In this document: in pieces, positions 1 through 64,000 of the stretch
How the letters are laid out: the number at the start of each line of letters is the position of its first letter
Numbering within the stretch: the stretch's first letter is position 1
Source: Daejeonella lutea
Lineage (GTDB): Bacteria; Bacteroidota; Bacteroidia; Sphingobacteriales; Sphingobacteriaceae
Direction: 5' to 3'
Length of the DNA: 64,000 bases
Assembly (NCBI RefSeq): GCF_900168015.1
Contig: NZ_FUYR01000001.1
Coordinates: 281,968 to 345,967 of the forward strand
Notes under the pieces: generated by a model
Told to the model about the DNA's origin: nothing
Database searches by the model: none
Seen by the model: only the letters and a program-made list of their open reading frames with translations
Position numbers and translations under genes: made by a program

Positions 1-24
1 TATTGTTACATCACATCACCCGGC

Positions 25-789
25 TCAATAGTCCTTAACTGTAGTGACCAGATTCACTGAAGCGATTGGGCGGAGGGTATTTACTATCCTGTTGTGATGA
101 TTTGCACCTGACAGCACGATGATTCGCTTTCCGGGATTTTTCAACGCAAGGGCTTTTATATTGTCAGCGATCCGCTGGTCACGTTTGATTGCAAAGGTGT
201 CATAGTACTGATAGGGGGTGTTAGCCAGAACTTCTGACTGGGCTCTGGTGTACTCATCCGTAACTTTATCGTAAGTGCCGTCCAGCATTTCGTTTGCACT
301 TAGTTTACCCATCATTTCGCCTTGTTTGGCCTTTAAACTAACCAGCCCTTTCGCTATCCGCGCTTTTACAATTGCGGAATCTTTCATTAATTTTTGGTTT
401 GTGATCCTGAACCTTCCCATTTCGCCAACAGTATCCCGGCTGAAATTCGCAGGCAGATTTTTGCCGTCCATCTCTGATCCCATAAAGTCAATCCCCACTT
501 TTTGCACTCCCGGGTAGCCAATACGCGCCATAATCATTTCTGGTTGATAGTATTTCTTAAGATATACTGTATCCTGGTCCATATCCTCCGGTCTGATCTC
601 GATAGCAATAATATCGGGTTTGAAGTTTTCAATGATCTTACTGACATGGCTGAAAGTGTACTTAACGTTTTTAGCGTGTCCACCATGAATAGTAGGCAGA
701 ACTAGCAGCTCGGTTTTTTTCTGTGCGTGAATCGTAAGTGAGGCTATAGCCATATAGGCCAGAATTGTTAGGGGTATTTTGATTTTCAT
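25..789 (-). CDS. DUF5694-like secreted protein
   Basis: A 254-residue protein with an N-terminal Sec signal peptide (hydrophobic to about residue 22, ending near AHA-Q). The early TIHGG segment, an IIAIEIRPED strand about 35 residues later and a C-terminal VLSGANHH motif resemble the DUF5694/TraB-like families, where a substrate-binding histidine-rich fold is suspected but no reaction is established. It is transcribed leftward, and its upstream region runs straight into a 7-bp repeat array. The family call is from memory of motif layout; the function is unknown. Confidence 0.65.
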   Translation of the reverse strand: MKIKIPLTILAYMAIASLTIHAQKKTELLVLPTIHGGHAKNVKYTFSHVSKIIENFKPDIIAIEIRPEDMDQDTVYLKKYYQPEMIMARIGYPGVQKVGIDFMGSEMDGKNLPANFSRDTVGEMGRFRITNQKLMKDSAIVKARIAKGLVSLKAKQGEMMGKLSANEMLDGTYDKVTDEYTRAQSEVLANTPYQYYDTFAIKRDQRIADNIKALALKNPGKRIIVLSGANHHNRIVNTLRPIASVNLVTTVKDY

Positions 790-819
790 TTTTCTGTTAG
801 TGTAGGAGTTTTGTTCTAG

Positions 820-924
820 GTAATCAGTAATCAGTAATCGGTAATCAGTGATCAGTAATCGGTAATCAGTAATCGGTAATCAGTAATCGGTAATCAGTAA
901 TCAGTAATCGGTAATCAGTAATCA
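820..924. repeat. Heptamer tandem repeat GTAATCR (15 units)
   Basis: Fifteen consecutive 7-bp units, nearly all GTAATCA or GTAATCG, lie just upstream of the DUF5694-like gene. The same unit recurs at 27750-27868 and, in complement, at 25411-25512. Open frames across it are spurious low-complexity translations. Confidence 0.95.
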
Positions 925-960
925 GATAGGAGTTATATTTCCGAATAGGTACGTCTCCCC

Positions 961-1030
961 CTTTCCACTTTCCCCTTTCCCCTTTCCACTTTCCACTTTC
1001 CACTTTCCACTTTCCACTTTCATCTTTCAC
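961..1030. repeat. Heptamer tandem repeat CTTTCCM (10 units)
   Basis: Ten 7-bp units of the form CTTTCCA or CTTTCCC, with two degenerate units at the right end, abut the stop codon of the CBM9-like gene at 1032. The sequence differs from the neighbouring GTAATCR array but the period is the same. Confidence 0.95.
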
Positions 1031-1031
1031 T

Positions 1032-2132
1032 TCATTGCACATACCCATCCTGGTTTATAGAAACGGTTTTACCTGATTCATCTGTAATGACGGCAAGAAA
1101 ATAGCGGGAGGTTGTTTCCAGTTTGAGCTTGTTTTTTATCCCGTCAATAATAATTTCCTGCTCAGGTAATCCAAGATCTTTTAAGACTGATGTATAAGCC
1201 TTATTCTTTTTGAGCCAGTCTTTTTGTTTGTAATAAGTAAGCCATAAGTATTCTCTTTGCTTTTCGGAATAGGGAAGGATAAACTCGCTTGAAGTTTTAA
1301 TTGTGGGTGGCGTTTGCGCGAATGTAGCATAACCCCAGCGTTCTGGCAGGTGCATATTTATAAGGCCCTGAGAACTCCAAACTGCATAATGCGGTGGCAT
1401 CGGTTTACCCGCCGCGTCCAAAGCTTTTGTATAGACATTATTTTGGACTGTGAAGTCCCAGCCAGTCCTCATGAAATTTATTCGCAGCCCTGTATTACGC
1501 CTTGCATCTTTTGGGTTGAAGGTTAAAGCAGCAAAAGGTATAGCAATTTCCGCCGTCCATTCGCTGTCCTTATCCGCAGAATTGTTAAGTGTGCCGTTCA
1601 ATTTAACTGCAGATTGAAGGCCGATTGGGGTCCAACCAGTTAGTGGACTCCCGCCATCCCTGTAAGGTTTATTCATGATGAGAAACAGCATTAAATTGTT
1701 GGGATTTATCTGGATCTCGAAATCATCGTTCATGTCATTGTTTGGATCAATGAATATTTTAAACACATTATCGCGGAAGATATTATCGGCAGGTGCCTGC
1801 TTGTTGGCCCACAAATGCGGTTCCTCCATCTGTGTAGCGATATAAAGATATTTTTCATCCCAAAGCATTTTTACCCTGGTTTTATAAACTGGAACAGGTT
1901 TAGTGTCGCCTTCTATGTCGATGAAGTAATCAGTCCAGGGAGTCTCTGTCCACGATTTCTCAGTGATCTCACCATCAATTTTAAGCGGCGCCTCTGCCTG
2001 ATATAGGGTGTAGGATTTCGGCTTCGTAAAAAGCGATTCATAGCCTGTCAAAAGCGATTGGCCCTGTGCATAATTTGCTGATAGTGCGAAATATATAAAG
2101 CAAGCTCCACACAGTAGCGTTTTGAAATTCAT
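1032..2132 (-). CDS. Carbohydrate-binding family 9-like protein
   Basis: A 366-residue secreted protein with a signal peptide of about 24 residues. Residues roughly 45-250 follow the CBM9-like beta-sandwich pattern seen in glycan-use proteins: an APLKIDGEITEKSW start (the usual 'IDG...W' opening), then a KMLWDEKYLYIA strand typical of the family, then MNDDFEIQINPNN. The last ~90 residues are a charged region without a recognised domain. Bacteroidota use such proteins to bind sugars or xylan-derived ligands, but nothing here indicates the ligand. Neighbouring genes are unrelated secreted hydrolases, so no operon role is clear. Confidence 0.75.
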   Translation of the reverse strand: MNFKTLLCGACFIYFALSANYAQGQSLLTGYESLFTKPKSYTLYQAEAPLKIDGEITEKSWTETPWTDYFIDIEGDTKPVPVYKTRVKMLWDEKYLYIATQMEEPHLWANKQAPADNIFRDNVFKIFIDPNNDMNDDFEIQINPNNLMLFLIMNKPYRDGGSPLTGWTPIGLQSAVKLNGTLNNSADKDSEWTAEIAIPFAALTFNPKDARRNTGLRINFMRTGWDFTVQNNVYTKALDAAGKPMPPHYAVWSSQGLINMHLPERWGYATFAQTPPTIKTSSEFILPYSEKQREYLWLTYYKQKDWLKKNKAYTSVLKDLGLPEQEIIIDGIKNKLKLETTSRYFLAVITDESGKTVSINQDGYVQ

Positions 2133-2216
2133 GTTAAAATTATTTTTAGTCGAAATGATAGCGTATCATAATTGTAATCATAAAGCTATCATTAAAAGGC
2201 AATTAAAACTCCACTT

Positions 2217-3020
2217 TTAAAAATCCAATTGCAACAATGCTACTACAGGCAGGTGATCGGATGCGTAATGTTCCGGAACAACTGAATGCGAAAGAGTTTT
2301 AATTTTTGAAGTCTTTTTGTAAGCTATAAAATCAATGGTTGTTCTCGGATTGACCACAGGGAATGTTGGCGCACATTCCGTACAAGTGCGCGTGAACATT
2401 TCATCTAACTTACCGATCACTGTTGACTGGGGTTCAGCGTTGAAATCCCCGGCGATAATGAGCGGTAGGGTTTCCGAGGCGCTTATCGAATTAATCTCTG
2501 AAATTTGCTTTTCACGGTTCGTTGCCGGACGCTGTGCATCAAGGTGGGTACTGGCGAAACGAATTGCCTGGCCATTTTTTAAGGTGATTTTTGCAGTCGC
2601 CATCACTCTCGGTTCGCCTTTCGTTCCCTCAATTGTTGTCAGCCGGTGGATTTTAGTCTCGCTGAGAGGAAACTTAGATAATATAGCAACGCCATAGTCG
2701 CCACCATCATGATCAATGGCTTTGGCAAAAAAGAAATTCATTTTAAGCTTCTCAGCAATGACTGCTGCTTCATTGATCTTTCCCGTCCGCGCAGTGTTAA
2801 CATCAACTTCTTGCAAAGCTACAATATCAGGATCCTGGCCCTTAATTGCACTCACTATCGCATCGATATCTGTTGTGCCAGGTTTAGTAGGAGGTATGCC
2901 TATATGAATATTGTAACTCATTACTTTGACTTGGACGTTTTTTGATGATACTATTGCCTCACGAGCTGGGCTGCAGGCAATAATGGTCAAGAGATAAAGA
3001 CAGAAGAGTGTGCGCTTCAT
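2217..3020 (-). CDS. Endonuclease/exonuclease/phosphatase family lipoprotein
   Basis: A 267-residue protein of the EEP (DNase I-like) superfamily. It begins with a lipoprotein signal (LLTIIAC, Cys16), so the mature form is probably membrane-anchored outside the cytoplasm. The catalytic series is present: SYNIHIG near residue 36, ALQEVD with the metal-binding Glu, GDFNAEP and the terminal SDHLPV with the catalytic Asp-His. Homologues cleave phosphodiester or phosphomonoester bonds in nucleic acids, sphingomyelin or inositol phosphates; the substrate cannot be told from sequence. Transcribed leftward and divergent from the DUF1080 gene. Confidence 0.85.
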   Translation of the reverse strand: MKRTLFCLYLLTIIACSPAREAIVSSKNVQVKVMSYNIHIGIPPTKPGTTDIDAIVSAIKGQDPDIVALQEVDVNTARTGKINEAAVIAEKLKMNFFFAKAIDHDGGDYGVAILSKFPLSETKIHRLTTIEGTKGEPRVMATAKITLKNGQAIRFASTHLDAQRPATNREKQISEINSISASETLPLIIAGDFNAEPQSTVIGKLDEMFTRTCTECAPTFPVVNPRTTIDFIAYKKTSKIKTLSHSVVPEHYASDHLPVVALLQLDF

Positions 3021-3124
3021 TTTTTTGATTTGGTGATGAAATTAATATATTTCAATGATATTGGACAAATATATCGCTAACAGGTATTCAAGGAATTAGT
3101 ACTTTTAATAAATTAATATCTAAT

Positions 3125-4486
3125 ATGAAATCAGCATCATTCATCGTGGCCGCAATTATTTTATCAACTATTTCAGCTTCTGCCCAGCAAGGTGCAGGGT
3201 GGACAAAACTTTTCAATGGAAAGGATCTGAGCGGATTCACACAATTGAATGGTAAAGCAAAATATGAGGTTAAGAATAACGAGATTGTTGGCACCACTGT
3301 TTCCAATGAGCCAAATTCATTTCTGGCCACAGAGAAGGAGTATGGTGATTTCATTTTGGAACTCGAGTTGTTCGTTCATCCAGAAATGAATTCAGGGATC
3401 CAGATTAGAAGCCTCAGCAAGGCAGACTATATGAACGGCCGCGTGCACGGATATCAGATTGAAATTGATCCTTCTGCAAGACAATGGAGCGGAGGTATTT
3501 ACGACGAAGCTCGCAGAGGATGGTTATACCCAATGGAGCTTAATCCCGAAGGGAAGAAAGCATTTAAAAATAATCAATGGAATAAATACAAAATCGAAGC
3601 TATTGGTAATACGATCAGAACATGGGTAAATGGAATTCCTACCGCCCATGTTGTCGACGCTGAGACAGCAAAGGGTTTTATCGCATTGCAGGTTCATAGT
3701 ATTCCAAAATCCGAAGAACCGGGGCACCAGATTCGCTGGAGAAATATCAGGATTAAAACTGCGAATCTTAAGCAGTCGCCGGCAGATAAAATTTTTGTGG
3801 TGAATACCGTACCAAATACCATATCTGCGCAGGAGAAAATTGAAGGATACTCCTTGCTTTGGGATGGAAAAACTACAAATGGCTGGCGGGGCGCTGGCCG
3901 AGAAAAATTCCCTGAGAAAGGGTGGCAAATCAGCGACGGGACGTTAAATGTTTTAAAATCGGGAGGTGGCGAGGCTGTAAACGGCGGTGATATAGTTACT
4001 GAAAAGCAATTCAGCGCATTCGAATTGAAGTTTGATTTCAAGTTAAGTGAAGGTGCCAATAGCGGAGTAAAGTATTTTGTCACCGAGAGAGAGAAGACTA
4101 CTGGTTCAGCAATTGGACTCGAATACCAAGTGCTTGACGATGAACGTCATCCCGATGCAAAACTTGGTATTGATGGAAATAGGACCCTGAGTGGACTGTA
4201 CGATTTGATTAAACCACTCAAATTACCAGCTTCGTTGGTAAGAAAAATTGGTGTTTGGAATCAGGGAGTCATCAGGGTGTTTCCAAATAATAAGGTGGAG
4301 CACTGGTTAAATGGATATAAAGTAGTTGAATATCAGCGTGGTTCTCCTGAATATCTGAGATTAGTAGCTGGGAGTAAATACAAGATTTGGCCAGACTTTG
4401 GAATGGCACCAGCTGGTAGAATACTCTTTCAGGATCATGGTGATGCCGTTTCGTACCGGAGTATAAAAATTAAAGAATTAAAATAA
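3125..4486 (+). CDS. Secreted protein with two DUF1080 domains
   Basis: A 453-residue protein with a signal peptide (about residues 1-20, ending SASAQ). It contains two DUF1080 (3-keto-disaccharide hydrolase-like, concanavalin-like) domains: residues about 25-210, opening [13 protein letters not shown], and about 240-452, opening [16 protein letters not shown]1080 proteins are abundant in Bacteroidota, and some hydrolyse 3-keto-glycosides; whether both copies here are active is unknown. Most family members have one domain of about 200-260 residues, so this is a tandem fusion. Confidence 0.85.
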
Positions 4487-4509
4487 TTCGACCCGAAAAC
4501 ACACCGGCA

Positions 4510-4878
4510 TTACGCAGTAAGCTTTAATTCAACTTTTTGTATAAGGTTAACTATATCGAACGGTTTCTCAATGAAATCGTCGGGCCTGCAGCTTTTCTTC
4601 ACAGACTCTGCCATATTATGGGTGGCGGAAATCATTATTATAGGTATATGCAGTGTTTCTTCGGTATTTTTAATATTACGGCAAATCTCTCTACCATCCA
4701 TGTCCCCGAGCATCACATCTAGTATGATCAGATCAGGATTGAATTTATTTATATTTTCAAATATTTGTTGACCGTTTGACATCAGTTGAACCTGGTATCC
4801 TTCGGATTCAAGTATCAATCCTACAACTTCTAATATATCCAGATCATCGTCTACAATCAGAATTTTTCTCTTTTTCAT
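4510..4878 (-). CDS. Single-domain response regulator
   Basis: A 122-residue receiver domain with no output domain. The start at 4878 (MKKRKILIVDDD) is chosen because receiver domains begin here; an upstream ATG at 4911 would add 11 unlikely residues. The acidic pair DD near residue 10, the phosphoacceptor Asp in LIILDVMLGDMDG, the conserved Ser in IIMISA and the Lys in IEKPF are all present. Such proteins relay phosphate in multi-component systems or act by protein interaction. No kinase is adjacent; the orphan kinases at 8.5 and 18.6 kb are possible partners, by inference only. Confidence 0.9.
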   Translation of the reverse strand: MKKRKILIVDDDLDILEVVGLILESEGYQVQLMSNGQQIFENINKFNPDLIILDVMLGDMDGREICRNIKNTEETLHIPIIMISATHNMAESVKKSCRPDDFIEKPFDIVNLIQKVELKLTA

Positions 4879-4954
4879 CGCTTTTTCTTCTATACAATAG
4901 TTAATTTGCAAAGATCATACCACAGACCGTTTGCTAAAAAATAGGCCTAAGCGA

Positions 4955-5650
4955 CTAATTATTAGCTCTTATTAATAACCTAAGATCTAATTCATCAACA
5001 CCTTCCTTTAATCCACCAGCCCAGATCGTATATATCTTTCCAGCAGCTACGTCTAGGCTAGCCTCATGTTCAACCGCGTTTTCCGAATTTCTTAGTTCGA
5101 ACATGTAAACTCCGGGATCAACCATATTAAAGGTTGACGCCGTTTTATAAGCCTGACCAGAGAACAATTTTGCTCCGCCTTTAATTGCCAGCGAAAATGA
5201 CCCGCCGTCCGGACTTAAATTGATAAAACGTATTTTGGCTTTACCACTTGGAGGTAGTGAAAGATCATCCTCAGTTACAAAAGTCGAAAGTGAGTTGTTC
5301 AGGCCGGTGACGAACATAGAATAGTATTTGTCGTTTTCCAAGGCAATTGTGTCTGCTACAATGGAGTTAAATGTGCCCCCGGTAGCTGCATCAAACTTCT
5401 TGGAGCCGCTTGATGTAACCACATATCTGCTCTCCTGGCTATAGCCAAGTGCTGGCCCGTTGACAAGATTATTATTAAGAAAAAAGTTAATTACCAGGGG
5501 ACCTGGAGATGCATTCACCACATTCAGGGCTGATGCATTCTGCGGTCCGTCGTTCGACAGGTCTTTTACACACGAACTTAGGAAAATGCCAGCGAGCAAA
5601 ATCAGTGCTGCCAGCTTTGAATATCTTCGGGTATTACTTGTTTTTTTCAT
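4955..5650 (-). CDS. DUF4397 domain lipoprotein
   Basis: A 231-residue protein starting at 5650 (MKKTSNTRR), because a lipoprotein signal follows directly (LILLAGIFLSSC). The longer frame up to 5773 has no signal-like N-terminus. The body matches DUF4397: ALNVVNASPGPLVINFFLNN, an LPPSGKAKIRFINLSPDG repeat-like second half, and a GVYMFELRNS beta strand. DUF4397 domains are beta-sandwich modules on anchored surface or periplasmic proteins of unknown role. Confidence 0.8.
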   Translation of the reverse strand: MKKTSNTRRYSKLAALILLAGIFLSSCVKDLSNDGPQNASALNVVNASPGPLVINFFLNNNLVNGPALGYSQESRYVVTSSGSKKFDAATGGTFNSIVADTIALENDKYYSMFVTGLNNSLSTFVTEDDLSLPPSGKAKIRFINLSPDGGSFSLAIKGGAKLFSGQAYKTASTFNMVDPGVYMFELRNSENAVEHEASLDVAAGKIYTIWAGGLKEGVDELDLRLLIRANN

Positions 5651-5827
5651 GGTAGATGTTTTTATAGGTAGCTTGATTCTTCCAAAGACTGTACCGAAAA
5701 ATATTCGGAGATCTGCAATCCCGCAAAAGTTTAAAATTGCATATCCAAATGCCTCCGGTTGTAGGCAAATCAATCCAAACCACTATTTTAGCTGTAACAT
5801 CAACTTTAAACTCCGTCTAATTGCTGT

Positions 5828-6454
5828 ATGAAATATATCCAAGCCTATAGTGATACAAGCGAAGCTCTTATCGCTTTAGATAATGGCGGCCGTTTTTATA
5901 ATATCCTCACAAATGCTGAGGACGGGAAAATCTCAGCAGCTGAACTGGCAAAAGTCGGCGGACTCTTCAACGACCGACAAAAAATGATTTTGTTCCTGGA
6001 ATTGTCGATTTCAAAATTAGATGCAGCCGACAGGGCGAAGGTGCTCACCAGCCTCGATGAAGCCCTTATGGAGAGCTTTCATAAGTTCCGTGCACAGAAA
6101 CTTTTACCATCACAAGCTCAGGAAAAAGGTATTCTTTCTCATAATGCTATTATCACCGGTATCCCAAAAATGACCGAATCCAGGAAAGACTTCAAAGGAT
6201 TTATTTTAATTCCTATTATGACTGGCAAAGTGATGACTTTCGTCCCGGTGCCGATCATTGAGAAATATGATATATACGAAGTAAGGGATGAAATGTCTGC
6301 TACTACATTCCTTATCGCTCATACAAAAGGGGAGGCAAAACTTCCAGAGGAGAAAATTGTAGTGGCTGGAGTGCTAAAGGAACTTAAAACTGAGAAAGAC
6401 GAGGATAAAGGATCGAGAAAATTTTTGGAGGTAAATTATTTTATGTCGATTTAG
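5828..6454 (+). CDS. Conserved hypothetical protein
   Basis: A 208-residue soluble protein that I do not recognise. It has no signal peptide and no membrane segment. The N-terminal ~90 residues look helical and charged (a DRQKMILFLELSISKLDAADR stretch), and the C-terminal half looks beta-rich with repeated Val/Ile-Pro steps. It is divergent from the DUF4397 gene and followed 65 bp later by a cupin gene on the same strand. Confidence 0.6.
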   Translation: MKYIQAYSDTSEALIALDNGGRFYNILTNAEDGKISAAELAKVGGLFNDRQKMILFLELSISKLDAADRAKVLTSLDEALMESFHKFRAQKLLPSQAQEKGILSHNAIITGIPKMTESRKDFKGFILIPIMTGKVMTFVPVPIIEKYDIYEVRDEMSATTFLIAHTKGEAKLPEEKIVVAGVLKELKTEKDEDKGSRKFLEVNYFMSI

Positions 6455-6519
6455 GGGTGATCAAGAATCTCAAATAAAAGTCACGCAAACTTCCACGCCC
6501 TTCCATCTACCCACGAACT

Positions 6520-6999
6520 ATGACCGCAAATGAAATAATCAGGAATCTCAACCTGCTTCCACATCCGGAAGGGGGATACTATAAGGAAACATATCGCTCT
6601 GCCGAAACTCATAGGAAACCTGGTGGTGATGAGCGAAACATATCTACAGCGATCTACTTCCTTTTGGAAAACGGAGACAAATCACATTTTCATCGCATTA
6701 AGTCAGATGAGATGTGGTTTTTTCATCAAGGGGAACCATTGGAGATTGTTTCAATTCAAAATGGAGGTTTAGTCAGTGTTACGCTGGGTAATGATCTCGC
6801 AAGGGGTGAAGTTCCGCAGGCTATGGTTCCGGCAAATACCTGGTTTGGTTCAAGGGTTAAAAGTGGGAAGGGGTATGCATTGGTGAGTTGTACGGTGTCG
6901 CCCGGGTTTGACTTTAATGATTTTCAAATGGCAGACCGAGAAGAATTGATCATGGAGTTTTCGGGCCTTGTGGCGATCATTAGCGAGTTTACTATTTAA
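6520..6999 (+). CDS. DUF985-type cupin protein
   Basis: A 159-residue cytoplasmic cupin of the DUF985 family. The opening LNLLPHPEGGYYKETYRS, the central SHFHRIKSDEMWFFHQG (metal-site His residues and Glu of cupin motif 1) and VPANTWFGSRV are characteristic. Family members are single-domain beta-barrels related to sugar-binding cupins; the substrate is unknown. Confidence 0.85.
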   Translation: MTANEIIRNLNLLPHPEGGYYKETYRSAETHRKPGGDERNISTAIYFLLENGDKSHFHRIKSDEMWFFHQGEPLEIVSIQNGGLVSVTLGNDLARGEVPQAMVPANTWFGSRVKSGKGYALVSCTVSPGFDFNDFQMADREELIMEFSGLVAIISEFTI

Positions 7000-7120
7000 A
7001 CTAAAACCAGGTTGGATGGCGCTCATCGCGTGCGACAGTCTAATATTGTCTAAGACAACCACGGGCGGCACTACATTTATCAAAATCTTTTATTTTTGCC
7101 GACTCTAACTAATTCCCAAA

Positions 7121-7936
7121 ATGAAATCACTATTGGTAGTATTCCTAATGCTCATTGGCACCCTGCAGGGATTGGCACAAACCACCTTTGAAGGAACTAT
7201 AAAAGAATCTTCAACGAACAAACCACTCTCTTATGTCAACATCGGTGTTATCGGGAAGAATGTCGGCACCGTGTCCGATGATGAAGGAAAGTTTAAACTG
7301 ACCATTCCATCGTCTTATTCGAACGAAACGGTGCGGGTTTCGATGATAGGGTACGGCACTCTAAACTATAAGGTTTCTGAATTTGCGAAGGTGATCTCGG
7401 ATCAACAGATCGTTATGCGGCCATCTATGTATGAATTGCCTGCAGTGGTGGTGTCAAACAAAAAACTGAAGGAAAAGATCTTAGGAAATACGACGGAATC
7501 GCAGACGACAACGGCGGGATTTACGTCGAACAAGCTGGGTAATGAGCTTGGAATTGTAATCAAAATTAAGAAATCTCCTACCTTCATCAAATCATTCCAG
7601 GCGTCGGTCGTGTCCAAAGACAACAATCCGGTTAAACTTCGTCTGAATTTCTATAATGTAAAAGACGGTCTGCCGGACAAACTCATCCAGGATAAAAACA
7701 TTATTGTCAGTGCGCCGGTTCAAAATGGCAAGCTGGTGGTGGACCTGCAGCAATACAACATTGTGGCCGAGGATGACTTTTTCGTAAGCCTCGAATGGAT
7801 TGAAAACGACTCAGGCCGAATAGTTTTTTCCAGCAGCATCTTAAAAGGTGCGATTATTGCACGAGAGACGAGCCAGGGTGCCTGGGAGAAAGTTGGAATG
7901 TTTGGGATTGGTTTCACGGTAAAGGCAGCCTGGTAG
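7121..7936 (+). CDS. CarboxypepD_reg-like secreted protein
   Basis: A 271-residue protein with a signal peptide (residues 1-19, ending GLAQ). Residues about 22-105 form a carboxypeptidase D regulatory-like beta-sandwich (FEGTIKESSTNKPLSYVNIG, then NVGTVSDDEGKFKL, then RVSMIGYG), the N-terminal module typical of Bacteroidota TonB-dependent receptors. Here it is followed by about 165 residues of beta-rich sequence rather than a receptor barrel. It may be a periplasmic or surface structural protein. The downstream heme oxygenase begins 21 bp after its stop, but no functional link is evident. Confidence 0.75.
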   Translation: MKSLLVVFLMLIGTLQGLAQTTFEGTIKESSTNKPLSYVNIGVIGKNVGTVSDDEGKFKLTIPSSYSNETVRVSMIGYGTLNYKVSEFAKVISDQQIVMRPSMYELPAVVVSNKKLKEKILGNTTESQTTTAGFTSNKLGNELGIVIKIKKSPTFIKSFQASVVSKDNNPVKLRLNFYNVKDGLPDKLIQDKNIIVSAPVQNGKLVVDLQQYNIVAEDDFFVSLEWIENDSGRIVFSSSILKGAIIARETSQGAWEKVGMFGIGFTVKAAW

Positions 7937-7957
7937 TAACCTCATTAATTTTTATTC

Positions 7958-8524
7958 ATGTTTTCCAATACATTAAAAGAAGAGACACAGCAAAATCACG
8001 TGGATCTTGAAAAGAAGATCGTTCCAAGGATTAAGGCCATTCAATCTGAACAGGATTATATAACTCTACTCAAGCTATTTTATTCATACTTCGGCGCACT
8101 TGAAACGTTGGTGCAGTCTGTCCTGGATACGTCGCTCTTACCGGATTCTACCAGTCGTCGTAAATCTGAGGCAATTCTGAACGATATTCGTGCTCTTGGT
8201 GGGGATACACCGAACCTTGCAGGTGTTGCCGATTTGCCGGAAATTTCTGACCACGCGGCAGCCCTCGGTGCGATGTATGTGATGGAGGGTTCCACGCTCG
8301 GTGGACAGATCATCAGCAAAATGATTGCCAAGGCATTACCCGGCAAAACAAATGATGCACTTAGTTTTTATAAGGGATACGGCGAGAATACCATGCCGAT
8401 GTGGATTGCTTTTAAGAATGCAATGAATGAGCATGCTGTTACGGCCGATATACAGAAAAAGGTGATTAACGCTGCAAACGAAACTTTCTTGAAATTTAGT
8501 CAGTGGGTTGATAAGGCCGGCTGA
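7958..8524 (+). CDS. bphO: Biliverdin-producing heme oxygenase
   Basis: A 188-residue cytoplasmic protein of the heme oxygenase family, which opens heme to biliverdin, iron and CO. The proximal heme His lies in the N-terminal motif LKEETQQNHVDLEKK (His13), and the distal-helix signature MEGSTLGGQIIS is present. The gene is convergent with a bacteriophytochrome and their stops are adjacent (8524/8525). Bacteriophytochromes need biliverdin, so the pairing points to chromophore supply rather than iron acquisition. The symbol is assigned by this context. Confidence 0.88.
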   Translation: MFSNTLKEETQQNHVDLEKKIVPRIKAIQSEQDYITLLKLFYSYFGALETLVQSVLDTSLLPDSTSRRKSEAILNDIRALGGDTPNLAGVADLPEISDHAAALGAMYVMEGSTLGGQIISKMIAKALPGKTNDALSFYKGYGENTMPMWIAFKNAMNEHAVTADIQKKVINAANETFLKFSQWVDKAG

Positions 8525-10732
8525 TCATTTTTTAAATGCCACGTAGAATGTAGATCCTTTATCAAGCTCGCTGTCAGCCCAGATTTTTCCCTGGTGTTTT
8601 TCCATTATTCGCTTTACGATAGCCAGTCCCACTCCCGATCCTTCGATTTCACGGACATTATCCAGCCGCTTAAACAGCTCAAAAATAAACGGAAGTTGTT
8701 TAATGTCGATTCCCATACCGTTATCGCTGATAGAGTAGACCACTTCTACTTCATCTTCCTTTCCCTCAATTTTAATCTGTGGACAGGGCGATTTTAATGA
8801 GTATTTGATCGCGTTACTCAATAGGTTAGAAAATACCTGTGAGATCATCATTGGATCGCCTTTTATTGGCGGAGTATTACCAATCTCTACATGCAGGCTT
8901 TCGGCTTTAAAGGCAACCTTCAAATCTTTAACAAGGTCACTAATCATTTCACCGGTCTCAATTTCTTTGAAATCCGGTGCCGCCCGTCCAACCCGGGTAT
9001 AATCCAATACTTCATTGATCATCAGGCGCATTCTTTCGGCCCCGGAAACGATTCGTGCCAGAAAGTCTTTTGACCTTGGACTAATGGTGTCGTCTCGCAT
9101 CATAAGCTGCGAAAAACTGGTGATAGTGGACAGGGGATTCTTTAGATCATGCGAAATAGTATAGCTGAAAGTGTCTAGTTCTTCATATGCCTGCTTTAGC
9201 CTTTCGTTCAACAGCCTGATCTCACTGGCTTTTTGACTGATAGCGGACATTACTTCGGTTTTAAGACGGATCACCGATTTGATCTCCTCATTGCTCCAGG
9301 TTTCTGATTTTCCGGAAACTGTTTCCGCCCAGGCATCAAAGGACTTACGGGGTGAGATTTTGAGAAGGCCGTTCTCGTCAGTTTCGGTAGGCTTCTCCGG
9401 ATTGCCAGCCCAAACAATTTTCTGTAGTTTTTCAGGCTTGAACCAGATAATATATTCGCTAAGCTCTGCTGATAATGTGGTGATCATGATGCCGCTTGCA
9501 ATATCTTTATAAGCAACAGCATCAGGGTTTAGCGAAGTAAAATTGTCAGTGTAAAAAATCTGCTCGCTAACATTGTTATTCACCCATCCTACAATTGATT
9601 CCACCTGTTCCTGGGTAGGTGCTGCACCGATTGGCATAATGTTTTTCTCAAAAACAAGTACAGCTCCGGTAGCGGTAGTGACGTCGAGAATTGTAGTGTC
9701 ATTTTTAAGAAGGGCTTCCTCAATACTGCCCGTTTTGAACATGTATTTCGACAACTTATCAACTGCTGCCTTAAAGGCGTCAGTTTGATGCTGGCTTTCT
9801 TCATCCTGTCGGAACTCGAGAGCGGAGGAGAGTATTTGACCAATCAATTTCGCTGATTCCCGCGATTTGAAATCAATGAAACGTGGGGTATAATTATGGC
9901 AGGCTATTAGGCCCCACAGGTTTCCTTTGTACAACAGGGAGATACTAAAGCTCGAATCGACCTCCATATTCTTTAAGTACTGGATATGAACTGGCGAAAC
10001 CGCCCTGAGCTGGGAATTGGTAAGGTCCAGAGGGGTGGCACCGTGTTCTGAGGTGCTTAGAATTCGCGATGGCTCAGTGTGAACATCCGCTATCAGCCGG
10101 GTTAAATTTCGTTTGTAAAGCTCTCGAGCTTGCTGCGGAATGTCGGAAGCAGGGTAATGTAAGCCTAACCATGATTCGAGGTTCTCGTCGCGCGCCTCGG
10201 CAACTACTTCTCCGTGGCCGTCGTCAGCGAAGCGATAAACCATGACACGGTCGTAATTTATAACTTTCTTAATCTGCTGGGCCGAGTTATTCAGGAGATT
10301 CTGCAAATTCTTATCTGCAAGCATTTCTGAAATCGAGCGTCCGATGGCTTTCTGAACGTCAAGCACATTGTCGGAAATTGCTGGTTCAAACTCCAACAGG
10401 TAGTAATCTGAGGAGTGAGATATGATGAGATAATAAGGTTTCCCCTGGATGTCGGTTGTAAAAGGATTAGTCTGCTCGAATCCATTTGATTTCCCCAATG
10501 CAATCAGCTGGATCATAAAATCAGGCGGCTCATTCTTTCCGATGATAGGTTTGATGCTGTTGATATGTTCGCCCAGCAAAGTGTCAGGTAGCCCTTCTAA
10601 ATGGCCGGTTAGATTTTCACTGTGATAGCGAATTACAAATTGCTGATCGATTACGATAAGAAAGCCATGAGATTGAATCTGTCCGGGAATATGGATAGGT
10701 TCAACATCACAATTGGTAAGATTTATCATCAA
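8525..10732 (-). CDS. bphP: Bacteriophytochrome histidine kinase
   Basis: A 735-residue red/far-red photoreceptor kinase with the order PAS (about 8-115), GAF (135-310), PHY (320-500), HisKA (about 510-585) and HATPase_c (620-733). Cys8 in NCDVEPIHIPG is the biliverdin-attachment Cys. The GAF domain shows the YPASDIPQQAR motif with the chromophore-contacting Asp, the VHIQYLKNM His and the CHNYTPRF His. The phosphoacceptor is His528 in SYTISHDLKNP, and the ATP lid has DNGMGIDIKQ and GSGVGLAIV. Start is at 10732, or one codon later. No response regulator is adjacent. Heme oxygenase lies tail-to-tail with it. Confidence 0.95.
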   Translation of the reverse strand: MMINLTNCDVEPIHIPGQIQSHGFLIVIDQQFVIRYHSENLTGHLEGLPDTLLGEHINSIKPIIGKNEPPDFMIQLIALGKSNGFEQTNPFTTDIQGKPYYLIISHSSDYYLLEFEPAISDNVLDVQKAIGRSISEMLADKNLQNLLNNSAQQIKKVINYDRVMVYRFADDGHGEVVAEARDENLESWLGLHYPASDIPQQARELYKRNLTRLIADVHTEPSRILSTSEHGATPLDLTNSQLRAVSPVHIQYLKNMEVDSSFSISLLYKGNLWGLIACHNYTPRFIDFKSRESAKLIGQILSSALEFRQDEESQHQTDAFKAAVDKLSKYMFKTGSIEEALLKNDTTILDVTTATGAVLVFEKNIMPIGAAPTQEQVESIVGWVNNNVSEQIFYTDNFTSLNPDAVAYKDIASGIMITTLSAELSEYIIWFKPEKLQKIVWAGNPEKPTETDENGLLKISPRKSFDAWAETVSGKSETWSNEEIKSVIRLKTEVMSAISQKASEIRLLNERLKQAYEELDTFSYTISHDLKNPLSTITSFSQLMMRDDTISPRSKDFLARIVSGAERMRLMINEVLDYTRVGRAAPDFKEIETGEMISDLVKDLKVAFKAESLHVEIGNTPPIKGDPMMISQVFSNLLSNAIKYSLKSPCPQIKIEGKEDEVEVVYSISDNGMGIDIKQLPFIFELFKRLDNVREIEGSGVGLAIVKRIMEKHQGKIWADSELDKGSTFYVAFKK

Positions 10733-11186
10733 AAGGGGGAGTGAATTGGTGTATAAAAATAGGGTTTTTGCGGGATATTAACAGATTGTGTGCCAGAAAT
10801 TCGTGCTTTAGCCTTTCAATACTCGCCCGCTAAATGCACTTATTTTCCTTTCGTCTGGTAAAGTGATGCCTGTATTCACTTGATCGCAATTAATTTTTAT
10901 ATCCCACCGTCGATGGCTGAACGCATGAAAGGCTTTGAAAACGATGAGATTGAGTACAGCAATTCTGCTTCGGATAGGTATTGGATACTTGAAAGATGGA
11001 TATTTATGGGAAATAATATAAGGGCTGAACGCACCTTATACACAATGAATCGTGCGGGTTGCACTACACAACATGGATGACTATAAGCGTCAGGGAAGCT
11101 TTGGGTATCGTGACTGCTGGCGGGTCGCCTACTTTCCAGCTGAGCGGAAAGTAGGTGCCATAGCCCCCGCAAATGGCGGGCTTATT
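10733..11186. other. Non-coding stretch with palindrome
   Basis: About 450 bases without a convincing gene. Short open frames on both strands (for example 10880-11080 plus and 10897-11172 minus) lack family resemblance and overlap each other. The right part carries a strong inverted repeat at 11129-11156 and a GC-rich hairpin at 11167-11181. Confidence 0.6.
11129..11156. repeat. Palindromic repeat element (copy 1)
   Basis: A perfect 10-bp inverted repeat, CCTACTTTCC / GGAAAGTAGG, with an 8-base loop starting AGCTG. A second GC-rich hairpin (CCCGC-AAATG-GCGGG, 11167-11181) follows at once, with TTATTTTAT after it on the plus strand. Related copies lie near 28535-28621 and 29132-29161. Confidence 0.8.
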
Positions 11187-11657
11187 TTATCGTTTGCTAT
11201 ATGCCAATTCTCCTGTAGGATGGTGCTTCCTGTTTTGGCTCACCAAGTAATCAACCGAAAACTTCCCACTGCCTGCAAACAACAGCACAATGTATACAAC
11301 CAGATAATTTAACCCCGATTCTTTAACTGCAAATGGATCGGAAGCGTGTACCAGCAAGACCGCTGTCAGCATTGTTGCGATTAGCGGTAAAGTTGCCAGG
11401 CGGGTTGCAAATCCGGTTAATATGAGCGCCGAACAGAAAACCTCTGCAAACACTGCCAAGCTGAGGCTGAACTCCGGACTCATTCCCAGCATCCCTGGGA
11501 ATTGTACTTGCCCTCCCGATAACAGCATCATCAGTTTAGGGATGCCATGGGTTAGCATTAAAAATGCTATCCCAAGGCGTGCCACTAAAAGAGCAATATC
11601 TATTGTGCCGGAAGTTTTTTCAACACTGAATATCTTTTTCATTTTCTTAATGCTCAA
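11187..11657 (-). CDS. DoxX family membrane protein
   Basis: A 156-residue protein with four predicted membrane segments and DoxX features: ARLGIAFLMLTHGIPKL near the start, then a conserved EVFCSALILTGFATRLATLPL segment. A start five codons later (11642) is also possible. DoxX proteins associate with thiol/quinone redox enzymes, but their exact activity is not settled. It lies 16 bp downstream of the YceI gene and probably ends the operon that starts with the F420-reductase-like gene at 12956. A second DoxX gene lies at 15364-15774. Confidence 0.85.
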   Translation of the reverse strand: MSIKKMKKIFSVEKTSGTIDIALLVARLGIAFLMLTHGIPKLMMLLSGGQVQFPGMLGMSPEFSLSLAVFAEVFCSALILTGFATRLATLPLIATMLTAVLLVHASDPFAVKESGLNYLVVYIVLLFAGSGKFSVDYLVSQNRKHHPTGELAYSKR

Positions 11658-11673
11658 CTCTTAAACCGTTTAA

Positions 11674-12252
11674 TTATTTCTTCTGAGCAAACTCGCCATC
11701 AGCTTTAATCCTCACTTCGTCACTGATCATTGGAGCGGGGAAACCTGCACCTAAATTAAAATCAGAGCGTTTGATAACACCCTCCAATTGGAAACCAGCG
11801 GTATTTGCTTTAGACATTGGGTTTACTACTGTTCCTCTGTATGTGAGGTCCATGGTAACCTGTTTCGTCACCCCGTGCAGGGTAAGATCACCTGATAATT
11901 TGTATTTGTCCTTACCGTTCTTTTTTAGCGAAGTGCTTTTGAAGGTCAGTTCCGGATATTTTGCGACGTCGAAAAAATCTGGACTCTTAAGGTGATTGTT
12001 TCTGGCTTCAACACGCGTGTCAATCGACGAGGCCTTGGCGGTAAGCTCAAAGCTTGCGTCGCTGAAATCTGGCTTAGACGATTCTATTTTTACATCAAAA
12101 TCATTGAATGTCCCTGATACATCGGAAATGCCGAGGTGAGTTACCGTGAAACCAAGCTGTGAATGAGGGTCGTCATTAAGCCAGGTAGGTACTACATTCG
12201 TGAATGCTGATAATGCAAAAAATGCGATTAAGATAAAAAAGTACTTCTTCAT
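11674..12252 (-). CDS. YceI family periplasmic protein
   Basis: A 192-residue lipocalin-like YceI protein with a signal peptide (residues 1-22). Motifs include WLNDDPHSQLGFTVTHLGISDVSGTF at the mature N-terminus and GDLTLHGVTKQVTMDLTYRG. YceI proteins bind polyisoprenoids or quinone-like lipids in the periplasm and are often near oxidative-stress regulators. It sits between the F420-reductase-like gene and DoxX on the same strand with short gaps, consistent with one redox-related transcript. Confidence 0.92.
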   Translation of the reverse strand: MKKYFFILIAFFALSAFTNVVPTWLNDDPHSQLGFTVTHLGISDVSGTFNDFDVKIESSKPDFSDASFELTAKASSIDTRVEARNNHLKSPDFFDVAKYPELTFKSTSLKKNGKDKYKLSGDLTLHGVTKQVTMDLTYRGTVVNPMSKANTAGFQLEGVIKRSDFNLGAGFPAPMISDEVRIKADGEFAQKK

Positions 12253-12293
12253 GATGTGTTTTAATTTGTGTTATTTAATTGTTTGATTTTAAA

Positions 12294-12956
12294 TTAGTGG
12301 TGTAAAATTTTCCAGCCTGCAAGCCAGTTATAATTATTTTTCATGCCCAGTTGAATTAAAAGCAGCTGCATATTTTCCAGCGTACGGCTGACAGATAAGT
12401 CGCCTGCAGCGATGGGGTTAAATCCTGCCGTGGCTACAATTTCTGAGACGATCTGCACTGCTTCTTCATCATTACCAGCAATAAACGCATCTGATTGTTT
12501 TCCGTCAATAACCGGACTATTAAAATCCGCAGCAAATGAAGTATTAAACGCTTTAATTACCTTTGAATTTGGAAGCAGCTTTTGCAGTTCTTCAGCAGCG
12601 CTAGAATCAGAAGCTGTGGTCAGGCCGTTGTAACTCTCATTTAAGGGGTTGGCAATACTAATGACTATTTTCTGGTTGGCCACTTCGCGGATCTTCGCGG
12701 CTATCTCTGCCTCTGCAGAAAAAGGAACATCAAGGATTATAATATCTGCTTCCCAGCTTGCATCAGCAGGGCAAACTGCTGTGTCGACATCTGCATGGGC
12801 GTTCTTAGTTTTTATATCCCCGACAAGTGCATCTAACGCGGCCTGATCGTTACCTTTTAATAGTAACCGATAATTGCCTTTGGAAATTCCTTTTGCAATG
12901 GCAGAGCCCATATTTCCCGTTGCTCCGATAATTGCTATGGTTTGCTTCGTTTGCAT
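12294..12956 (-). CDS. F420-dependent NADP oxidoreductase-like protein
   Basis: A 220-residue Rossmann protein; start at 12956 (MQTKQTIAIIGATGNMG), since the frame further up has no nucleotide-binding sequence. The N-terminal GATGNMGSAIAKG is the dinucleotide-binding loop. ILDVPFSAEAEI and VISIANPLN, then KVIKAFNTSFA, match the NADPH-dependent F420 reductase/ferric reductase fold. Bacteroidota are not known to make F420, so the partner is probably another electron acceptor. It heads the leftward group with yceI and doxX, behind a palindromic operator at 13028-13045. Confidence 0.8.
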   Translation of the reverse strand: MQTKQTIAIIGATGNMGSAIAKGISKGNYRLLLKGNDQAALDALVGDIKTKNAHADVDTAVCPADASWEADIIILDVPFSAEAEIAAKIREVANQKIVISIANPLNESYNGLTTASDSSAAEELQKLLPNSKVIKAFNTSFAADFNSPVIDGKQSDAFIAGNDEEAVQIVSEIVATAGFNPIAAGDLSVSRTLENMQLLLIQLGMKNNYNWLAGWKILHH

Positions 12957-13027
12957 AGTCTTTGTTTTGATTATACAAAGGTAGGGTGAGGGTCGACAAC
13001 GGTCCATTGCTATAGAACAAGAAAAAG

Positions 13028-13045
13028 CATTGACCTATGTCAATG
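13028..13045. promoter_or_regulatory. Crp/Fnr-type operator palindrome
   Basis: CATTGAC-CTAT-GTCAATG is a perfect 18-bp palindrome (7-bp arms, 4-bp spacer), close to the FNR consensus TTGAT-N4-ATCAA. It lies 72 bp upstream of the F420-reductase-like start and 21 bp past the stop of the Crp/Fnr gene that precedes it, so that gene is the obvious candidate regulator. Confidence 0.7.
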
Positions 13046-13065
13046 GAAATCCGGATCCGCTTTTT

Positions 13066-13644
13066 TTACCGTCCCACCATCTTTTTACGAACCCTGCTAA
13101 GCGTTTCAGGTGTAAGGCCCATATAAGACGCAATCATGTGCTGAGGTACCCGCTGTACAATATCCGGATAGATCGCATTAAAACTCTCGTAGCGGTCTTC
13201 GGAAAGTGAGCTAATGATCGACGTCAGTCTTTTCTGCATCGCTACATAGGCACCGGTTATATTCAAACGGGTAAAAGTTTCAAACTTTGGCATGGTTAGG
13301 AGCAACTCTTCATGCGCCGTTTTGCTGATTAAAGTAAGTTCCGAATCTTCTATTGCATCAATATTATATGTTGCTGGTTCATCCGTAAGAAAGCTGTACA
13401 GGTCTGAAATGGTCCATCCTTCAATGGCGAATTGAATGATATGTTCGTTACCCTTTTCATCCACAGAATAGGAACGTAAGGCTCCCTTCTCAACAAAGGC
13501 GACATACTTGCATGGATCACCTTCCTGCAGCAGGTATTGTTTTTTGCGCAGCTTTTTGGGCGTGAGATATTTTGCGATCTGCAGTTCTTCCTCCTTTGTA
13601 AGTTGAACTTTTGTATTGAAACTTTCGAAAAATAGTTCGTGCAC
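13066..13644 (-). CDS. Crp/Fnr family transcriptional regulator
   Basis: A 192-residue regulator: cyclic-nucleotide-binding-like beta-roll (about 25-115), long dimer helix, and a short HTH (about 150-190). The recognition helix LTPETLSRVRKKM carries the E-xx-SR residues that read TGA half-sites in FNR. No N-terminal Fe-S cysteine cluster is present. It lies directly upstream of, and on the same strand as, the F420-reductase-like/YceI/DoxX group. The palindrome between them suggests direct control of that group. Confidence 0.9.
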   Translation of the reverse strand: MHELFFESFNTKVQLTKEEELQIAKYLTPKKLRKKQYLLQEGDPCKYVAFVEKGALRSYSVDEKGNEHIIQFAIEGWTISDLYSFLTDEPATYNIDAIEDSELTLISKTAHEELLLTMPKFETFTRLNITGAYVAMQKRLTSIISSLSEDRYESFNAIYPDIVQRVPQHMIASYMGLTPETLSRVRKKMVGR

Positions 13645-13679
13645 GCGAAACGATTTAATTAATGTTCAAATATACGGTT

Positions 13680-13798
13680 GAGAGTTGAGAATGGAGAGTT
13701 GAGAATGGAGAGTTGAGAATGGAGAGTTGAGAATGGAGAGTTGAGAATGGAAAGTTGAAAGAAAGCCGTCAACTCTCCATTCTCAACTCTCCACTTAT
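13680..13798. repeat. Heptamer repeat with inverted copy
   Basis: Units GAGAGTT and GAGAATG alternate in a 14-bp (2 x 7) pattern from 13680 to about 13757. The reverse complement of the same pattern follows at about 13769-13796. Together they can form a perfect stem of more than 20 bp. The array lies between the DinB gene stop (13799) and the Crp/Fnr start (13644). Confidence 0.9.
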
Positions 13799-14245
13799 TC
13801 AGTAGTGCCCAAAAATCTGCTTCAAATGATGTTCCAGATGTTTCACGTAGTCGTCAAAGACAAACTCCAGGCTAACAGTTACGTTTCCACCCATACGGCA
13901 AGTTCTCTTCCAGTTTTCCTGGGGTATTTCTTTGGCAAGAGCAGCGAGTTGCTTATTGTAAAAATACCAGAAGCTTATCAGTTGTGAAGAAGGTATTTTG
14001 TCGTGATAACTGAATTCGTTCCATTTATCCTGATCGTAAAATATAAGTGGTTCGTCCTCAAACTGCCCGCGGATAAGTCGTTGATGGTTGTTTGTCGCAC
14101 TGTCAATCAGATGGCCGAGGATTTGTTTTTTACTCCATTTTCCGGGCTCAGGGGAGCGACATAATTCCTCTTCGCTGAATTGAGCGAATAGGCCGGGCAG
14201 GCTTTGACAAAGATATTCGAGCCGTTTGATTCGTTCGGGTATCAT
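13799..14245 (-). CDS. DinB family protein
   Basis: A 148-residue four-helix-bundle DinB/YfiT-like protein. Conserved histidines expected to bind metal are seen in ILGHLIDSATNNHQR (about residue 46) and in YVKHLEHHLKQIFGHY at the C-terminus. Family members are metal-dependent transferases using thiol cofactors such as bacillithiol; the substrate here is unknown. The stop codon touches the preceding heptamer repeat region. Confidence 0.85.
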   Translation of the reverse strand: MIPERIKRLEYLCQSLPGLFAQFSEEELCRSPEPGKWSKKQILGHLIDSATNNHQRLIRGQFEDEPLIFYDQDKWNEFSYHDKIPSSQLISFWYFYNKQLAALAKEIPQENWKRTCRMGGNVTVSLEFVFDDYVKHLEHHLKQIFGHY

Positions 14246-14395
14246 CTGCGAAATAATAAATAATATCAGGTCCGCTTTTTTGACTTGAGAATGTCTAAAT
14301 GGTTATTTGCGGAATGCACTACAGAAGTACATTTATTTTATGTCTTTTTCAAAAGAATTTAATTTTTTCCTCATTAAATTTAAGCTTACCTTATC

Positions 14396-15352
14396 ATGAT
14401 GAAAAGCATCATTACTATCTTTTTTCTGATTTTTTCATTCCAGGTTTACGCCCAAAAGCTTGATAGCCTAAAGCTTATGGTGGACTTAAAAGAACTTTCA
14501 TCCGACAAGTATCAGGGCCGCGCTCCCGGAACTTACGGTGGAAGGCTGGCTCAGCTCTTTCTCGTCAATCGCTTCAAAGAGATAGGTCTTAAGGCTTATC
14601 ATGAGGAATACAAACAGGGAGTGACAGTCCTTGGCGAAAAACTTGACCGGAAGGGCCCGGACAGTATCTGGAATTTTAAGCAGGTAAAAGGGGCGAATAT
14701 AATTGGCTTTATCCCCGGGAAGAAAAAGGAGGTGATCGTCATATCAGCTCATTATGACCATATTGGAATCTTTGAAAAGCGGATTTATAATGGTGCAGAT
14801 GATAATGCTTCCGGTGTAGCTGCATTACTCTCCATGGCTGAATACTTTACAAAAAACACGCCTCACCATACACTGATGTTTGCCGCATTCGATGCTGAAG
14901 AGTTATTTATGATGGGCTCTATGGGTTTTTTTAAAAATCTTCCCATCCCTGAGGGGGATATTGTCATGAACCTGAACATGGATATGATCGGTACAAACAG
15001 TGATTATGAGATGTATGCCGGGGGTACGCATTATTATAAAGAGTTCAAGCCGATGCTTCGTAAAATATGGGGCGGAAGGTCAAATATCGGATTAAGATTT
15101 GGTTACGATATTCCCAGGACTAAGGACGACCGGACTTTCAGGAGCGATCACCTGATGTTCCATCTTTCTGGTATTCCATTTTTGTACTTTGGCGTTCCAG
15201 AGCATTTAAACTACCACCAAACAACTGATGACTACGATAACATCTCTCATTCTTTTTACTATACTGGCGCCAACCTCATCTTAGATACGCTCATCGAGCT
15301 GGACCGAAATTTTCCGGACGTGAATAGGAGGGAAAACATTTTTAAGAAATGA
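14396..15352 (+). CDS. M28 family peptidase
   Basis: A 318-residue secreted zinc aminopeptidase-like protein (signal peptide residues 1-19). The co-catalytic zinc ligands are seen in ISAHYDHIG (His, with catalytic Asp), GADDNASGVAAL (bridging Asp), FDAEELFMMGS (Glu base and ligand) and LNMDMIG (Asp). A final His ligand is plausible in HLNYHQTTDDYDN. It probably removes N-terminal residues from peptides in the periplasm or outside the cell. No operon partner is evident. Confidence 0.9.
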   Translation: MMKSIITIFFLIFSFQVYAQKLDSLKLMVDLKELSSDKYQGRAPGTYGGRLAQLFLVNRFKEIGLKAYHEEYKQGVTVLGEKLDRKGPDSIWNFKQVKGANIIGFIPGKKKEVIVISAHYDHIGIFEKRIYNGADDNASGVAALLSMAEYFTKNTPHHTLMFAAFDAEELFMMGSMGFFKNLPIPEGDIVMNLNMDMIGTNSDYEMYAGGTHYYKEFKPMLRKIWGGRSNIGLRFGYDIPRTKDDRTFRSDHLMFHLSGIPFLYFGVPEHLNYHQTTDDYDNISHSFYYTGANLILDTLIELDRNFPDVNRRENIFKK

Positions 15353-15363
15353 GTCTGGAGTAC

Positions 15364-15774
15364 TTAGTTCCAAATCAACCTGTCTGCAGAAAATTTTCCC
15401 GGTCCGGTGAAAAAGATTGTTAAAAATATCCCCAGGTATAGTAAAGACATTTCTTTCGTTCCAAAATCGTCAGTTGCATGGACTATGAGGCATGCGACCG
15501 CCATGTTTATGATTAGGGGGATTGATGCGAGGCGTGTAAGTAAGCCCATGATAATTAAAATAGCGCAAATGAATTCAGCGAAGGCGGCGAGATGGAGTGA
15601 GGTGCCCTGTCCAATGCCCAGCGGATCGCCGAATTGCATATTTCCTGAAATAACTTTTTGAAATTTTGGGTAGCCATGGGTTAATAATGCAGCCCCTGAA
15701 ACAACGCGAAGAATTAAAAGCCCGAAATCATAGGAAAGTGGGTTAGCGGAAAGAAAGCTTGATTTAATGGACAT
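15364..15774 (-). CDS. DoxX family membrane protein
   Basis: A 136-residue four-helix membrane protein paralogous to the DoxX protein ending at 11187. It shares RVVSGAALLTHGYPKF near the start, FAEFICAILIIMGLLTRLASIPL in the middle, and a C-terminal GPGKFSADRL close to SGKFSVDYL of the other copy. It is convergent with the M28 peptidase and divergent from the PQQ dehydrogenase. Confidence 0.87.
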   Translation of the reverse strand: MSIKSSFLSANPLSYDFGLLILRVVSGAALLTHGYPKFQKVISGNMQFGDPLGIGQGTSLHLAAFAEFICAILIIMGLLTRLASIPLIINMAVACLIVHATDDFGTKEMSLLYLGIFLTIFFTGPGKFSADRLIWN

Positions 15775-15837
15775 AAGTTTATTTGTTGATCCCTTCTAAA
15801 ATAAAGAAATCGAATTATCTTCAATAATAATTTTTGT

Positions 15838-17985
15838 ATGAAACGCGTCCTTTACATCTATATAGCTTTTGCCATGCTGATTTCATTTAGCGGGATGCAA
15901 CCAAATGCGGATATCCATCTTAGTTGGTCGACCTTTTCGGGCACAAATGATGGAATTCGATATGCCTCGGGGGATCAGATCACCACGTCAAATGCCAGTC
16001 AGTTAAAAGTTGCCTGGACATATGAGACGGGCGATAAAACCAACCGGACAACTATTCCAACTACCCCCATCATGCTGAATGGTGTGTTATATGGCGTATC
16101 GCCGCAGTTGAATCTTTTTGCATTAGATGCCCTTAGCGGGAAGCAAATATGGAAATTCAAGCCTCTGGACTCCACCGGCCGCGGTTCTATAAGGGGAATA
16201 TCCTACTGGCAGAATACAAGCGGTAGCGATAAGCGGATTTTTTATTCCACTGGTCCCTATTTATATGCTGTAAATGCTGATGATGGAAAAGCTGTTAAAT
16301 CATTCGGAAAAGGCGGCTTCATCGATTTGCGCGAGAATCTTGACGTCGACTTTCCTAACTCATCGGTGGCGGGAAATGCAGCTCCGACGATTTACAAAAA
16401 CTTATTAATTACCTCCATGCGGGTTTCAGAAGGCAGCGATGCGGTACCGGGCCACATACGGGCCTTCGATGTGATCACTGGTCAGCGGAAATGGATCTTC
16501 CACACCATTCCACAGCCTGGCGAACCGGGCTATGAAACCTGGGAGGATAAAGATGCCTGGAAGCGGGTAGGAGGTGCTAATAACTGGGGCGGAATGGCGC
16601 TCGACGAGAAACGGGGGATTGTTTACATACCTACAGGGTCGGCAACGCCCGACTTCTACGGTGCCAACCGCAAAGGCTCGAATTTATATGCGAACAGTTT
16701 GATTGCCCTCGATGCTAACACCGGAAAATACATCTGGCATTTTCAGGTAGTGCATCATGACATATGGGATCGGGATCTTCCTGCGAATCCAAATTTGGTG
16801 CGTGTACGTAAAGATGGCAAGTATGTCGACGCAGTAGCTCAAATCACGAAGCATGGATATATATTTATGTTCGACCGCGTCAGCGGTAAGCCGATTTTTC
16901 CGATTAATGAAGTTCCGGTTCCGGCTTCAGACCTTCCCGGCGAGCAGGCTTGGCCAACACAGCCAATTCCCACCTTGCCGGAACCTTTTGCACGGCAGAT
17001 CCTAAATGCTGACGAGATTAGCGACCGAAGCCCGGAAATAAAAGCGCAGCTGCTTGCGGCGTTTTCAAAATACCGCAGCGGCAAGGAATTTATTCCACCA
17101 AGTTTCCAGGGCGGAATGGTGTTTCCAGGCTTCGACGGTGGGGGCGAATGGGGAGGTTCGGCTGTGGACCCCGTCACGCAAATCATGTACATCAGCACCA
17201 GCGAACTTCCATGGTGGACCCAGATGATTCCTAATCCCGCATTAAATAAAGTGGGCGGCAAAACCTTTAAAGAAGTTGGGCGAAGTGTTTATGCGAAATA
17301 CTGCGTAAGCTGTCATAGGTCCGACTTAAAAGGTGAGGGCAAAGCATTTCCCTCCCTTGTGGGCTTGGACAAAAAATACAATGAGCCACAGTTGAGGCAA
17401 ATCCTTCACAATGGCAGAAATATGATGCCTTCCTTCCGCCAGATTGTTGAAGAAGAGAAGGCCCCCCTGATCACCTACCTGCTCGATCTGGAAGACAAAG
17501 AAGCGCTCCCAATAAGAGCGAGTGCTGCATCTAGCCCGGAGCGCGATATAACACCCTTGTATTCCATGAATGGTTATCACAGGTTTTACGATAAAGATGG
17601 ATTTCCCGGAATTAAACCCCCGTGGGGAACGTTGAATGCGGTTAATTTAAATACAGGTAAACTTATTTGGAAGGTGCCGCTGGGCGAATTCGAGTCACTA
17701 AAAAAAGAGGGTATGATGAACACCGGCACAGAAATTTATGGGGGGCCGGTAGTTACCAGGGGTGGGATCGTTTTCGTTGCAGGTACGCAGGATGAAAAGA
17801 TCCGCGCATTTGACAAGACCAACGGGAAAGTTTTATGGGAAGGCAAACTGCCAGCCGCCGGCTTTGCTACTCCTGCCGTTTATTCGATTAAAGGTAAGCA
17901 GTACGTAGTGATTGCCGCAGGTGGAGGGAAATTGGGTATGAGGAGTGGGGGGAGTTATGTGGCATTTGCTACTCTCACTCACTAA
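15838..17985 (+). CDS. PQQ-dependent dehydrogenase with c-heme domain
   Basis: A 715-residue periplasmic quinoprotein with a signal peptide of about 20 residues. The beta-propeller shows PQQ-enzyme repeats such as GVLYGVSPQLNLFALDALSGKQIWKF and VYIPTGSATPDFYG. The active-site stretch VVHHDIWDRDLPANP is typical of glucose-dehydrogenase-type PQQ enzymes. A cytochrome c insert (CVSCH, about residues 488-492) interrupts the propeller, so electrons can pass from PQQ to heme within one chain. The substrate is probably a sugar or alcohol. No PQQ biosynthesis genes are in the window. Confidence 0.9.
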   Translation: MKRVLYIYIAFAMLISFSGMQPNADIHLSWSTFSGTNDGIRYASGDQITTSNASQLKVAWTYETGDKTNRTTIPTTPIMLNGVLYGVSPQLNLFALDALSGKQIWKFKPLDSTGRGSIRGISYWQNTSGSDKRIFYSTGPYLYAVNADDGKAVKSFGKGGFIDLRENLDVDFPNSSVAGNAAPTIYKNLLITSMRVSEGSDAVPGHIRAFDVITGQRKWIFHTIPQPGEPGYETWEDKDAWKRVGGANNWGGMALDEKRGIVYIPTGSATPDFYGANRKGSNLYANSLIALDANTGKYIWHFQVVHHDIWDRDLPANPNLVRVRKDGKYVDAVAQITKHGYIFMFDRVSGKPIFPINEVPVPASDLPGEQAWPTQPIPTLPEPFARQILNADEISDRSPEIKAQLLAAFSKYRSGKEFIPPSFQGGMVFPGFDGGGEWGGSAVDPVTQIMYISTSELPWWTQMIPNPALNKVGGKTFKEVGRSVYAKYCVSCHRSDLKGEGKAFPSLVGLDKKYNEPQLRQILHNGRNMMPSFRQIVEEEKAPLITYLLDLEDKEALPIRASAASSPERDITPLYSMNGYHRFYDKDGFPGIKPPWGTLNAVNLNTGKLIWKVPLGEFESLKKEGMMNTGTEIYGGPVVTRGGIVFVAGTQDEKIRAFDKTNGKVLWEGKLPAAGFATPAVYSIKGKQYVVIAAGGGKLGMRSGGSYVAFATLTH

Positions 17986-18016
17986 AACATTTTCCTCAAA
18001 TTGTCATTATACGGGT

Positions 18017-18586
18017 ATGGAAAATTTGCCTTCACATATTCAACACGTTCTGGATCAGGTCACTGAGTTCGCCGATCGTGCCCACGGTGAGCAAACTCGA
18101 AAATACACTCCCGATCGCTATATAGTCCATCCAATAAGAGTGATGAAGATGCTCTGCGAATATACATCTGATATTTCTATGCTTGCGGCAGCTTTGCTAC
18201 ACGATGTTTTGGAAGATACTGCAGTGACCAGCGACGAGATGAGTCATTTCCTGGAAGGTATCATGCTTTCCAGCGAGGTAAGGAAGACAACACGGCTTGT
18301 GGAAGAACTTACCGATGTTTATGTCAAATCAGCGTTTCCTCATTTAAACCGTCGCCAGCGTAAGGAACTCGAAGTGGCCAGGATATCAAAAACCAGCCGT
18401 GACGCCCAAACCATAAAATATGCCGATATTATCGATAACTGTATTGAGATTGTAAAATACGACCGCGGTTTTGCAGGAAAGTTCCTATATGAATGCCGCG
18501 AGATATTAAGTAAAGCAACTCATGGCGACAAAAAGCTATATGAAAAGGCTAAGTTGGTTTTGAATGATGCGAGGACGCAATTGTAG
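18017..18586 (+). CDS. HD domain hydrolase, SpoT-like
   Basis: A 189-residue protein; start at 18017 (MENLPSHIQ), because earlier codons overlap the preceding gene's C-terminus. The HD metal-binding motif is present: HPIRVMKMLCEY, ALLHDVLEDT (His-Asp) and TIKYADIIDN with the distal Asp. The layout matches the hydrolase half of RelA/SpoT proteins and the small MESH1-like enzymes, so (p)ppGpp or a related nucleotide is a likely substrate. It lacks synthetase and regulatory domains. Confidence 0.8.
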   Translation: MENLPSHIQHVLDQVTEFADRAHGEQTRKYTPDRYIVHPIRVMKMLCEYTSDISMLAAALLHDVLEDTAVTSDEMSHFLEGIMLSSEVRKTTRLVEELTDVYVKSAFPHLNRRQRKELEVARISKTSRDAQTIKYADIIDNCIEIVKYDRGFAGKFLYECREILSKATHGDKKLYEKAKLVLNDARTQL

Positions 18587-18627
18587 CATAAATTGCCTTA
18601 TCGCAGATCATCAATTCATTAAATTTA

Positions 18628-21600
18628 TTATAACTGCTTTTCAGTATTTAACGGTATTTCAAACCAAAACTCTGAGCCTTCATTTTCAATACTATTCACA
18701 CCGATCGTTCCATTATGACGACGGATTATTTCGGCTGAGATATACAAACCAAGTCCAAGGCCCGAGAATTTCACTGACGATTCCTGTACGCGGTAGAAGC
18801 GGTCAAAAATCCGTTGCTGCTTATCATCCGGGATACCGATCCCGAAATCTTTAACGGAAAGCTTGAATCTGTCGCCGACGACTTCGCTGTATACTTCTAC
18901 TTCAGTGGCTTCCGGAGAATACTTGATAGCATTAGACAAGAAGTTTACCACAACCTGCCCAATTCTGCTCATATCTGCTGTTATTGAAGCACTCACGTTC
19001 TTAATAATCTTGATCTGGTGGGTTTGCGATTCTTCTTCCACGTCTTCCACACATTCAATGATCAAGTTTTCCGAATCGAATGTGGAATAGTTGAAGAGCA
19101 TTTTGCCCCCCTGGATACGAGTTACATCCAGCAGATCCTGAACTAATTGATTTAGCCGATCGCCCTGGCGGGTAGCTTTGATGATAAACTGCTCGAGATG
19201 TTCAACTGGCTTTTCTGACTTTAGCAAACGATTTGCAATCTGCAGAGATAACTTGATACTCGTGATTGGTGTTTTAAGCTCGTGACTGGCTATACTAAGA
19301 AATTCATCCTTACGCTGCATGAGTTCCTGCACAGCTTGCTTGCCCAGCACCAAATCAGTCACATCGAAACCGAAAAAGGCTACGCCGTCGATTTCTCCCT
19401 CGTCTGAAAATACAGGGGTGATGGTAAAATCATACCACGAATCTTTTGGGTCTCCGTTTTTTTCCTTGCGGCTAACTTTTACGGAATTGCTGGTATAAGG
19501 AACTCCCGTTTTTAGTACGTTTAAGCTGATCTCTTCAATCTCGCTGTCTGCAAATTCAGATCCGGCTTCACGGGCTGTTTTTCCAATATAGTGTTCCTGC
19601 CCATCAAATGTTCTAAATGCGTCATTTACATACTGATACCGTAATTCTTCGCCGCTTCGGATGGTGATTAATGCAGGAGCATGCTGGAACATGCTATAGA
19701 ACTGATCTTTTTGTTTTATGATAAGTTGCTGGAGATCATTCTTTTTCTTTTCAGACTCCTTCTGCGCATTGATGTCAATAATAAAGGTCACCACTTCATC
19801 ACCCTCCTTTTCATCGAGGATCGCACTACCCGCCAGAACCCAGAATGCTTCACCATTTTTGCGAATGAATTGTTTCTGGAATGGCACCGAACTGCCTGTA
19901 CTACCAACTTCTTCAATTGCTTTCCGTGTAACATCGTGGAACTCCGGTGGAGTGAGTTGAGTCCAAATTTTTGGCGAAGCTTTCAGCTCTTCGATGGTAT
20001 ACCCAACCATATGAAGGAATGCCTGGTTAGCCTCAAAGATCTCACCAGTTTTAAGACTCGCAAAGGTCATCCCGATTACGTTCGATTCAAAGATCTTCCT
20101 GAACTTACCCTGGCTCTGTGCTAATTTCTGCTCTGTTTCGATCAGTTGAGTGATATCAATCGTTGAACCCACCACCCTGAATGGTGTATTGTATTCATCC
20201 TTCAATATCCGGCCCCGATCAAGAACAAATGCGTAGTCACCATTTGCTTTTCGGAATCTATATTGTTCAGACCACTGGTCAGATTTTTTATTAATAGCAC
20301 TATAAACACTCTCTTTTATCCGGTCCCGATCGTCTTCATGAATAGTTTCAAACCAGAACGCAGGCTTCTTCGACTGTTCGTCGACCTTGTAGCCAAACAT
20401 GAGCTCGTAATTCTCATTACGCCAGATTGAGTTCGAGGCGAGATCCCAATCCCATATAGTATCGTTCGTTGCTGTAGAAACCAACTTGAATCGTTCTTCA
20501 CTCTCCGATAACTCTTTAGTCCGTTCAGTAATACGATCTTCAAGCTCTAAATTCAGAGATTTGAGCTTTTCACGAGCATCAATGAGATCGTTGTAATTCT
20601 TGCGGAGACGCTGTTCAGCCGACTTGGTAGCGGTGGTGTCGGTGAGGTTCAGGACGAGACCATCACCCATGCGCACAGCAACAAGCTGGTACCACTTACT
20701 ATTGATAACTAATTCAGTTTTATATTCCGAACCTCCATTAGCAACTTCGGCATATCGATCGAAAAGCTTAGCCTGCGTAAGCTGCGACATATGCTCCAGC
20801 ATGCTGGCCCCTTCAAGTCGTTCTTTAGTGGTCTCCATGAGTTCGGCAGCTGAATAGTTGCAGGAGATGCACTGGAAGTCGGTCACCTTGCCTGTACGGT
20901 TACGCAACGATGCAAACGCGAATATCCCGCTATTACTTGCATTTAAAACACTCGTGACAATATTTGATAGTTCTGCCAGCTCGGTGATATCAACAAAACT
21001 GATAATTACACCATCGATCTGCTTGTCTTTACGGACGTACGGCATCACCTTCATCAGACAGCGCAGACCATTTTTCAGCTCTACTTCTTTCTGCATGGGT
21101 TTGCCATTGGCCATAACCATATGGATCTCGGCTGTCAGATTCTCATTCAATACATTGTTTGAAATGTGCTCAAATGAACGACCTATATCCGCTTCGATCA
21201 GGTTGACCATATCGATTACCGCCGGATTAAACTTACGGATTGTGAGGTTCGTATTAAGGAAGATGAACCCTGTATCGATAGCCTTGAAATAGTTATCGAG
21301 ATCATCATTCAGGTCCACCAGTTCCTTTATTTTCATCTGGTGCTCCGTGTTGAGGGTATGAAGCTCTTCGTTGAGGGATTGCAGCTCCTCGTTACTTGAT
21401 TGCAGCTCTTCGTTAGCGGATAGTAACTCCTCATTGCTGGACTGGAGTTCCTCATTGGTTGTCTCCATTTCCTCTACAGCCATCTGAAGATTTGTGCGAG
21501 TTTCGCTGAGTTCTGCTTCCAGTTCCAGGATAAACTCATTGTGCCGGCTGTCTTCGGGGATGGACTTTAATTCCTCTGACGCAGGATAGTCCATAAAGCT

Positions 21601-23451
21601 TTCGCTAAAGGCGAGGAGGGTATAGCCATGCAGGTCGTCTGATTCCGGCTTGCGGATAGAGACGTTGAATTGCTGCCCTTTTTTTGATTTATCAAGAACG
21701 AGATTGTGCAGGTGTACTGTTTTTCTTTCCTTCTGCGCTCTGCGGATCCCGGTATTGAGCAGCACTGCAACCGTCTTCGGTACCATTTTGAGGACGTTCA
21801 GTTCAATCTGATCGTCTGGTAAGGAAAGGAATTTTTTGTAATTCCCAACTACATCCCGTATTACATGATTATTATCGATGTAAATACCGGCATAGCCCAA
21901 ATCAGCCATTAAAAATGATTTAAAATCATTCTCAACCGAGGAATTTGAGCCAATAGATTTTGGTGAATCTTTTCGCTGCAAAGGCAATGAGCGGATTCGT
22001 TCTTCTACCTGGTAACTGTTTAACGAAGAATAATTGATCAGCCCTGACTTTTTATAGAACTTCCATTTGCTGCTGACCTCCACAAAGCCGTCTTTAAGTA
22101 ATGACCCGGTTTCACTTGGTCCAAGGAACAAATACCCACCAGCGCTCAGCGAGAAATGAAAGGTTGAAAGGATTTTTGTCTGTAAAATACTATTCATGTA
22201 GATCAGCATATTACGACAGGTCACCAGGTCGTTTTTTATAAATGGCGGCGACTTAATCACATCATGTTTAGCAAAAACGATCTGTTTGCGTATTGAGGGG
22301 ATTACGCTGTAATGTTTATGTTCCCGATTGAAATACTTTTTCAGGATATCCGCAGGAACATCTTCACTGATGTTCAGCGGAAAACGGTTTGCCGAAGCAA
22401 TATCGAGGCTTGCCCCGTCAACATCAGTTGCAAATATTTTAATTTCTATGTTTTTACCGCTTATCTCAACGCATTTATTCACGGTAATGGCAACTGAATA
22501 AGCTTCCTCACCGGTACTACAGGCACATACCCAGACTTTAAGGACAGAGCCATCTTCCTTGCCGCTGAGAATCTCAGGAATAATCTTTGATTCCAATATC
22601 GCGAACGCCTGCTTATCTCTAAAAAACCGCGTAACACCAATTAAAAAGTCGTTGCCGAGAAGTTTTACTTCCTCCGAGTCACCTTTCAGAATAGTAATAT
22701 AATCCGGAAGCTCGCGAACATTTCTGTCGTTCATCCTCCGTGTTATGCGGCGTACAATTGTAGGAGTCTTATAAAGGTTGAAATCATGGCCATTTTCACG
22801 GTAAACTAAGCGGAAGATCTCGTCAAGTTGTTCTTCATCAATTTTACCGTCCTTCATTATATTAATGGGCTCTTCATTGACAAATTTGAAGAGCTGATCC
22901 GGCATTTCCTTTGGTACTAGGATGTGGTCTGCATTACCGGAGGTTATGGCACTATTGGGCATACCATCAAACTTCGCTGATGAAGGTTCCTGAACCATAA
23001 CCATACCGCCACACTCCTTGATCACCTCGATCCCCTTTGTGCCATCGGTACCCGTGCCGGATAAGATTATTGCAATGGATTTGTCTTTCTGATCCCGCCC
23101 CAGCGAGTTTAAGAATATGTCTATCGCGGTATTGGGCGATTTAACATCTGATCGCATCGAAAGCTTAAGCTTACCGTGCGATACCGTCATAAGTTTGTTA
23201 TTTGGGATGATGTACACACAGTCCTGCTGAATGGTCATGTTATCCTGAGCCTCGAACACTTTCATGTGCGTATGCTTGGAAACTAGTTCTACGAGCAGGC
23301 TTTTGTAATCTGTAGAAAGGTGCTGAATAATTACGAAGGAAAAGTTGGAGCTTGCCGGCATGTGGTCAAAAAACTCATGTATAGCTTCTAAGCCTCCTGC
23401 CGAAGCACCAATCCCAACTATATATTTACTGTATCTGCGAGTTGTCTTCAA
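18628..23451 (-). CDS. CheB-CheR-multi-PAS hybrid histidine kinase
   Basis: A 1607-residue signalling protein. CheB methylesterase (about 8-195, with GIGASAGGLEAI and LSGTGTDGTKG) is followed by CheR methyltransferase (about 210-480, with LIGVTRFFRDK and CACSTGEEAYS). A long coiled coil of repeated EELQSSNEEL units (about 650-720) comes next, then four PAS-like domains, HisKA with phosphoacceptor His1390 (IASHELKTP) and HATPase_c to the end (GLGLGLYIS). The CheB part lacks its receiver domain. The phytochrome-like gene ends 8 bp upstream on the same strand, which makes it the likely input partner. No chemotaxis operon is nearby, so methylation targets are unknown. Confidence 0.93.
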   Translation of the reverse strand: MKTTRRYSKYIVGIGASAGGLEAIHEFFDHMPASSNFSFVIIQHLSTDYKSLLVELVSKHTHMKVFEAQDNMTIQQDCVYIIPNNKLMTVSHGKLKLSMRSDVKSPNTAIDIFLNSLGRDQKDKSIAIILSGTGTDGTKGIEVIKECGGMVMVQEPSSAKFDGMPNSAITSGNADHILVPKEMPDQLFKFVNEEPINIMKDGKIDEEQLDEIFRLVYRENGHDFNLYKTPTIVRRITRRMNDRNVRELPDYITILKGDSEEVKLLGNDFLIGVTRFFRDKQAFAILESKIIPEILSGKEDGSVLKVWVCACSTGEEAYSVAITVNKCVEISGKNIEIKIFATDVDGASLDIASANRFPLNISEDVPADILKKYFNREHKHYSVIPSIRKQIVFAKHDVIKSPPFIKNDLVTCRNMLIYMNSILQTKILSTFHFSLSAGGYLFLGPSETGSLLKDGFVEVSSKWKFYKKSGLINYSSLNSYQVEERIRSLPLQRKDSPKSIGSNSSVENDFKSFLMADLGYAGIYIDNNHVIRDVVGNYKKFLSLPDDQIELNVLKMVPKTVAVLLNTGIRRAQKERKTVHLHNLVLDKSKKGQQFNVSIRKPESDDLHGYTLLAFSESFMDYPASEELKSIPEDSRHNEFILELEAELSETRTNLQMAVEEMETTNEELQSSNEELLSANEELQSSNEELQSLNEELHTLNTEHQMKIKELVDLNDDLDNYFKAIDTGFIFLNTNLTIRKFNPAVIDMVNLIEADIGRSFEHISNNVLNENLTAEIHMVMANGKPMQKEVELKNGLRCLMKVMPYVRKDKQIDGVIISFVDITELAELSNIVTSVLNASNSGIFAFASLRNRTGKVTDFQCISCNYSAAELMETTKERLEGASMLEHMSQLTQAKLFDRYAEVANGGSEYKTELVINSKWYQLVAVRMGDGLVLNLTDTTATKSAEQRLRKNYNDLIDAREKLKSLNLELEDRITERTKELSESEERFKLVSTATNDTIWDWDLASNSIWRNENYELMFGYKVDEQSKKPAFWFETIHEDDRDRIKESVYSAINKKSDQWSEQYRFRKANGDYAFVLDRGRILKDEYNTPFRVVGSTIDITQLIETEQKLAQSQGKFRKIFESNVIGMTFASLKTGEIFEANQAFLHMVGYTIEELKASPKIWTQLTPPEFHDVTRKAIEEVGSTGSSVPFQKQFIRKNGEAFWVLAGSAILDEKEGDEVVTFIIDINAQKESEKKKNDLQQLIIKQKDQFYSMFQHAPALITIRSGEELRYQYVNDAFRTFDGQEHYIGKTAREAGSEFADSEIEEISLNVLKTGVPYTSNSVKVSRKEKNGDPKDSWYDFTITPVFSDEGEIDGVAFFGFDVTDLVLGKQAVQELMQRKDEFLSIASHELKTPITSIKLSLQIANRLLKSEKPVEHLEQFIIKATRQGDRLNQLVQDLLDVTRIQGGKMLFNYSTFDSENLIIECVEDVEEESQTHQIKIIKNVSASITADMSRIGQVVVNFLSNAIKYSPEATEVEVYSEVVGDRFKLSVKDFGIGIPDDKQQRIFDRFYRVQESSVKFSGLGLGLYISAEIIRRHNGTIGVNSIENEGSEFWFEIPLNTEKQL

Positions 23452-23459
23452 AACTGTTT

Positions 23460-24977
23460 CTATTCAGCTGTTTCTCCTAATCGTAGCTTTGACAGAAACG
23501 ATGCCAGAGTTCTTGCTGCATCAATTTCTGCGTCTTTCCATGCGGTTGAATAGTTTTCCACTTTTTCTTTCCAGAGCTTAAACGAATTTCTCGGATGATA
23601 GTTTTTACCGTTGGCTTCGAACGTGATCGCCTCATTTGGATTTCCGCCCCAATCGATCGTGGCTTCAACTTCCGGGCGAAAGCAGATCAGATAGTCAGAC
23701 TGCTTACTATCGATGGGCATAACCAGTAAACCGCTTGCCTGTTTGGCAAAAGGGCCAGCCTCTTCAAATGCCTCGGAGAGGTTATCTGTGTAATAGATAT
23801 CACTCAGGTTTTTATTATCTATCCACAGTAACAGCTCGTCTACAAAATCCGTATCCGGTACCACGCCAACCTCACCTTTTTTTCCATTGAGAGCTAGAAT
23901 TGCACCTCCCACCGAGAACAAGGAAAGTAGTTCTTTACCATCTGTGTTAAAAACGGCCGTATCAGGATTGTTTTTATGATGCAGCCGGTCCATGATATCA
24001 ACACGCGTTTGCTGTAGTGCAGCCGAGATCTGCCCATCTTCGAGGGAGAGGACAGTTGATATCTTTGACGAAATCGTAGCGGAGAGCATTTCGAAAATGG
24101 AACACAGCTCCATATCAATATACTTTGGTTCTATATGATGACAGGATATCAGGCCCCAGAGCTTACCATTATTAAGCACCCGAATGGACATTGATGCGTT
24201 TATGCCCATGTTTTTCATGTATTCGATATGAACCGATGGCACACTTCGCAGGTTATAATCCGAGAGATCGAGGAAGCCATCGCTAACCGGGTTTACTACA
24301 GGGAACAAGGAAACCGGGGTAAATTCCCTTTTAGGGATCTGGCGATAGGGATTTTTCAAATATAAGTCGCGGGCCTGCTTAGGGATATCTGAGGCCGGAA
24401 AGGTTTGCCCTAGATAGGGCTCTAGTAAATCGGTTTTCTCCTCTGCGATTACTTTTCCGTTCCAGTCTTCATCAAACTGGTACATCAGCACACCGTCAAA
24501 ACCGGAGATTTTTTTCAATTCCCTGATCGCCACTTCGGAGATACCCTTCACATCCGATTCTGCTTCAATAGAATTTATAGCTAGCTGGATATCGGCCAGC
24601 ACAGTGCTTAATTTACGTTTACCTGATTTAGGCTTGCCTTCGATTTCAAGGACCAAGTAGTCGGGCTTGAGATGAAAAAGCGCGGAATGTACCTCACTTT
24701 TTCCAATCGTTAGTTCCATTGGAACCCGTCTGGCGATGTCGTTTTGAATAAAAATTTTTATTTGTTTTACGTCTTCCCCGCTCAATACTTTGCCGAGATC
24801 AGCTGTGATTAATTGTTCTGGCGACAGGTGAAATAGTTCTTCTGAATTTTCACTTACCTGTAATATTTTAAGTTCGGACCTGGAGGCTATGATTAAATAC
24901 CCATAATCCTGAATTAAATTAACATTATTGAGTGGAAGCCTCCCGCAGAATTCTGAGTCAAAGTTTTTTTTGCCCAT
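23460..24977 (-). CDS. Stand-alone phytochrome photosensory module
   Basis: A 505-residue protein with PAS (about 10-115), GAF (about 130-305) and PHY (315-495) domains that stops where other phytochromes continue into a kinase. Cys11 lines up with the biliverdin Cys of the 735-residue phytochrome at 8525-10732 (P at +4, IQ at +11/12, G at +15), although the EPIHIPG motif is degenerate. The GAF domain keeps FPASDIPKQAR, VHIEYMKNM and a CHHIEPKY His. It lies 8 bp upstream of the giant CheB-CheR kinase and is probably co-transcribed. It may sense light through that kinase, or have lost chromophore binding. Confidence 0.9.
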   Translation of the reverse strand: MGKKNFDSEFCGRLPLNNVNLIQDYGYLIIASRSELKILQVSENSEELFHLSPEQLITADLGKVLSGEDVKQIKIFIQNDIARRVPMELTIGKSEVHSALFHLKPDYLVLEIEGKPKSGKRKLSTVLADIQLAINSIEAESDVKGISEVAIRELKKISGFDGVLMYQFDEDWNGKVIAEEKTDLLEPYLGQTFPASDIPKQARDLYLKNPYRQIPKREFTPVSLFPVVNPVSDGFLDLSDYNLRSVPSVHIEYMKNMGINASMSIRVLNNGKLWGLISCHHIEPKYIDMELCSIFEMLSATISSKISTVLSLEDGQISAALQQTRVDIMDRLHHKNNPDTAVFNTDGKELLSLFSVGGAILALNGKKGEVGVVPDTDFVDELLLWIDNKNLSDIYYTDNLSEAFEEAGPFAKQASGLLVMPIDSKQSDYLICFRPEVEATIDWGGNPNEAITFEANGKNYHPRNSFKLWKEKVENYSTAWKDAEIDAARTLASFLSKLRLGETAE

Positions 24978-25513
24978 ATCAATTGTAGTGCCTTAATGAT
25001 TAAGGCGAATCATAGTTAGTTTCGCGCAATATAAGCGTTTCCCGCCAGCAGAGCAATAATAACAGGGCAAGTTAGCACTGTTTTCGGCCCTTCGTAATAA
25101 ATTTATTGCATAAAAGTCCAAAATTTTTTTTCCTCAGATTCGCTGTAATTCCAGGAAGAATTATCCATTTCGAACTTATTTAACAAGGGCAGCATCATCC
25201 AGGTAAGATGAGGAGTGGGGGAGTTAGGTAACGTTTTCAGTTGAGAAGTGAGGTATGAGGAATGAAGCAGGAGCCAGTGCTTTCGCAAAGTGGCTTCGCC
25301 CGGTAATCAGTAATCAGTGCCTTCGCCACAAAAGGAGTGGCTTCGCCCGGTAATCAGTAATCAGTGGCTTCGCCCGGTGACTAGACGCTGTGATTGTAAG
25401 GTGGGTCCCTGATTACTGAATACTGATTACTGAATACTGTCTACTGAATACTGACTTCTGATTACTCATCACTGTATACCGATCACCCGATTACCCAATC
25501 ACCGATTACCCAT
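24978..25513. repeat. Intergenic repeat region
   Basis: No credible gene is seen. Between about 25290 and 25379 the motif GGCTTCGCCCGGTAATCAGT recurs three times in whole or part. From 25411 to about 25512 there is a degenerate heptamer array (GATTACT, GAATACT, GATCACC and similar) that reaches the stop codon of the M28 carboxypeptidase at 25514. Confidence 0.85.
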
Positions 25514-27697
25514 CTATCGGCCACCCGCTACCATTCCATCCAAGTACGCTGATAGTTTTGTTAAGGCTCCAGCCACAATCTCTATCTGCTCCTGGGCTTC
25601 GTTCCAGTTTCTTTGCTCAATGGCTTCGCGTACACCAGGAATTGTTTTAACACCATATCCTGTGTAAAATCCAGGGGCATAAAGGGTATGCTTATACCAT
25701 CCACGGCGAGGGAGTCCTGTAGTTGTAAGCAGCGTTTGCTCTGCCTGGAAAAGTTTTTTATTAAGGGCGGATTGATCGGACCCTGCCGGTATTTTTGCTA
25801 CTTTCTCAGATAACCTGGCCGTTGACAATTCCAGTGATCGTAAAGCATTCTGAAGTGGCGAAAAGTTGATGAACGGCACCTCTTCTTTAGCTACCGGCTC
25901 TTTGAAATATTCACTCGGATCAGCCGCAAGCTTAAAGTTATTTCCCTTGATCGCCTCATTCTGGATCGTTGTCGACTCACGCATCTGATCGGTAAGAGTT
26001 TGAAGCTCTGTTACATAATTTGAAACTGTTTTATGCAGGTTTTTAAATTCGAAAGGCAGTACATCAGCGTCAGCCATGCGGAGCACCGTGCGTCCGATTG
26101 TTTGAGCAAGTGCCACTCCGTACTTAAATCCCGGATCACCAAACCTGCTGTAATGATCGTAAGAATCATAAATAGAGTGATATGATCCACCCTCATCTTC
26201 GCCTCCAAAGCCGATGTTGAGTGAAGGGATTCCGGCATGCTGTAGAAACGCAGAATAATCTGATCCGGAACCAAGAGCTCCAATAGTCATATTTTTCCTT
26301 GCCATGTTATCTTTCTTAGCTTTATCACTGCCGGCAGTTGCTACCTGCCGGGCTTTCAGACGTTCATAGACACTTACATTGGTCTGAGGATCTTTCACGT
26401 CCTTTGCAATCGCGTCCATAAAACTCTCCAGTCCGTGAGATCCACCCGCACCGAGAAATCCCCGTCCGCTGCCATCGGTATTGATATAGACAACAGCCTT
26501 TTGCTTTAATTCTTCTTTATGATCTTCCACCCATTCAGTGGAACCCATCAGGCTTGGTTCTTCACCATCCCAGGCTGCAAACACGAGCGTCCTTTTAGGC
26601 TGGTAGCCGTTTTTAACCATTTCTCCGATAGCCTTTGCCTCTTCCATCATGGAAGCTATCCCGCTGATCGGGTCGTTTGCTCCATTTACCCAGGCATCAT
26701 GGTGGTTGCCCCGGATAATCCACTGATCAGGATATTGAGAACCTTTGATTTTTGCAATCACGTTATAGGCTGGCACCATCCTCCAGTCCGACTCCATTTT
26801 CAGGCGAACCTTCGCTGCGCCCGGACCGATATGATAAGTAATAGGCAATGCACCACGCCATCCTTCCGGCGCGACAGGTCCGCCAAGCTTAGCCAGCAGC
26901 GGCTGCGCGTCGTGATAACTAATCGGTAAGACCGGAATTTTCAACAGGTTCGTTGCATCTTTACGATCCAGACGTTTCGCATTACCTATAGCGCCAATAC
27001 CCGGTGTCAATGGGTCACCCGGATAGATCACCATGTCCATAACCGAGCCTCGCTGTACGCCGTATTCGTTTTTGAAGGCACCCTTTGGATAAACATCTCC
27101 CTGGTAGAATCCGTCTTCTTTCGGGTCAGAATAAATGATACAGCCGATAGCACCGTGTTCCTGCGCGATCTTAGGTTTAACACCCCGCCATGATCTCCCA
27201 TAACGGGCTATTACGATCTTTCCTTTCACTTCAATGCCCAATGATTCCAACATTTCATAATCTTCAGGAAGCCCGAAGTTTACAAAAACGAGTTCACCGC
27301 TGACATCGCCATCTGCACTCCAGGCATTGTAACTCGGGAGCTGATCGGGTTGAGAAGATGTGCCATCTTCTTTTAGACCGGGCTCTTTAAGCAGGGCGGT
27401 GTATTTTTCAGGAGAGGTCATCTCCAGCAAGCGCGTCTTTGGATAAGGGAAAAGAACGGTGTAAGTTTCCAGCTGTGCATCCCAACCATAGCTTTTAAAT
27501 TTTTTCAAAATGCTTTCCGCAACTTCCTTGCTGCCGACAGAGCTCACATAATGTGGTTTAGCCGAGAGCTCCTTGATCGTTGCACCAATATTTTGAGCAC
27601 TTAATAAGGCGTCGAATTTCGATTCGTTCGGATTCTGGGCAGAGGCTGTTAGTGTTGCGAGAATGAGGGTGGTGGAGAGAAGGAGGAGTGGTTTCAT
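25514..27697 (-). CDS. M28 glutamate carboxypeptidase-like peptidase
   Basis: A 727-residue secreted zinc peptidase of the glutamate carboxypeptidase II/transferrin-receptor type. It has a signal peptide (1-20), a protease-associated insert (about 130-290, with GKIVIARYGRSWRGVK), the catalytic M28 domain, and a C-terminal helical dimerisation domain (about 600-725). Zinc and catalytic residues are visible in GNHHDAWVNGANDPISG, AAWDGEEPSLMGS and YHSIYDSYDHY. Homologues release C-terminal Glu/Asp or act as general carboxypeptidases. The 3' end abuts a heptamer array; another array lies upstream of the start. Confidence 0.92.
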   Translation of the reverse strand: MKPLLLLSTTLILATLTASAQNPNESKFDALLSAQNIGATIKELSAKPHYVSSVGSKEVAESILKKFKSYGWDAQLETYTVLFPYPKTRLLEMTSPEKYTALLKEPGLKEDGTSSQPDQLPSYNAWSADGDVSGELVFVNFGLPEDYEMLESLGIEVKGKIVIARYGRSWRGVKPKIAQEHGAIGCIIYSDPKEDGFYQGDVYPKGAFKNEYGVQRGSVMDMVIYPGDPLTPGIGAIGNAKRLDRKDATNLLKIPVLPISYHDAQPLLAKLGGPVAPEGWRGALPITYHIGPGAAKVRLKMESDWRMVPAYNVIAKIKGSQYPDQWIIRGNHHDAWVNGANDPISGIASMMEEAKAIGEMVKNGYQPKRTLVFAAWDGEEPSLMGSTEWVEDHKEELKQKAVVYINTDGSGRGFLGAGGSHGLESFMDAIAKDVKDPQTNVSVYERLKARQVATAGSDKAKKDNMARKNMTIGALGSGSDYSAFLQHAGIPSLNIGFGGEDEGGSYHSIYDSYDHYSRFGDPGFKYGVALAQTIGRTVLRMADADVLPFEFKNLHKTVSNYVTELQTLTDQMRESTTIQNEAIKGNNFKLAADPSEYFKEPVAKEEVPFINFSPLQNALRSLELSTARLSEKVAKIPAGSDQSALNKKLFQAEQTLLTTTGLPRRGWYKHTLYAPGFYTGYGVKTIPGVREAIEQRNWNEAQEQIEIVAGALTKLSAYLDGMVAGGR

Positions 27698-27749
27698 GGG
27701 TTGCAGCAGAGGTTACACGGATGTGATTGAGTGAAGGTGTAAGGATTTG

Positions 27750-27868
27750 GTATTCAGTAATTAGTAATCGGTAATCAGTAATCAGTATTCAGTAATTAGT
27801 AGTCAGTAATCGGTATTCAGTAATCGGTAATCAGTATTCAGTAATTAGTAATAGGTAATCAGTATTAG
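27750..27868. repeat. Heptamer tandem repeat GTAATCR (17 units)
   Basis: About seventeen 7-bp units (GTATTCA, GTAATTA, GTAATCG, GTAATCA and close variants) lie between the M28 peptidase start and the OsmC stop. The unit is the same as at 820-924. Confidence 0.92.
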
Positions 27869-27944
27869 CTAGCCCGTTTGTGGGGTATACCTGCCTGATC
27901 GATCAAGTTTTGTTTGCCAGTCGATCAGGCGGTAAATTCGACAA

Positions 27945-28355
27945 TTAATTTAACATTGCATCCACCGTTATCTCGGTATTCAGTAACTTGCTGATCGGGC
28001 AGTTCGCCTCAGCATCTTTCACCGCAGCATCAAAAGCGTCCTGAGAAATGCCCGGGATTTTTGCTGTAAGGGTCAGATGAGAACTGGTAATTGTACCGTT
28101 ATCCAGGGTGATATCGCATTTCGTTGTAAGCTCATCGGCAGTAAAACCTGCTGCATCGATATTGAAAGAAAGCTTCATGGTAAAGCATCCAGCATGAGCG
28201 GCAGCGATTAACTCTTCGGGGTTTGTGCCGGTCCCTTCCTCAAATCTCGATTTATAAGAGTATTGTGTGTTGGTCAGCGTTCCGCTTTGAGAGGTTAAAT
28301 TTCCTTTTCCGTCCTTTCCGGATCCTTGCCATATGGCCGTTGCGTTTCTTTTCAT
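27945..28355 (-). CDS. OsmC family peroxiredoxin
   Basis: A 136-residue protein; start at 28355 (MKRNATAIWQG), the usual OsmC N-terminus. The two redox cysteines are present, in AAAHAGCFTMKLS and in EANCPISKLLN. OsmC proteins reduce organic hydroperoxides using thiol partners in the cytoplasm. The gene stands alone between a heptamer array and a long non-coding stretch. Confidence 0.92.
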   Translation of the reverse strand: MKRNATAIWQGSGKDGKGNLTSQSGTLTNTQYSYKSRFEEGTGTNPEELIAAAHAGCFTMKLSFNIDAAGFTADELTTKCDITLDNGTITSSHLTLTAKIPGISQDAFDAAVKDAEANCPISKLLNTEITVDAMLN

Positions 28356-28534
28356 TTTACAAGCTTTAATAGGGTTTGTGTTTGTGAGGAGCAAGATAAT
28401 AAAAACATTTAATTTGGGATTTTTGGGAATGTCAACTACTTTTTCAATTTACATATTTCGGTCCTTCGGTTTTGCTATAGAATATAAACATATAATTTCA
28501 TGATTGAATGATTACCGCCTCGTGCCGGCAGACT

Positions 28535-28621
28535 GGCACCTACGTTTTTCGGTCGTTTAATTGTTTTCAATGGCCCTCAAGCTTCCTCCGGAGGTCCCTT
28601 CAGCTGGAAAGTAGGTATGCC
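28535..28621. repeat. Palindromic repeat element (copy 2)
   Basis: GGCACCTAC at 28535-28543 pairs with GTAGGTATGCC at 28611-28621 (2-base bulge). Inside are CCTCCGGAGG, a perfect palindrome, and CAGCTGGAAAGTAGG, which matches the right arm of copies at 11129 and 29132. Confidence 0.6.
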
Positions 28622-28705
28622 GACCAGAGGGAGACCACGAATGCCTTAATAACAATAATCAACAATGAGTAACAGCCGCGCCTGCCTGATATTTGTTGTA
28701 AATAC

Positions 28706-28836
28706 ACGCTTTAGACCATAGGCACAATCCAAGCCGTGGCAATGTCGGTGTAAGCGATGAGAATATCTGCAACACTTCTCCGGATTGCTTAACTGAAGTG
28801 CAATAGAGGTATGTAACTGAATGGTCTAAAACGCGT
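28706..28836. other. Candidate structured RNA or long hairpin
   Basis: TTTAGACCAT (28710-28719) is exactly complementary to ATGGTCTAAA (28821-28830), and a further ACGC/GCGT pairing extends the outer stem past a 2-base bulge. Inside, CAATCC (28725-28730) can pair with GGATTG (28781-28786). The element has no coding potential. Whether it is transcribed is unknown. Confidence 0.4.
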
Positions 28837-29131
28837 CTTTACTGCCAAATTTCAAGAGGGCGAGTTTTGCAACTTGCAGGAACAGAAGAAATATTATTGT
28901 CAGCTACCCAACGTACCAAAAATCCACCCCCAACCCCCGCCAGCAGGGACACTAGCGTACACACCGCGGGCCACAGGCCAGCATTTCTACATCCGCTAGC
29001 CTTTGTGTACGCTTCTTAAGCCCAAGCACTGAATCTCCGTTCACCGTTATTCCGCATTGGCTGGTGTGGCAATTACAGGTTAAGCCAAAGCAGAAGCACT
29101 AATAGCGCCAGGCGCAGCAGCGGCTCTTTTG

Positions 29132-29161
29132 CTTACTTTTCCAGCTGCAGGGAAAAGTAAG
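29132..29161. repeat. Palindromic repeat element (copy 3)
   Basis: CTTACTTTTCC and GGAAAAGTAAG form a perfect 11-bp stem around the loop AGCTGCAG. A second short hairpin (CTCGCC...GGCGGG region, about 29168-29184) follows, as in copy 1. It lies 70 bp upstream of mnmE. Confidence 0.8.
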
Positions 29162-29231
29162 TGCATCTCGCCGACACGAGGCGGGGCAAATACGTTAATA
29201 AATCCCGATATTTGTCCCAACAAGAAAGCTT

Positions 29232-30704
29232 ATGGGCAACGCTGACAAAACATTATATACCTCTGATACAATAATAGCCCTTGCTACCCCTTCCGGCATA
29301 GGCGCGATCGGCGTAATCCGCTTGTCGGGACCTGATGCCATCGCGTTAGTTAATGAGGTATTTTACGGAAAGGATCTGAGTATACAAAAAACACATACCA
29401 TCCATTTTGGCACGATCCGCGATGGTGAACTGATCCTGGATGAAGTGCTGGCTTCCATTTTTATCGGACCGAAATCATACACGAAAGAAAATGTGGTGGA
29501 GATTTCAACCCATGGTTCCGCATACATTATTGAAAGCATCATAAAGCTCCTGATACGCAAAGGAGCAAGGCCGGCAAATCCTGGTGAGTTTACTTTAAGA
29601 GCCTTCCTGAACGGTCAGCTCGACCTTTCCCAGGCTGAAGCAGTGGCGGATTTGATTGCCTCAAACTCACAAGCATCCCACCAGGTTGCCATGCAGCAGA
29701 TGCGGGGCGGGTTTTCGCACGAACTGCAGCACCTCCGTGATCAGTTGATCCATTTCGCTTCAATGATCGAACTGGAACTTGACTTCGGCGAGGAAGATGT
29801 GGAATTTGCTAACCGCGATGAACTGAAAGCGTTGATTTTTCAGATCAACCGGATTATACATCGTCTGATCGAGTCGTTCGAGCAGGGAAATGTGATGAAA
29901 AACGGAGTACCCGTTGTTATCGCAGGCAAGCCTAATGTCGGAAAATCAACCCTACTCAATGCTCTGCTCAACGAGGAGCGTGCAATAGTTTCAGAGATTG
30001 CCGGCACAACCCGGGATACGGTTGAAGATGAAATTATCATTGGCGGCATTAACTTCCGATTTATAGATACTGCCGGCATCCGCGAAACGCTTGATATCAT
30101 TGAGGCGAAAGGAGTGGAGCGCACTCATGAAAAGATAGGTAAAGCCAAGCTGGTTATCTACCTGGTAGATCCCGACCAGGAAGTTAGCGAGATAGGAAGT
30201 CAGGTGGAATATCTGAAGGGCTTGGGGGTGCCGTTTATTCCAGTGGTGAATAAGAAGGATATGATGACTCCGGAATTTCGGAAGGAGGTATCAAGTGTCA
30301 AGTATCAAGAATCAAGATCCGGGGCTGGTAATCCGGAGACTCTGACCTCTGACCTCCGACCTCCGACTTCCGACCCCCGACCTCAGACTTCCGATGCTCT
30401 CTTCATCTCCGCCAAAAACAAGGAAGGTATCGATGCTCTGCGGGAAACCATACTACAAACTGTTAATCTTCACGCGATTAATACCGACGATGTTCTCATC
30501 TCCAATATTCGCCACCTGGAAGCGCTGCAAAAAACAGAAGCTTCTCTAAACAGCGTGCTGGAAAATATCGATAACCCGGTTACTTCTGATTTCCTTGCGG
30601 TTGATATTAAACAAGCACTTCATTACCTGGGTGAGATTACAGGCCAGGTGACTACGGATGATCTTCTGGAGACGATCTTTAGTAAGTTTTGTATCGGGAA
30701 GTAA
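29232..30704 (+). CDS. mnmE: tRNA modification GTPase MnmE
   Basis: A 490-residue GTPase that, with MnmG, modifies U34 of certain tRNAs. The N-terminal tetrahydrofolate-binding domain (about 10-125, opening DTIIALATPSGIGAIGVIR) precedes a helical domain that holds the G domain: G1 GKPNVGKSTLLNAL, G2/G3 AGTTRD and DTAGIRE, G4 NKKD. The C-terminal CIGK motif is intact. Residues about 354-388, between G4 and the G5 SAK motif, are translated heptamer repeat DNA (30293-30395), which explains a length some 30 residues above the usual 450-460. The frame is preserved. Confidence 0.97.
   Translation: MGNADKTLYTSDTIIALATPSGIGAIGVIRLSGPDAIALVNEVFYGKDLSIQKTHTIHFGTIRDGELILDEVLASIFIGPKSYTKENVVEISTHGSAYIIESIIKLLIRKGARPANPGEFTLRAFLNGQLDLSQAEAVADLIASNSQASHQVAMQQMRGGFSHELQHLRDQLIHFASMIELELDFGEEDVEFANRDELKALIFQINRIIHRLIESFEQGNVMKNGVPVVIAGKPNVGKSTLLNALLNEERAIVSEIAGTTRDTVEDEIIIGGINFRFIDTAGIRETLDIIEAKGVERTHEKIGKAKLVIYLVDPDQEVSEIGSQVEYLKGLGVPFIPVVNKKDMMTPEFRKEVSSVKYQESRSGAGNPETLTSDLRPPTSDPRPQTSDALFISAKNKEGIDALRETILQTVNLHAINTDDVLISNIRHLEALQKTEASLNSVLENIDNPVTSDFLAVDIKQALHYLGEITGQVTTDDLLETIFSKFCIGK
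30293..30395. repeat. In-frame heptamer repeats inside mnmE
   Basis: Four AAGTGTC-type units (30293-30320) and eight CTCTGAC/CTCCGAC-type units (30340-30395) sit inside the coding sequence. They have the same period and style as the intergenic arrays and are read as a Ser/Asp/Arg/Pro-rich loop. Confidence 0.9.
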
Positions 30705-30713
30705 TCTGCTTGG

Positions 30714-30730
30714 TAAGACTTGGTCTTTTT
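30714..30730 (+). terminator. Putative mnmE terminator
   Basis: A short stem AAGAC/GTCTT with a TTG loop is followed by three further T residues, starting 10 bp after the mnmE stop. The stem is weak, so this is tentative. Confidence 0.4.
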
Positions 30731-30897
30731 AATATCCAGGGATGGTTTAAATTTCGTAGGCACCTCGATTCCTTAATCCATTAAAGTCAAAATTCTATGC
30801 TTCAATTCGGCGAATCACTTTTTTTTATGATCGAGGTCATTTTTTAGCATGTGTTTTTGAGGGAATTTTGTGGTATCAAAACAAACACACACCCACA

Positions 30898-31269
30898 ATG
30901 GAAACTCATAAAAACATCTCCCACAAAGGCCAAACCACCTTCACTTACCAAACAAAGGAAAATTATTCCTCAATCGGAATATGGGAAAAATACAACGCAT
31001 TTGTTGATACTCAAAAACCAAATGCAATAGGCTGGTGGCTCGGTTCGCTTATGCTGCACGGATGTATTCTCGTACCGATCAGCTTTCTGCTGGTTTACTC
31101 TCTCGGTGGCCCAACAATACCCTTTTTGTTCATTAGTATGTCTCTGTTTTTCATCAACGTGATTGCTAACATGGGAGGAGCAGCCTTTAAGGTAACATTC
31201 AATTCCTTTATGTTGAGTATTGCTATTCACATATTGATGGCACTGACTGTGATTTTAAATACCTTATAA
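30898..31269 (+). CDS. Small membrane protein
   Basis: A 123-residue protein; start at 30898 (METHKNISHK). After a polar N-terminus of about 45 residues there are three predicted membrane helices (about 46-66, 70-90 and 98-122). I do not recognise a family. A good intrinsic terminator follows at 31289-31324, which supports a real single-gene transcript. Confidence 0.65.
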   Translation: METHKNISHKGQTTFTYQTKENYSSIGIWEKYNAFVDTQKPNAIGWWLGSLMLHGCILVPISFLLVYSLGGPTIPFLFISMSLFFINVIANMGGAAFKVTFNSFMLSIAIHILMALTVILNTL

Positions 31270-31288
31270 GCATTCTAATATATAATGT

Positions 31289-31324
31289 AAAAGGGTATAA
31301 ACGGCAAGGGTTTTACCCTTTTTT
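31289..31324 (+). terminator. Intrinsic terminator
   Basis: AAAAGGGTA (31289-31297) can pair with TACCCTTTT (31314-31322), and a competing tight hairpin AAGGGT-TTT-ACCCTT (31306-31320) runs into a T-tract. It lies 20 bp past the small membrane protein gene. Confidence 0.75.
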
Positions 31325-31466
31325 CTGCTCCCAACCATGCTAATTATAAATTGTTCGAACCTGAAATTGGGATTTTGTTCCTCTTTAATGGTTGTAATGG
31401 ACTTGCGTCAGCTCGATAGTTAACCACTCTAGATCCCCTTCTTTTAACTTCCAGATAACTGAAGAT

Positions 31467-31751
31467 TTAGGCGGAATACGTATGCCGACAAATTCGCAGA
31501 CCATCGGCGGGCACTAATATGACCCAGGTTCTAAGGGTGGCCCCTTCCGGACGATTATAGTTGCGAAGAGCCTCAAAACCTATAAAGTCACTTTCCGGAC
31601 TGAAAGTAAATATGCCTGAAGTATTAGCGACCATATAGGTCATCGTAGCTTTCGCGGAATAAGGCCCCGTGTTTTCCCATGTGATATTATCAGCTACTGC
31701 CGCTGTGGAAACCATACAATCTAAGCATGAAATCTTAACAAACTCCCCTGG
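31467..31751 (-). pseudogene. Possible remnant of a DUF6266-like protein
   Basis: The frame from about 31751 down to the stop at 31467 reads as a beta-rich tail: DNITWENTGPYSAKATMTYM, then a Phe/Glu-rich segment, ending VILVPADGLRICRHTYSA. The pattern 'W..N.G...AKATM..Y' followed by 'W....ADG......Y' resembles the C-terminus of DUF6266 proteins common in Sphingobacteria. No matching N-terminal domain is seen upstream in any frame, so this looks like a truncated or frameshifted relic. The assignment is from memory and weak. Confidence 0.35.
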
Positions 31752-31884
31752 TCTGTTTCTTTGCCGACAGCATCAGCAATTTCCGCCTGCTTTGCTACGC
31801 ATCATGCCCTTTTGCCTGAGTGACACAGTTGAGATCAATTTTTTATTCACGGCACCAGACCTGCTAACCCATTTCTGTACTATT

Positions 31885-32073
31885 TCAGGGTAAGGGTTCC
31901 AGCATTTCCTTTGTAAGGGTTTGGTTTCCATAAGCCGCCAGAGGCATACGTTCTACTTCCAGCTCTGCCGATGAATAAAATTTCCGCGAGGCGACCGAAA
32001 CGAGCAGGTATACTGCAGCGGATATGGTTGAAAATAGAATCATGGCGTCCGTTTTAACAGACAGAAACTTCAC
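31885..32073 (-). CDS. Small single-helix membrane protein
   Basis: A 62-residue protein with one hydrophobic helix (about residues 9-28) and a polar C-terminal tail. Its start overlaps the last 20 bp of the SafE-like gene, so translation may be coupled and it would be the last gene of the cco assembly operon. It does not look like CcoS, which is encoded at 38067-38234. Unrecognised. Confidence 0.5.
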   Translation of the reverse strand: MKFLSVKTDAMILFSTISAAVYLLVSVASRKFYSSAELEVERMPLAAYGNQTLTKEMLEPLP

Positions 32074-32737
32074 TGCTAGATATTACTGGCGAAGTAATCC
32101 AGGTGATATCCATGTTTAAGGAACGGAAGATGAGAAACGATCCTGAAAGCAGAAATAGCATTGGAATAAGTACCCTTGAGACTCTGAGTTTTCGGATAAG
32201 CACAGGAATCGCTGATGCAAGGAAAAGCAGCGGCGTAGTTCCTAATCCGAAATACAGCATAAACTCACTTCCGGAAAGGGCTGAACCCGTATTCAAGGAT
32301 CCGGCAATTGCCATGTAAACCATACCGCAGGGAATAAGTCCGTGCAGTATCCCGGCGATCGCACCCCCGTAAGGCTTGCTCATCCACCGTCCCATAAACT
32401 TTACAAGAGGCCCAAACATTTTCTGATAGAATCTACCCGATGTACCACCCGATTTTCCATAAAAGTGATAGAATGCTATGACAAGCAGGACTATTCCACT
32501 CACAAAGCTTAATGCCTGCTGCAAACCCAGGATATTGAATACTCCGCCGATTGATCCCGCTACAAATCCGAGTGCTGAATAGGTAAGTATTCGGCCGAGT
32601 TGATAGACTATTTTCTGAAGCAATGCATTCCAGGCGTTCTCTCCGAACGGGATGGACATAACCAAAGGTCCGCACATGGCCACGCAATGAAAGCTTCCAA
32701 ACAAACCGGTGAAAAAAGCAAGGCTTTGATAAGTCAT
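32054..32737 (-). CDS. Sulfite exporter TauE/SafE-like, cbb3-associated
   Basis: A 227-residue protein with six or so membrane segments; start at 32737 because its ATG overlaps the ccoH stop as ATGA. The N-terminal FFTGLFGSFHCVAMCGPL is the hallmark of the SafE-like branch found in cbb3 oxidase clusters (CcoA-unrelated, often called DsbD-like/SafE), where a role in copper delivery or oxidase assembly is suspected. A His-Cys-Cys set in that motif could bind copper. It ends the ccoG-ccoH block. Confidence 0.85.
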   Translation of the reverse strand: MTYQSLAFFTGLFGSFHCVAMCGPLVMSIPFGENAWNALLQKIVYQLGRILTYSALGFVAGSIGGVFNILGLQQALSFVSGIVLLVIAFYHFYGKSGGTSGRFYQKMFGPLVKFMGRWMSKPYGGAIAGILHGLIPCGMVYMAIAGSLNTGSALSGSEFMLYFGLGTTPLLFLASAIPVLIRKLRVSRVLIPMLFLLSGSFLIFRSLNMDITWITSPVISSSEVSVC

Positions 32738-33159
32738 GGCAAAACGATCTTTTCCTGAAACAAATAGTTTTTGCCATTTGCCTGATACTGGATCCTCAGC
32801 AGCCATGACCCGGACTTGAGCTGGTTTTGAGGAATAACTAGTTTCAAAACAGCTAAATCACTTTCAAACTCCTTATCCATTCCTGCATCTGACAAGCGGC
32901 GTACCGACACTTTATAAGTTACCGGTACCGGGAAATTAGCTGTTACGCCGGCTGCATCAGTACTAACAGTTGGCTGCATTTTATCAGTAATAGCCAGATG
33001 TTTCGCGTTATAATCGGCGTCAAAGGTTTGACCTTTTTCATAATAATCATTTTCAATCAATGAGTCAGCCTTGTGCGGACCAAGCATCATAACTACAAGC
33101 GTTACAATGAATGTCATGAATAGTACCATTCCGATCGTAAGTTTTGTTCCCCAGTTCAT
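32734..33159 (-). CDS. ccoH: FixH/CcoH oxidase assembly protein
   Basis: A 141-residue protein; start at 33159 (MNWGTKLTIG), 4 bp after the ccoG stop. One N-terminal membrane helix (about 7-27) is followed by a periplasmic FixH-type domain with NDYYEKGQTFDADYNAK, the most conserved segment of the family, and a C-terminal SGSWLLRIQYQANGKNYLFQ beta region. FixH/CcoH is needed for assembly of cbb3 oxidase. It is coupled to the SafE-like gene by an ATGA overlap. Confidence 0.9.
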   Translation of the reverse strand: MNWGTKLTIGMVLFMTFIVTLVVMMLGPHKADSLIENDYYEKGQTFDADYNAKHLAITDKMQPTVSTDAAGVTANFPVPVTYKVSVRRLSDAGMDKEFESDLAVLKLVIPQNQLKSGSWLLRIQYQANGKNYLFQEKIVLP

Positions 33160-33163
33160 TTTC

Positions 33164-34540
33164 TTAGTTTGGTGGTGCAATAAAAGTTGTTTTTGCCTGT
33201 GAGATTACCTTTCCCTGTGATTGGATTTCAAGGATTAGTTTGCTTTTATACTCTTTTACCAGATTCTGCGGACGAATAAGGAAAAATGTGAGTTTTACAC
33301 TCTCACCCTTTTTTATGAGTCCAGGGGCGCTGATGTATTCGATTTTTGTATCCTTGTCAGGCATCACCATCGAGAACTTTACGGTCTCACTCGTTTTGTT
33401 TATAAGTTCAGCATTGTACAGGTTGCTAACTGTACCATCATCCCGGAGCTGGTAAAGCGTTCCGCCTGCGCGGAGTATAGTGGCTCCGACATCAGACCGG
33501 GTAATCAATAAAAAAGTAAGTGTTCCAAAAAGCAGTGTAAGAATAGCAGCATAGCCATAAATTCGCTTTCCTATAGACGGCTTTTTGTTTTCAGCAACCT
33601 CTTCTTCAGACATGAAACCGATAAGTCTTAGCGGACGATGAGTTTTGGCCATGACCATGTCGCAGGCATCTATACATGCTGTGCAATTGATACATTCCAT
33701 TTGAGTACCCTGTCTTATATCAATCCCTGTCGGGCAGACATCGACACACAGATTACAATCCACACAATCACCGGCCGGCTCAGGGAAATTTTTGTTTATG
33801 TGCCCCCGAGGTTCCCCGCGTGAATAATCATAAGCGACAACAAGTGTTTTACGGTCAATAAGCACTTCCTGGAGCCTTCCGTAAGGGCATATAACGGTAC
33901 AGACCAGTTCTCGTACGTAGGCAAAAACCATATAAAAAATTGCCGTAAATACCCCGATAGAAATGAATCCGTAAAGATGGTTGCTAATGGGCTCGCTGAT
34001 GATTTTGAGAAGCTCATCCGAGCCAATGATATACGCCAGAAACACATTGGCAATGAGAAATGAAATCAGTGCGAAAATCAGGTGCTTACTTGCCTTCTTG
34101 AAAAATTTGGCTGATGTTAAAGGCGAGGCATTTAACTCACGCTGTTTTTTGGCATCACCTTCAATCCAGTACTCAATCTTACGAAAAACCATTTCCATGA
34201 AGATAGTTTGGGGGCAAGCCCAGCCGCACCAAACTCTGCCAAACAAGGATGTGAAAAGAACAACAAAAACTATGAATCCGAGGGTGGCCAATACAAACAG
34301 GTAGAAATCCTGCGGCATAAAAATCACCCCTAATATGACAAATTTGCGTTCCAGGATATTGAATAGAAATAATTGCTCGCCACGGAATTTTATAAAAGGC
34401 GAAAGGAACAGCGGGATCAGTAAAAAATAACTGACCAGACTTCGGTACTGATAAAGTTTGCCTTTGATCAGTTTGGGATAAATCCACACCCGCTTATTAG
34501 TTCCGGATACCATTTGATGGGAATTGCTTGGAGGCAGCAT
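33164..34540 (-). CDS. ccoG: Cytochrome oxidase accessory protein CcoG
   Basis: A 458-residue membrane protein of the CcoG/RdxA/FixG family, a Cu(II) reductase used in cbb3 oxidase biogenesis. Membrane segments near the N-terminus are followed by FGRVWCGWACPQTIFMEM. Two ferredoxin-type [4Fe-4S] motifs follow: CVDCNLCVDVCPTGID and CINCTACIDACD. A last membrane helix precedes a periplasmic Ig-like C-terminal domain. It lies between ccoP (8 bp upstream) and ccoH. Confidence 0.96.
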   Translation of the reverse strand: MLPPSNSHQMVSGTNKRVWIYPKLIKGKLYQYRSLVSYFLLIPLFLSPFIKFRGEQLFLFNILERKFVILGVIFMPQDFYLFVLATLGFIVFVVLFTSLFGRVWCGWACPQTIFMEMVFRKIEYWIEGDAKKQRELNASPLTSAKFFKKASKHLIFALISFLIANVFLAYIIGSDELLKIISEPISNHLYGFISIGVFTAIFYMVFAYVRELVCTVICPYGRLQEVLIDRKTLVVAYDYSRGEPRGHINKNFPEPAGDCVDCNLCVDVCPTGIDIRQGTQMECINCTACIDACDMVMAKTHRPLRLIGFMSEEEVAENKKPSIGKRIYGYAAILTLLFGTLTFLLITRSDVGATILRAGGTLYQLRDDGTVSNLYNAELINKTSETVKFSMVMPDKDTKIEYISAPGLIKKGESVKLTFFLIRPQNLVKEYKSKLILEIQSQGKVISQAKTTFIAPPN

Positions 34541-34548
34541 AATTAGCG

Positions 34549-35430
34549 TTAACCTTCTTCGGCGCCCTGAGCGGCCTTTGGATTAGCAGGGTTGCTGCCT
34601 TTTAAGGATATAATATAATTTGAAACATCTGCGATCTGTTTCTGACTCAGCGTTTTTTCCCATGGAATCATCCCCTTTTCAGGAACACCATACTTGATCG
34701 TCTTAAAAACCGAATTAACTGTCCCGCCGTGCAGCCAGAATTTATCGGTAAGGTTAGGCCCCACCAGACCCTGGCCTTTATCTCCATGACAAGCTACACA
34801 ATTACTGGTATATACCGCTTTACCAGAAATGATCACCGCTTCTGAAAGATCCTCCTTAACCGAGTTTTCGTCGATATTATTTCCAGCCTTTGCCAGGTAA
34901 GCCTCTTTCTCAATTTTCGCCTCGGCCATCTCGATCTCATATTCCTCCTCCTGCATTTTTCCGTAATCAAACACATGGAAGTACATCATGTAAGAGAACG
35001 CGAATACAATTGTCCCGTAAAACAGCCACATGAACCAGGCTGGTGTAGGATTATCGAGTTCCGCAATCCCGTCAAACTCATGCTCCATGATCAGCTCACT
35101 TTCTTCTGATATAGGCTTGAGTCCTAATAGTTTTGTCCAAATGCCTGGTTTGGAACTCTTCCGGGATTGCCATTCTTCGTATTCGAGAGGTTCAACCTTT
35201 TCGTTCTCGAAAAGAGGGCTGGGATGCTGCATCTCCTGGGCAATAACCTTGAATGCTCTGAGCATAGCAAGTGATGCAAGCAAGACCATAAGCGCCGTGG
35301 CGATGAACGCCCCAATCAGTATCTCCATACTAATATTTGGCGATGGGCTGTCGAGTGGCGCAGGATCTGCCTGACCGTAGGCGGTATGCGATAGAAAAAG
35401 GGCGGCAGCTAGGTATGATAATTTCTTCAT
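34549..35430 (-). CDS. ccoP: cbb3 oxidase cytochrome c subunit CcoP
   Basis: A 293-residue subunit with an N-terminal signal-like helix, a second helix (about 36-58) and a third at about 131-150, then a single cytochrome c domain (CVACH, about residues 217-221; axial Met in EKGMIPWE). Proteobacterial CcoP has two c-hemes, so this is the mono-heme form usual in Bacteroidota. The extra N-terminal helical part before the FixP-like N-terminal helix is also a Bacteroidota feature. Confidence 0.95.
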   Translation of the reverse strand: MKKLSYLAAALFLSHTAYGQADPAPLDSPSPNISMEILIGAFIATALMVLLASLAMLRAFKVIAQEMQHPSPLFENEKVEPLEYEEWQSRKSSKPGIWTKLLGLKPISEESELIMEHEFDGIAELDNPTPAWFMWLFYGTIVFAFSYMMYFHVFDYGKMQEEEYEIEMAEAKIEKEAYLAKAGNNIDENSVKEDLSEAVIISGKAVYTSNCVACHGDKGQGLVGPNLTDKFWLHGGTVNSVFKTIKYGVPEKGMIPWEKTLSQKQIADVSNYIISLKGSNPANPKAAQGAEEG

Positions 35431-35457
35431 TTTCCAATGATGATTAAGTTTCAGGCT

Positions 35458-35667
35458 TTAGTCGAATGAGTTTTGGACCTCTTTAAGATGACTCGCAGCT
35501 CGTTCATTCTCGTCGTTTAACGGCAAATTTTCCATATACTCGATTTCTTTTTTATTCATTCGAAAAAGCATAATTGCTACGAGTATAAAAAAGATAAGGA
35601 AGAGCCAGAGTGAGGATATCAGGTATACCTGGCTGTCGGCGAAGTTTTGTATGAATTGTTTGAACAT
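35458..35667 (-). CDS. ccoQ: CcoQ-like small subunit
   Basis: A 69-residue protein with one membrane helix (about 17-37) and a charged cytoplasmic tail (RMNKKEIEYMENLPL). Length, topology and position between ccoNO and ccoP fit CcoQ, which stabilises the cbb3 complex. A heptamer repeat array separates it from ccoNO. Confidence 0.85.
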   Translation of the reverse strand: MFKQFIQNFADSQVYLISSLWLFLIFFILVAIMLFRMNKKEIEYMENLPLNDENERAASHLKEVQNSFD

Positions 35668-35676
35668 GGTTATTTG

Positions 35677-35834
35677 GTTGACAGTTGACGATTGACAGTT
35701 GATAGTTGAGAATTGAAAGTGGACAGGTGAGGTTTGAGTTATAAGTGATAAGTTTTAAGTTTTAGGTAATAAGTAACGGCGTATAGGTACTGTACGACGG
35801 CAATTCACTTATAACTTATTACTTATTACTTACA
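35677..35834. repeat. Heptamer repeats between ccoNO and ccoQ
   Basis: Fourteen or so degenerate 7-bp units (GTTGACA drifting to AATAAGT, 35677-35774) are followed by four inverted units ACTTATA/ACTTATT (35807-35834). The AATAAGT and ACTTATT units can pair into a hairpin. The inverted units include the ccoNO stop codon and encode its last residues (SNK). Confidence 0.88.
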
Positions 35835-37942
35835 ACCTTTATATCCGTTCCCAAACGCTGCAGATACGCTATCACAGCTATTATCTCGCGGTCATTTTTT
35901 ATTTTAATGTTGTCTTTTTTGAGGTTTTCAGAAATATTGCTCGCCTGGGTATTCAGATCTCTGTTCGCAATCTTTTCATAGTTTTCTGCATAAGGCACAC
36001 CCAGTGAACGCATGGCATTTATCTTCGAAATGGTTGTTGTTGTATCAAGTTTCTGATCGATTAGCCATGGATAAGCAGGCATGATACTGCCAGGCGACAT
36101 AGTAGTTGGGTCGAGCATATGGTTGAAGTGCCAGGCGTCAGAATATTTTCCCCCTGTACGGTGCAAATCGGGACCAGTGCGTTTTGATCCCCACAGAAAG
36201 GGATGATCATATACAAACTCACCCGCTTTACTATAGTCGCCATAGCGTTCAGTTTCGGAACGGAACGGGCGAACCATTTGTGAATGACAGCCTACACAGC
36301 CTTCGCGAATGTAGATATCTCGTCCCTGCAGTTCCAGTGGAGAATAAGGTTTTACACTGGCAATAGTTGGTACGTTGGATGAAATTATAAACGTTGGCAT
36401 CATTTCAACCATTCCGCCAATAAGGATTACGATCACTGAAAGCACCATGAAAGCCATCGGCCTGCGCTCAAGGCTGCGGTGCCATGTTTTTTCGCCAGCA
36501 TGTGGAACAAATACAGGTTCTAATGGCAAAGCTTCTGCCGGCTCATTGGCCAGGAGCTTGCCTTTGGACATAGTTTTTATGAGGTTGTAGGTCATCACAA
36601 TAACACCAGCCAGGTACATGGCACCGCCAACAGCCCGGAATATGTACATAGGTATAATCTCGATCGTTGTTTGAAGGAATGCCGGGTATTTCAATAGGCC
36701 TTCCTGAGTGAATTCCTTCAGCATAAGTCCCTGAGCAAAACCAGCGAGATACATAGGAATTGCATAGAAAAGAATACCCAGCGTACCGATCCAAAAGTGA
36801 AAAGCAATGAGCTTTTTTGAGAAAATTTCAGTCTGATACAGTCGCGGGACTAGCCAGTAGAGTATTGCAAAAGTTAAAAAACCATTCCAACCCAAGGCTC
36901 CTACATGCACATGTGCCACTATCCAGTCGGTGAAGTGCCCAATCGCGTTAACCTGCTTCAACGACAGCAATGGGCCTTCGAAAGTAGCCATGCCATATGC
37001 TGTGATACCAACTACCATGAATTTCAGAACTGCATCATCACGTACTTTATCCCAAGCACCCCTCAAAGTAAGTAAGCCGTTTATCATACCGCCCCAGCTT
37101 GGTGCAATAAGCATGATAGAAAAAGCTACCCCAAGTGATTGTGCCCATCCGGGTAAGGATGAATACAGCAAGTGGTGAGGTCCGGCCCAGATATAAATAA
37201 AAATCAGCGACCAGAAGTGGAGTATACTTAGTTTGTAAGAATAAACCGGGCGGTTAGCCATTTTGGGTAAGAAATAATACATCATACCCAGGTATGGAGT
37301 AGTCAGGAAAAATGCAACTGCATTATGACCATACCACCATTGAACCAGTGCATCCTGAACACCTGCATACAGGTAGTAACTCTTGAAAGCTGAAATCGGT
37401 AACTGTGCGGAGTTCACAATGTGGAGTACTGCTACGGTAACGAATGTTGCGATGTAGAACCAGATAGCTACATACATATGCCTTTCCCTGCGTTTGATTA
37501 TCGTACCAAACATATTCACACCGAACACAACCCAAATCAGGGTTATAGCAATATCAATCGGCCATTCAAGTTCAGCATACTCATGCGACGTAGTAAATCC
37601 GAGCGGCAGCGTGATGGCTGCTGAAACAATGATGAGCTGCCAACCCCAGAAGTGGATCTTGCTGAGCACATCACTGAACATCCTTGCTTTCAAAAGGCGT
37701 TGCAGCGAATAATAAACGCCCATAAAAATACCGTTGCCAACGAAAGCAAATATTACAGCATTGGTGTGGAGCGGCCGGATACGTCCGAAGGTAGTGTATT
37801 GATTCCCCAGGTTCGCTTCGGGTGTAAAAAGTTGAAAAGCGACTAGTAAGCCAACGGTCATACCGATGATTCCCCATAAAACTGTTGCTATTCCGAAGTT
37901 CCTGACGATCTTGTTATCGTATTGAAATTTTTCAAGCTGCAT
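35819..37942 (-). CDS. ccoNO: cbb3 oxidase CcoN-CcoO fusion
   Basis: A 707-residue fusion of catalytic subunit I and the mono-heme subunit II. The start is 37942 (MQLEKFQYDN); the longer frame to 38143 runs across the upstream regulatory region. Twelve or more membrane helices carry the heme and CuB histidines (for example RPLHTNAVIFAF, WYGHNAVAFFLT, HVHVGALGWNG). The CcoO part follows at about residue 520, with a membrane anchor and CVGCHSQMVRPF. It reduces O2 with high affinity and pumps protons. A Crp/Fnr box lies 81-92 bp upstream. Confidence 0.97.
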   Translation of the reverse strand: MQLEKFQYDNKIVRNFGIATVLWGIIGMTVGLLVAFQLFTPEANLGNQYTTFGRIRPLHTNAVIFAFVGNGIFMGVYYSLQRLLKARMFSDVLSKIHFWGWQLIIVSAAITLPLGFTTSHEYAELEWPIDIAITLIWVVFGVNMFGTIIKRRERHMYVAIWFYIATFVTVAVLHIVNSAQLPISAFKSYYLYAGVQDALVQWWYGHNAVAFFLTTPYLGMMYYFLPKMANRPVYSYKLSILHFWSLIFIYIWAGPHHLLYSSLPGWAQSLGVAFSIMLIAPSWGGMINGLLTLRGAWDKVRDDAVLKFMVVGITAYGMATFEGPLLSLKQVNAIGHFTDWIVAHVHVGALGWNGFLTFAILYWLVPRLYQTEIFSKKLIAFHFWIGTLGILFYAIPMYLAGFAQGLMLKEFTQEGLLKYPAFLQTTIEIIPMYIFRAVGGAMYLAGVIVMTYNLIKTMSKGKLLANEPAEALPLEPVFVPHAGEKTWHRSLERRPMAFMVLSVIVILIGGMVEMMPTFIISSNVPTIASVKPYSPLELQGRDIYIREGCVGCHSQMVRPFRSETERYGDYSKAGEFVYDHPFLWGSKRTGPDLHRTGGKYSDAWHFNHMLDPTTMSPGSIMPAYPWLIDQKLDTTTTISKINAMRSLGVPYAENYEKIANRDLNTQASNISENLKKDNIKIKNDREIIAVIAYLQRLGTDIKVVSNK

Positions 37943-38022
37943 AGTGTGATTTTGATTTGTTTTCTGCCGTAAAAGTACCCCCGGTGCAATCATTGGAGAG
38001 TGATGCAGGTTAAGGGAAAATG

Positions 38023-38034
38023 TGATTTTCGTCA
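38023..38034. promoter_or_regulatory. Crp/Fnr box upstream of ccoNO
   Basis: The 14-mer GTGATTTTCGTCAC (TGA-N6-TCA core, with an extra G/C pair) is a palindromic Crp/Fnr-type site. It lies in the gap between ccoS and ccoNO, 81 bp upstream of the ccoNO start, a usual distance for activation. Confidence 0.65.
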
Positions 38035-38066
38035 CTTTTGGATTGATGACCAAGGTCGGCCCACTT

Positions 38067-38234
38067 TCACCTTTCACCTTCCTTTTCTTCAGGCACGTCC
38101 TCTTTAAATAAAATCCGCATTGCGGGAGTTTCCATATCGTCATTCTGCCCTGTATTTACTGCCCAAAAGAAAGCTGCCAGGAAACCCAGGGCAAGCAGAA
38201 TGCTGCAACCGATTAATAAGTACAGGATATTCAT
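38067..38234 (-). CDS. ccoS: cbb3 oxidase assembly protein CcoS
   Basis: A 55-residue protein with one membrane helix: MNILYLLIGCSILLALGF at the start, then AAFFWAVNTGQNDD and PAMRILFKED. The FxWAvxxGQxDD and RILF pattern is diagnostic of CcoS, which is needed to insert heme and copper into cbb3 oxidase. Its ATG overlaps the stop of the 34-residue upstream peptide (ATGA). The last Glu/Lys-rich residues run into repeat-like GGTGAAA sequence. Confidence 0.93.
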   Translation of the reverse strand: MNILYLLIGCSILLALGFLAAFFWAVNTGQNDDMETPAMRILFKEDVPEEKEGER

Positions 38235-38335
38235 TTCATTTTCCTTGCCTTAATGCGCGGATATACAATAAAAGCACCGAATAATACGATGCCAAGCACA
38301 AGGGGTGTCGCAAGCAGAATATGGGTTATGTTCAT
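38231..38335 (-). CDS. 34-residue membrane peptide, unrecognised
   Basis: A 34-residue open frame, one hydrophobic helix (about 5-26) followed by a basic tail (PRIKARKMK). It overlaps the ccoI stop by ATGA and its own stop overlaps the ccoS start by ATGA, so both junctions are those of a translationally coupled operon gene. I do not recognise it. Position suggests a role in copper loading or oxidase assembly, but this is only inference. Confidence 0.7.
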   Translation of the reverse strand: MNITHILLATPLVLGIVLFGAFIVYPRIKARKMK

Positions 38336-40719
38336 AACAAATGGTTTTTTGCAGCATAATATCGGGTAGCTGCTGAGGTAAATAAAATAACGGATATCGT
38401 ACTCAGTGGCATCAATACGGCTGCCAGAAGGGGAGAGAGTAATCCCTGGACTGCGAAGTAAACACCTATAATATTATATGTACCGGATATAATAAAGCTT
38501 GCCTTAATAGTATTAAGGGCATCCTTTGAAAGTCTGATAAATGCCGGGATTTTAGTCGTTGACTTTCCGTTCAGAATTGCATCGCATGCAGGGCTGAAGG
38601 TGTTTATGTTGTCGGTGACGGCAACACCCAGATCACTTTGCTGTAATGCTCCAGCGTCATTTAGGCCGTCGCCAATCATCATCACATTCTTACCCTTTTC
38701 CTGAAGGCTCTTAACGTAGTTCAGTTTTGACAAGGGGGATTGGCGGAAGTGCATCTCGGAGCCATTAGGGATAATCATGGATAGCTTTTCTTTATCTGCC
38801 TCGTTGTCTCCGGAAATTACATGCAGTTCGTTTGTTTGTGCCAGGTCGTCAAAAAGTGATCTCAGGCCTGAACGCCAGTACTGGCCGATTTTAAAATAGC
38901 CTTTGTAAATTCCATTGACTTCAAGGTGTGATGCCGCGGACCCAGCAGATGAATTGTTTCTCCTGGGATCAGTGGGGCTTCCCAGCTTAACTAGATTTCC
39001 ATTAATAATACCCGATATGCCTTTGCCGGGTATTTCTTTGAAATCGAGTACGGACAGATAAAACCCGGTGCGAATCTTTTGAATGATTTTCTGGCTTAAA
39101 GGATGAGCTGAATTTCTTGCCAGCGATGCAGTCAATAATTTATCTGTATCAGATAGATCGCCAGTGAAATTTACCTCTGCAGAATCAGGGGAAGTTATTG
39201 TGCCGGTTTTGTCGAAGACCAGTGTATTAACCTGTGCAAGTTGTTCTACGGTATTCGGGCTTTTTAAATAAAATAAGTGTTTATCGAAAATTGATAATAT
39301 TCCGGATAAAGTGAATGGAGTGCTCAGCGAAAGAACACATGGACAGGCCACGATCAATACCGCAGTAAACGAGGTCCAGGCTTTTACACTGTCACCTGTA
39401 AAGGCCCAGTAAGTACCTGCTGTAAAAGCAATTATAAGGGTAACTATACCGAAATACCTGGCAATGGAATCATTGAAGTTTGAAGTTTCTTTCACCGGCC
39501 TGGTAAATGCTTCGTTATTCCACAAACTGGTCAGGTAGCTTTGCGAAACCGGTTTTATGACTTCTAATTCAATAGCTTCTCCCAGCTGGCGTCCGCCGGC
39601 ATACAGGATCTCACCCAATACCTTAGGGATAGGTACGGCTTCCCCGGTAACGAAACTGAAATCTGCAAGTGCATCGCCTTTCATTAATATCGCATCCGCT
39701 GGAATTATTTCATTATTTCGGACCAGTATTCGGTCACCCACCTTAAGGTCTTCCAGTGCGAGAGAAACTTCATCCTTTTCACGGATAAGGGTTACCGCTA
39801 CAGGAAAATAGGATCGGTAATCACGCTTAAAAGAGAGATGACTGTAAGTCCGCTGCTTAACCCACCTGCCCATCAGCAGGAGAAATACCAGTCCGGTGAG
39901 CGTGTCTGTAAATCCGGGTCCGCTTCCACTAATGATCTCAAATGCACTTCGAAGAAAAAGTACAGCAATAATCAGTGCCAGCGGAGCATCCAGGTTTATA
40001 ATTTTATGTTTTAAACCTGCCCAGGCAGATTGAAAGAATTCTCTCCCGCAATAAAAGGTTACAGGGATAGCAAACGCCAGGTTCATCCAGCCAAAAAGTA
40101 TGCGAAACTGATTTTCAATTTCCGCCATTCCGAAATACTCGGGAAAACTTAGAAGCATAACGTTTCCCATACAAAAACCAGCAACCGCAATACGTTTTAT
40201 AAGACTGCGGTTTACCGAGTCCTTTTTTTCTTTAACCACATCCTGCAGACTGATCAGGGGTTCATAGCCTACCGAGATCATCAGCATGACCAGTTCTTTC
40301 AATGATATTTCCTGATTACGAAATGTGATGGCAACCTGCTTTTTAAGAAAGTCTATACGCGAGTGTACCACACCCTTGTTGAATTTATGCAGGTGTTCCA
40401 GAAGCCAGATACATGAGCTGCACTGAATGCCAGGAACGTAAAAAGTGATGCTGCTTACCTGTTCGTCGTTGTAGTCGGTAAGTTTGCTTACAATAGATGG
40501 CTCATCAAGATAGTCTAAATTAACTGCCGTTTGCAGCTGTGCCTGACCTGGACTGTCATTATATGAATAATAACTGCACATGTCTCTTGCAGAAAGGATT
40601 TGATATACGCTCTTACAGCCGATGCAGCAAAATTCCTTTTCATCAGCAATATAGCCTGTCCCGTTTATTTCAGTCCCGCAGTGATAGCATTTTTCCGATT
40701 CAGCAACTTGCTTATTCAT
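38332..40719 (-). CDS. ccoI: cbb3-associated copper P-type ATPase
   Basis: A 795-residue heavy-metal P1B ATPase of the FixI/CcoI type, exporting Cu(I) to the oxidase assembly site. The N-terminus has a Cys-rich zinc-finger-like segment (CYHCGTEI, FCCIGCKSVY) and an HMA domain with GIQCSSCIWLLEH. Further on are eight membrane helices, the CPC ion motif (IVACPCVLSLSTP), the phosphorylation site DKTGTITSP and the hinge GDGLNDAGAL. It heads the ccoI-34aa-ccoS group and is divergent from ric, with two Crp/Fnr boxes between them. Confidence 0.96.
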   Translation of the reverse strand: MNKQVAESEKCYHCGTEINGTGYIADEKEFCCIGCKSVYQILSARDMCSYYSYNDSPGQAQLQTAVNLDYLDEPSIVSKLTDYNDEQVSSITFYVPGIQCSSCIWLLEHLHKFNKGVVHSRIDFLKKQVAITFRNQEISLKELVMLMISVGYEPLISLQDVVKEKKDSVNRSLIKRIAVAGFCMGNVMLLSFPEYFGMAEIENQFRILFGWMNLAFAIPVTFYCGREFFQSAWAGLKHKIINLDAPLALIIAVLFLRSAFEIISGSGPGFTDTLTGLVFLLLMGRWVKQRTYSHLSFKRDYRSYFPVAVTLIREKDEVSLALEDLKVGDRILVRNNEIIPADAILMKGDALADFSFVTGEAVPIPKVLGEILYAGGRQLGEAIELEVIKPVSQSYLTSLWNNEAFTRPVKETSNFNDSIARYFGIVTLIIAFTAGTYWAFTGDSVKAWTSFTAVLIVACPCVLSLSTPFTLSGILSIFDKHLFYLKSPNTVEQLAQVNTLVFDKTGTITSPDSAEVNFTGDLSDTDKLLTASLARNSAHPLSQKIIQKIRTGFYLSVLDFKEIPGKGISGIINGNLVKLGSPTDPRRNNSSAGSAASHLEVNGIYKGYFKIGQYWRSGLRSLFDDLAQTNELHVISGDNEADKEKLSMIIPNGSEMHFRQSPLSKLNYVKSLQEKGKNVMMIGDGLNDAGALQQSDLGVAVTDNINTFSPACDAILNGKSTTKIPAFIRLSKDALNTIKASFIISGTYNIIGVYFAVQGLLSPLLAAVLMPLSTISVILFTSAATRYYAAKNHLL

Positions 40720-40788
40720 CCAATCTTATTTTTTGTAAAGATTGAAGAAAGGCAAATGCCCTGAAATGACACACCTTATATGATTATA

Positions 40789-40800
40789 TGATTTATATCA
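40789..40800. promoter_or_regulatory. Crp/Fnr box, ccoI side
   Basis: TGATTTATATCA has the TGA-N6-TCA core. It lies in the 208-bp divergent gap, 70 bp upstream of the ccoI start and 128 bp upstream of ric. Confidence 0.6.
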
Positions 40801-40829
40801 CTTTTTTGATAAATATTTTCCTGGCTTAG

Positions 40830-40841
40830 TGATTAAGATCA
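40830..40841. promoter_or_regulatory. Crp/Fnr box, ric side
   Basis: TGATTAAGATCA is a near-perfect palindrome with the TGA-N6-TCA core, 87 bp upstream of the ric start. Together with the box at 40789 it gives one candidate site per divergent promoter. Confidence 0.6.
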
Positions 40842-40927
40842 TTCTTTTAATAAGCCGTTTATAATTGAGATCATGTTTTATCGATTCAGATATCCTGTCC
40901 TTTGCAGTATAATCAAAATTTATAATC

Positions 40928-41896
40928 ATGGAAATCTTAGATATACTTGATGTTACACAAATTGAACCCCGATTCAAGCATCCCAGAATTTTTGAAAAAT
41001 TTGACTCCCTTAACCCGAATGAAGGCTTTATTATTGATAACGATCATGATCCTAAGCCCCTATATTATCAGCTGATTGGCGAAAGAGGAAATGTTTTTAC
41101 ATGGGATTACCTCGAGAATGGCCCGGAGCGCTGGAAGGTGAAAATTAGAAAAATCGACGGACAGGACAAAGTGGAAACAATCGGTGAAATGGTCACTAAA
41201 GATTACAGGAAAGCACAGGTTTTCAAAAAATTCGGCATAGACTTCTGTTGCGGAGGTAAGAAAACCGTGGAGGAAGTTTGCCTTACCAAAGGCCTCGATT
41301 CTGCAAAGATAATATCAGAATTAGAAGCTGTGCAGAATCAGGAGCCGGCAGCCGGGCATAAGTTCGACGAATGGCCGCTTGATTTCCTGGCAGATTATAT
41401 CATCAATACCCACCACGACTATGTAAAGAACAACGTGCCTTTTATAACTGAGCTTGCCAATAAAGTTGCAAAGGTGCATCGACAGGGCCACCCCGAAACT
41501 ATAGAAATTGCTAACATTTTCAATGAGGTAGGCAAAGACCTCAGCCTGCATTTGATGAAAGAAGAGAATATTGTGTTCCCTTATGTCAAAGCGCTTGTAC
41601 AGAATACTAAAACTGGCGAGGCTAGCCCGATTGCGGCGTTTGACAGCATCGAAACTCCCACTCAAATGATGGAAATGGAACACGAACAGGCTGGCGAAGC
41701 GATGGCTGCTATACGTGAATTAACCGCAGATTATACGCTTCCGGAGGGAGCCTGCACCTCGTATACCTTGCTCTACAAAAAATTACAGGAGTTTGAAAAT
41801 GATCTTTTCAATCATGTTCATTTGGAAAATAACATATTATTCCCGAAAGCCATAGCCCTGGAAAAGGAAAGTCTGGGCAGCGAAGTGAAAAAATGA
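40928..41896 (+). CDS. ric: Di-iron Fe-S cluster repair protein with DUF2249
   Basis: A 322-residue protein. Residues 1-78 are a DUF2249 domain (LDVTQIEPRFKHPRIFEKFDSL). Residues about 80-140 are the ScdA N-terminal domain with the FGIDFCCGGKKT Cys pair, and the rest is a hemerythrin-like di-iron domain (HHDYVKNN, HLMKEEN, MEHEQAG, HVHLENNILFP). YtfE/ScdA/Ric proteins repair nitrosatively or oxidatively damaged Fe-S clusters. DUF2249 is usually a separate protein or partner. It starts a four-gene run that ends at 44328. Confidence 0.93.
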   Translation: MEILDILDVTQIEPRFKHPRIFEKFDSLNPNEGFIIDNDHDPKPLYYQLIGERGNVFTWDYLENGPERWKVKIRKIDGQDKVETIGEMVTKDYRKAQVFKKFGIDFCCGGKKTVEEVCLTKGLDSAKIISELEAVQNQEPAAGHKFDEWPLDFLADYIINTHHDYVKNNVPFITELANKVAKVHRQGHPETIEIANIFNEVGKDLSLHLMKEENIVFPYVKALVQNTKTGEASPIAAFDSIETPTQMMEMEHEQAGEAMAAIRELTADYTLPEGACTSYTLLYKKLQEFENDLFNHVHLENNILFPKAIALEKESLGSEVKK

Positions 41897-42723
41897 AAAC
41901 ACTACCCATTAACGGCAAAACAAAGATTTCTACGCTAATAAAGGCAAATCCGCTGGTGATTGATACACTGGCGGATTTTAACCCGCACTTCAGAAAGCTG
42001 AAAAACCCGGTTCTGCGAAATCTTCTCACAAGCAGAGTAAACATTTTTGAAGCCTGTCGGATAGGTGGATGTGATCCGGAAGACTTCATGGCGAAAATGT
42101 CTTCACTGGGATTTGAAATTGAGAATTCAATCCATTTCGCACAGACTGGCATTGTACAGAGTGATTCCACCAATTCTGCAGCCGGGCTTAAAGTGCTCGA
42201 GCTGGATGTCAGACCATTGCTTGCAGAAGGAAATGATCCTTTGAAAGCCATTCTTGCTGAGCTAAAGGCTATGAAAACAGATGAGTGCCTGAAAGTTATA
42301 AATACATTCGAGCCCATACCTTTGATTTCCCTTCTTAAAAAGCAGGGATTCAATTCCTGGACTCAGCAGGAAGGCCCGGGTCTCGTGAACACCTTTTTTC
42401 TCAGGAGCAGCGGCAATGCAGTGCCAACTCAAACTCCTGTGCTGGCAGCGGAAAAAGTAATCTCGGCTGTTGATTTTGACCAAAAGGCCAATGCTTTCCG
42501 CCCAGAACGGCTGCATACTATCGATGTCAGGGACCTTGAAATGCCTCAGCCTATGATAAGAATTCTTGAAGAGCTGCAGGTGCTGAAGAAAGATGAAGCA
42601 CTTTTTGTTTACCACAAAAAGCTGCCGGTTTACCTTTTACCGGAACTGGCCGACCGTGGGTATACTTATTACACAGAGGATTCATCAGACGGAAAATTGA
42701 ATATGTTAATCTATAAGGTATGA
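41893..42723 (+). CDS. DUF1858-DUF2249-DUF2249 protein
   Basis: A 276-residue cytoplasmic protein with DUF1858 at the N-terminus (about 8-75, KISTLIKANPLVIDTLADFNP, with a FEACRIGGCDPEDFM Cys pair) and two DUF2249 domains (about 97-160, LELDVRPLLAEGNDPL, and about 205-275, HTIDVRDLEMPQPM). ATGA overlaps couple it to ric and to the next gene. These domains are common around denitrification and Ric-type genes; a role in nitrosative stress or iron-sulfur maintenance is inferred. Confidence 0.85.
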   Translation: MKTLPINGKTKISTLIKANPLVIDTLADFNPHFRKLKNPVLRNLLTSRVNIFEACRIGGCDPEDFMAKMSSLGFEIENSIHFAQTGIVQSDSTNSAAGLKVLELDVRPLLAEGNDPLKAILAELKAMKTDECLKVINTFEPIPLISLLKKQGFNSWTQQEGPGLVNTFFLRSSGNAVPTQTPVLAAEKVISAVDFDQKANAFRPERLHTIDVRDLEMPQPMIRILEELQVLKKDEALFVYHKKLPVYLLPELADRGYTYYTEDSSDGKLNMLIYKV

Positions 42724-44000
42724 GCACAGATGGAAATCATCGTCCGGCGCTCTACAGGCTGGTAATTGCCCATTATCTAATTTCTGCTATGTGCTTTGCA
42801 GGTCTGGCTGTTATGATGTTTTTTGCTGCAGGAAACCTTACAGGCCATTATTTTCATCCTCAATTATTGGCCATCACACACATGGCCGCCCTGGGCTGGG
42901 CAAGTCTTATCATCTTCGGCGCAGTGTATCAGCTGCTCCCGGTAATTCTCGAAACGGAACTATATAGCTACAGAACAGCATGGCTCAGCCTTATTCTGTT
43001 TTTGTGCGGTCTTATACTCATGGTTTATTCGTTCTGGAATTTTGAACCTGGCCTGCTTATGCAATGCGGAAGCTTTTTGCTTTTCTCAGGGATACTATTG
43101 TTCGGGCTCGTTATATTTCTTACAGCGAGAAAAAACAGAGATGACATTCACCAGGAATTTATTATAACAGCAGTTTTATGGCTAATTGCCACTGCACTTC
43201 TGGGTACGATTCTGGTCTTTAATTTCCGTTATGCTTTTTTACAAAAGGACCATTTGCTTTTTCTGAAATTGCATGCACATATGGGTTTAGCGGGATGGTT
43301 CTTAATGCTTATTACAGGAGTAAGTTCGAAATTGATCCCTATGTTTCTGGTGTCAAAGGAACAAAAGCGCGGACTTCTTTCCTGGACTTATTATTTGATC
43401 AATGCAGGCCTGATTTTTTTTGTTACCGACACCTACTTTTTTGGGCTTAATATCAGAACATATTTCGCAGCGCTTATAGTCGTGTCAGGTATAGTCTGCT
43501 GGCTCTGCTACATTGCTGCCTGTTTTAAATCCCGGATTCGAAGAGTAATCGATCTGCCCATGCTCCATACGCTCGTCGCAATTATACTCCTAAGCGCTGG
43601 TATAATTGTGCTTCCTGTAATAGTCTTTTATCATCTCAAATCAGACCCTCAGGCTGCGAAATATACAACACTTTATGGCTCACTGCTGTTGATGGGATGG
43701 ATTAGTTCCCTTGTACTGGGCCAGTCGTTTAAAACCCTCCCCTATATTGTCTGGGCAAAACACTACCAGCACCTGGCAGGTAAAATGCCAATACCCCTTC
43801 CCGCTGAGCTGTTCAGACAAAAGTGGCTCAAAGTGCAGTTCATTTTGTACGTGGCATTTGTAGTGGCCTTTTTTATGGGGATGCTACTAAAATCAAACCC
43901 CCTTATTAACATTGGGCTAACGTGTTTCCTTTTTGTTTCCCTGTTATATCTTGCGAATATTCTGGTGATCATTTTTCATCAGCCACCCACCAAGACATGA
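42720..44000 (+). CDS. Orphan heme-copper oxidase subunit I-like protein
   Basis: A 426-residue membrane protein with about 12 helices. LLAITHMAALGWASLIIFGAVYQL (His54) and KLHAHMGLAGWFLM (His near 185) resemble heme-ligand helices of the subunit I superfamily, but the full set of CuB ligands is not evident. It is coupled by ATGA overlap to the DUF1858-DUF2249 gene. Proteins like this occur beside Ric and NO-related genes and are annotated as cbb3-subunit-I-like. A heme-dependent NO or O2 reaction is possible, but not shown. Confidence 0.75.
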   Translation: MSTDGNHRPALYRLVIAHYLISAMCFAGLAVMMFFAAGNLTGHYFHPQLLAITHMAALGWASLIIFGAVYQLLPVILETELYSYRTAWLSLILFLCGLILMVYSFWNFEPGLLMQCGSFLLFSGILLFGLVIFLTARKNRDDIHQEFIITAVLWLIATALLGTILVFNFRYAFLQKDHLLFLKLHAHMGLAGWFLMLITGVSSKLIPMFLVSKEQKRGLLSWTYYLINAGLIFFVTDTYFFGLNIRTYFAALIVVSGIVCWLCYIAACFKSRIRRVIDLPMLHTLVAIILLSAGIIVLPVIVFYHLKSDPQAAKYTTLYGSLLLMGWISSLVLGQSFKTLPYIVWAKHYQHLAGKMPIPLPAELFRQKWLKVQFILYVAFVVAFFMGMLLKSNPLINIGLTCFLFVSLLYLANILVIIFHQPPTKT

Positions 44001-44004
44001 AACG

Positions 44005-44328
44005 ATGACATCATATACACCAGAAAATATTATCCTTCGGCGTAACGCTGTTACTGCCCTTAGATTCGCAATGGATCCGGAACTTGGAATAAATATCGTG
44101 GATATGGGACTCATCTACGGATTGGAGACGAATGAAGCTTCGAAAAGCATTGTAGTTACGATGAGCCTTTCATCACGTGGCTGTCCGATGGGAGCAGCCA
44201 TCTCAGGCAGCGCGGAAAATGTTCTGATATACGGATTTCCCGATTACAAAGTTAAGATAGATCTTATTTGGGAGCCCGCCTGGTCTTATGAATTTATCTC
44301 GGCGCGTGGCCGGGACGAGCTAAGTTAA
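44005..44328 (+). CDS. MIP18/DUF59-type metal-sulfur assembly factor
   Basis: A 107-residue protein of the PaaD/SufT/MIP18 family. DPELGINIVDMGLIYGLE near residue 27 and TMSLSSRGCPMGAAI with the functional Cys are diagnostic. These proteins help load Fe-S clusters or other metal centres onto targets. It begins 4 bp after the preceding gene and closes the ric operon, in keeping with repair of metal centres under NO stress. Confidence 0.9.
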   Translation: MTSYTPENIILRRNAVTALRFAMDPELGINIVDMGLIYGLETNEASKSIVVTMSLSSRGCPMGAAISGSAENVLIYGFPDYKVKIDLIWEPAWSYEFISARGRDELS

Positions 44329-44446
44329 AGCAGATTCAATTACTGCGTTAATTGTGCCCAAAACAACTTTTTTATGTAATTTCAATCATTTTATTGGCAC
44401 TGCAAACGCGATATTTTGTATACAAATTGATTTAAACCAAATTGTC

Positions 44447-45004
44447 ATGAAAAGTATTTTAAAATTAACGCTTACCGCAGTATGCGGAATTGCATTAAGC
44501 TGCAACAGCGGACCCGCTGCAGTGGTAACCAACGAATCACTAGACTCGCACAGCGGGCAGTCGGGTGTTCAGGATGACCTTTCACAAAAAAACGTCGTCC
44601 AGGTTGCAGCTGGAAGTAAAGATCATACAACACTTGTGAAGGCAGTGCAAGCGGCTGAGCTTGTTGATGCACTGAGCAATGCCGGGCCATTTACTGTTTT
44701 TGCTCCCACCAACGCAGCCTTTGAAAAACTCCCTGCCGGAACTGTTGAAGGTTTGCTTGCTCCGGAAAAAAAGGATAACCTGGCAGATATTTTACAATAC
44801 CATGTTTCGCTTGGTGTATTTAAATCGGAAAGCCTAATGGACGGGCAAGTGTTGGGTCAGGTTAACGGAAGGAATGTTACCGTAAGCAAGAAAGACGGAA
44901 AGATTTTGCTGAACGGCTCAGCTACAATTGTAGCATCGGTACCCGCTTCTAATGGTATTATACATACAGTGGATGGAGTGCTTTTGCCGCCGGCAAATAA
45001 ATAG
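44447..45004 (+). CDS. Fasciclin domain lipoprotein
   Basis: A 185-residue protein; start at 44447 (MKSILKLTLTA), which gives a lipoprotein signal ending in CGIALSC. The fasciclin (FAS1) domain occupies about residues 55-185, with TTLVKAVQAAELVDALSNAGPFTVFAPTNAAF and NGIIHTVDGVLLP. FAS1 domains mediate adhesion; single-domain bacterial lipoproteins often occur near respiratory gene clusters. A terminator follows at 45026. Confidence 0.92.
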   Translation: MKSILKLTLTAVCGIALSCNSGPAAVVTNESLDSHSGQSGVQDDLSQKNVVQVAAGSKDHTTLVKAVQAAELVDALSNAGPFTVFAPTNAAFEKLPAGTVEGLLAPEKKDNLADILQYHVSLGVFKSESLMDGQVLGQVNGRNVTVSKKDGKILLNGSATIVASVPASNGIIHTVDGVLLPPANK

Positions 45005-45019
45005 TAAATCGCTTTAAAT

Positions 45020-45436
45020 TTAATCAATCCCCGAGAGGGGATTTTTTCTGCCTGATAACTTTTCTGACTGGATAACCTTTTTTCGCAATACGGCTGAAAT
45101 GGCGAGCCCCCTTTTTTTTGCAAGAATGGTATTAGGTCCGGCAAATAAGGTGTCGAGCGTTCGTGCGAATATTTTATCCCAATGCCTGAAATGAATTTCG
45201 TTCAGCGGACCCATCTCGTGCAGATGTTTATGCAGTGCCATCGGATTCCCCTCATACGTGCCTTTACAGAGCATGATGTTTTCCCAGAAGTTATACATCA
45301 CCGGCAGGTGATAAGAGAAGTTTACATGAGCAAGTTGTTTAAAAATGTATGCCAGCTGTTTATCTTTCGTCAGCTCGGCATAGAAGACCTCTACAAACAG
45401 CTCAATGTCCGATCGGTTCCGGATATCGTTTTTCAC
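45020..45436 (-). CDS. Group III truncated hemoglobin
   Basis: A 138-residue globin. FYAELTKDKQLAYIF, PVMYNFWENIMLCKGTYEGNPMALHKHL (with the proximal His region) and FRHWDKIFARTLDTLF match the group III (trHb3) pattern. The start overlaps the hemerythrin stop by ATGA. Group III globins are linked to NO/O2 chemistry under low oxygen; here it is the last gene of the nos operon, which favours a nitrosative role. Confidence 0.9.
   Translation of the reverse strand: MKNDIRNRSDIELFVEVFYAELTKDKQLAYIFKQLAHVNFSYHLPVMYNFWENIMLCKGTYEGNPMALHKHLHEMGPLNEIHFRHWDKIFARTLDTLFAGPNTILAKKRGLAISAVLRKKVIQSEKLSGRKNPLSGID
45026..45047 (+). terminator. Intrinsic terminator after fasciclin gene
   Basis: AATCCCC-GAGA-GGGGATT followed by TTTTC is a tight 7-bp stem with a GNRA-type loop. 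It ends the rightward fasciclin transcript and lies inside the 3' end of the oppositely oriented globin gene. Confidence 0.85.
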
Positions 45437-45873
45437 TGTTCATGAAATAAAGTACTGATTTTACTCAGAAGGTGCGGATCGCAGCTATCCTGGATAAGGG
45501 GAAAGATTTCCCGTTCTTCTTTCCGTACATGTTTTTCAAGCGCTTTACCTAGTTTATCAAGCTGTGCCGAAAGGTCCTTTGGGTTGTTTAGCTGGCTGAA
45601 CAATTCACGGAGTATAACATGCTCTTCGGACATTTCCCGCAGCATATCATCGAGCTTAGGGTTTATATCCTTCAGTACGGGTACCATCTTCTCTTCGTAG
45701 ATAAAATGCTGCGTCAATTCATTTTCATAAAATTGAAGCGCATAACGTGCTTTCCCGGCAGGATCTGCAGGGAGACCCTTATAGGCTGGTGCTCCTTTTT
45801 GCAGTAAACGTGCAAGTATTAGTGCTCCATGGTGCTCACGTGATAGAGGAGCTAAGGATTCGTGCCTTTTCAT
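45433..45873 (-). CDS. Hemerythrin domain protein
   Basis: A 146-residue four-helix hemerythrin HHE-type protein. Di-iron ligand positions appear in SREHHGALILARLL, ELTQHFIYEEKMV, MSEEHVILREL and ALEKHVRKEEREIFP. It starts immediately after nosY and is coupled to the truncated hemoglobin. Such proteins bind O2 or NO; protection of nos metallocentres is inferred from position. Confidence 0.9.
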   Translation of the reverse strand: MKRHESLAPLSREHHGALILARLLQKGAPAYKGLPADPAGKARYALQFYENELTQHFIYEEKMVPVLKDINPKLDDMLREMSEEHVILRELFSQLNNPKDLSAQLDKLGKALEKHVRKEEREIFPLIQDSCDPHLLSKISTLFHEQ

Positions 45874-46641
45874 TTATAGATCTTTAGATTTGAATTTTCT
45901 GGTTGATGTCCAAAGTGGCAATCCGACCCAGAGCAACAAAATGACGCAGGAAAATAGTAAACCAGGACATGTCCCGAAAAAATCTTTGAATACCGCGCCA
46001 GTATACCCCATCATTGCTGAAACGTCGAGCTGCAGCAAAATAAGGATGCGCGCCAGATCGATAGGGTTAAGTGCACTTATTCCGATCATGGCCTTTTCCA
46101 AGGGGTAGTCTGAAAACTGGAACAGCAGGAAAAGTACAAAACCATCGAATAGCAGCGAAAAATACAGCCACAACATGATTGCAACCCCAATACCTTTTGC
46201 TTTATCTCTGGTACGAACAGTGGCCAATAGCGCTATGGCCACGAAAATAACGCTAAGTATAATCCCCGAAAGAAGCATAGTAATTCCTATGGTGCTCGGC
46301 TGATAAATTAAAATAGGCAAGCCTGCTCCTATAAGAAATGCTAGTGACAGTGATGCAGCCAGGCCTGTGAAAATGCTCAACCAGATCGATTTCCGCTTCA
46401 ATGGCTGACTGACCAGCAGTTCGATAAATTCTGCTGAATTGTAAACATATATGGTTGAAAATATTATGCTGACCAGCGGAACCACTATCAAAATTATATT
46501 CAGAAGGCTAAGTAAACCCTTACTATTATTGTCTTCCAGGCTAAAAACAGTGAGTGAAGAAGCAAGCAGAAACAAAGTGTAAATAATTACGATCCTGTTG
46601 CGGAGGATGTCTGCAATTACATATTTTATAATCTTACTCAT
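45874..46641 (-). CDS. nosY: NosY ABC permease
   Basis: A 255-residue protein with six membrane helices and ABC-2 type permease features (NSAEFIELLVSQPLKRKSIW, GIGVAIMLWLYFSLLFDGF, ending with AVFKDFFGTCPGLL before the last helix). With NosF it forms the transporter that works with NosD and NosL in copper/sulfur maturation of nitrous oxide reductase. Its start overlaps the nosF stop by 8 bp. Confidence 0.92.
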   Translation of the reverse strand: MSKIIKYVIADILRNRIVIIYTLFLLASSLTVFSLEDNNSKGLLSLLNIILIVVPLVSIIFSTIYVYNSAEFIELLVSQPLKRKSIWLSIFTGLAASLSLAFLIGAGLPILIYQPSTIGITMLLSGIILSVIFVAIALLATVRTRDKAKGIGVAIMLWLYFSLLFDGFVLFLLFQFSDYPLEKAMIGISALNPIDLARILILLQLDVSAMMGYTGAVFKDFFGTCPGLLFSCVILLLWVGLPLWTSTRKFKSKDL

Positions 46642-47344
46642 AGTTCTCTGCCATTACCTGTGCTATTGATCTAACCAAACGTTCTTCACCTGTATCCTTC
46701 CGCAGCTGCTCTATGCTTTTATGAAAAATCAGCTTCCCGTCCTGCATGTAAATAATTCTGCTTACCAGGTCATCTAAATCACTTAAGATATGCGAGGTAA
46801 TCAGAATTAACTTCCCTTTTTCTTTCTCAGCAACTATTTTCTCTTTAAAAAGCTCAGATGCAACAGGATCCAGTCCGGCGGTAGGTTCATCCAGAATAAG
46901 AACTTTCGGATTAAAAAGAAAAGCAAGTGCGGCGCTCACCTTCTGAATGGTACCTCCAGAGAGTGTGCGCATTCTTTTATTAAGTAATTTGTCAATTGAG
47001 AACCCTCGAATAAGATCCTCATCTAACGCTCTATTGTTATTGCGGATATCCTTCATCATATCAAGTACCTGACCAATATTCATATTATCCGGGTAACGTC
47101 CAATCTGGGGCATATAGCCAATCTCTTCCCTGTACTGCCAGTTGCCGGATATATCCAATCCATTGAACAAAATCTTCCCGCTGTCTGGTATTACCATCCC
47201 TAAAATAGACTTGATAAGAGTTGTTTTTCCACTCCCGTTTGGTCCGATCAAAGCAATACATTCACCCTTGTCGCAGCTGGTGCTAATATTATGCAGCGCT
47301 GTTAATTTCCCGAACTGTTTGCTGATGTTTTCTATCCGAATCAT
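46634..47344 (-). CDS. nosF: NosF ABC ATPase
   Basis: A 236-residue ATP-binding protein with Walker A GPNGSGKTTLIKS (about 34-46), ABC signature LSGGTIQKVSAALAF, Walker B VLILDEPTAGLDP and a switch His in ITSHILS. It pairs with NosY and, through NosD, delivers components for CuZ assembly. Located between nosD and nosY. Confidence 0.95.
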   Translation of the reverse strand: MIRIENISKQFGKLTALHNISTSCDKGECIALIGPNGSGKTTLIKSILGMVIPDSGKILFNGLDISGNWQYREEIGYMPQIGRYPDNMNIGQVLDMMKDIRNNNRALDEDLIRGFSIDKLLNKRMRTLSGGTIQKVSAALAFLFNPKVLILDEPTAGLDPVASELFKEKIVAEKEKGKLILITSHILSDLDDLVSRIIYMQDGKLIFHKSIEQLRKDTGEERLVRSIAQVMAENYE

Positions 47345-47362
47345 GATGTTTATGCAGCCTGC

Positions 47363-48592
47363 CTAAAATGCTTTCCGCATTAGAGGTTCATTATCTTTTA
47401 AATTTTCGGGAGTTAAACTTGGTAGAATTTTTTCCGTCTTGTCAAGCAGTGTGGTAATAAAGGTCCTAAACAGGATCATTGCAGCCGGGAACTTCTCAAC
47501 GATCATTGAATACATACTTACTGGTCTGAATGGAATATCGCCAATCATATCCTTATTCAGATCATAGCCTTCATATTTGTCCCAATAGTTGTTTTTGAAT
47601 GTATTAAGTACAAGTGAGCCGTTGGTACCTACGTCGAACGTATTGCCAATAAAATTATTCCGTTCCAGAACAACATCCATACAACTGGCCTGGATTTTCA
47701 AAGCCCAGCCGTTATCTTTAAAAGTATTACGCTTCATTGTGATTCTGTTCGCACCTTCCATGTAAATCGCGCTCGTATTTTTTGTGAAATAATTACCTTC
47801 CATGGTCCCATCAGAAATTTCTTTCAGTAAAATGCCATAAGCCGCATCTCCCCAGTTTTCTTCAAACCGGTTACTGATCATTTTAATCCGTTTAGAATAC
47901 ATCACAGAAACACCCGACCCGTTATTTTGGAATACGTTCTGGGCGTACGTATCATCGTTTGAAAACATGAAATGAAGTCCATACCGCAGATTTTTTGAAA
48001 CGACATTTTTCCTTATCTGCGCATGCTGTACAAACTCAAAATAAATTCCATCTCTATGTCCGCTTACCGTATTTCCGCTTATTGTCAGATTGTCACTCTT
48101 CCAGCAATGTATTCCATTACCGCTTTGCTGTTCTTCAACAGCGGTACCCTTGAGACGATTGTTTATGATTATGCATTTGGATCCGTTTTGTATATAAATC
48201 CCAAAGAAGGTATCTTCCAGGATATTATTCTTTATTGTTACTCCATTGCTGTTGTACACCTTAATTCCGCTTAAATCTTCTAAACTTGATCTTCCTGAGT
48301 GTGTAAGCTTAAAGCCGGCTATAGTAACTCCGCCGGTAAATACAGAAATGATTTCATATTTATTCTGACCGTCCAGTACGGGGTATCCAATTCCATACAG
48401 CACTATTCTTTTATTCACTGTCAGGTTCCTTTCACGATAGTGACCGGGATCGACGGCTACTGTATCACCATCTTTAGCAGCATTTATTCCGGACTGAATG
48501 GTTCGATGAATGCGTTTTGCACCAACATGTAATGTACTGGCGACTGCCGGTAAAACCATAAATACAATTGCTGTTAAAAGAAGGGTTCTCAC
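47363..48592 (-). CDS. nosD: NosD periplasmic maturation protein
   Basis: A 409-residue protein with a signal peptide (residues 1-18). It is a right-handed parallel beta-helix with many short repeats such as NSNGVTIKNNILEDTFFGIYI and NRITMKRNTFKDNGW. It delivers copper/sulfur to NosZ together with NosFY and NosL. Its ATG overlaps the NosL fusion stop (ATGA). The C-terminal KEFPAAMILFRTFITTLLDK region contains an amphipathic or membrane-associated helix. Confidence 0.95.
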   Translation of the reverse strand: MRTLLLTAIVFMVLPAVASTLHVGAKRIHRTIQSGINAAKDGDTVAVDPGHYRERNLTVNKRIVLYGIGYPVLDGQNKYEIISVFTGGVTIAGFKLTHSGRSSLEDLSGIKVYNSNGVTIKNNILEDTFFGIYIQNGSKCIIINNRLKGTAVEEQQSGNGIHCWKSDNLTISGNTVSGHRDGIYFEFVQHAQIRKNVVSKNLRYGLHFMFSNDDTYAQNVFQNNGSGVSVMYSKRIKMISNRFEENWGDAAYGILLKEISDGTMEGNYFTKNTSAIYMEGANRITMKRNTFKDNGWALKIQASCMDVVLERNNFIGNTFDVGTNGSLVLNTFKNNYWDKYEGYDLNKDMIGDIPFRPVSMYSMIVEKFPAAMILFRTFITTLLDKTEKILPSLTPENLKDNEPLMRKAF

Positions 48593-49605
48593 TTTTGCAT
48601 GTCCTCCCAGGTAGTGATGTTGCCGTAGTGGGTAAGAACAGCTTTTTCAAGTGAATCTTTATGGCTGAATGATGCAATGTTCCCGTTCATTGGACTGCGC
48701 AATGAGGGACTTTGCAGGAAATGTGCCTTCTCGGCATCAATAAGGTCGTGAGGTTTGTTAAAATTTACAAAGTATATTCCTGCAATTTCTTCCCGTCGAA
48801 TTGTATTGCTGTTCAAAAAGGAGGTTGCGCAATGCGGGTCGTCGAATTTAAAAACCTTACTTTTCTTAGTTACGATTTCGGCACCAAACCTTTCATCGCT
48901 GATGGTCATCTTACAAAAGTGACAGTTGTCTTTACCAAGTTTAATGGGCACCGGAGCATTACTGCATGAATTCAGGATCAACAGCAATGCAATCGGGCTA
49001 ATGATTTTTGATTGATTAAGTCGTGGTTTCTCTTTGCTGACTTTCCATTCTTTTATTACCAGATACAGGAGTATGGCGCCTACACCTACAAATATCCAAC
49101 CCCCAATGTCGGGCATTGAATAGGCACCAAAATTCAAAAGCTGTTTAAAACCAATCAATGGTGGCTGGTAAGCCATGCCGGGAACGATGATAGCGGCATT
49201 AGGATCAAGGTTGTGGCCGTAATCAAATTCCCACCTCCAGAAATCTACCATAGCCAGCACACCAAAGGCTACGAACAGCCTGAATGCAATATTCAGGAAG
49301 TTTCGCCTGGCCAGGAATGCTGCTAAGATGAACAAACCTGAAAAGAATAGAATGATTCCCGGGAGCACCTTGAATTCAATAAAATCATCTGCATGGAGTG
49401 TCTTCATTCCAATGTAGTGGTTGAGCCCGTTAATGATATCCACATTGCCAGCCAGTTTGTTAGCATGGATAGTTAAAAATAAGCCTTCAGGATACTGCGG
49501 TGCAGTGAGATCTATTCTCCAGATTGGTGTGAACAATACTACTATCAAGCATAAACCGCACAGCCCAAGAAGTAAGCGGGTAGAATTTTCTATCTTATTG
49601 TTCAT
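48589..49605 (-). CDS. nosL: Membrane protein fused to NosL
   Basis: A 338-residue protein; start at 49605 (MNNKIENSTR), as the earlier frame crosses the terminator region. Residues about 10-185 form a polytopic membrane domain (roughly four helices). At residues 206-214 an internal LLLILNSC looks like a lipoprotein signal, and the NosL domain follows with the Cu-binding CHFCKM (Cys228-Met233). The layout suggests a fusion of a membrane protein gene with a formerly separate NosL lipoprotein gene. NosL supplies Cu(I) to NosZ. Confidence 0.85.
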   Translation of the reverse strand: MNNKIENSTRLLLGLCGLCLIVVLFTPIWRIDLTAPQYPEGLFLTIHANKLAGNVDIINGLNHYIGMKTLHADDFIEFKVLPGIILFFSGLFILAAFLARRNFLNIAFRLFVAFGVLAMVDFWRWEFDYGHNLDPNAAIIVPGMAYQPPLIGFKQLLNFGAYSMPDIGGWIFVGVGAILLYLVIKEWKVSKEKPRLNQSKIISPIALLLILNSCSNAPVPIKLGKDNCHFCKMTISDERFGAEIVTKKSKVFKFDDPHCATSFLNSNTIRREEIAGIYFVNFNKPHDLIDAEKAHFLQSPSLRSPMNGNIASFSHKDSLEKAVLTHYGNITTWEDMQK

Positions 49606-49620
49606 ACTTGTAAAATAAAA

Positions 49621-49647
49621 AGAGACAGGAGCAATCCTCCTGCCTCT
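49621..49647 (-). terminator. Intrinsic terminator between nosZ and nosL
   Basis: Read on the minus strand, AGAGGCAGGAG-GATTG-CTCCTGTCTCT forms an 11-bp stem (one mismatch) directly followed by TTTTATTTTA. It lies 13 bp after the nosZ stop and 15 bp before the NosL fusion start. A partial terminator here would make nosZ mRNA more abundant than that of the maturation genes. Confidence 0.8.
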
Positions 49648-49660
49648 CAGGAGTTTGCTT

Positions 49661-51676
49661 TTATTTTTTAGGTGCAGCAGTTGTGTTTTTAGGCTGCATA
49701 TCTGATTTCGGCATATTTGTGCCTGTGCTGAAACTGATTGGAACATTACTTCCTGCCGGAGAAACGCGGACGTATCCTGACATTTCCTGGTGCAGAGCGC
49801 TGCAGAAATCAGTACAATACATTGGGTACATACCTGCTTTAGTCGGAATCCATTTTAAAGTGGTCGTTTCACCCGGCATCACCAACAATTCAGCGTTTAA
49901 TGCGCCTTTAATGGCAAATCCATGCGGCACATCCCAATCCTGCTCCAGGTTAGTGGTGTGGAAATACACCTCGTCGCCAACCCTGATTCCTTCAATATTA
50001 TCCGGCGTTAGGTGTGAGCGCATCAGGGTCATATTTACATGGACTTTATTCCCTTCTCTAAATACTTTAGCGTTGCTTTCGCCTTTCGCGACGTAAGGGT
50101 GATTATTCTCTTCTATTCTGAAGAATTTAACGGAGTTGGCCTTAATTACATCTGCTGATACTGCCTGGGCATAATGCGGTTCTCCAATTGTTGGGTAATC
50201 CAGGATCAGCTGCATTTTATCTCCGCTGATATCATATAACTGAGCACTCTGGGACAATTCCGGACCAGTGGGCAAATAGCGGTCTTTAGTGATCTTATTG
50301 TAAGCTACCATGTATTTACCGGTAGGTTTCCTGCTGTCACCACCTGGAATCATAAGGTGGCCCACAGAATAATAGGTAGGAACACGGTCAAGAACTTTCA
50401 GATCTTTCACATTCCATTTCACAACTTCGCTGGAAACGAACATAGATGTATACGCATTCCCTTTGTCATCAAACTCGGTATGCAAAGGTCCTAAGCCTGG
50501 TTTTTTAACTTCACCATAAAGTGCAGCTTCGTATTTGATTACTGGAATGCCTTCGTATTCACCGTCGAAAGATTTGTTAGCAATTGCTTTTTGAATCTTG
50601 TCGAAACTAAATACTGGGATTAAAGCTGCAAGCTTGCCGCTGCCAACAATATATTCACCTGTAGGATCAACATCGCAACCATGCGGCGACTTAGGGCAGG
50701 GGATCATATAAACGAGTCCCGGATAATCACGGATATCGAGTACGGTAACTTGATTTTTTATAGTGGATGTAGCAGTGTGTGTCTTTTCGTCGAAGCGATT
50801 GCTTGCATATTTGACTGCCTGTTTACGGCCCTTTCCCTCTTTGATCAGCTTCTCAGCCATTTTCCAGTTTACTGCCATGATAAAATCCTTATCACGTTTG
50901 GAAGCATTAACTTCCAGAAGGGTATTGGCCTGTTCGGTATTATACGTACTGAAGAAGAACCAGCCTGCCGATTTTCCCTTACCGGCATGGCTCAGGTCAA
51001 AATTCACACCCGGACCCTGTAACTGGAACGCGACGTCCATGTTTCCTTTGTCTTTATCCACACTGATAAAGCTGATCGTTCCTTTAAAATTTTCTTTATA
51101 GGTGTTGATTGGCACATCTCCACTCTTGTCATCCGGTGGCACACTAAACCGGGTTCCAGCAACAATATATTCGGAATTTTCAGTTATAAAAGGGGAGGAG
51201 TGGTTACCACCACTGTTCGGAAGTTCTAAAATTTCAGCTGTCCTGAAGGTTTTCAAATCAACCCGCGCTACACGAGGTGTGTTGTTGCCATTTACAAAAA
51301 CCCAGCGTCCATCAATTTCGCCATTGGTTTGCGACATTGATACGTGATGCAAATCATCCCAAGGCACCTGGCCATGCGAGGTATTTAACATAGGCTTGGT
51401 CTCTTCGGAATAACCCCATCCTTTTTCGGGGTCGACTGAGAATACAGGTATAACCCGAAGCAGCCTGCCACTCGGAAGGCCGTAAACTGAAAGTTGTCCG
51501 CTGAAACCACCCGATACGAAATTATAGTATTCGTCATACTTCCCCGGTGCGACATATACTTTAGCCGCAGCATCTCCGCTGACAACCGAACCGGCATTCT
51601 TTGGTTTGCAGCCATTGAGGCCCGCTAATAATGCCAGGGCAACCATACCGTGGACATATTTTGTTTTCATCTTCAT
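49661..51676 (-). CDS. nosZ: Nitrous oxide reductase, clade II
   Basis: A 671-residue enzyme reducing N2O to N2. The N-terminus is a Sec lipoprotein signal (LLAGLNGC, Cys23) with no twin-arginine motif, which marks the clade II type. CuZ histidines are visible in WDDLHHVSMSQ and SGGNHSSPF. The CuA site is at the C-terminus: His585 in DVPHGF, then Cys621, Cys625, His629 and Met632 in CTDFCSALHQEM. The cytochrome c gene lies upstream, and the maturation genes downstream. Confidence 0.98.
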   Translation of the reverse strand: MKMKTKYVHGMVALALLAGLNGCKPKNAGSVVSGDAAAKVYVAPGKYDEYYNFVSGGFSGQLSVYGLPSGRLLRVIPVFSVDPEKGWGYSEETKPMLNTSHGQVPWDDLHHVSMSQTNGEIDGRWVFVNGNNTPRVARVDLKTFRTAEILELPNSGGNHSSPFITENSEYIVAGTRFSVPPDDKSGDVPINTYKENFKGTISFISVDKDKGNMDVAFQLQGPGVNFDLSHAGKGKSAGWFFFSTYNTEQANTLLEVNASKRDKDFIMAVNWKMAEKLIKEGKGRKQAVKYASNRFDEKTHTATSTIKNQVTVLDIRDYPGLVYMIPCPKSPHGCDVDPTGEYIVGSGKLAALIPVFSFDKIQKAIANKSFDGEYEGIPVIKYEAALYGEVKKPGLGPLHTEFDDKGNAYTSMFVSSEVVKWNVKDLKVLDRVPTYYSVGHLMIPGGDSRKPTGKYMVAYNKITKDRYLPTGPELSQSAQLYDISGDKMQLILDYPTIGEPHYAQAVSADVIKANSVKFFRIEENNHPYVAKGESNAKVFREGNKVHVNMTLMRSHLTPDNIEGIRVGDEVYFHTTNLEQDWDVPHGFAIKGALNAELLVMPGETTTLKWIPTKAGMYPMYCTDFCSALHQEMSGYVRVSPAGSNVPISFSTGTNMPKSDMQPKNTTAAPKK

Positions 51677-51787
51677 TATTGTGATTATAACAGATTTATA
51701 TATTCTTAATTTTTGGGCAAAAGGGGCCTATACAGCACCTTTTTAGATGCCTGCCAGGAAAGTAAAAACGGATTTTGCTTTGACCGA

Positions 51788-52270
51788 CTATTTCGCTCCG
51801 TCGTTCTTTCTCATAAATTCGAGGAGATTTCTCGCGTCGTCGTCTGAAAGATTTTGATTAGGCATACGTACCAGACAAAGCTCGAGTTGTGCCTGAACCT
51901 CCGGATCTTTATCGATCATCACATCGGTATTTGTAATGAAGTTCATGATCCATTCTGGTTTGCGGCGTTCTGTTACACCGGCCCATCCCGGTCCTACAAG
52001 TTTTTCGTCGGTAAGTTTATGGCAGCTGCTGCACTTAACCTGGAATACCTGGTCGCCCAGCTCGGCTTTTTTACTGTCGAGCGGTCCGAGTTCGACAGTT
52101 GTAAACTTACCTTCCCCGCGATTAGGATCATAAGAAGGATTTTCAGAAGTTTCAGTTGTTGCTGTTTCAGTGGCATCTGTGGTGTTTTCCGCAGACTTGT
52201 CGTTCCCTCCACATGCAGCCACAAATGTGACGAATGCGATGACCATGCATATTACAAGAAGCTTTTTCAT
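51788..52270 (-). CDS. Lipoprotein cytochrome c of the nos operon
   Basis: A 160-residue protein; start at 52270 (MKKLLVICMV), giving a lipoprotein signal with AFVTFVAAC. A mono-heme cytochrome c domain has CSSCHKL (heme Cys and His) and a Met ligand probable in VRMPNQNL. It is the first gene of the nos operon and is likely the electron donor to NosZ. Clade II nos clusters commonly carry such a cytochrome. A Crp/Fnr box lies 72-83 bp upstream. Confidence 0.92.
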   Translation of the reverse strand: MKKLLVICMVIAFVTFVAACGGNDKSAENTTDATETATTETSENPSYDPNRGEGKFTTVELGPLDSKKAELGDQVFQVKCSSCHKLTDEKLVGPGWAGVTERRKPEWIMNFITNTDVMIDKDPEVQAQLELCLVRMPNQNLSDDDARNLLEFMRKNDGAK

Positions 52271-52341
52271 ATTGTTTGGTTTGGTTTTCTTATACAAGTG
52301 TAGCCATCCCTCAACGCCCATTTTATGCGTTGAGTCATATA

Positions 52342-52353
52342 TGATGAAGGTCA
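52342..52353. promoter_or_regulatory. Crp/Fnr box in the divergent nos promoter
   Basis: TGATGAAGGTCA carries the TGA-N6-TCA core. It sits almost midway in the 152-bp gap between the leftward nos operon and the rightward Crp/Fnr regulator gene, so one site could serve both. Confidence 0.6.
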
Positions 52354-52422
52354 CATTTTCAGGTAAGGGTCGTCACTGTTTGCCATCTTCTCAGCCCTTA
52401 TTTTTGGTTATTAATTTAAGAT

Positions 52423-53037
52423 ATGGTAGATATCAATGTTTTATTGGCCTGGGGAGGTACTTACAAAAAGGTAAGTTCCAATGAAACCATTTTCTTTGAA
52501 GGTGAAACTTGTAACTATTACTTTCAAGTCGTTAGCGGTAGTATCCGTTGGCTTAATATAGATGAGGAAGGTCGTGAGTGTATCCATGCTATTGTCGAAC
52601 ACGATGAGTCTTTTGGAGAGTTTCCTCTTTTTGATGATGGACCGTATGCAGCAACTGCTATCGCCAATACAGATTCAGTACTAATCAGGCTTCATAAAAC
52701 TAATTTCCTCGATCTCCTCAAAGAAAATACAGATATTCTGTTCTCACTCAACAGGATTTTAACCAAACGGCTGAGGTTCAAATACTCTGTTTTCAAATCC
52801 ATGTCATCTAACAGTCCGGAGACGAGAATCATCAACCTGATAAATTACCTGAAGTCAGAAAATAAGAATTTCTGCGGCGAGTGCCATAAACTTAATCTCA
52901 CACGCCAGCAGATTGCAGGAATGACGGGTTTGCGAGTTGAAACGGTTATCCGTACCATGCGGCATATGCATGAAAAAGGTGAACTCTCAATATCTAAAGG
53001 CAAAGTGTTTTGCAAGGATATGATTGAGATCATATAG
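52423..53037 (+). CDS. Crp/Fnr regulator divergent from nos
   Basis: A 204-residue regulator with an effector-binding beta-roll (about 20-110), dimer helix and Crp-type HTH (about 165-200, LTRQQIAGMTGLRVETVIRTM). An unusual NFCGECHKLNL sequence with two Cys and a His just before the HTH could be redox- or metal-responsive. There is no FNR-type N-terminal Cys cluster. The divergent position from nosZ suggests it controls N2O respiration, in the manner of Dnr/NnrR proteins. Confidence 0.9.
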   Translation: MVDINVLLAWGGTYKKVSSNETIFFEGETCNYYFQVVSGSIRWLNIDEEGRECIHAIVEHDESFGEFPLFDDGPYAATAIANTDSVLIRLHKTNFLDLLKENTDILFSLNRILTKRLRFKYSVFKSMSSNSPETRIINLINYLKSENKNFCGECHKLNLTRQQIAGMTGLRVETVIRTMRHMHEKGELSISKGKVFCKDMIEII

Positions 53038-53076
53038 CCCGGGCTCATTGAAAGGTAAATTGGCCAAAAAAGGATA

Positions 53077-54303
53077 ATGTTTATATCGAAGTGGATTAAT
53101 ATCTCTTTTTTCAACCTGTTTTTGGTTGCCCTTCTCGGCTTTACTTTACGCTATAAAATTGCATTTTCACTTCCCTGGCTGGATCAAAAAAATGTGTTGC
53201 ATAGCCACTCGCACTTTGCATTTTCTGGCTGGGTAAGCCATATCCTGATGGTCTTACTGATTTACTACCTGGGCCTTAAGTTGGGAGAGCAAATTTATTC
53301 GAGATATCGCTTGTTATTGTATGCGAACCTGATCACATCTTATGGAATGCTTATTTCTTTCATCCTGCAGGGCTATGCTTTCTATTCCATAAGCTTCTCA
53401 ACGCTATCAATCTTTGTTTTTCTCCTGTTTGCTATTTATTACTGGAAAGATCTCAGCAGGATCAGTGGAAATCCGGTGAGTCATAAGTGGTTCAAATGGG
53501 CTCTAATCTTCGGCGTTATTTCCGCATTAGGTCCCTTTGCACTTGCTTATCAGATGGTTCAGAAGCTGGCAGATCAAGATTGGTACCTTGGATCCGTATA
53601 TTTTTTCCTGCATTTCCAGTATAATGGCTGGTTTTTGTTTGCTGGGATGGGCTTGCTGGCAGATAAGTTAGAAGCGTTTGACGGCGCAGGAATGAAGCTT
53701 CGCACGGCATTTTATCTATTTTGCGCAGCTTGTGTACCGGGATATTTCCTGTCTGTATTATGGATGCCTTTTGTGAACACTATTTATTATTTATTGCTGG
53801 CGGCGGTTTTTGCACAACTTGCAGGCTGGGTTTTGATACTGCAAGTTGTTATAAAGAATATCGGAGGTATTAAGAATCAGTTTTCAAAACCAGGCAGATT
53901 GCTTTTTGTCTTGTCCGCTCTCGCATTCACTATTAAACTTATTCTTCAATCCGGTTCGATACATCCCCAGCTTAGCCAGTTATCGTACGGTTTTCGTCCG
54001 ATTATAATTGGTTATCTGCATCTGGTTCTTCTCGGTGTAACTACCATATTTATTCTTGCTTATGTAACCTCCCTTAAACTCATCCTTACATCGAAATTAA
54101 TGCTGGGAGGATTATACCTATTCGTGGCAGGAGTAATTATAAACGAATTGTTTCTGATGATACAAGGAGTAGCAGCATTGAGCTACAAAGTTGTTCCTCA
54201 TATTCAGCTTCTGCTATTCGGTGCGTCAACAATTCTTCTTGCTGGGATAGGAATTCTCTTTATAGCATCATTAAACCGCAAACCGCTCGCTGAAAAGAAA
54301 TAA
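53077..54303 (+). CDS. Polytopic membrane protein, oxidase subunit I-like
   Basis: A 408-residue protein with about 12 membrane helices. HSHSHFAFSGWVSHILM (His42, 44, 46) resembles helix II of heme-copper subunit I proteins (HxHxxxxGW), and FFLHFQYNGWFLF and GYLHLVLLGV follow later. It is a distant analogue of the protein at 42720-44000. It starts 39 bp after the Crp/Fnr gene on the same strand and ends at a strong terminator. A heme-binding sensor or oxidoreductase role is possible; I cannot name it. Confidence 0.7.
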   Translation: MFISKWINISFFNLFLVALLGFTLRYKIAFSLPWLDQKNVLHSHSHFAFSGWVSHILMVLLIYYLGLKLGEQIYSRYRLLLYANLITSYGMLISFILQGYAFYSISFSTLSIFVFLLFAIYYWKDLSRISGNPVSHKWFKWALIFGVISALGPFALAYQMVQKLADQDWYLGSVYFFLHFQYNGWFLFAGMGLLADKLEAFDGAGMKLRTAFYLFCAACVPGYFLSVLWMPFVNTIYYLLLAAVFAQLAGWVLILQVVIKNIGGIKNQFSKPGRLLFVLSALAFTIKLILQSGSIHPQLSQLSYGFRPIIIGYLHLVLLGVTTIFILAYVTSLKLILTSKLMLGGLYLFVAGVIINELFLMIQGVAALSYKVVPHIQLLLFGASTILLAGIGILFIASLNRKPLAEKK

Positions 54304-54304
54304 A

Positions 54305-54335
54305 AAAAGACCAATCGTTTACAAATTGGTCTTTT
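54305..54335. terminator. Bidirectional terminator
   Basis: AAAAGACCAAT and ATTGGTCTTTT form a perfect 11-bp stem around a 9-base loop, with A-rich and T-rich flanks. It lies 1 bp after the stop at 54303 and 25 bp before the stop of the leftward gene at 54360, so it can end both transcripts. Confidence 0.9.
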
Positions 54336-54359
54336 GATAGAATTGTTTTTTCCAATATT

Positions 54360-56147
54360 TTAGCCTAATAAAGGGGTACGTACAAGTTCTGCCAGTTCCC
54401 GGAGCTGGTGCAAATCTTTTTTAAACGAACGGGCAATTCCTGATGGATAAAGTCCATGGTCTGAGAGCATTGATTCGTAATAATTAATTCCTTTCAGAAG
54501 TTGTTCCTTAAACTTTTCAAGCTGCTTAATTTTCTTGTCGCTGATATCACGCAAGTTAGTCTCGGTATCATTTCTCAGGTAGTTTATATAAAGCCTGATT
54601 TCATTAATAAACATATTGGGCCGGGAAATGCCTTCTAACAGGTTAAGCTTCCCATAAATATGTTTTACCATTTCATCAAGTGAATATATATCCCTGAAGT
54701 AGGCAGTGTTGGGCCCCGGGCAAATAGTTACTGCACGATTTTCTTTAGCTTTAACCATACCGTTCTTGATATATACAGAGGAAACTAGGCCCTGACAGAG
54801 GCACACTTTTTCTGTAATTTCGTTGAATACTTTTAAATGCTCAGTTTCTGGAAGTGCTTTTTTATTGAGCTCATTGATCTTCAGGTTCTGGTATTTCCTG
54901 GAGGCGGTACAGATAGCCTCGTTTGTAAATTCCGTATTAGACACAAGGTATTTTTTGGTGCAGGGACTTCCCGGGCGACCATCCTCTATCCGCTTAATCC
55001 TTTGAATTTCTGCTGAGCTATTTCTGAAATTATTAAAGGGTATGCCCAGTGGTGAAGCTCCGCTGATATAAAAGTCATTTTCCGTAGCATTTGCAAGCTG
55101 TTTCAGGGTTTCCTCATCTACATTTGTTGCTTCAGGTACCAGCAGGAATGGACTGCCCCAACCTGTTCCATCGAGCTGAAAATGACGGATCAGGAAGTCA
55201 TTTTCTTCCGCTGTACCAATGCCACCCTGTACGGTGATTCTTAGCTCGGGGATAAAGGCAACTTCATATCTTTTTGCGCAAAGTGCCGCGTGATAAGACT
55301 CATACAATTCAGCCCTCATTTCTTCCCTTTTTTCTTTAAACTCCTCCAGGATGGGTCCTAAAAGAAAGCCTTCTGTGGCAAAGGCGTGCCCGCCACAGTT
55401 AAGGCCCGATTCGATGCGGAATTCATGCACCCAAAGACCTTTTTTTGCAAGGAATTTAGCCTGTATAAATGCTGATCGGTAGTCACTGACCTTAAGTATG
55501 ATCTTTTTTTCAGGAGAACGGCTGCCAACCGGAAAGAAATCCCCGAACTCTTCAATGAATGTATACAAGCGGGGGTTCAATCCCGCTGAAAGAACTACTG
55601 AGGATCGGAGTGTACTTTCTGCAAAACCTTTGAGGGCTGCCAGGGCGTCGGAAAGCCGTTCACGCTGATCCTCACCTTTTGTGGTGTTCATTTTATCCAC
55701 TTTTGACATAATATTTACATCGATCGCGCCCTTACGGAGCTGTGCACGCAGACGGTTCTGCATGCAGCTTTTCTTGTATGGATTACGTTCTGACAGCATG
55801 TTCTCATAGCTACGTCTCTCCGCCGAATCAGCAGGAAGAAGATCAAAGTACCGGCTCAGGTCAGACCCGGGTGTGAAGCCCTGAAGTTTAAGTGCTTCGT
55901 GCTGGGTATTCACCAAAAAGTTCAGCAAATTGAGATAAGCTGTAATGCGACGCGACCGGTATTCGGGTTCGTTCTTAGCAATGGCTTCAAAACCGTTTTT
56001 ATCGGGAAAGTGGTACTCGCGCATCCGTTCGATCAGGTCATCGTCTACGATGGAGACTACTGAAGAAATACCATATCGGGCTATTTTAAGCGGGGTATCA
56101 ATGGAGAATCCAAGGCCCAGCACAGGTATGTGAAATGTGTGGCTCAT
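54360..56147 (-). CDS. Possible TIM-barrel flavoprotein, unnamed
   Basis: A 595-residue cytoplasmic protein I cannot name. The N-terminal VLGLGFSIDTPLKIARYGI and later ITVQGGIGTAEENDF, then FLLVPEATNVDEE, resemble the FMN-dependent TIM barrels of nitronate monooxygenase and glutamate synthase. The C-terminal ~180 residues hold a Cys-rich stretch (CTKKYL, ICTASRK, CLCQG, ICPGP) that could bind a metal or cluster, followed by a helical tail. It is 12 bp downstream of hemN, and so in the ldhA-hemN operon with its Crp/Fnr box, which suggests an anaerobic role. Confidence 0.7.
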   Translation of the reverse strand: MSHTFHIPVLGLGFSIDTPLKIARYGISSVVSIVDDDLIERMREYHFPDKNGFEAIAKNEPEYRSRRITAYLNLLNFLVNTQHEALKLQGFTPGSDLSRYFDLLPADSAERRSYENMLSERNPYKKSCMQNRLRAQLRKGAIDVNIMSKVDKMNTTKGEDQRERLSDALAALKGFAESTLRSSVVLSAGLNPRLYTFIEEFGDFFPVGSRSPEKKIILKVSDYRSAFIQAKFLAKKGLWVHEFRIESGLNCGGHAFATEGFLLGPILEEFKEKREEMRAELYESYHAALCAKRYEVAFIPELRITVQGGIGTAEENDFLIRHFQLDGTGWGSPFLLVPEATNVDEETLKQLANATENDFYISGASPLGIPFNNFRNSSAEIQRIKRIEDGRPGSPCTKKYLVSNTEFTNEAICTASRKYQNLKINELNKKALPETEHLKVFNEITEKVCLCQGLVSSVYIKNGMVKAKENRAVTICPGPNTAYFRDIYSLDEMVKHIYGKLNLLEGISRPNMFINEIRLYINYLRNDTETNLRDISDKKIKQLEKFKEQLLKGINYYESMLSDHGLYPSGIARSFKKDLHQLRELAELVRTPLLG

Positions 56148-56159
56148 AAGGTTTTTGTA

Positions 56160-57512
56160 TTAAACTGCGGTACTAAAGATCTGGCTATCAGGAGCATTCG
56201 ACCATAACTTCTGGTCAAAGCACATACATATATTTCGCAGAAATGCCATGCCGGCTGGTGTTACGCGAAGCTGATTCGAAGAAATTTCTACCAGACCATC
56301 CTGTTCTAATGACTCAAGTCTCTCACGAAACTCAAATTCCTGTGGATTGCCCGGAGGAAGAATTGCCTGTCCGCGGCACATAATATCCAGAATGATCCTT
56401 CTGATGACCAGGTCATCCTGATTAAGGATATGTCCTTTGACAAGGGGGAAAGTATTCTCTGCTATATTTTTTAGATAGGTTTCTACGGTTTTTACATTTT
56501 GTGCAAAAGCATACCAGCTATCACTGATCGAGGAGACACCGAGTCCAATGGATAGTTTTGTGTATTGATGAGTATATCCCATGAAATTACGGTGTAGCCT
56601 GCCCGCCCGTGCGGCTGCCAGCAGACTGTCGTTTTTTAGCGCAAAGTGATCCATTCCAATGTCACAGTAACCCGAATGGAGGAGCAGGTCGCGACCACTT
56701 TCATACAAGGCCCGTTTTTCGTCCCCTGCGGGCAGGTCTGACTCGGTAAAGCGTCTTTGCCCTGGCTTCAGCCATGGAACGTGCGCGTAACTGTAATACG
56801 CGATTCGGTCGGGCTTAAGCTTTATTACTTCGGCTGTAGTATTTTCAACACTGCTCAATTTTTGAAGTGGCAGGCCATAGATCAGATCGTAATTGACAGA
56901 TTTATAACCCAGTTTTCTGGCAGCAAGAGTTACGTCCCTGACCTGCTCAACGGTTTGCCGGCGGTTAATGATCTCCTGAACAAGCGGATCAAAATCCTGT
57001 ATTCCCAGGCTTATCCTGCGGAAACCGCAATCGTAAAGGGACTTCAAATGCTCAGGTGTGGTGTTTGTCGGGTGTCCCTCAAAAGAGAATTCAGCTTCAG
57101 GAAGAATTATAGCATTGCTTCGGATGCCATCCATGAGACGCTGGAGGTTCGCGGGACTGAAAAACGTAGGAGTGCCACCACCAAGGTGGATCTCCCGGAT
57201 GCGGGGCTTCCCGCCCAGAACACGATAATACATCTGCCATTCTTTTAAAACGGCATCTATATAAGGGCCTTCAACTGCATGGTTTTTAGTTATGCGTGTA
57301 GTACATCCGCAATAGGTGCACAGGTTTTCGCAGAATGGCAAATGGATGTAGACGCTAATTCCGTCCTCGCTGCTCTCATTGTACGACTGGCGTACGGAGC
57401 TGAACCATTTCCCCTGATCCCAATTCTCAACATCCCAGTATGGAACGGTAGGGTAACTGGTATAGCGGGGTGCTGCTACGTTATATTTTTTGGTCAGATC
57501 GGAACTCTTCAT
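56160..57512 (-). CDS. hemN: Oxygen-independent coproporphyrinogen III dehydrogenase
   Basis: A 450-residue radical SAM enzyme of heme synthesis that works without O2. The CENLCTYCGC motif (CxxxCxxCxC, near residue 57) is the cluster site of HemN. HLGGGTPTFFSP, then SFEGHPTNTTPEHL, then LIYGLPLQ follow the family pattern, and the C-terminal HemN_C domain is present. Its start overlaps the ldhA stop by ATGA. It provides heme for cbb3 and cytochromes under low oxygen. Confidence 0.95.
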   Translation of the reverse strand: MKSSDLTKKYNVAAPRYTSYPTVPYWDVENWDQGKWFSSVRQSYNESSEDGISVYIHLPFCENLCTYCGCTTRITKNHAVEGPYIDAVLKEWQMYYRVLGGKPRIREIHLGGGTPTFFSPANLQRLMDGIRSNAIILPEAEFSFEGHPTNTTPEHLKSLYDCGFRRISLGIQDFDPLVQEIINRRQTVEQVRDVTLAARKLGYKSVNYDLIYGLPLQKLSSVENTTAEVIKLKPDRIAYYSYAHVPWLKPGQRRFTESDLPAGDEKRALYESGRDLLLHSGYCDIGMDHFALKNDSLLAAARAGRLHRNFMGYTHQYTKLSIGLGVSSISDSWYAFAQNVKTVETYLKNIAENTFPLVKGHILNQDDLVIRRIILDIMCRGQAILPPGNPQEFEFRERLESLEQDGLVEISSNQLRVTPAGMAFLRNICMCFDQKLWSNAPDSQIFSTAV

Positions 57513-58546
57513 TGTTTAGCCGCTAAGACTGCTGGCACCGGTTCATTGCCCGCAATGCTGACAAAATCTTTCTCTGTACTGCTCATCCCTGCCCATTTAT
57601 CGAGGTGCTCAATTGTTCTCGTAGCGATTATCTGCAGTGCTTCTCTGGTCAGGAATGCCTGGTGCGGTGTGAGCAGCACTCTCGAATTCTGGATGAATGC
57701 TTTCAGCAGCTTGTCGTCAATGCGGGAACGGGTGTGGTCAAAGAAAAAAACGTTGTGCTCGAATTCATAGACATCCATGCCAATCTTACTGATGTGTCCG
57801 TTTTGAAGGGCATCATAAACATCTTTAGAATTAAATACTGCTCCCCGGCTTACGTTGACCAGAATTACGCCCGGTTTCATATCTGCTATACTGACGGCAT
57901 TCACCAGGTGGCGCGTTTCGTCGTTAAGTGGTACGTGAAATGAGATAATATCGGAATCTTGAAACAGCCTGGCATTGTCAACCTGTTTTGCATTCAATGC
58001 TGCTGCTTCATGAGAAATGTCCTGGACATCACTTACTAATACATTTGCACCAAATCCCTGCAGGATCTTTGCGAGCGTTTTTCCGGTCTGGCCGAAGCCA
58101 ACAATACCGATCGTTTTACCATGAATAGTGCATCCAACAAGATCATCCAGTGTAAAATCATACTGCATTATCTGGGTATGCGAAGGAATAATATTTCGTA
58201 CTAGGGAGAGCATCAGCGCCAGCGCGTGTTCCGCGATTGATTCCGGCGAATAGGAGGGGATGTTACCAACACTTATTTTCAGTCGCTCAGCCTCTTTTAT
58301 ATCGATATGATCGGTACCGGTAGAGCGTGTGCAAATATGTTTAACTCCCAGCTCCTTAAGTTTCTGTATGACAGGTGCAGAGAGGTCATCACTCGAGAAT
58401 ACGAGTACTGCTTCCTTGCCCTGTGCATACGAAACCGTATCCAGAGTTAGCCTGTTCGATATTAAGGTTATATCGTGTTTTTTACTATTCGCCCTTATCA
58501 GGGGTTCTTTTTCGCATGACTTTATGCTATACGCTACTGCTTTCAT
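57509..58546 (-). CDS. ldhA: Fermentative D-lactate dehydrogenase
   Basis: A 345-residue NAD-dependent D-2-hydroxyacid dehydrogenase closest in layout to LdhA. It has the Rossmann motif GIVGFGQTGKTLA, the active-site Arg in VNVSRGAVF, the Glu in MDVYEFEHNVFFFD and the catalytic His in LTPHQAFLT. It reduces pyruvate to D-lactate, re-oxidising NADH during fermentation. It is coupled to hemN, and a TGA-N6-TCA box lies 71-82 bp upstream. Confidence 0.88.
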   Translation of the reverse strand: MKAVAYSIKSCEKEPLIRANSKKHDITLISNRLTLDTVSYAQGKEAVLVFSSDDLSAPVIQKLKELGVKHICTRSTGTDHIDIKEAERLKISVGNIPSYSPESIAEHALALMLSLVRNIIPSHTQIMQYDFTLDDLVGCTIHGKTIGIVGFGQTGKTLAKILQGFGANVLVSDVQDISHEAAALNAKQVDNARLFQDSDIISFHVPLNDETRHLVNAVSIADMKPGVILVNVSRGAVFNSKDVYDALQNGHISKIGMDVYEFEHNVFFFDHTRSRIDDKLLKAFIQNSRVLLTPHQAFLTREALQIIATRTIEHLDKWAGMSSTEKDFVSIAGNEPVPAVLAAKQ

Positions 58547-58616
58547 TGCCCAATGATTTACAACAAAATTAAGTTGCCGGGCAGATGTTAGCTATGAGAT
58601 TAATCAGGCGCGGAAG

Positions 58617-58628
58617 TGATCTCCGTCA
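58617..58628. promoter_or_regulatory. Crp/Fnr box upstream of ldhA-hemN
   Basis: TGATCTCCGTCA, within the 14-mer GTGATCTCCGTCAC, is a TGA-N6-TCA palindrome nearly identical in form to the ccoNO site. It lies 71 bp upstream of the ldhA start and ends 2 bp before the stop codon of the REC-Crp regulator gene. Confidence 0.65.
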
Positions 58629-58629
58629 C

Positions 58630-59697
58630 TTATTGCTTTATTTTTCGCAGTTTGCTAAGGGATAGAATTTTAATATTGCTGGCTTCCTTTTCAATCAGAT
58701 GTTCGTCTTTGAAGTCGGTTAGTGTGCGGCTTACAGTTTCATTTGCGGTACCGACCATGGCGGCGAGATCATCTCTTGAAACACGTATTGTGACAGTATC
58801 AGAATCTTTCTCACCAAATTTCTCGGCGAGGCTTACAAGAGCATCCCCCACGCGTTTCCGTACAGAATTGTACGCAAGTTTAAGTAGCTGTTCCTGTTTT
58901 TCGCGCACATTGCCCGAAAGGAGATCGATGAATTTTCTGGAAATACCCGGATTTTTAAAAAGTAAGGTGTTAAAGTCATCACGCGAGATAAGGTATAACT
59001 CGGTATTTTCGAGCGTCTCGGCATTATCCGTACAGGCTTTGTTCAAAATTACCGACTCATATCCAAAAAACTCTCCTGGCCCCAGCATGCCGGTAGCGAT
59101 TTCCCGTCCATCCTGATAGATCATAAAGGTCCTGATGCCACCAGCCTTGATCATGAAAACATGCGATAGCTGGTCACCTTCCGAAAATATAGTTTGTTTT
59201 TTCTTAAAGCTGCGTTGCCTGCTGTTTTCAGAAAGTTCAGTAAGCAGTTTCACCGACCGGGCCTCGTCCAGCAGGTTCTCCAGCGAGCCTGTGCTGCCAG
59301 CACCCTTTACGATGGCTGCCCTTTTTTGCAGCCGTGCTTCTATGGCATTTAATAGTTCCATATCACTGAAAGGTTTGGTGAGGTAATCGTCGGCACCCAT
59401 TTCCATCCCCCTACGCATGTCTACCCGTTCGCTTTTGGCTGTAATGAAAATAAAAGGGATGTCCGCAGTCTTCTCATTCTTATTTAGCATATAAAGCACA
59501 CCATACCCGTCCAGCTCAGGCATCATAATGTCACAGAGGATAATGTCAGGCAAGTGATTTTGAGCCAGTTCGACGCCCTTTTTACCATTCTCAGCCGTGT
59601 ATACCTGGTAATCGGCCAATTCGAGTATCTCGGCAGTACTTTCACGGATATCCTGATTATCCTCTATTACTAGGACAGTGCTGTTCGATTTCTTCAT
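58630..59697 (-). CDS. Response regulator with REC fused to Crp/Fnr
   Basis: A 355-residue regulator. Residues about 7-125 are a receiver (acidic E12/D13, phosphoacceptor Asp56 in LCDIMMPE, Lys in YLTKPF). Residues about 150-260 are a cNMP-binding-like beta-roll and about 270-350 a Crp/Fnr HTH whose recognition helix ANETVSRTLTDF carries the E-xx-SR residues that read TGA half-sites. The common phospho-responsive output families (LuxR, OmpR, NtrC) are replaced here by a Crp module. It is coupled to the FixL-like kinase upstream (ATGA overlap). Candidate targets are the TGA-N6-TCA boxes of this island. Confidence 0.93.
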   Translation of the reverse strand: MKKSNSTVLVIEDNQDIRESTAEILELADYQVYTAENGKKGVELAQNHLPDIILCDIMMPELDGYGVLYMLNKNEKTADIPFIFITAKSERVDMRRGMEMGADDYLTKPFSDMELLNAIEARLQKRAAIVKGAGSTGSLENLLDEARSVKLLTELSENSRQRSFKKKQTIFSEGDQLSHVFMIKAGGIRTFMIYQDGREIATGMLGPGEFFGYESVILNKACTDNAETLENTELYLISRDDFNTLLFKNPGISRKFIDLLSGNVREKQEQLLKLAYNSVRKRVGDALVSLAEKFGEKDSDTVTIRVSRDDLAAMVGTANETVSRTLTDFKDEHLIEKEASNIKILSLSKLRKIKQ

Positions 59698-60881
59698 AAT
59701 TTGTTGAATAATAAAGTAACAGTAGTTCCGTGGTCTTGTGCACTCTTACAAAATACCTCGCCGCCCATTAGTCCAACGTAACGTTTAACGATATTTAAGC
59801 CGAGGCCTGTCCCGGGAATGTTGCCTGTGTTATGGGCACGGAAAAAGGGTTCGAAAAGGTTTTTCTGTTCTTCTTCGGGTATACCGATTCCATTGTCTTT
59901 TACTGTTATAACCAGGCCCGATTCACTGACCTCGGTATTGAATTCAATAAATGTATTCTCACCGGAGTATTTAATAGCATTTGATATCAGATTGATGACG
60001 GAGTTCTTCAGCAATGCAGGATCAAGATTAACTGTACTGGCGGTGCCTGTATGCTGGTAAACAATATTTTGATTTTGCTTGGCGATCATTTGCATTTCCT
60101 CAATCAGATCTTCAGAAAACTTAACGATGTCAAATTCCTGAAATTCCGCTTCTGTCTTTCCTGCTTCCAGTTTCTCAAGTGACAGGAAATCGTTGAGTAT
60201 TCCCGTGAGCTGGCCAACAGAATTTTTAATCTTACCGGTATGCTTGATGACGCTATCCGGATCCGGTTTATGAACATATTTTTCTATAAGCGATGCTGAA
60301 AGCTGAACCGAACTAAGCGGTGTACGGAATTCGTGCGAAGCCATAGACACGAATCTTGTTTTTAAGTGATTAAGTTCCTTTTCTTTTTCAAGCGAAATAC
60401 TGACATCTTCTTTTGCCTGTTCAAGTTCATTTACAAGCTTTTGAAGCACGGCAGTCCTTTCTTTGATGCGTTCTTCAAGCTGGGCAGTGTAATCTTTTAA
60501 CGAACGTTCTGCAGCTTTCTCCTTTGAAAGGTCATGAATAAATCCAGTATAAATCTTTCTGTTCTCATACTCGACTTCACTGACTGCCAGACGAAAGGGG
60601 AATGTACTGCCGTCTTTCTTCAACCCCAGAACCTCCCTGCCTATCCCGATTATTCTTTTTTCGCCAGTAGATTGGTAACGGTGGAGATAACTGTCATGTG
60701 CACTCTTATCTGGTTCAGGCATCAGGACAGAAATGTTCTTTCCATGCACCTCTGCTTCATCATATCCAAAGATCTTTAGGGCAGCCGGATTCATCGATTC
60801 TATAATGCCCCGATAATCGATGGTAATGATGCCGTCAATAGCTGTATTAATGATTGCATTTAATAATTTGACGTGTTCCAT
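59694..60881 (-). CDS. FixL-like heme-PAS histidine kinase
   Basis: A 395-residue soluble kinase; start at 60881 (MEHVKLLNAI). The PAS domain (about 1-125) matches the oxygen sensor FixL: MPEPDKSAHDSYLHRY, GEKRIIGI and KKDGSTFP. Relative to the FixL proximal heme His200, the residues expected for Arg206 and Arg220 are also there (His62, Arg68, Arg82 here). After a coiled coil come HisKA (His183 in MASHEFRTP) and HATPase_c (NGIGIPEEE, GTGLGLNIV). It is coupled to the REC-Crp gene. Oxygen sensing through heme is inferred from these residues. Confidence 0.9.
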   Translation of the reverse strand: MEHVKLLNAIINTAIDGIITIDYRGIIESMNPAALKIFGYDEAEVHGKNISVLMPEPDKSAHDSYLHRYQSTGEKRIIGIGREVLGLKKDGSTFPFRLAVSEVEYENRKIYTGFIHDLSKEKAAERSLKDYTAQLEERIKERTAVLQKLVNELEQAKEDVSISLEKEKELNHLKTRFVSMASHEFRTPLSSVQLSASLIEKYVHKPDPDSVIKHTGKIKNSVGQLTGILNDFLSLEKLEAGKTEAEFQEFDIVKFSEDLIEEMQMIAKQNQNIVYQHTGTASTVNLDPALLKNSVINLISNAIKYSGENTFIEFNTEVSESGLVITVKDNGIGIPEEEQKNLFEPFFRAHNTGNIPGTGLGLNIVKRYVGLMGGEVFCKSAQDHGTTVTLLFNKL

Positions 60882-61534
60882 TGTGCTGTAAATTACAAAA
60901 ATATTGATATACAACAGAAGTAATCCTTATATGGCCTCCTGGATCCGTTATTGTCGTTCGGGAGTGCTTCGAGACTGCTTCGAGACTGCGCCGGGACTAG
61001 TTCGCAAATTCTTCTGTAACTGTTCGCAAAATCTTCGCAAAGTCTTCGGTAATTCTTCGCTGTTTGTTCGCAAAGTGTTCGCTAGCGCTTCGGTAGCTGT
61101 TCGCAAAACCTTCGGTAGCGCTTCGGTAGCGCTTCGCAAAACCTTCGCTACGATCCTGTTTTTTCGGATGACTTTCAGGAACAGGGGCGAAGCAGTCTCG
61201 TAGCAAGTACACAGCAGTCCCGACAGTTATTTTGCCACAATGTAGCTATTGCTCCCGGCTGAGCTATTATTTTCAAAATTTGTTTAATGCATTCTTGGCT
61301 ACACTTTCCAGTTTAGATGATGCCGACATCCATGTCCAGACGCAAGGGGTTATTTAATACTCCTAAAGGTATATTTTCATGCAAATCGTCTCCTCAAAAG
61401 GACCTGTTGAGATAAAGTAACATACCCTGGCAATGAGAGCCAAGCATTCAATTTAATATTAATTATTTTTTTTCATTCTTACCCAACCATTCTATTTCGG
61501 TGGTGGGTATTGTGATAAAATAGATAGAAATAAT
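60882..61534. other. Non-coding stretch with 11-bp repeat array
   Basis: About 650 bases without a credible gene. The 11-bp array occupies 60957-61154. The remaining 380 bases to the next gene show no clear hairpin, tRNA or promoter, apart from an AT-rich tract just before 61535. Frames through the array on both strands code for repetitive peptides only. Confidence 0.75.
60957..61154. repeat. 11-bp tandem repeat, 18 units
   Basis: Eighteen consecutive 11-bp units, almost all beginning TTCG (for example TTCGCAAAACC, TTCGGTAGCGC, TTCGAGACTGC), with no gaps. The spacing is exact even where the last seven bases vary. In three frames it reads as 11-residue periodic peptides, which is why spurious open frames occur on both strands. 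Confidence 0.95.
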
Positions 61535-62479
61535 ATGAACAACTTATTTAAAACCTTAAGCGTAATCGCAATTTCAACAGTGTATTTTTCAATAACAGGA
61601 TGTGAGGAAGCAGAACTTCCAATTCCCCTGGAAAATAAGCCGACATCTCAACAACCATCTCCGAATCTGCCGGTACCTGCAGACAAAGTACCTACATTTC
61701 CTGATAGCTCAGGAGTTTCTGATCCTGGAAACCCTTCGGCACCACCGGCAGCGGATCCTTCAGGTCCTTCTATACCGGTTGTTCCGGGTTTGCTGAAGAA
61801 AATCATCTGGGCCGCCCTGGATTACAAAGAGTTTAGGTACAATTCAAGAGGCGACCTGCTACATTATGTTACTCAATATAACAGTGTACAAGGAACATCA
61901 ATAGTGCGGAGAGATGAGTATACCTACACATATGATGGAAATGGAAATATCGTTTCAATCAGTAATAAAGATGGCATCAGAACAGAATACTTTTATAGTG
62001 GCGACGTATGGAGTGAGGCCTTAAGCTTTGATAAGTTTAATAGACCACTTCGGAAATATAAGTTCCAGTTTAATGCAAAAAAGCAGCTGGCTGATTATGC
62101 CGAATTCAATGTTTCGCTTGACGGGGCAATTACCCCGAGATCAAAAACCAATTTTAGCTATGATGGTGCAGGTAACCTGACCCACTATACCTACTTCTGG
62201 TATGTTGAAAGCAGTAAAACATTTGTACGCTCAACCGAATTGCAGTTTTCGAACTTTGATTCTAAAAAGTATGCAAAGAATTCCACGACTTTCGACTATA
62301 TCCTACAGCCACTAAGCTTTTTTGTCAATAACCCGGGTAAGAAGGAAACCCTGAGCAGCAGCAATCCAATTGAATACTATACTTATTCATATGATCAATA
62401 TAGCTATCCGACTCATAGAACGACATCCTATAGCTATGATAAGCCGCTCCCGGAAACGAAAGCGACTTTTGAATATTAA
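61535..62479 (+). CDS. Lipoprotein with YD-like repeats
   Basis: A 314-residue protein with a lipoprotein signal (STVYFSITGC, Cys23) and a Pro/Ser-rich linker (about 30-90). The rest contains repeated tyrosine-rich units of the YD/RHS kind, for example YTYDGNGNIVSIS and NFSYDGAGNLTHYTY. It is much shorter than toxin-bearing RHS proteins and has no toxin domain, so a surface or adhesive role is more likely. Confidence 0.75.
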   Translation: MNNLFKTLSVIAISTVYFSITGCEEAELPIPLENKPTSQQPSPNLPVPADKVPTFPDSSGVSDPGNPSAPPAADPSGPSIPVVPGLLKKIIWAALDYKEFRYNSRGDLLHYVTQYNSVQGTSIVRRDEYTYTYDGNGNIVSISNKDGIRTEYFYSGDVWSEALSFDKFNRPLRKYKFQFNAKKQLADYAEFNVSLDGAITPRSKTNFSYDGAGNLTHYTYFWYVESSKTFVRSTELQFSNFDSKKYAKNSTTFDYILQPLSFFVNNPGKKETLSSSNPIEYYTYSYDQYSYPTHRTTSYSYDKPLPETKATFEY

Positions 62480-62648
62480 ACCTAATTGCTCAAGAACAGC
62501 CAGGAAATACTATTAAGATTTACAACAAAAAAAATGAAAAAATCAGATATTTATTACCGCAATTGAAGCGCTGGTAAACTAATATCAACATTGAATTCTG
62601 TCCGATCATTTCTCGTCGGACAGAATCATGAACTAAACGCATTGTTGA

Positions 62649-63494
62649 ATGAAACTAAAAATAAATACCATCCTTGTGTTACTTTTCGTTGGTGCCATAG
62701 GATGTTCCACAATCAAGCTTGGTATCCCGGATCAGTTTAAACAACAAGCTACGGAAATGCACGTCAAGGGATTGAATGGCTTCACCATCAATCAGACGCT
62801 CGAATTCGGGAATTACAACACCTCCATAATAAAAAACGATTGGGTGTTTACCCGTGAAAAAACCGGCCATGCATGGGACCTTAATGCAGAGGGTCGTATC
62901 TTAAAGATGTTCAATGTCGACAACCTCAATAAAAGAACCAGGTCAAATACAAAATATCAGTACAGCTTGTATGGGGATGGGCTTGAGTCGAAGATATTCT
63001 GTCTCGAGGACAAAAAATTAACTGAAAGCGAGATTAAAACGAATAATAAATGGCTAGGAGACTTTTCCCAAACAAGAAATTATAACTATACCTTTTCGGC
63101 GGCTATTTTACCCCTGGTTCAAAATTTTGATGATCCATGGCAGGTGTTATTATACAACAGGTACGATGCAAAAAGAGATACTGCGAAACGTTTTTTCGAT
63201 TTGCCATATATTGAAGAAGAGGGATATGCCAAAAACGGGGATGAAACGATTACAATCAGAACTATACGTACCAAAAACGGAACTACCGCGCAAGGCAGAG
63301 ATGTTAATTTTCCGGTTAAAATGCCCGCTGGCTATGAGCTACGGATCGATGATGGGGTAATTGGTATTATTGATACGTACGACAATAATATTTGGATTTA
63401 TAACGATCTGGACAAAGAAACCAAGTTAATTGTGGCGTCTATATCTTCGGCAATACTTCTCCGAAAGCTGGGCACAGTTGGAACGATAGAATAA
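62649..63494 (+). CDS. Hypothetical lipoprotein
   Basis: A 281-residue protein with a lipoprotein signal (LLFVGAIGC, Cys19). The mature part is mixed alpha/beta with a Trp/Tyr-rich centre, and ends in a hydrophobic helix-like segment (LIVASISSAILLRKLG). I do not recognise a family. It is followed 26 bp later by a sigma factor gene on the same strand, but a functional link is not evident. Confidence 0.7.
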   Translation: MKLKINTILVLLFVGAIGCSTIKLGIPDQFKQQATEMHVKGLNGFTINQTLEFGNYNTSIIKNDWVFTREKTGHAWDLNAEGRILKMFNVDNLNKRTRSNTKYQYSLYGDGLESKIFCLEDKKLTESEIKTNNKWLGDFSQTRNYNYTFSAAILPLVQNFDDPWQVLLYNRYDAKRDTAKRFFDLPYIEEEGYAKNGDETITIRTIRTKNGTTAQGRDVNFPVKMPAGYELRIDDGVIGIIDTYDNNIWIYNDLDKETKLIVASISSAILLRKLGTVGTIE

Positions 63495-63520
63495 GCTGTA
63501 ACGCCTACAGAAATAAAACA

Positions 63521-64000
63521 GTGATCAAACAGGAATCAGAAATAAAGCTCATTTTGGAAGGCTGCCGGGCAAATGACCGTAGGGCCCAGGAAGTGCTTTA
63601 TCGCCTGCTTTACAAATTTGCTATGTCAACCGCTATGCGTTACTCGCGGGATGAACTTGATGCTGGTGATATTCTAAGTCACGCTTTTGTGCGGATCTTT
63701 AAACATATCCATACGTTCGATGAAAACAAAGGAACGATTTATTCGTGGGTAAAGCGAATTATCATCAATGAAAGCCTGGATCATATCAAGGCCCGGATCA
63801 AGTTTGCCGACAACCTGGAGATCGAAGCAGTAGCAGAACCTGCTATTAATAATGCTGCCCTGGATCGCTTGAATGCAAGCGAAATTATGACCATGATTCA
63901 GAAACTTCCACCGGCTACACATGCAGTGTTTGTGTTATATGCAGTTGAGGGATATAAACACAAAGAAATTTCAGAAACCCTGGGTATAAGCGAAGGAACC
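63521..64000 (+). CDS. ECF sigma factor (3' end outside window)
   Basis: A sigma-70 family ECF factor, 160 codons visible and cut by the window end. A GTG at 63521 (VIKQESEIKL) is the likely start, since no ATG precedes region 2. Region 2 is seen in ILSHAFVRIFKHIHTFDENKGTIYSWVKRI (about residues 50-80), and region 4 in MIQKLPPATHAVFVLYAVEGYKHKEISETLGISEGT. Bacteroidota use many such factors with anti-sigma partners downstream, which here would lie beyond the end. Confidence 0.9.
   Translation, partial: MIKQESEIKLILEGCRANDRRAQEVLYRLLYKFAMSTAMRYSRDELDAGDILSHAFVRIFKHIHTFDENKGTIYSWVKRIIINESLDHIKARIKFADNLEIEAVAEPAINNAALDRLNASEIMTMIQKLPPATHAVFVLYAVEGYKHKEISETLGISEGT

Follow-up and report, generated by a model that had tools for sequence, protein, structure and literature searches.

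Tandem repeats with a unit length that three does not divide are expected outside genes or as on/off switches. The locus described here raises the question of how such repeats came to sit, in nine related genomes and with exchanged letters, inside a conserved enzyme of tRNA modification. It lies in a 64,000-nucleotide stretch of DNA from Daejeonella lutea, called the window below, for which an earlier note had described heptamer repeats inserted in frame in the G domain of mnmE. The features of the gene, including the G4 and G5 motifs, are the following.

29232 to 30704, forward strand: mnmE, tRNA uridine-5-carboxymethylaminomethyl(34) synthesis GTPase, open reading frame of 490 aa with NCBIfam, Pfam and PDB matches
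30249 to 30260, forward strand: G4 motif NKKD, residues 340-343, read from the sequence
30288 to 30318, forward strand: first heptamer arm, GTATCAA-type, AGT-sense, from period-7 detection
30319 to 30338, forward strand: spacer separating the two arms, read from the sequence
30339 to 30394, forward strand: second heptamer arm, CTCCGAC-type, in the opposite sense (reverse complement GTCGGAG), from period-7 detection
30408 to 30416, forward strand: G5 motif SAK, residues 393-395, read from the sequence

The protein passes the NCBIfam equivalog cut-offs for MnmE over its full length, with 391.8 bits against 252.6 required for TIGR00450 and 382.5 bits against 380 for NF003661. It contains the Pfam domains TrmE_N, MMR_HSR1 and MnmE_helical and matches the PDB MnmE chains 3gee, 1xzp, 3geh and 9hip; Pfam, NCBIfam, PDB and fold searches returned MnmE identity only. 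G1, G3, G4, G5 and the C-terminal CIGK are all visible in the translation. In a 40-row alignment N340, K341 and A394 are invariant and S393 is nearly so. This confirms that both heptamer arrays sit in frame in the G4-G5 interval and that MnmE is otherwise intact. The first arm reads GTATCAAGTGTCAAGTATCAAGAATCAAGAT, and the second also scores as a 21-bp period. The loop from NKxD to ISAK is 48 aa long against 17 aa in relatives, an insert of about 31 aa, which bears out the idea of two heptamer families forming a low-complexity loop in an intact enzyme. The span first given, 30293 to 30395, covers the feature (residues 354-388); its start is five bases late, the true one being 30288.

The insert was then compared across the genus, with one genome per species; G000 denotes the window's own genome and the other G numbers the compared genomes. 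A readable mnmE loop was found in 13 of 20 genomes, the drafts of G006, G009, G011, G012, G015, G017 and G018 being without one. Nine of the 13 (G000 with G001, G002, G003, G004, G007, G008, G010 and G019) have the insert at exactly the same place, with loops of 37 to 96 aa, and four (G005, G013, G014 and G016) have none. The loop is exactly 17 aa in 73 of 80 named loci in the alignment, the other seven being members of the insert group again, so that the 80-locus and 13-genome counts overlap. In an mnmE tree built without the loop (20 rows, the G008 row being a 36% fragment from a contig end), all nine carriers fall on one side of a single branch with support 99/98. Since this requires only one state change, a single ancestral origin of the insert is the simplest reading. 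The earlier note had proposed an alignment of close relatives, which might have carried the same residues without repeat character; in the alignment, clade members have different repeats, not identical residues minus the repeats. The variability that it had suggested between strains is seen between species, in both length and unit.

The units differ even between sister species. In G000 the arms are GTATCAA then CTCCGAC, and in its sister G003 they are GTATCAG then CTTTCAA. GTTATCA is the first-arm unit in G001, G002, G004 and G008; it is paired with GACAACA/GATAACA in G002 and similarly in G004, while G001 is without a clear second arm. The trio G007, G010 and G019 has GTCNGA-type units followed by TCAGACC. 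The encoded peptide is wholly different between species, as in KYQESRS, KSDVGSR, LSVISYQ and DNRQQTT.

All of these loops remain readable. No stop codon occurs in frame in the nine loops, compared with 66 in the other two frames (12 in +1, 54 in +2), which agrees with the functional filter that had been expected. The reasoning behind that expectation, that a period of 7 keeps the frame only in steps of three units, is not supported in that form: counted over the 17-aa base loop, the inserts are 60 to 237 bp long and none is a multiple of 21 bp, because the two arms and the spacer share the bookkeeping. Strict 21-bp stepping of the whole insert is ruled out by these lengths. A 21-bp super-period is present weakly and in some arms, with a lag-21 identity of 0.646 in mnmE against 0.594 and 0.613 in the other arrays of G000 and G003.

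Since 7 is one more than a multiple of 3, all three frames of a pure heptamer array read as a single circular heptapeptide, and a homogeneous unit therefore has stops in all frames or in none. Read in the AGT sense, AGTATCA and AGTTATC are open, but their reverse is closed; AGTTGAA and AGTCTGA show the opposite behaviour, and AGTCGGA is open both ways. Occupancy of the mnmE arms follows the stop-free orientations, with the exception of the first arm of the trio G007, G010 and G019, where the AGTCTGA family occurs in a mixed, 21-bp-phased form. In the trio, T at base x of NGTYxGA makes TGA, and it is confined to one non-codon phase. It occupies base x in 11 of 12 cases of the third phase, compared with 0 of 6 of the codon phase and 0 of 11 of the second. 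Since T is also absent in the second phase, where TGA is harmless, duplication in 21-bp blocks accounts for part of this pattern, not stop avoidance alone.

The period-7 signal is not peculiar to mnmE; it is a chromosome-wide feature. The window has 10 period-7 arrays, both mnmE arms among them, and the same detector found no array in 18 and one array in 2 of 20 first-order simulated windows. Over 1.2 Mb, the same contig contains 133 period-7 arrays grouped into 82 clusters, where order-3 simulations gave 6, 5 and 4, which places tandem 7-bp units above chance at many loci. Other periods give 3 to 29 arrays each, except the multiples 14 (111) and 21 (69). Outside mnmE the window contains the following arrays.

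817 to 1029, forward strand: pair of a GTAATCA array and then an opposite-sense CTTTCCA array, from period-7 detection
13677 to 13795, forward strand: pair of a GAGTTGA-type array and then a TCAACTC array (contig coordinates C10 295643-295762)
25275 to 25511, forward strand: composite array region, GTAATCA and then CTGATTA/CTGAATA, from period-7 detection
27750 to 27866, forward strand: GTAATCA array between two open reading frames, about 1.4 kb before mnmE, from period-7 detection
35677 to 35836, forward strand: arrays ending in an opposite-sense AGTTATA-type pair (the pair at contig C10 317700-317805), from period-7 detection

At the place in G004 that is syntenic to 27750-27866 there is no array. 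Composite repeats like AGTGGCTTCGCCCGGTAATCAGTAATC recur by GTAATCA arrays, at window 25275-25373 and in G000 C10 near 586040, 586815 and 630151, as if heptamers formed part of a larger element. Read circularly on either strand, AGT occurs in 72 of the 133 consensus units compared with 18.5% for random heptamers from the genome. The generic pattern AGTNNNN was set aside as evidence for an AGT core, since TGA is also contained in many units, which makes the reversed control about equally frequent in G000 and several congeners; the core is therefore argued from the array census. The congener G016, which has no mnmE insert, has six period-7 arrays in 400 kb (C3 243901-643900), none with an AGT unit.

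Arrays inside genes are rare. Only five clusters lie within open reading frames of at least 100 aa in the 1.2 Mb, and the identified genes are mnmE and valS; the other three were judged by eye to be chance open reading frames. A relaxed scan of the same 1.2 Mb gave six rows against one in a codon-shuffled null. It added three open reading frames of 168-178 aa with the array inside the first 33 residues, one with DUF4296 downstream of the array, one with a sub-threshold NCBIfam match only and one with none; these arrays may precede the true starts. Applied to samples of G003 (0.36 Mb), G004 and G016 (0.4 Mb each), the relaxed scan recovered mnmE in G003 and G004, a weak stretch in a long G003 open reading frame and another close to the beginning of an open reading frame in G016. 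The valS expansion (G000:C10:255317-255344) lies in a variable loop after YI(K/R)YQV. It is present in G000, G003 and G005, a CACAACT-type stretch occurs in G006, and none was seen by eye in the other 15 of 19 genomes. The G003 version is longer and ends in an opposite-sense stretch, and the seed of the expansion seems to have been the codons of YIKYQV, which already read as a heptamer.

The mnmE units were compared with the arrays of their own genomes. For five unit families, exact arrays of three copies were counted in the 20 genus genomes, mnmE matches excluded, and a family was called frequent with at least five matches elsewhere in the same genome. Using strict two-copy mnmE patterns, 9 of 11 families were also frequent outside mnmE in their own genome (p 0.004 with genomes shuffled; 0.005 for the share of matches), these p values, like those that follow, being rough since the five families were derived from the mnmE inserts and several genomes are closely related. 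Reduced to seven genomes, with one of G007, G010 and G019, the strict test gave 7 of 9 (p 0.014; share of matches 0.019). A looser pattern, with an extra alternative written to admit the imperfect first arm of G000 and with A/G allowed in family A, gave 10 of 12 (p 0.0007; share 0.001; 0.008 with seven genomes). The values weaken when the looser alternatives are dropped, and our confidence was lowered slightly on that account. The mnmE heptamers thus tend to match families common elsewhere in their own genome, a genome-specific dialect, and part of this match may be shared descent.

All 10 GTATCAR matches in G003 are GTATCAG, the form present in its mnmE; in G000 both A and G occur at the last base. 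Exact GTTGAAA arrays occur in G000 and G003 only, of the 20 genomes; the reversed GTTGAAA pattern is the same repeat (11 and 19 matches) and provides no valid control. Two genomes are exceptions. In G008 the mnmE unit GTTATCA has no other exact three-copy match in the genome, where the GTCNGA family has 47. In G004, whose sample contains few arrays, none of the matches belongs to the family of its mnmE arm.

The best explanation of the whole, which we favour with moderate confidence, is one ancestral insertion in a tolerant loop that was then kept in place by the reading frame, while a species-specific pool of heptamers spread over the genome supplied new units and only the translatable versions survived. 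The ancestor of one Daejeonella-like clade would have acquired, a single time, a pair of heptamer arrays in the short G4-G5 loop of MnmE. The reading frame would then have locked the array in place, as most partial deletions would frameshift a conserved enzyme. After that the units would have been rewritten repeatedly after the genome-specific dialect, most likely by exchange or conversion between scattered arrays. Selection would act mainly on translatability, the survivors being stop-free units or mixed ones with TGA in a harmless phase, and the peptide would be a flexible loop whose particular sequence has no role of its own.

A possible but rather unlikely alternative to exchange between loci is that each array changes by local 7-bp polymerase slippage only, its likeness to the pool arising from shared descent or mutational bias. 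Heptameric repeats are over-represented in many bacteria, and one study proposes slippage linked to the DNA segment that the polymerase grips (PMC4692102). The apparent start of the valS expansion at the conserved YIKYQV codons is consistent with such a process, as are the sharing of families by sister species and the departure of G008 and G004 from their genome pools. Against slippage alone, the mnmE unit changes from one sister clade to the next and in most cases resembles the arrays of the genome that carries it, and G000 and G003 differ at the A/G of the first arm and in the second arm, each like its own genome. In the single-insertion reading, array exchange would be the probable source of the correlation. 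A more speculative form of the exchange idea, which we consider unlikely as a whole, is that the AGT-core, often inward-facing repeats of many Bacteroidia genomes are self-spreading, with a dialect copied in trans from array to array that, whenever it changes, rewrites a stretch of protein even in a core gene, the stop codon being the main censor. It fits much of the data, yet there are the two exceptions in nine genomes. If true, a microsatellite would be evolving in concert over a whole bacterial chromosome, a process for which no enzyme is known to us.

Persistence of the mnmE array contrasts with turnover elsewhere. A syntenic interval in the G003 sample could be assigned to 22 G000 clusters; it contains an array for 10 of them (mnmE included) and none for 12. 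Of the nine apart from mnmE, five have, by our reading, the same unit family in both species and four have different ones. Arrays outside mnmE therefore come and go between sister species, whereas the mnmE array persists in nine genomes. It is retained even in G004, which has few arrays (8 in a 400-kb sample, G004:C21; 2.0 per 100 kb). Frame-locking would be a simple reason for this persistence: imprecise loss would be costly inside a conserved gene, and no benefit of the insert is needed.

Persistence could instead mean that the loop is a selected protein element, e.g., a disordered linker altering the GTPase cycle, dimerisation or partner binding, which we consider quite improbable. Its presence in all nine readable clade genomes, including array-poor G004 in its 400-kb sample, and the rarity of arrays in recognised genes, valS being the sole other clear case in 1.2 Mb, would suit such a role. 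However, loop length and composition are entirely different between species, the 73 loci of ordinary length have no insert at all, and frame-locking explains the persistence equally well. The wholesale change of the peptide between species argues against a sequence-specific function, and the suggestion that the loop tunes GTPase activity found no support. In the AlphaFold model, a helix at 347-355 is followed by residues 359-386 with pLDDT below 50 and without secondary structure; the whole model is weak (mean pLDDT 65.6, pTM 0.37), and its best structural matches are MnmE structures with low TM-scores. The phmmer alignments to 3gee and 1xzp are interrupted at the insert (344/388 and 352/391). 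The loop is probably flexible.

The arrangement of the arms might also suggest a role as nucleic acid, in which an inverted heptamer hairpin in mRNA or DNA, like the P6b stem of the Nostoc intron treated below, would serve expression or repeat turnover; this we consider very improbable. To describe how neighbouring arrays face each other, arrays spaced at most 200 bp apart were paired under relaxed detection in 1.2 Mb of G000 (C10 1-1200000) and 0.36 Mb of G003 (C4 70001-430000). Oriented by the GT core, the 62 pairs comprise 34 same-sense, 26 convergent and 2 divergent ones. Convergent partners are alike, with a unit identity of 5.35/7 against 4.22 when shuffled, and none of 5000 shuffles was as high. 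This genome-wide tendency of convergent neighbours to be inverted copies favours the idea. The mnmE insert has the convergent layout, yet its arms are unlike each other, agreeing at only 3/7 unit positions in G000, among the lowest of the 26 pairs, and likewise in G003. Moreover, a perfect inverted arm for units AGTATCA or AGTTATC would contain stops. RNA fold z-scores of the nine mnmE loops range from +1.6 to -2.7. Three loops, at -2.7, -2.5 and -2.1, are compatible with a hairpin, whereas the window (+1.1), G003 (+1.6) and G010 (+0.5) are on the opposite side and three others lie between -0.9 and -1.5. A conserved mRNA hairpin in the insert is unsupported for the window species and mixed in the other genomes. 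As a separate observation, the same-sense pairs are uneven by strand, 28 of them ++ and 6 --, for which we offer no explanation.

Repeats are a frequent source of assembly error, but an assembly or annotation artefact, the former named in the earlier note as something that would refute it, can practically be dismissed, as the insert is present in nine genomes with stop-free in-frame loops and intact flanks in eight, G008 being a contig-end fragment.

Heptamers inside open reading frames are already known, and it is their persistence at the same site with unit switching in a core enzyme that looks new. No report of a heptamer loop in mnmE was found among the matches listed in a literature search on heptamer repeats and MnmE insertions, in which subscription journals were thinly covered, and an excerpt of an MnmE structure paper contains nothing bearing on the G4-G5 loop (PMC2749940).

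TAACTGA heptamer direct repeats occur in Beggiatoaceae, Cyanobacteria and some Bacteroidetes, mostly in intergenic arrays; some lie inside open reading frames in the stop-free orientation, encoding LSVISYQ (MacGregor, 2015, PMC4679880). The mnmE system resembles them in its genome-wide heptamer arrays and in GTTATCA, the unit of G001, G002, G004 and G008, which is TAACTGA in reverse orientation and encodes the same peptide. In the published cases, however, reverse-orientation repeats in open reading frames of assigned function are near protein ends or outside functional regions, bar one RNA-polymerase-like open reading frame (PMC4679880), whereas the mnmE array lies within the G domain of a core enzyme and occupies one site shared by nine genomes, with other units and unit switching. 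Exact three-copy GTTATCA matches were found in G001, G002, G009 and G017, and in G008 in mnmE only; G000 has none, and its arrays are therefore not TAACTGA repeats strictly defined.

In the P6b stem-loop of the Nostoc tRNA-Leu(UAA) intron, heptamer classes have been replaced one by another several times on the tree (PMC4476775). A fixed site with variable heptamers and class replacement is common to both systems; in mnmE the replacement is seen as differences between species at one site. The difference is that P6b is a paired RNA stem in an intron (PMC4476775), whereas the mnmE insert is a translated loop whose arms in the window are unpaired, with the positive fold score and the low arm identity given above.

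Archaeal Borg elements resemble mnmE in having tandem repeats in open reading frames, with fast turnover and a frame filter; the Borg amino-acid repeats are mostly disordered regions (PMC9879509). All Borg repeat units are divisible by three, while the mnmE unit is 7 bp and its frame is kept by the whole insert together with the absence of stops. The heptamers GGGAATC and GGGGA(C/T)T of Xanthomonas and Nostoc are likewise genome-wide, variable in length and sequence at shared sites and sometimes inverted; they form G-quadruplexes and are under-represented in coding regions, unlike the coding loop of mnmE (PMC4692102).

The mnmE loop may serve as a natural marker for the movement and rewriting of bacterial heptamer arrays, a matter left open in the excerpts of the cited papers. 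Its value as a marker is that the reading frame exposes each surviving state and that insert-free relatives supply the empty site.

Two further observations concern repeats beyond the heptamers of this clade. The window has an 11-bp degenerate tandem array of TTCGC type at 60957-61150, a repeat class distinct from the heptamers, lying between open reading frames at 59694-60914 (reverse strand) and 61535-62479 (forward strand), which by eye resemble a sensor kinase and a secreted repeat protein. AGTNNNN arrays have a match in 39 of 60 genomes. In G037, G048 and G041, bacteria of the same class but of other taxonomic families, the matches listed include other dialects, namely AGTTGGC/AGTGGGC in G037, where matches are very many, AGTAGAT/AGTAGGC in G048 and AGTCGGA/AGTTGTC in G041.
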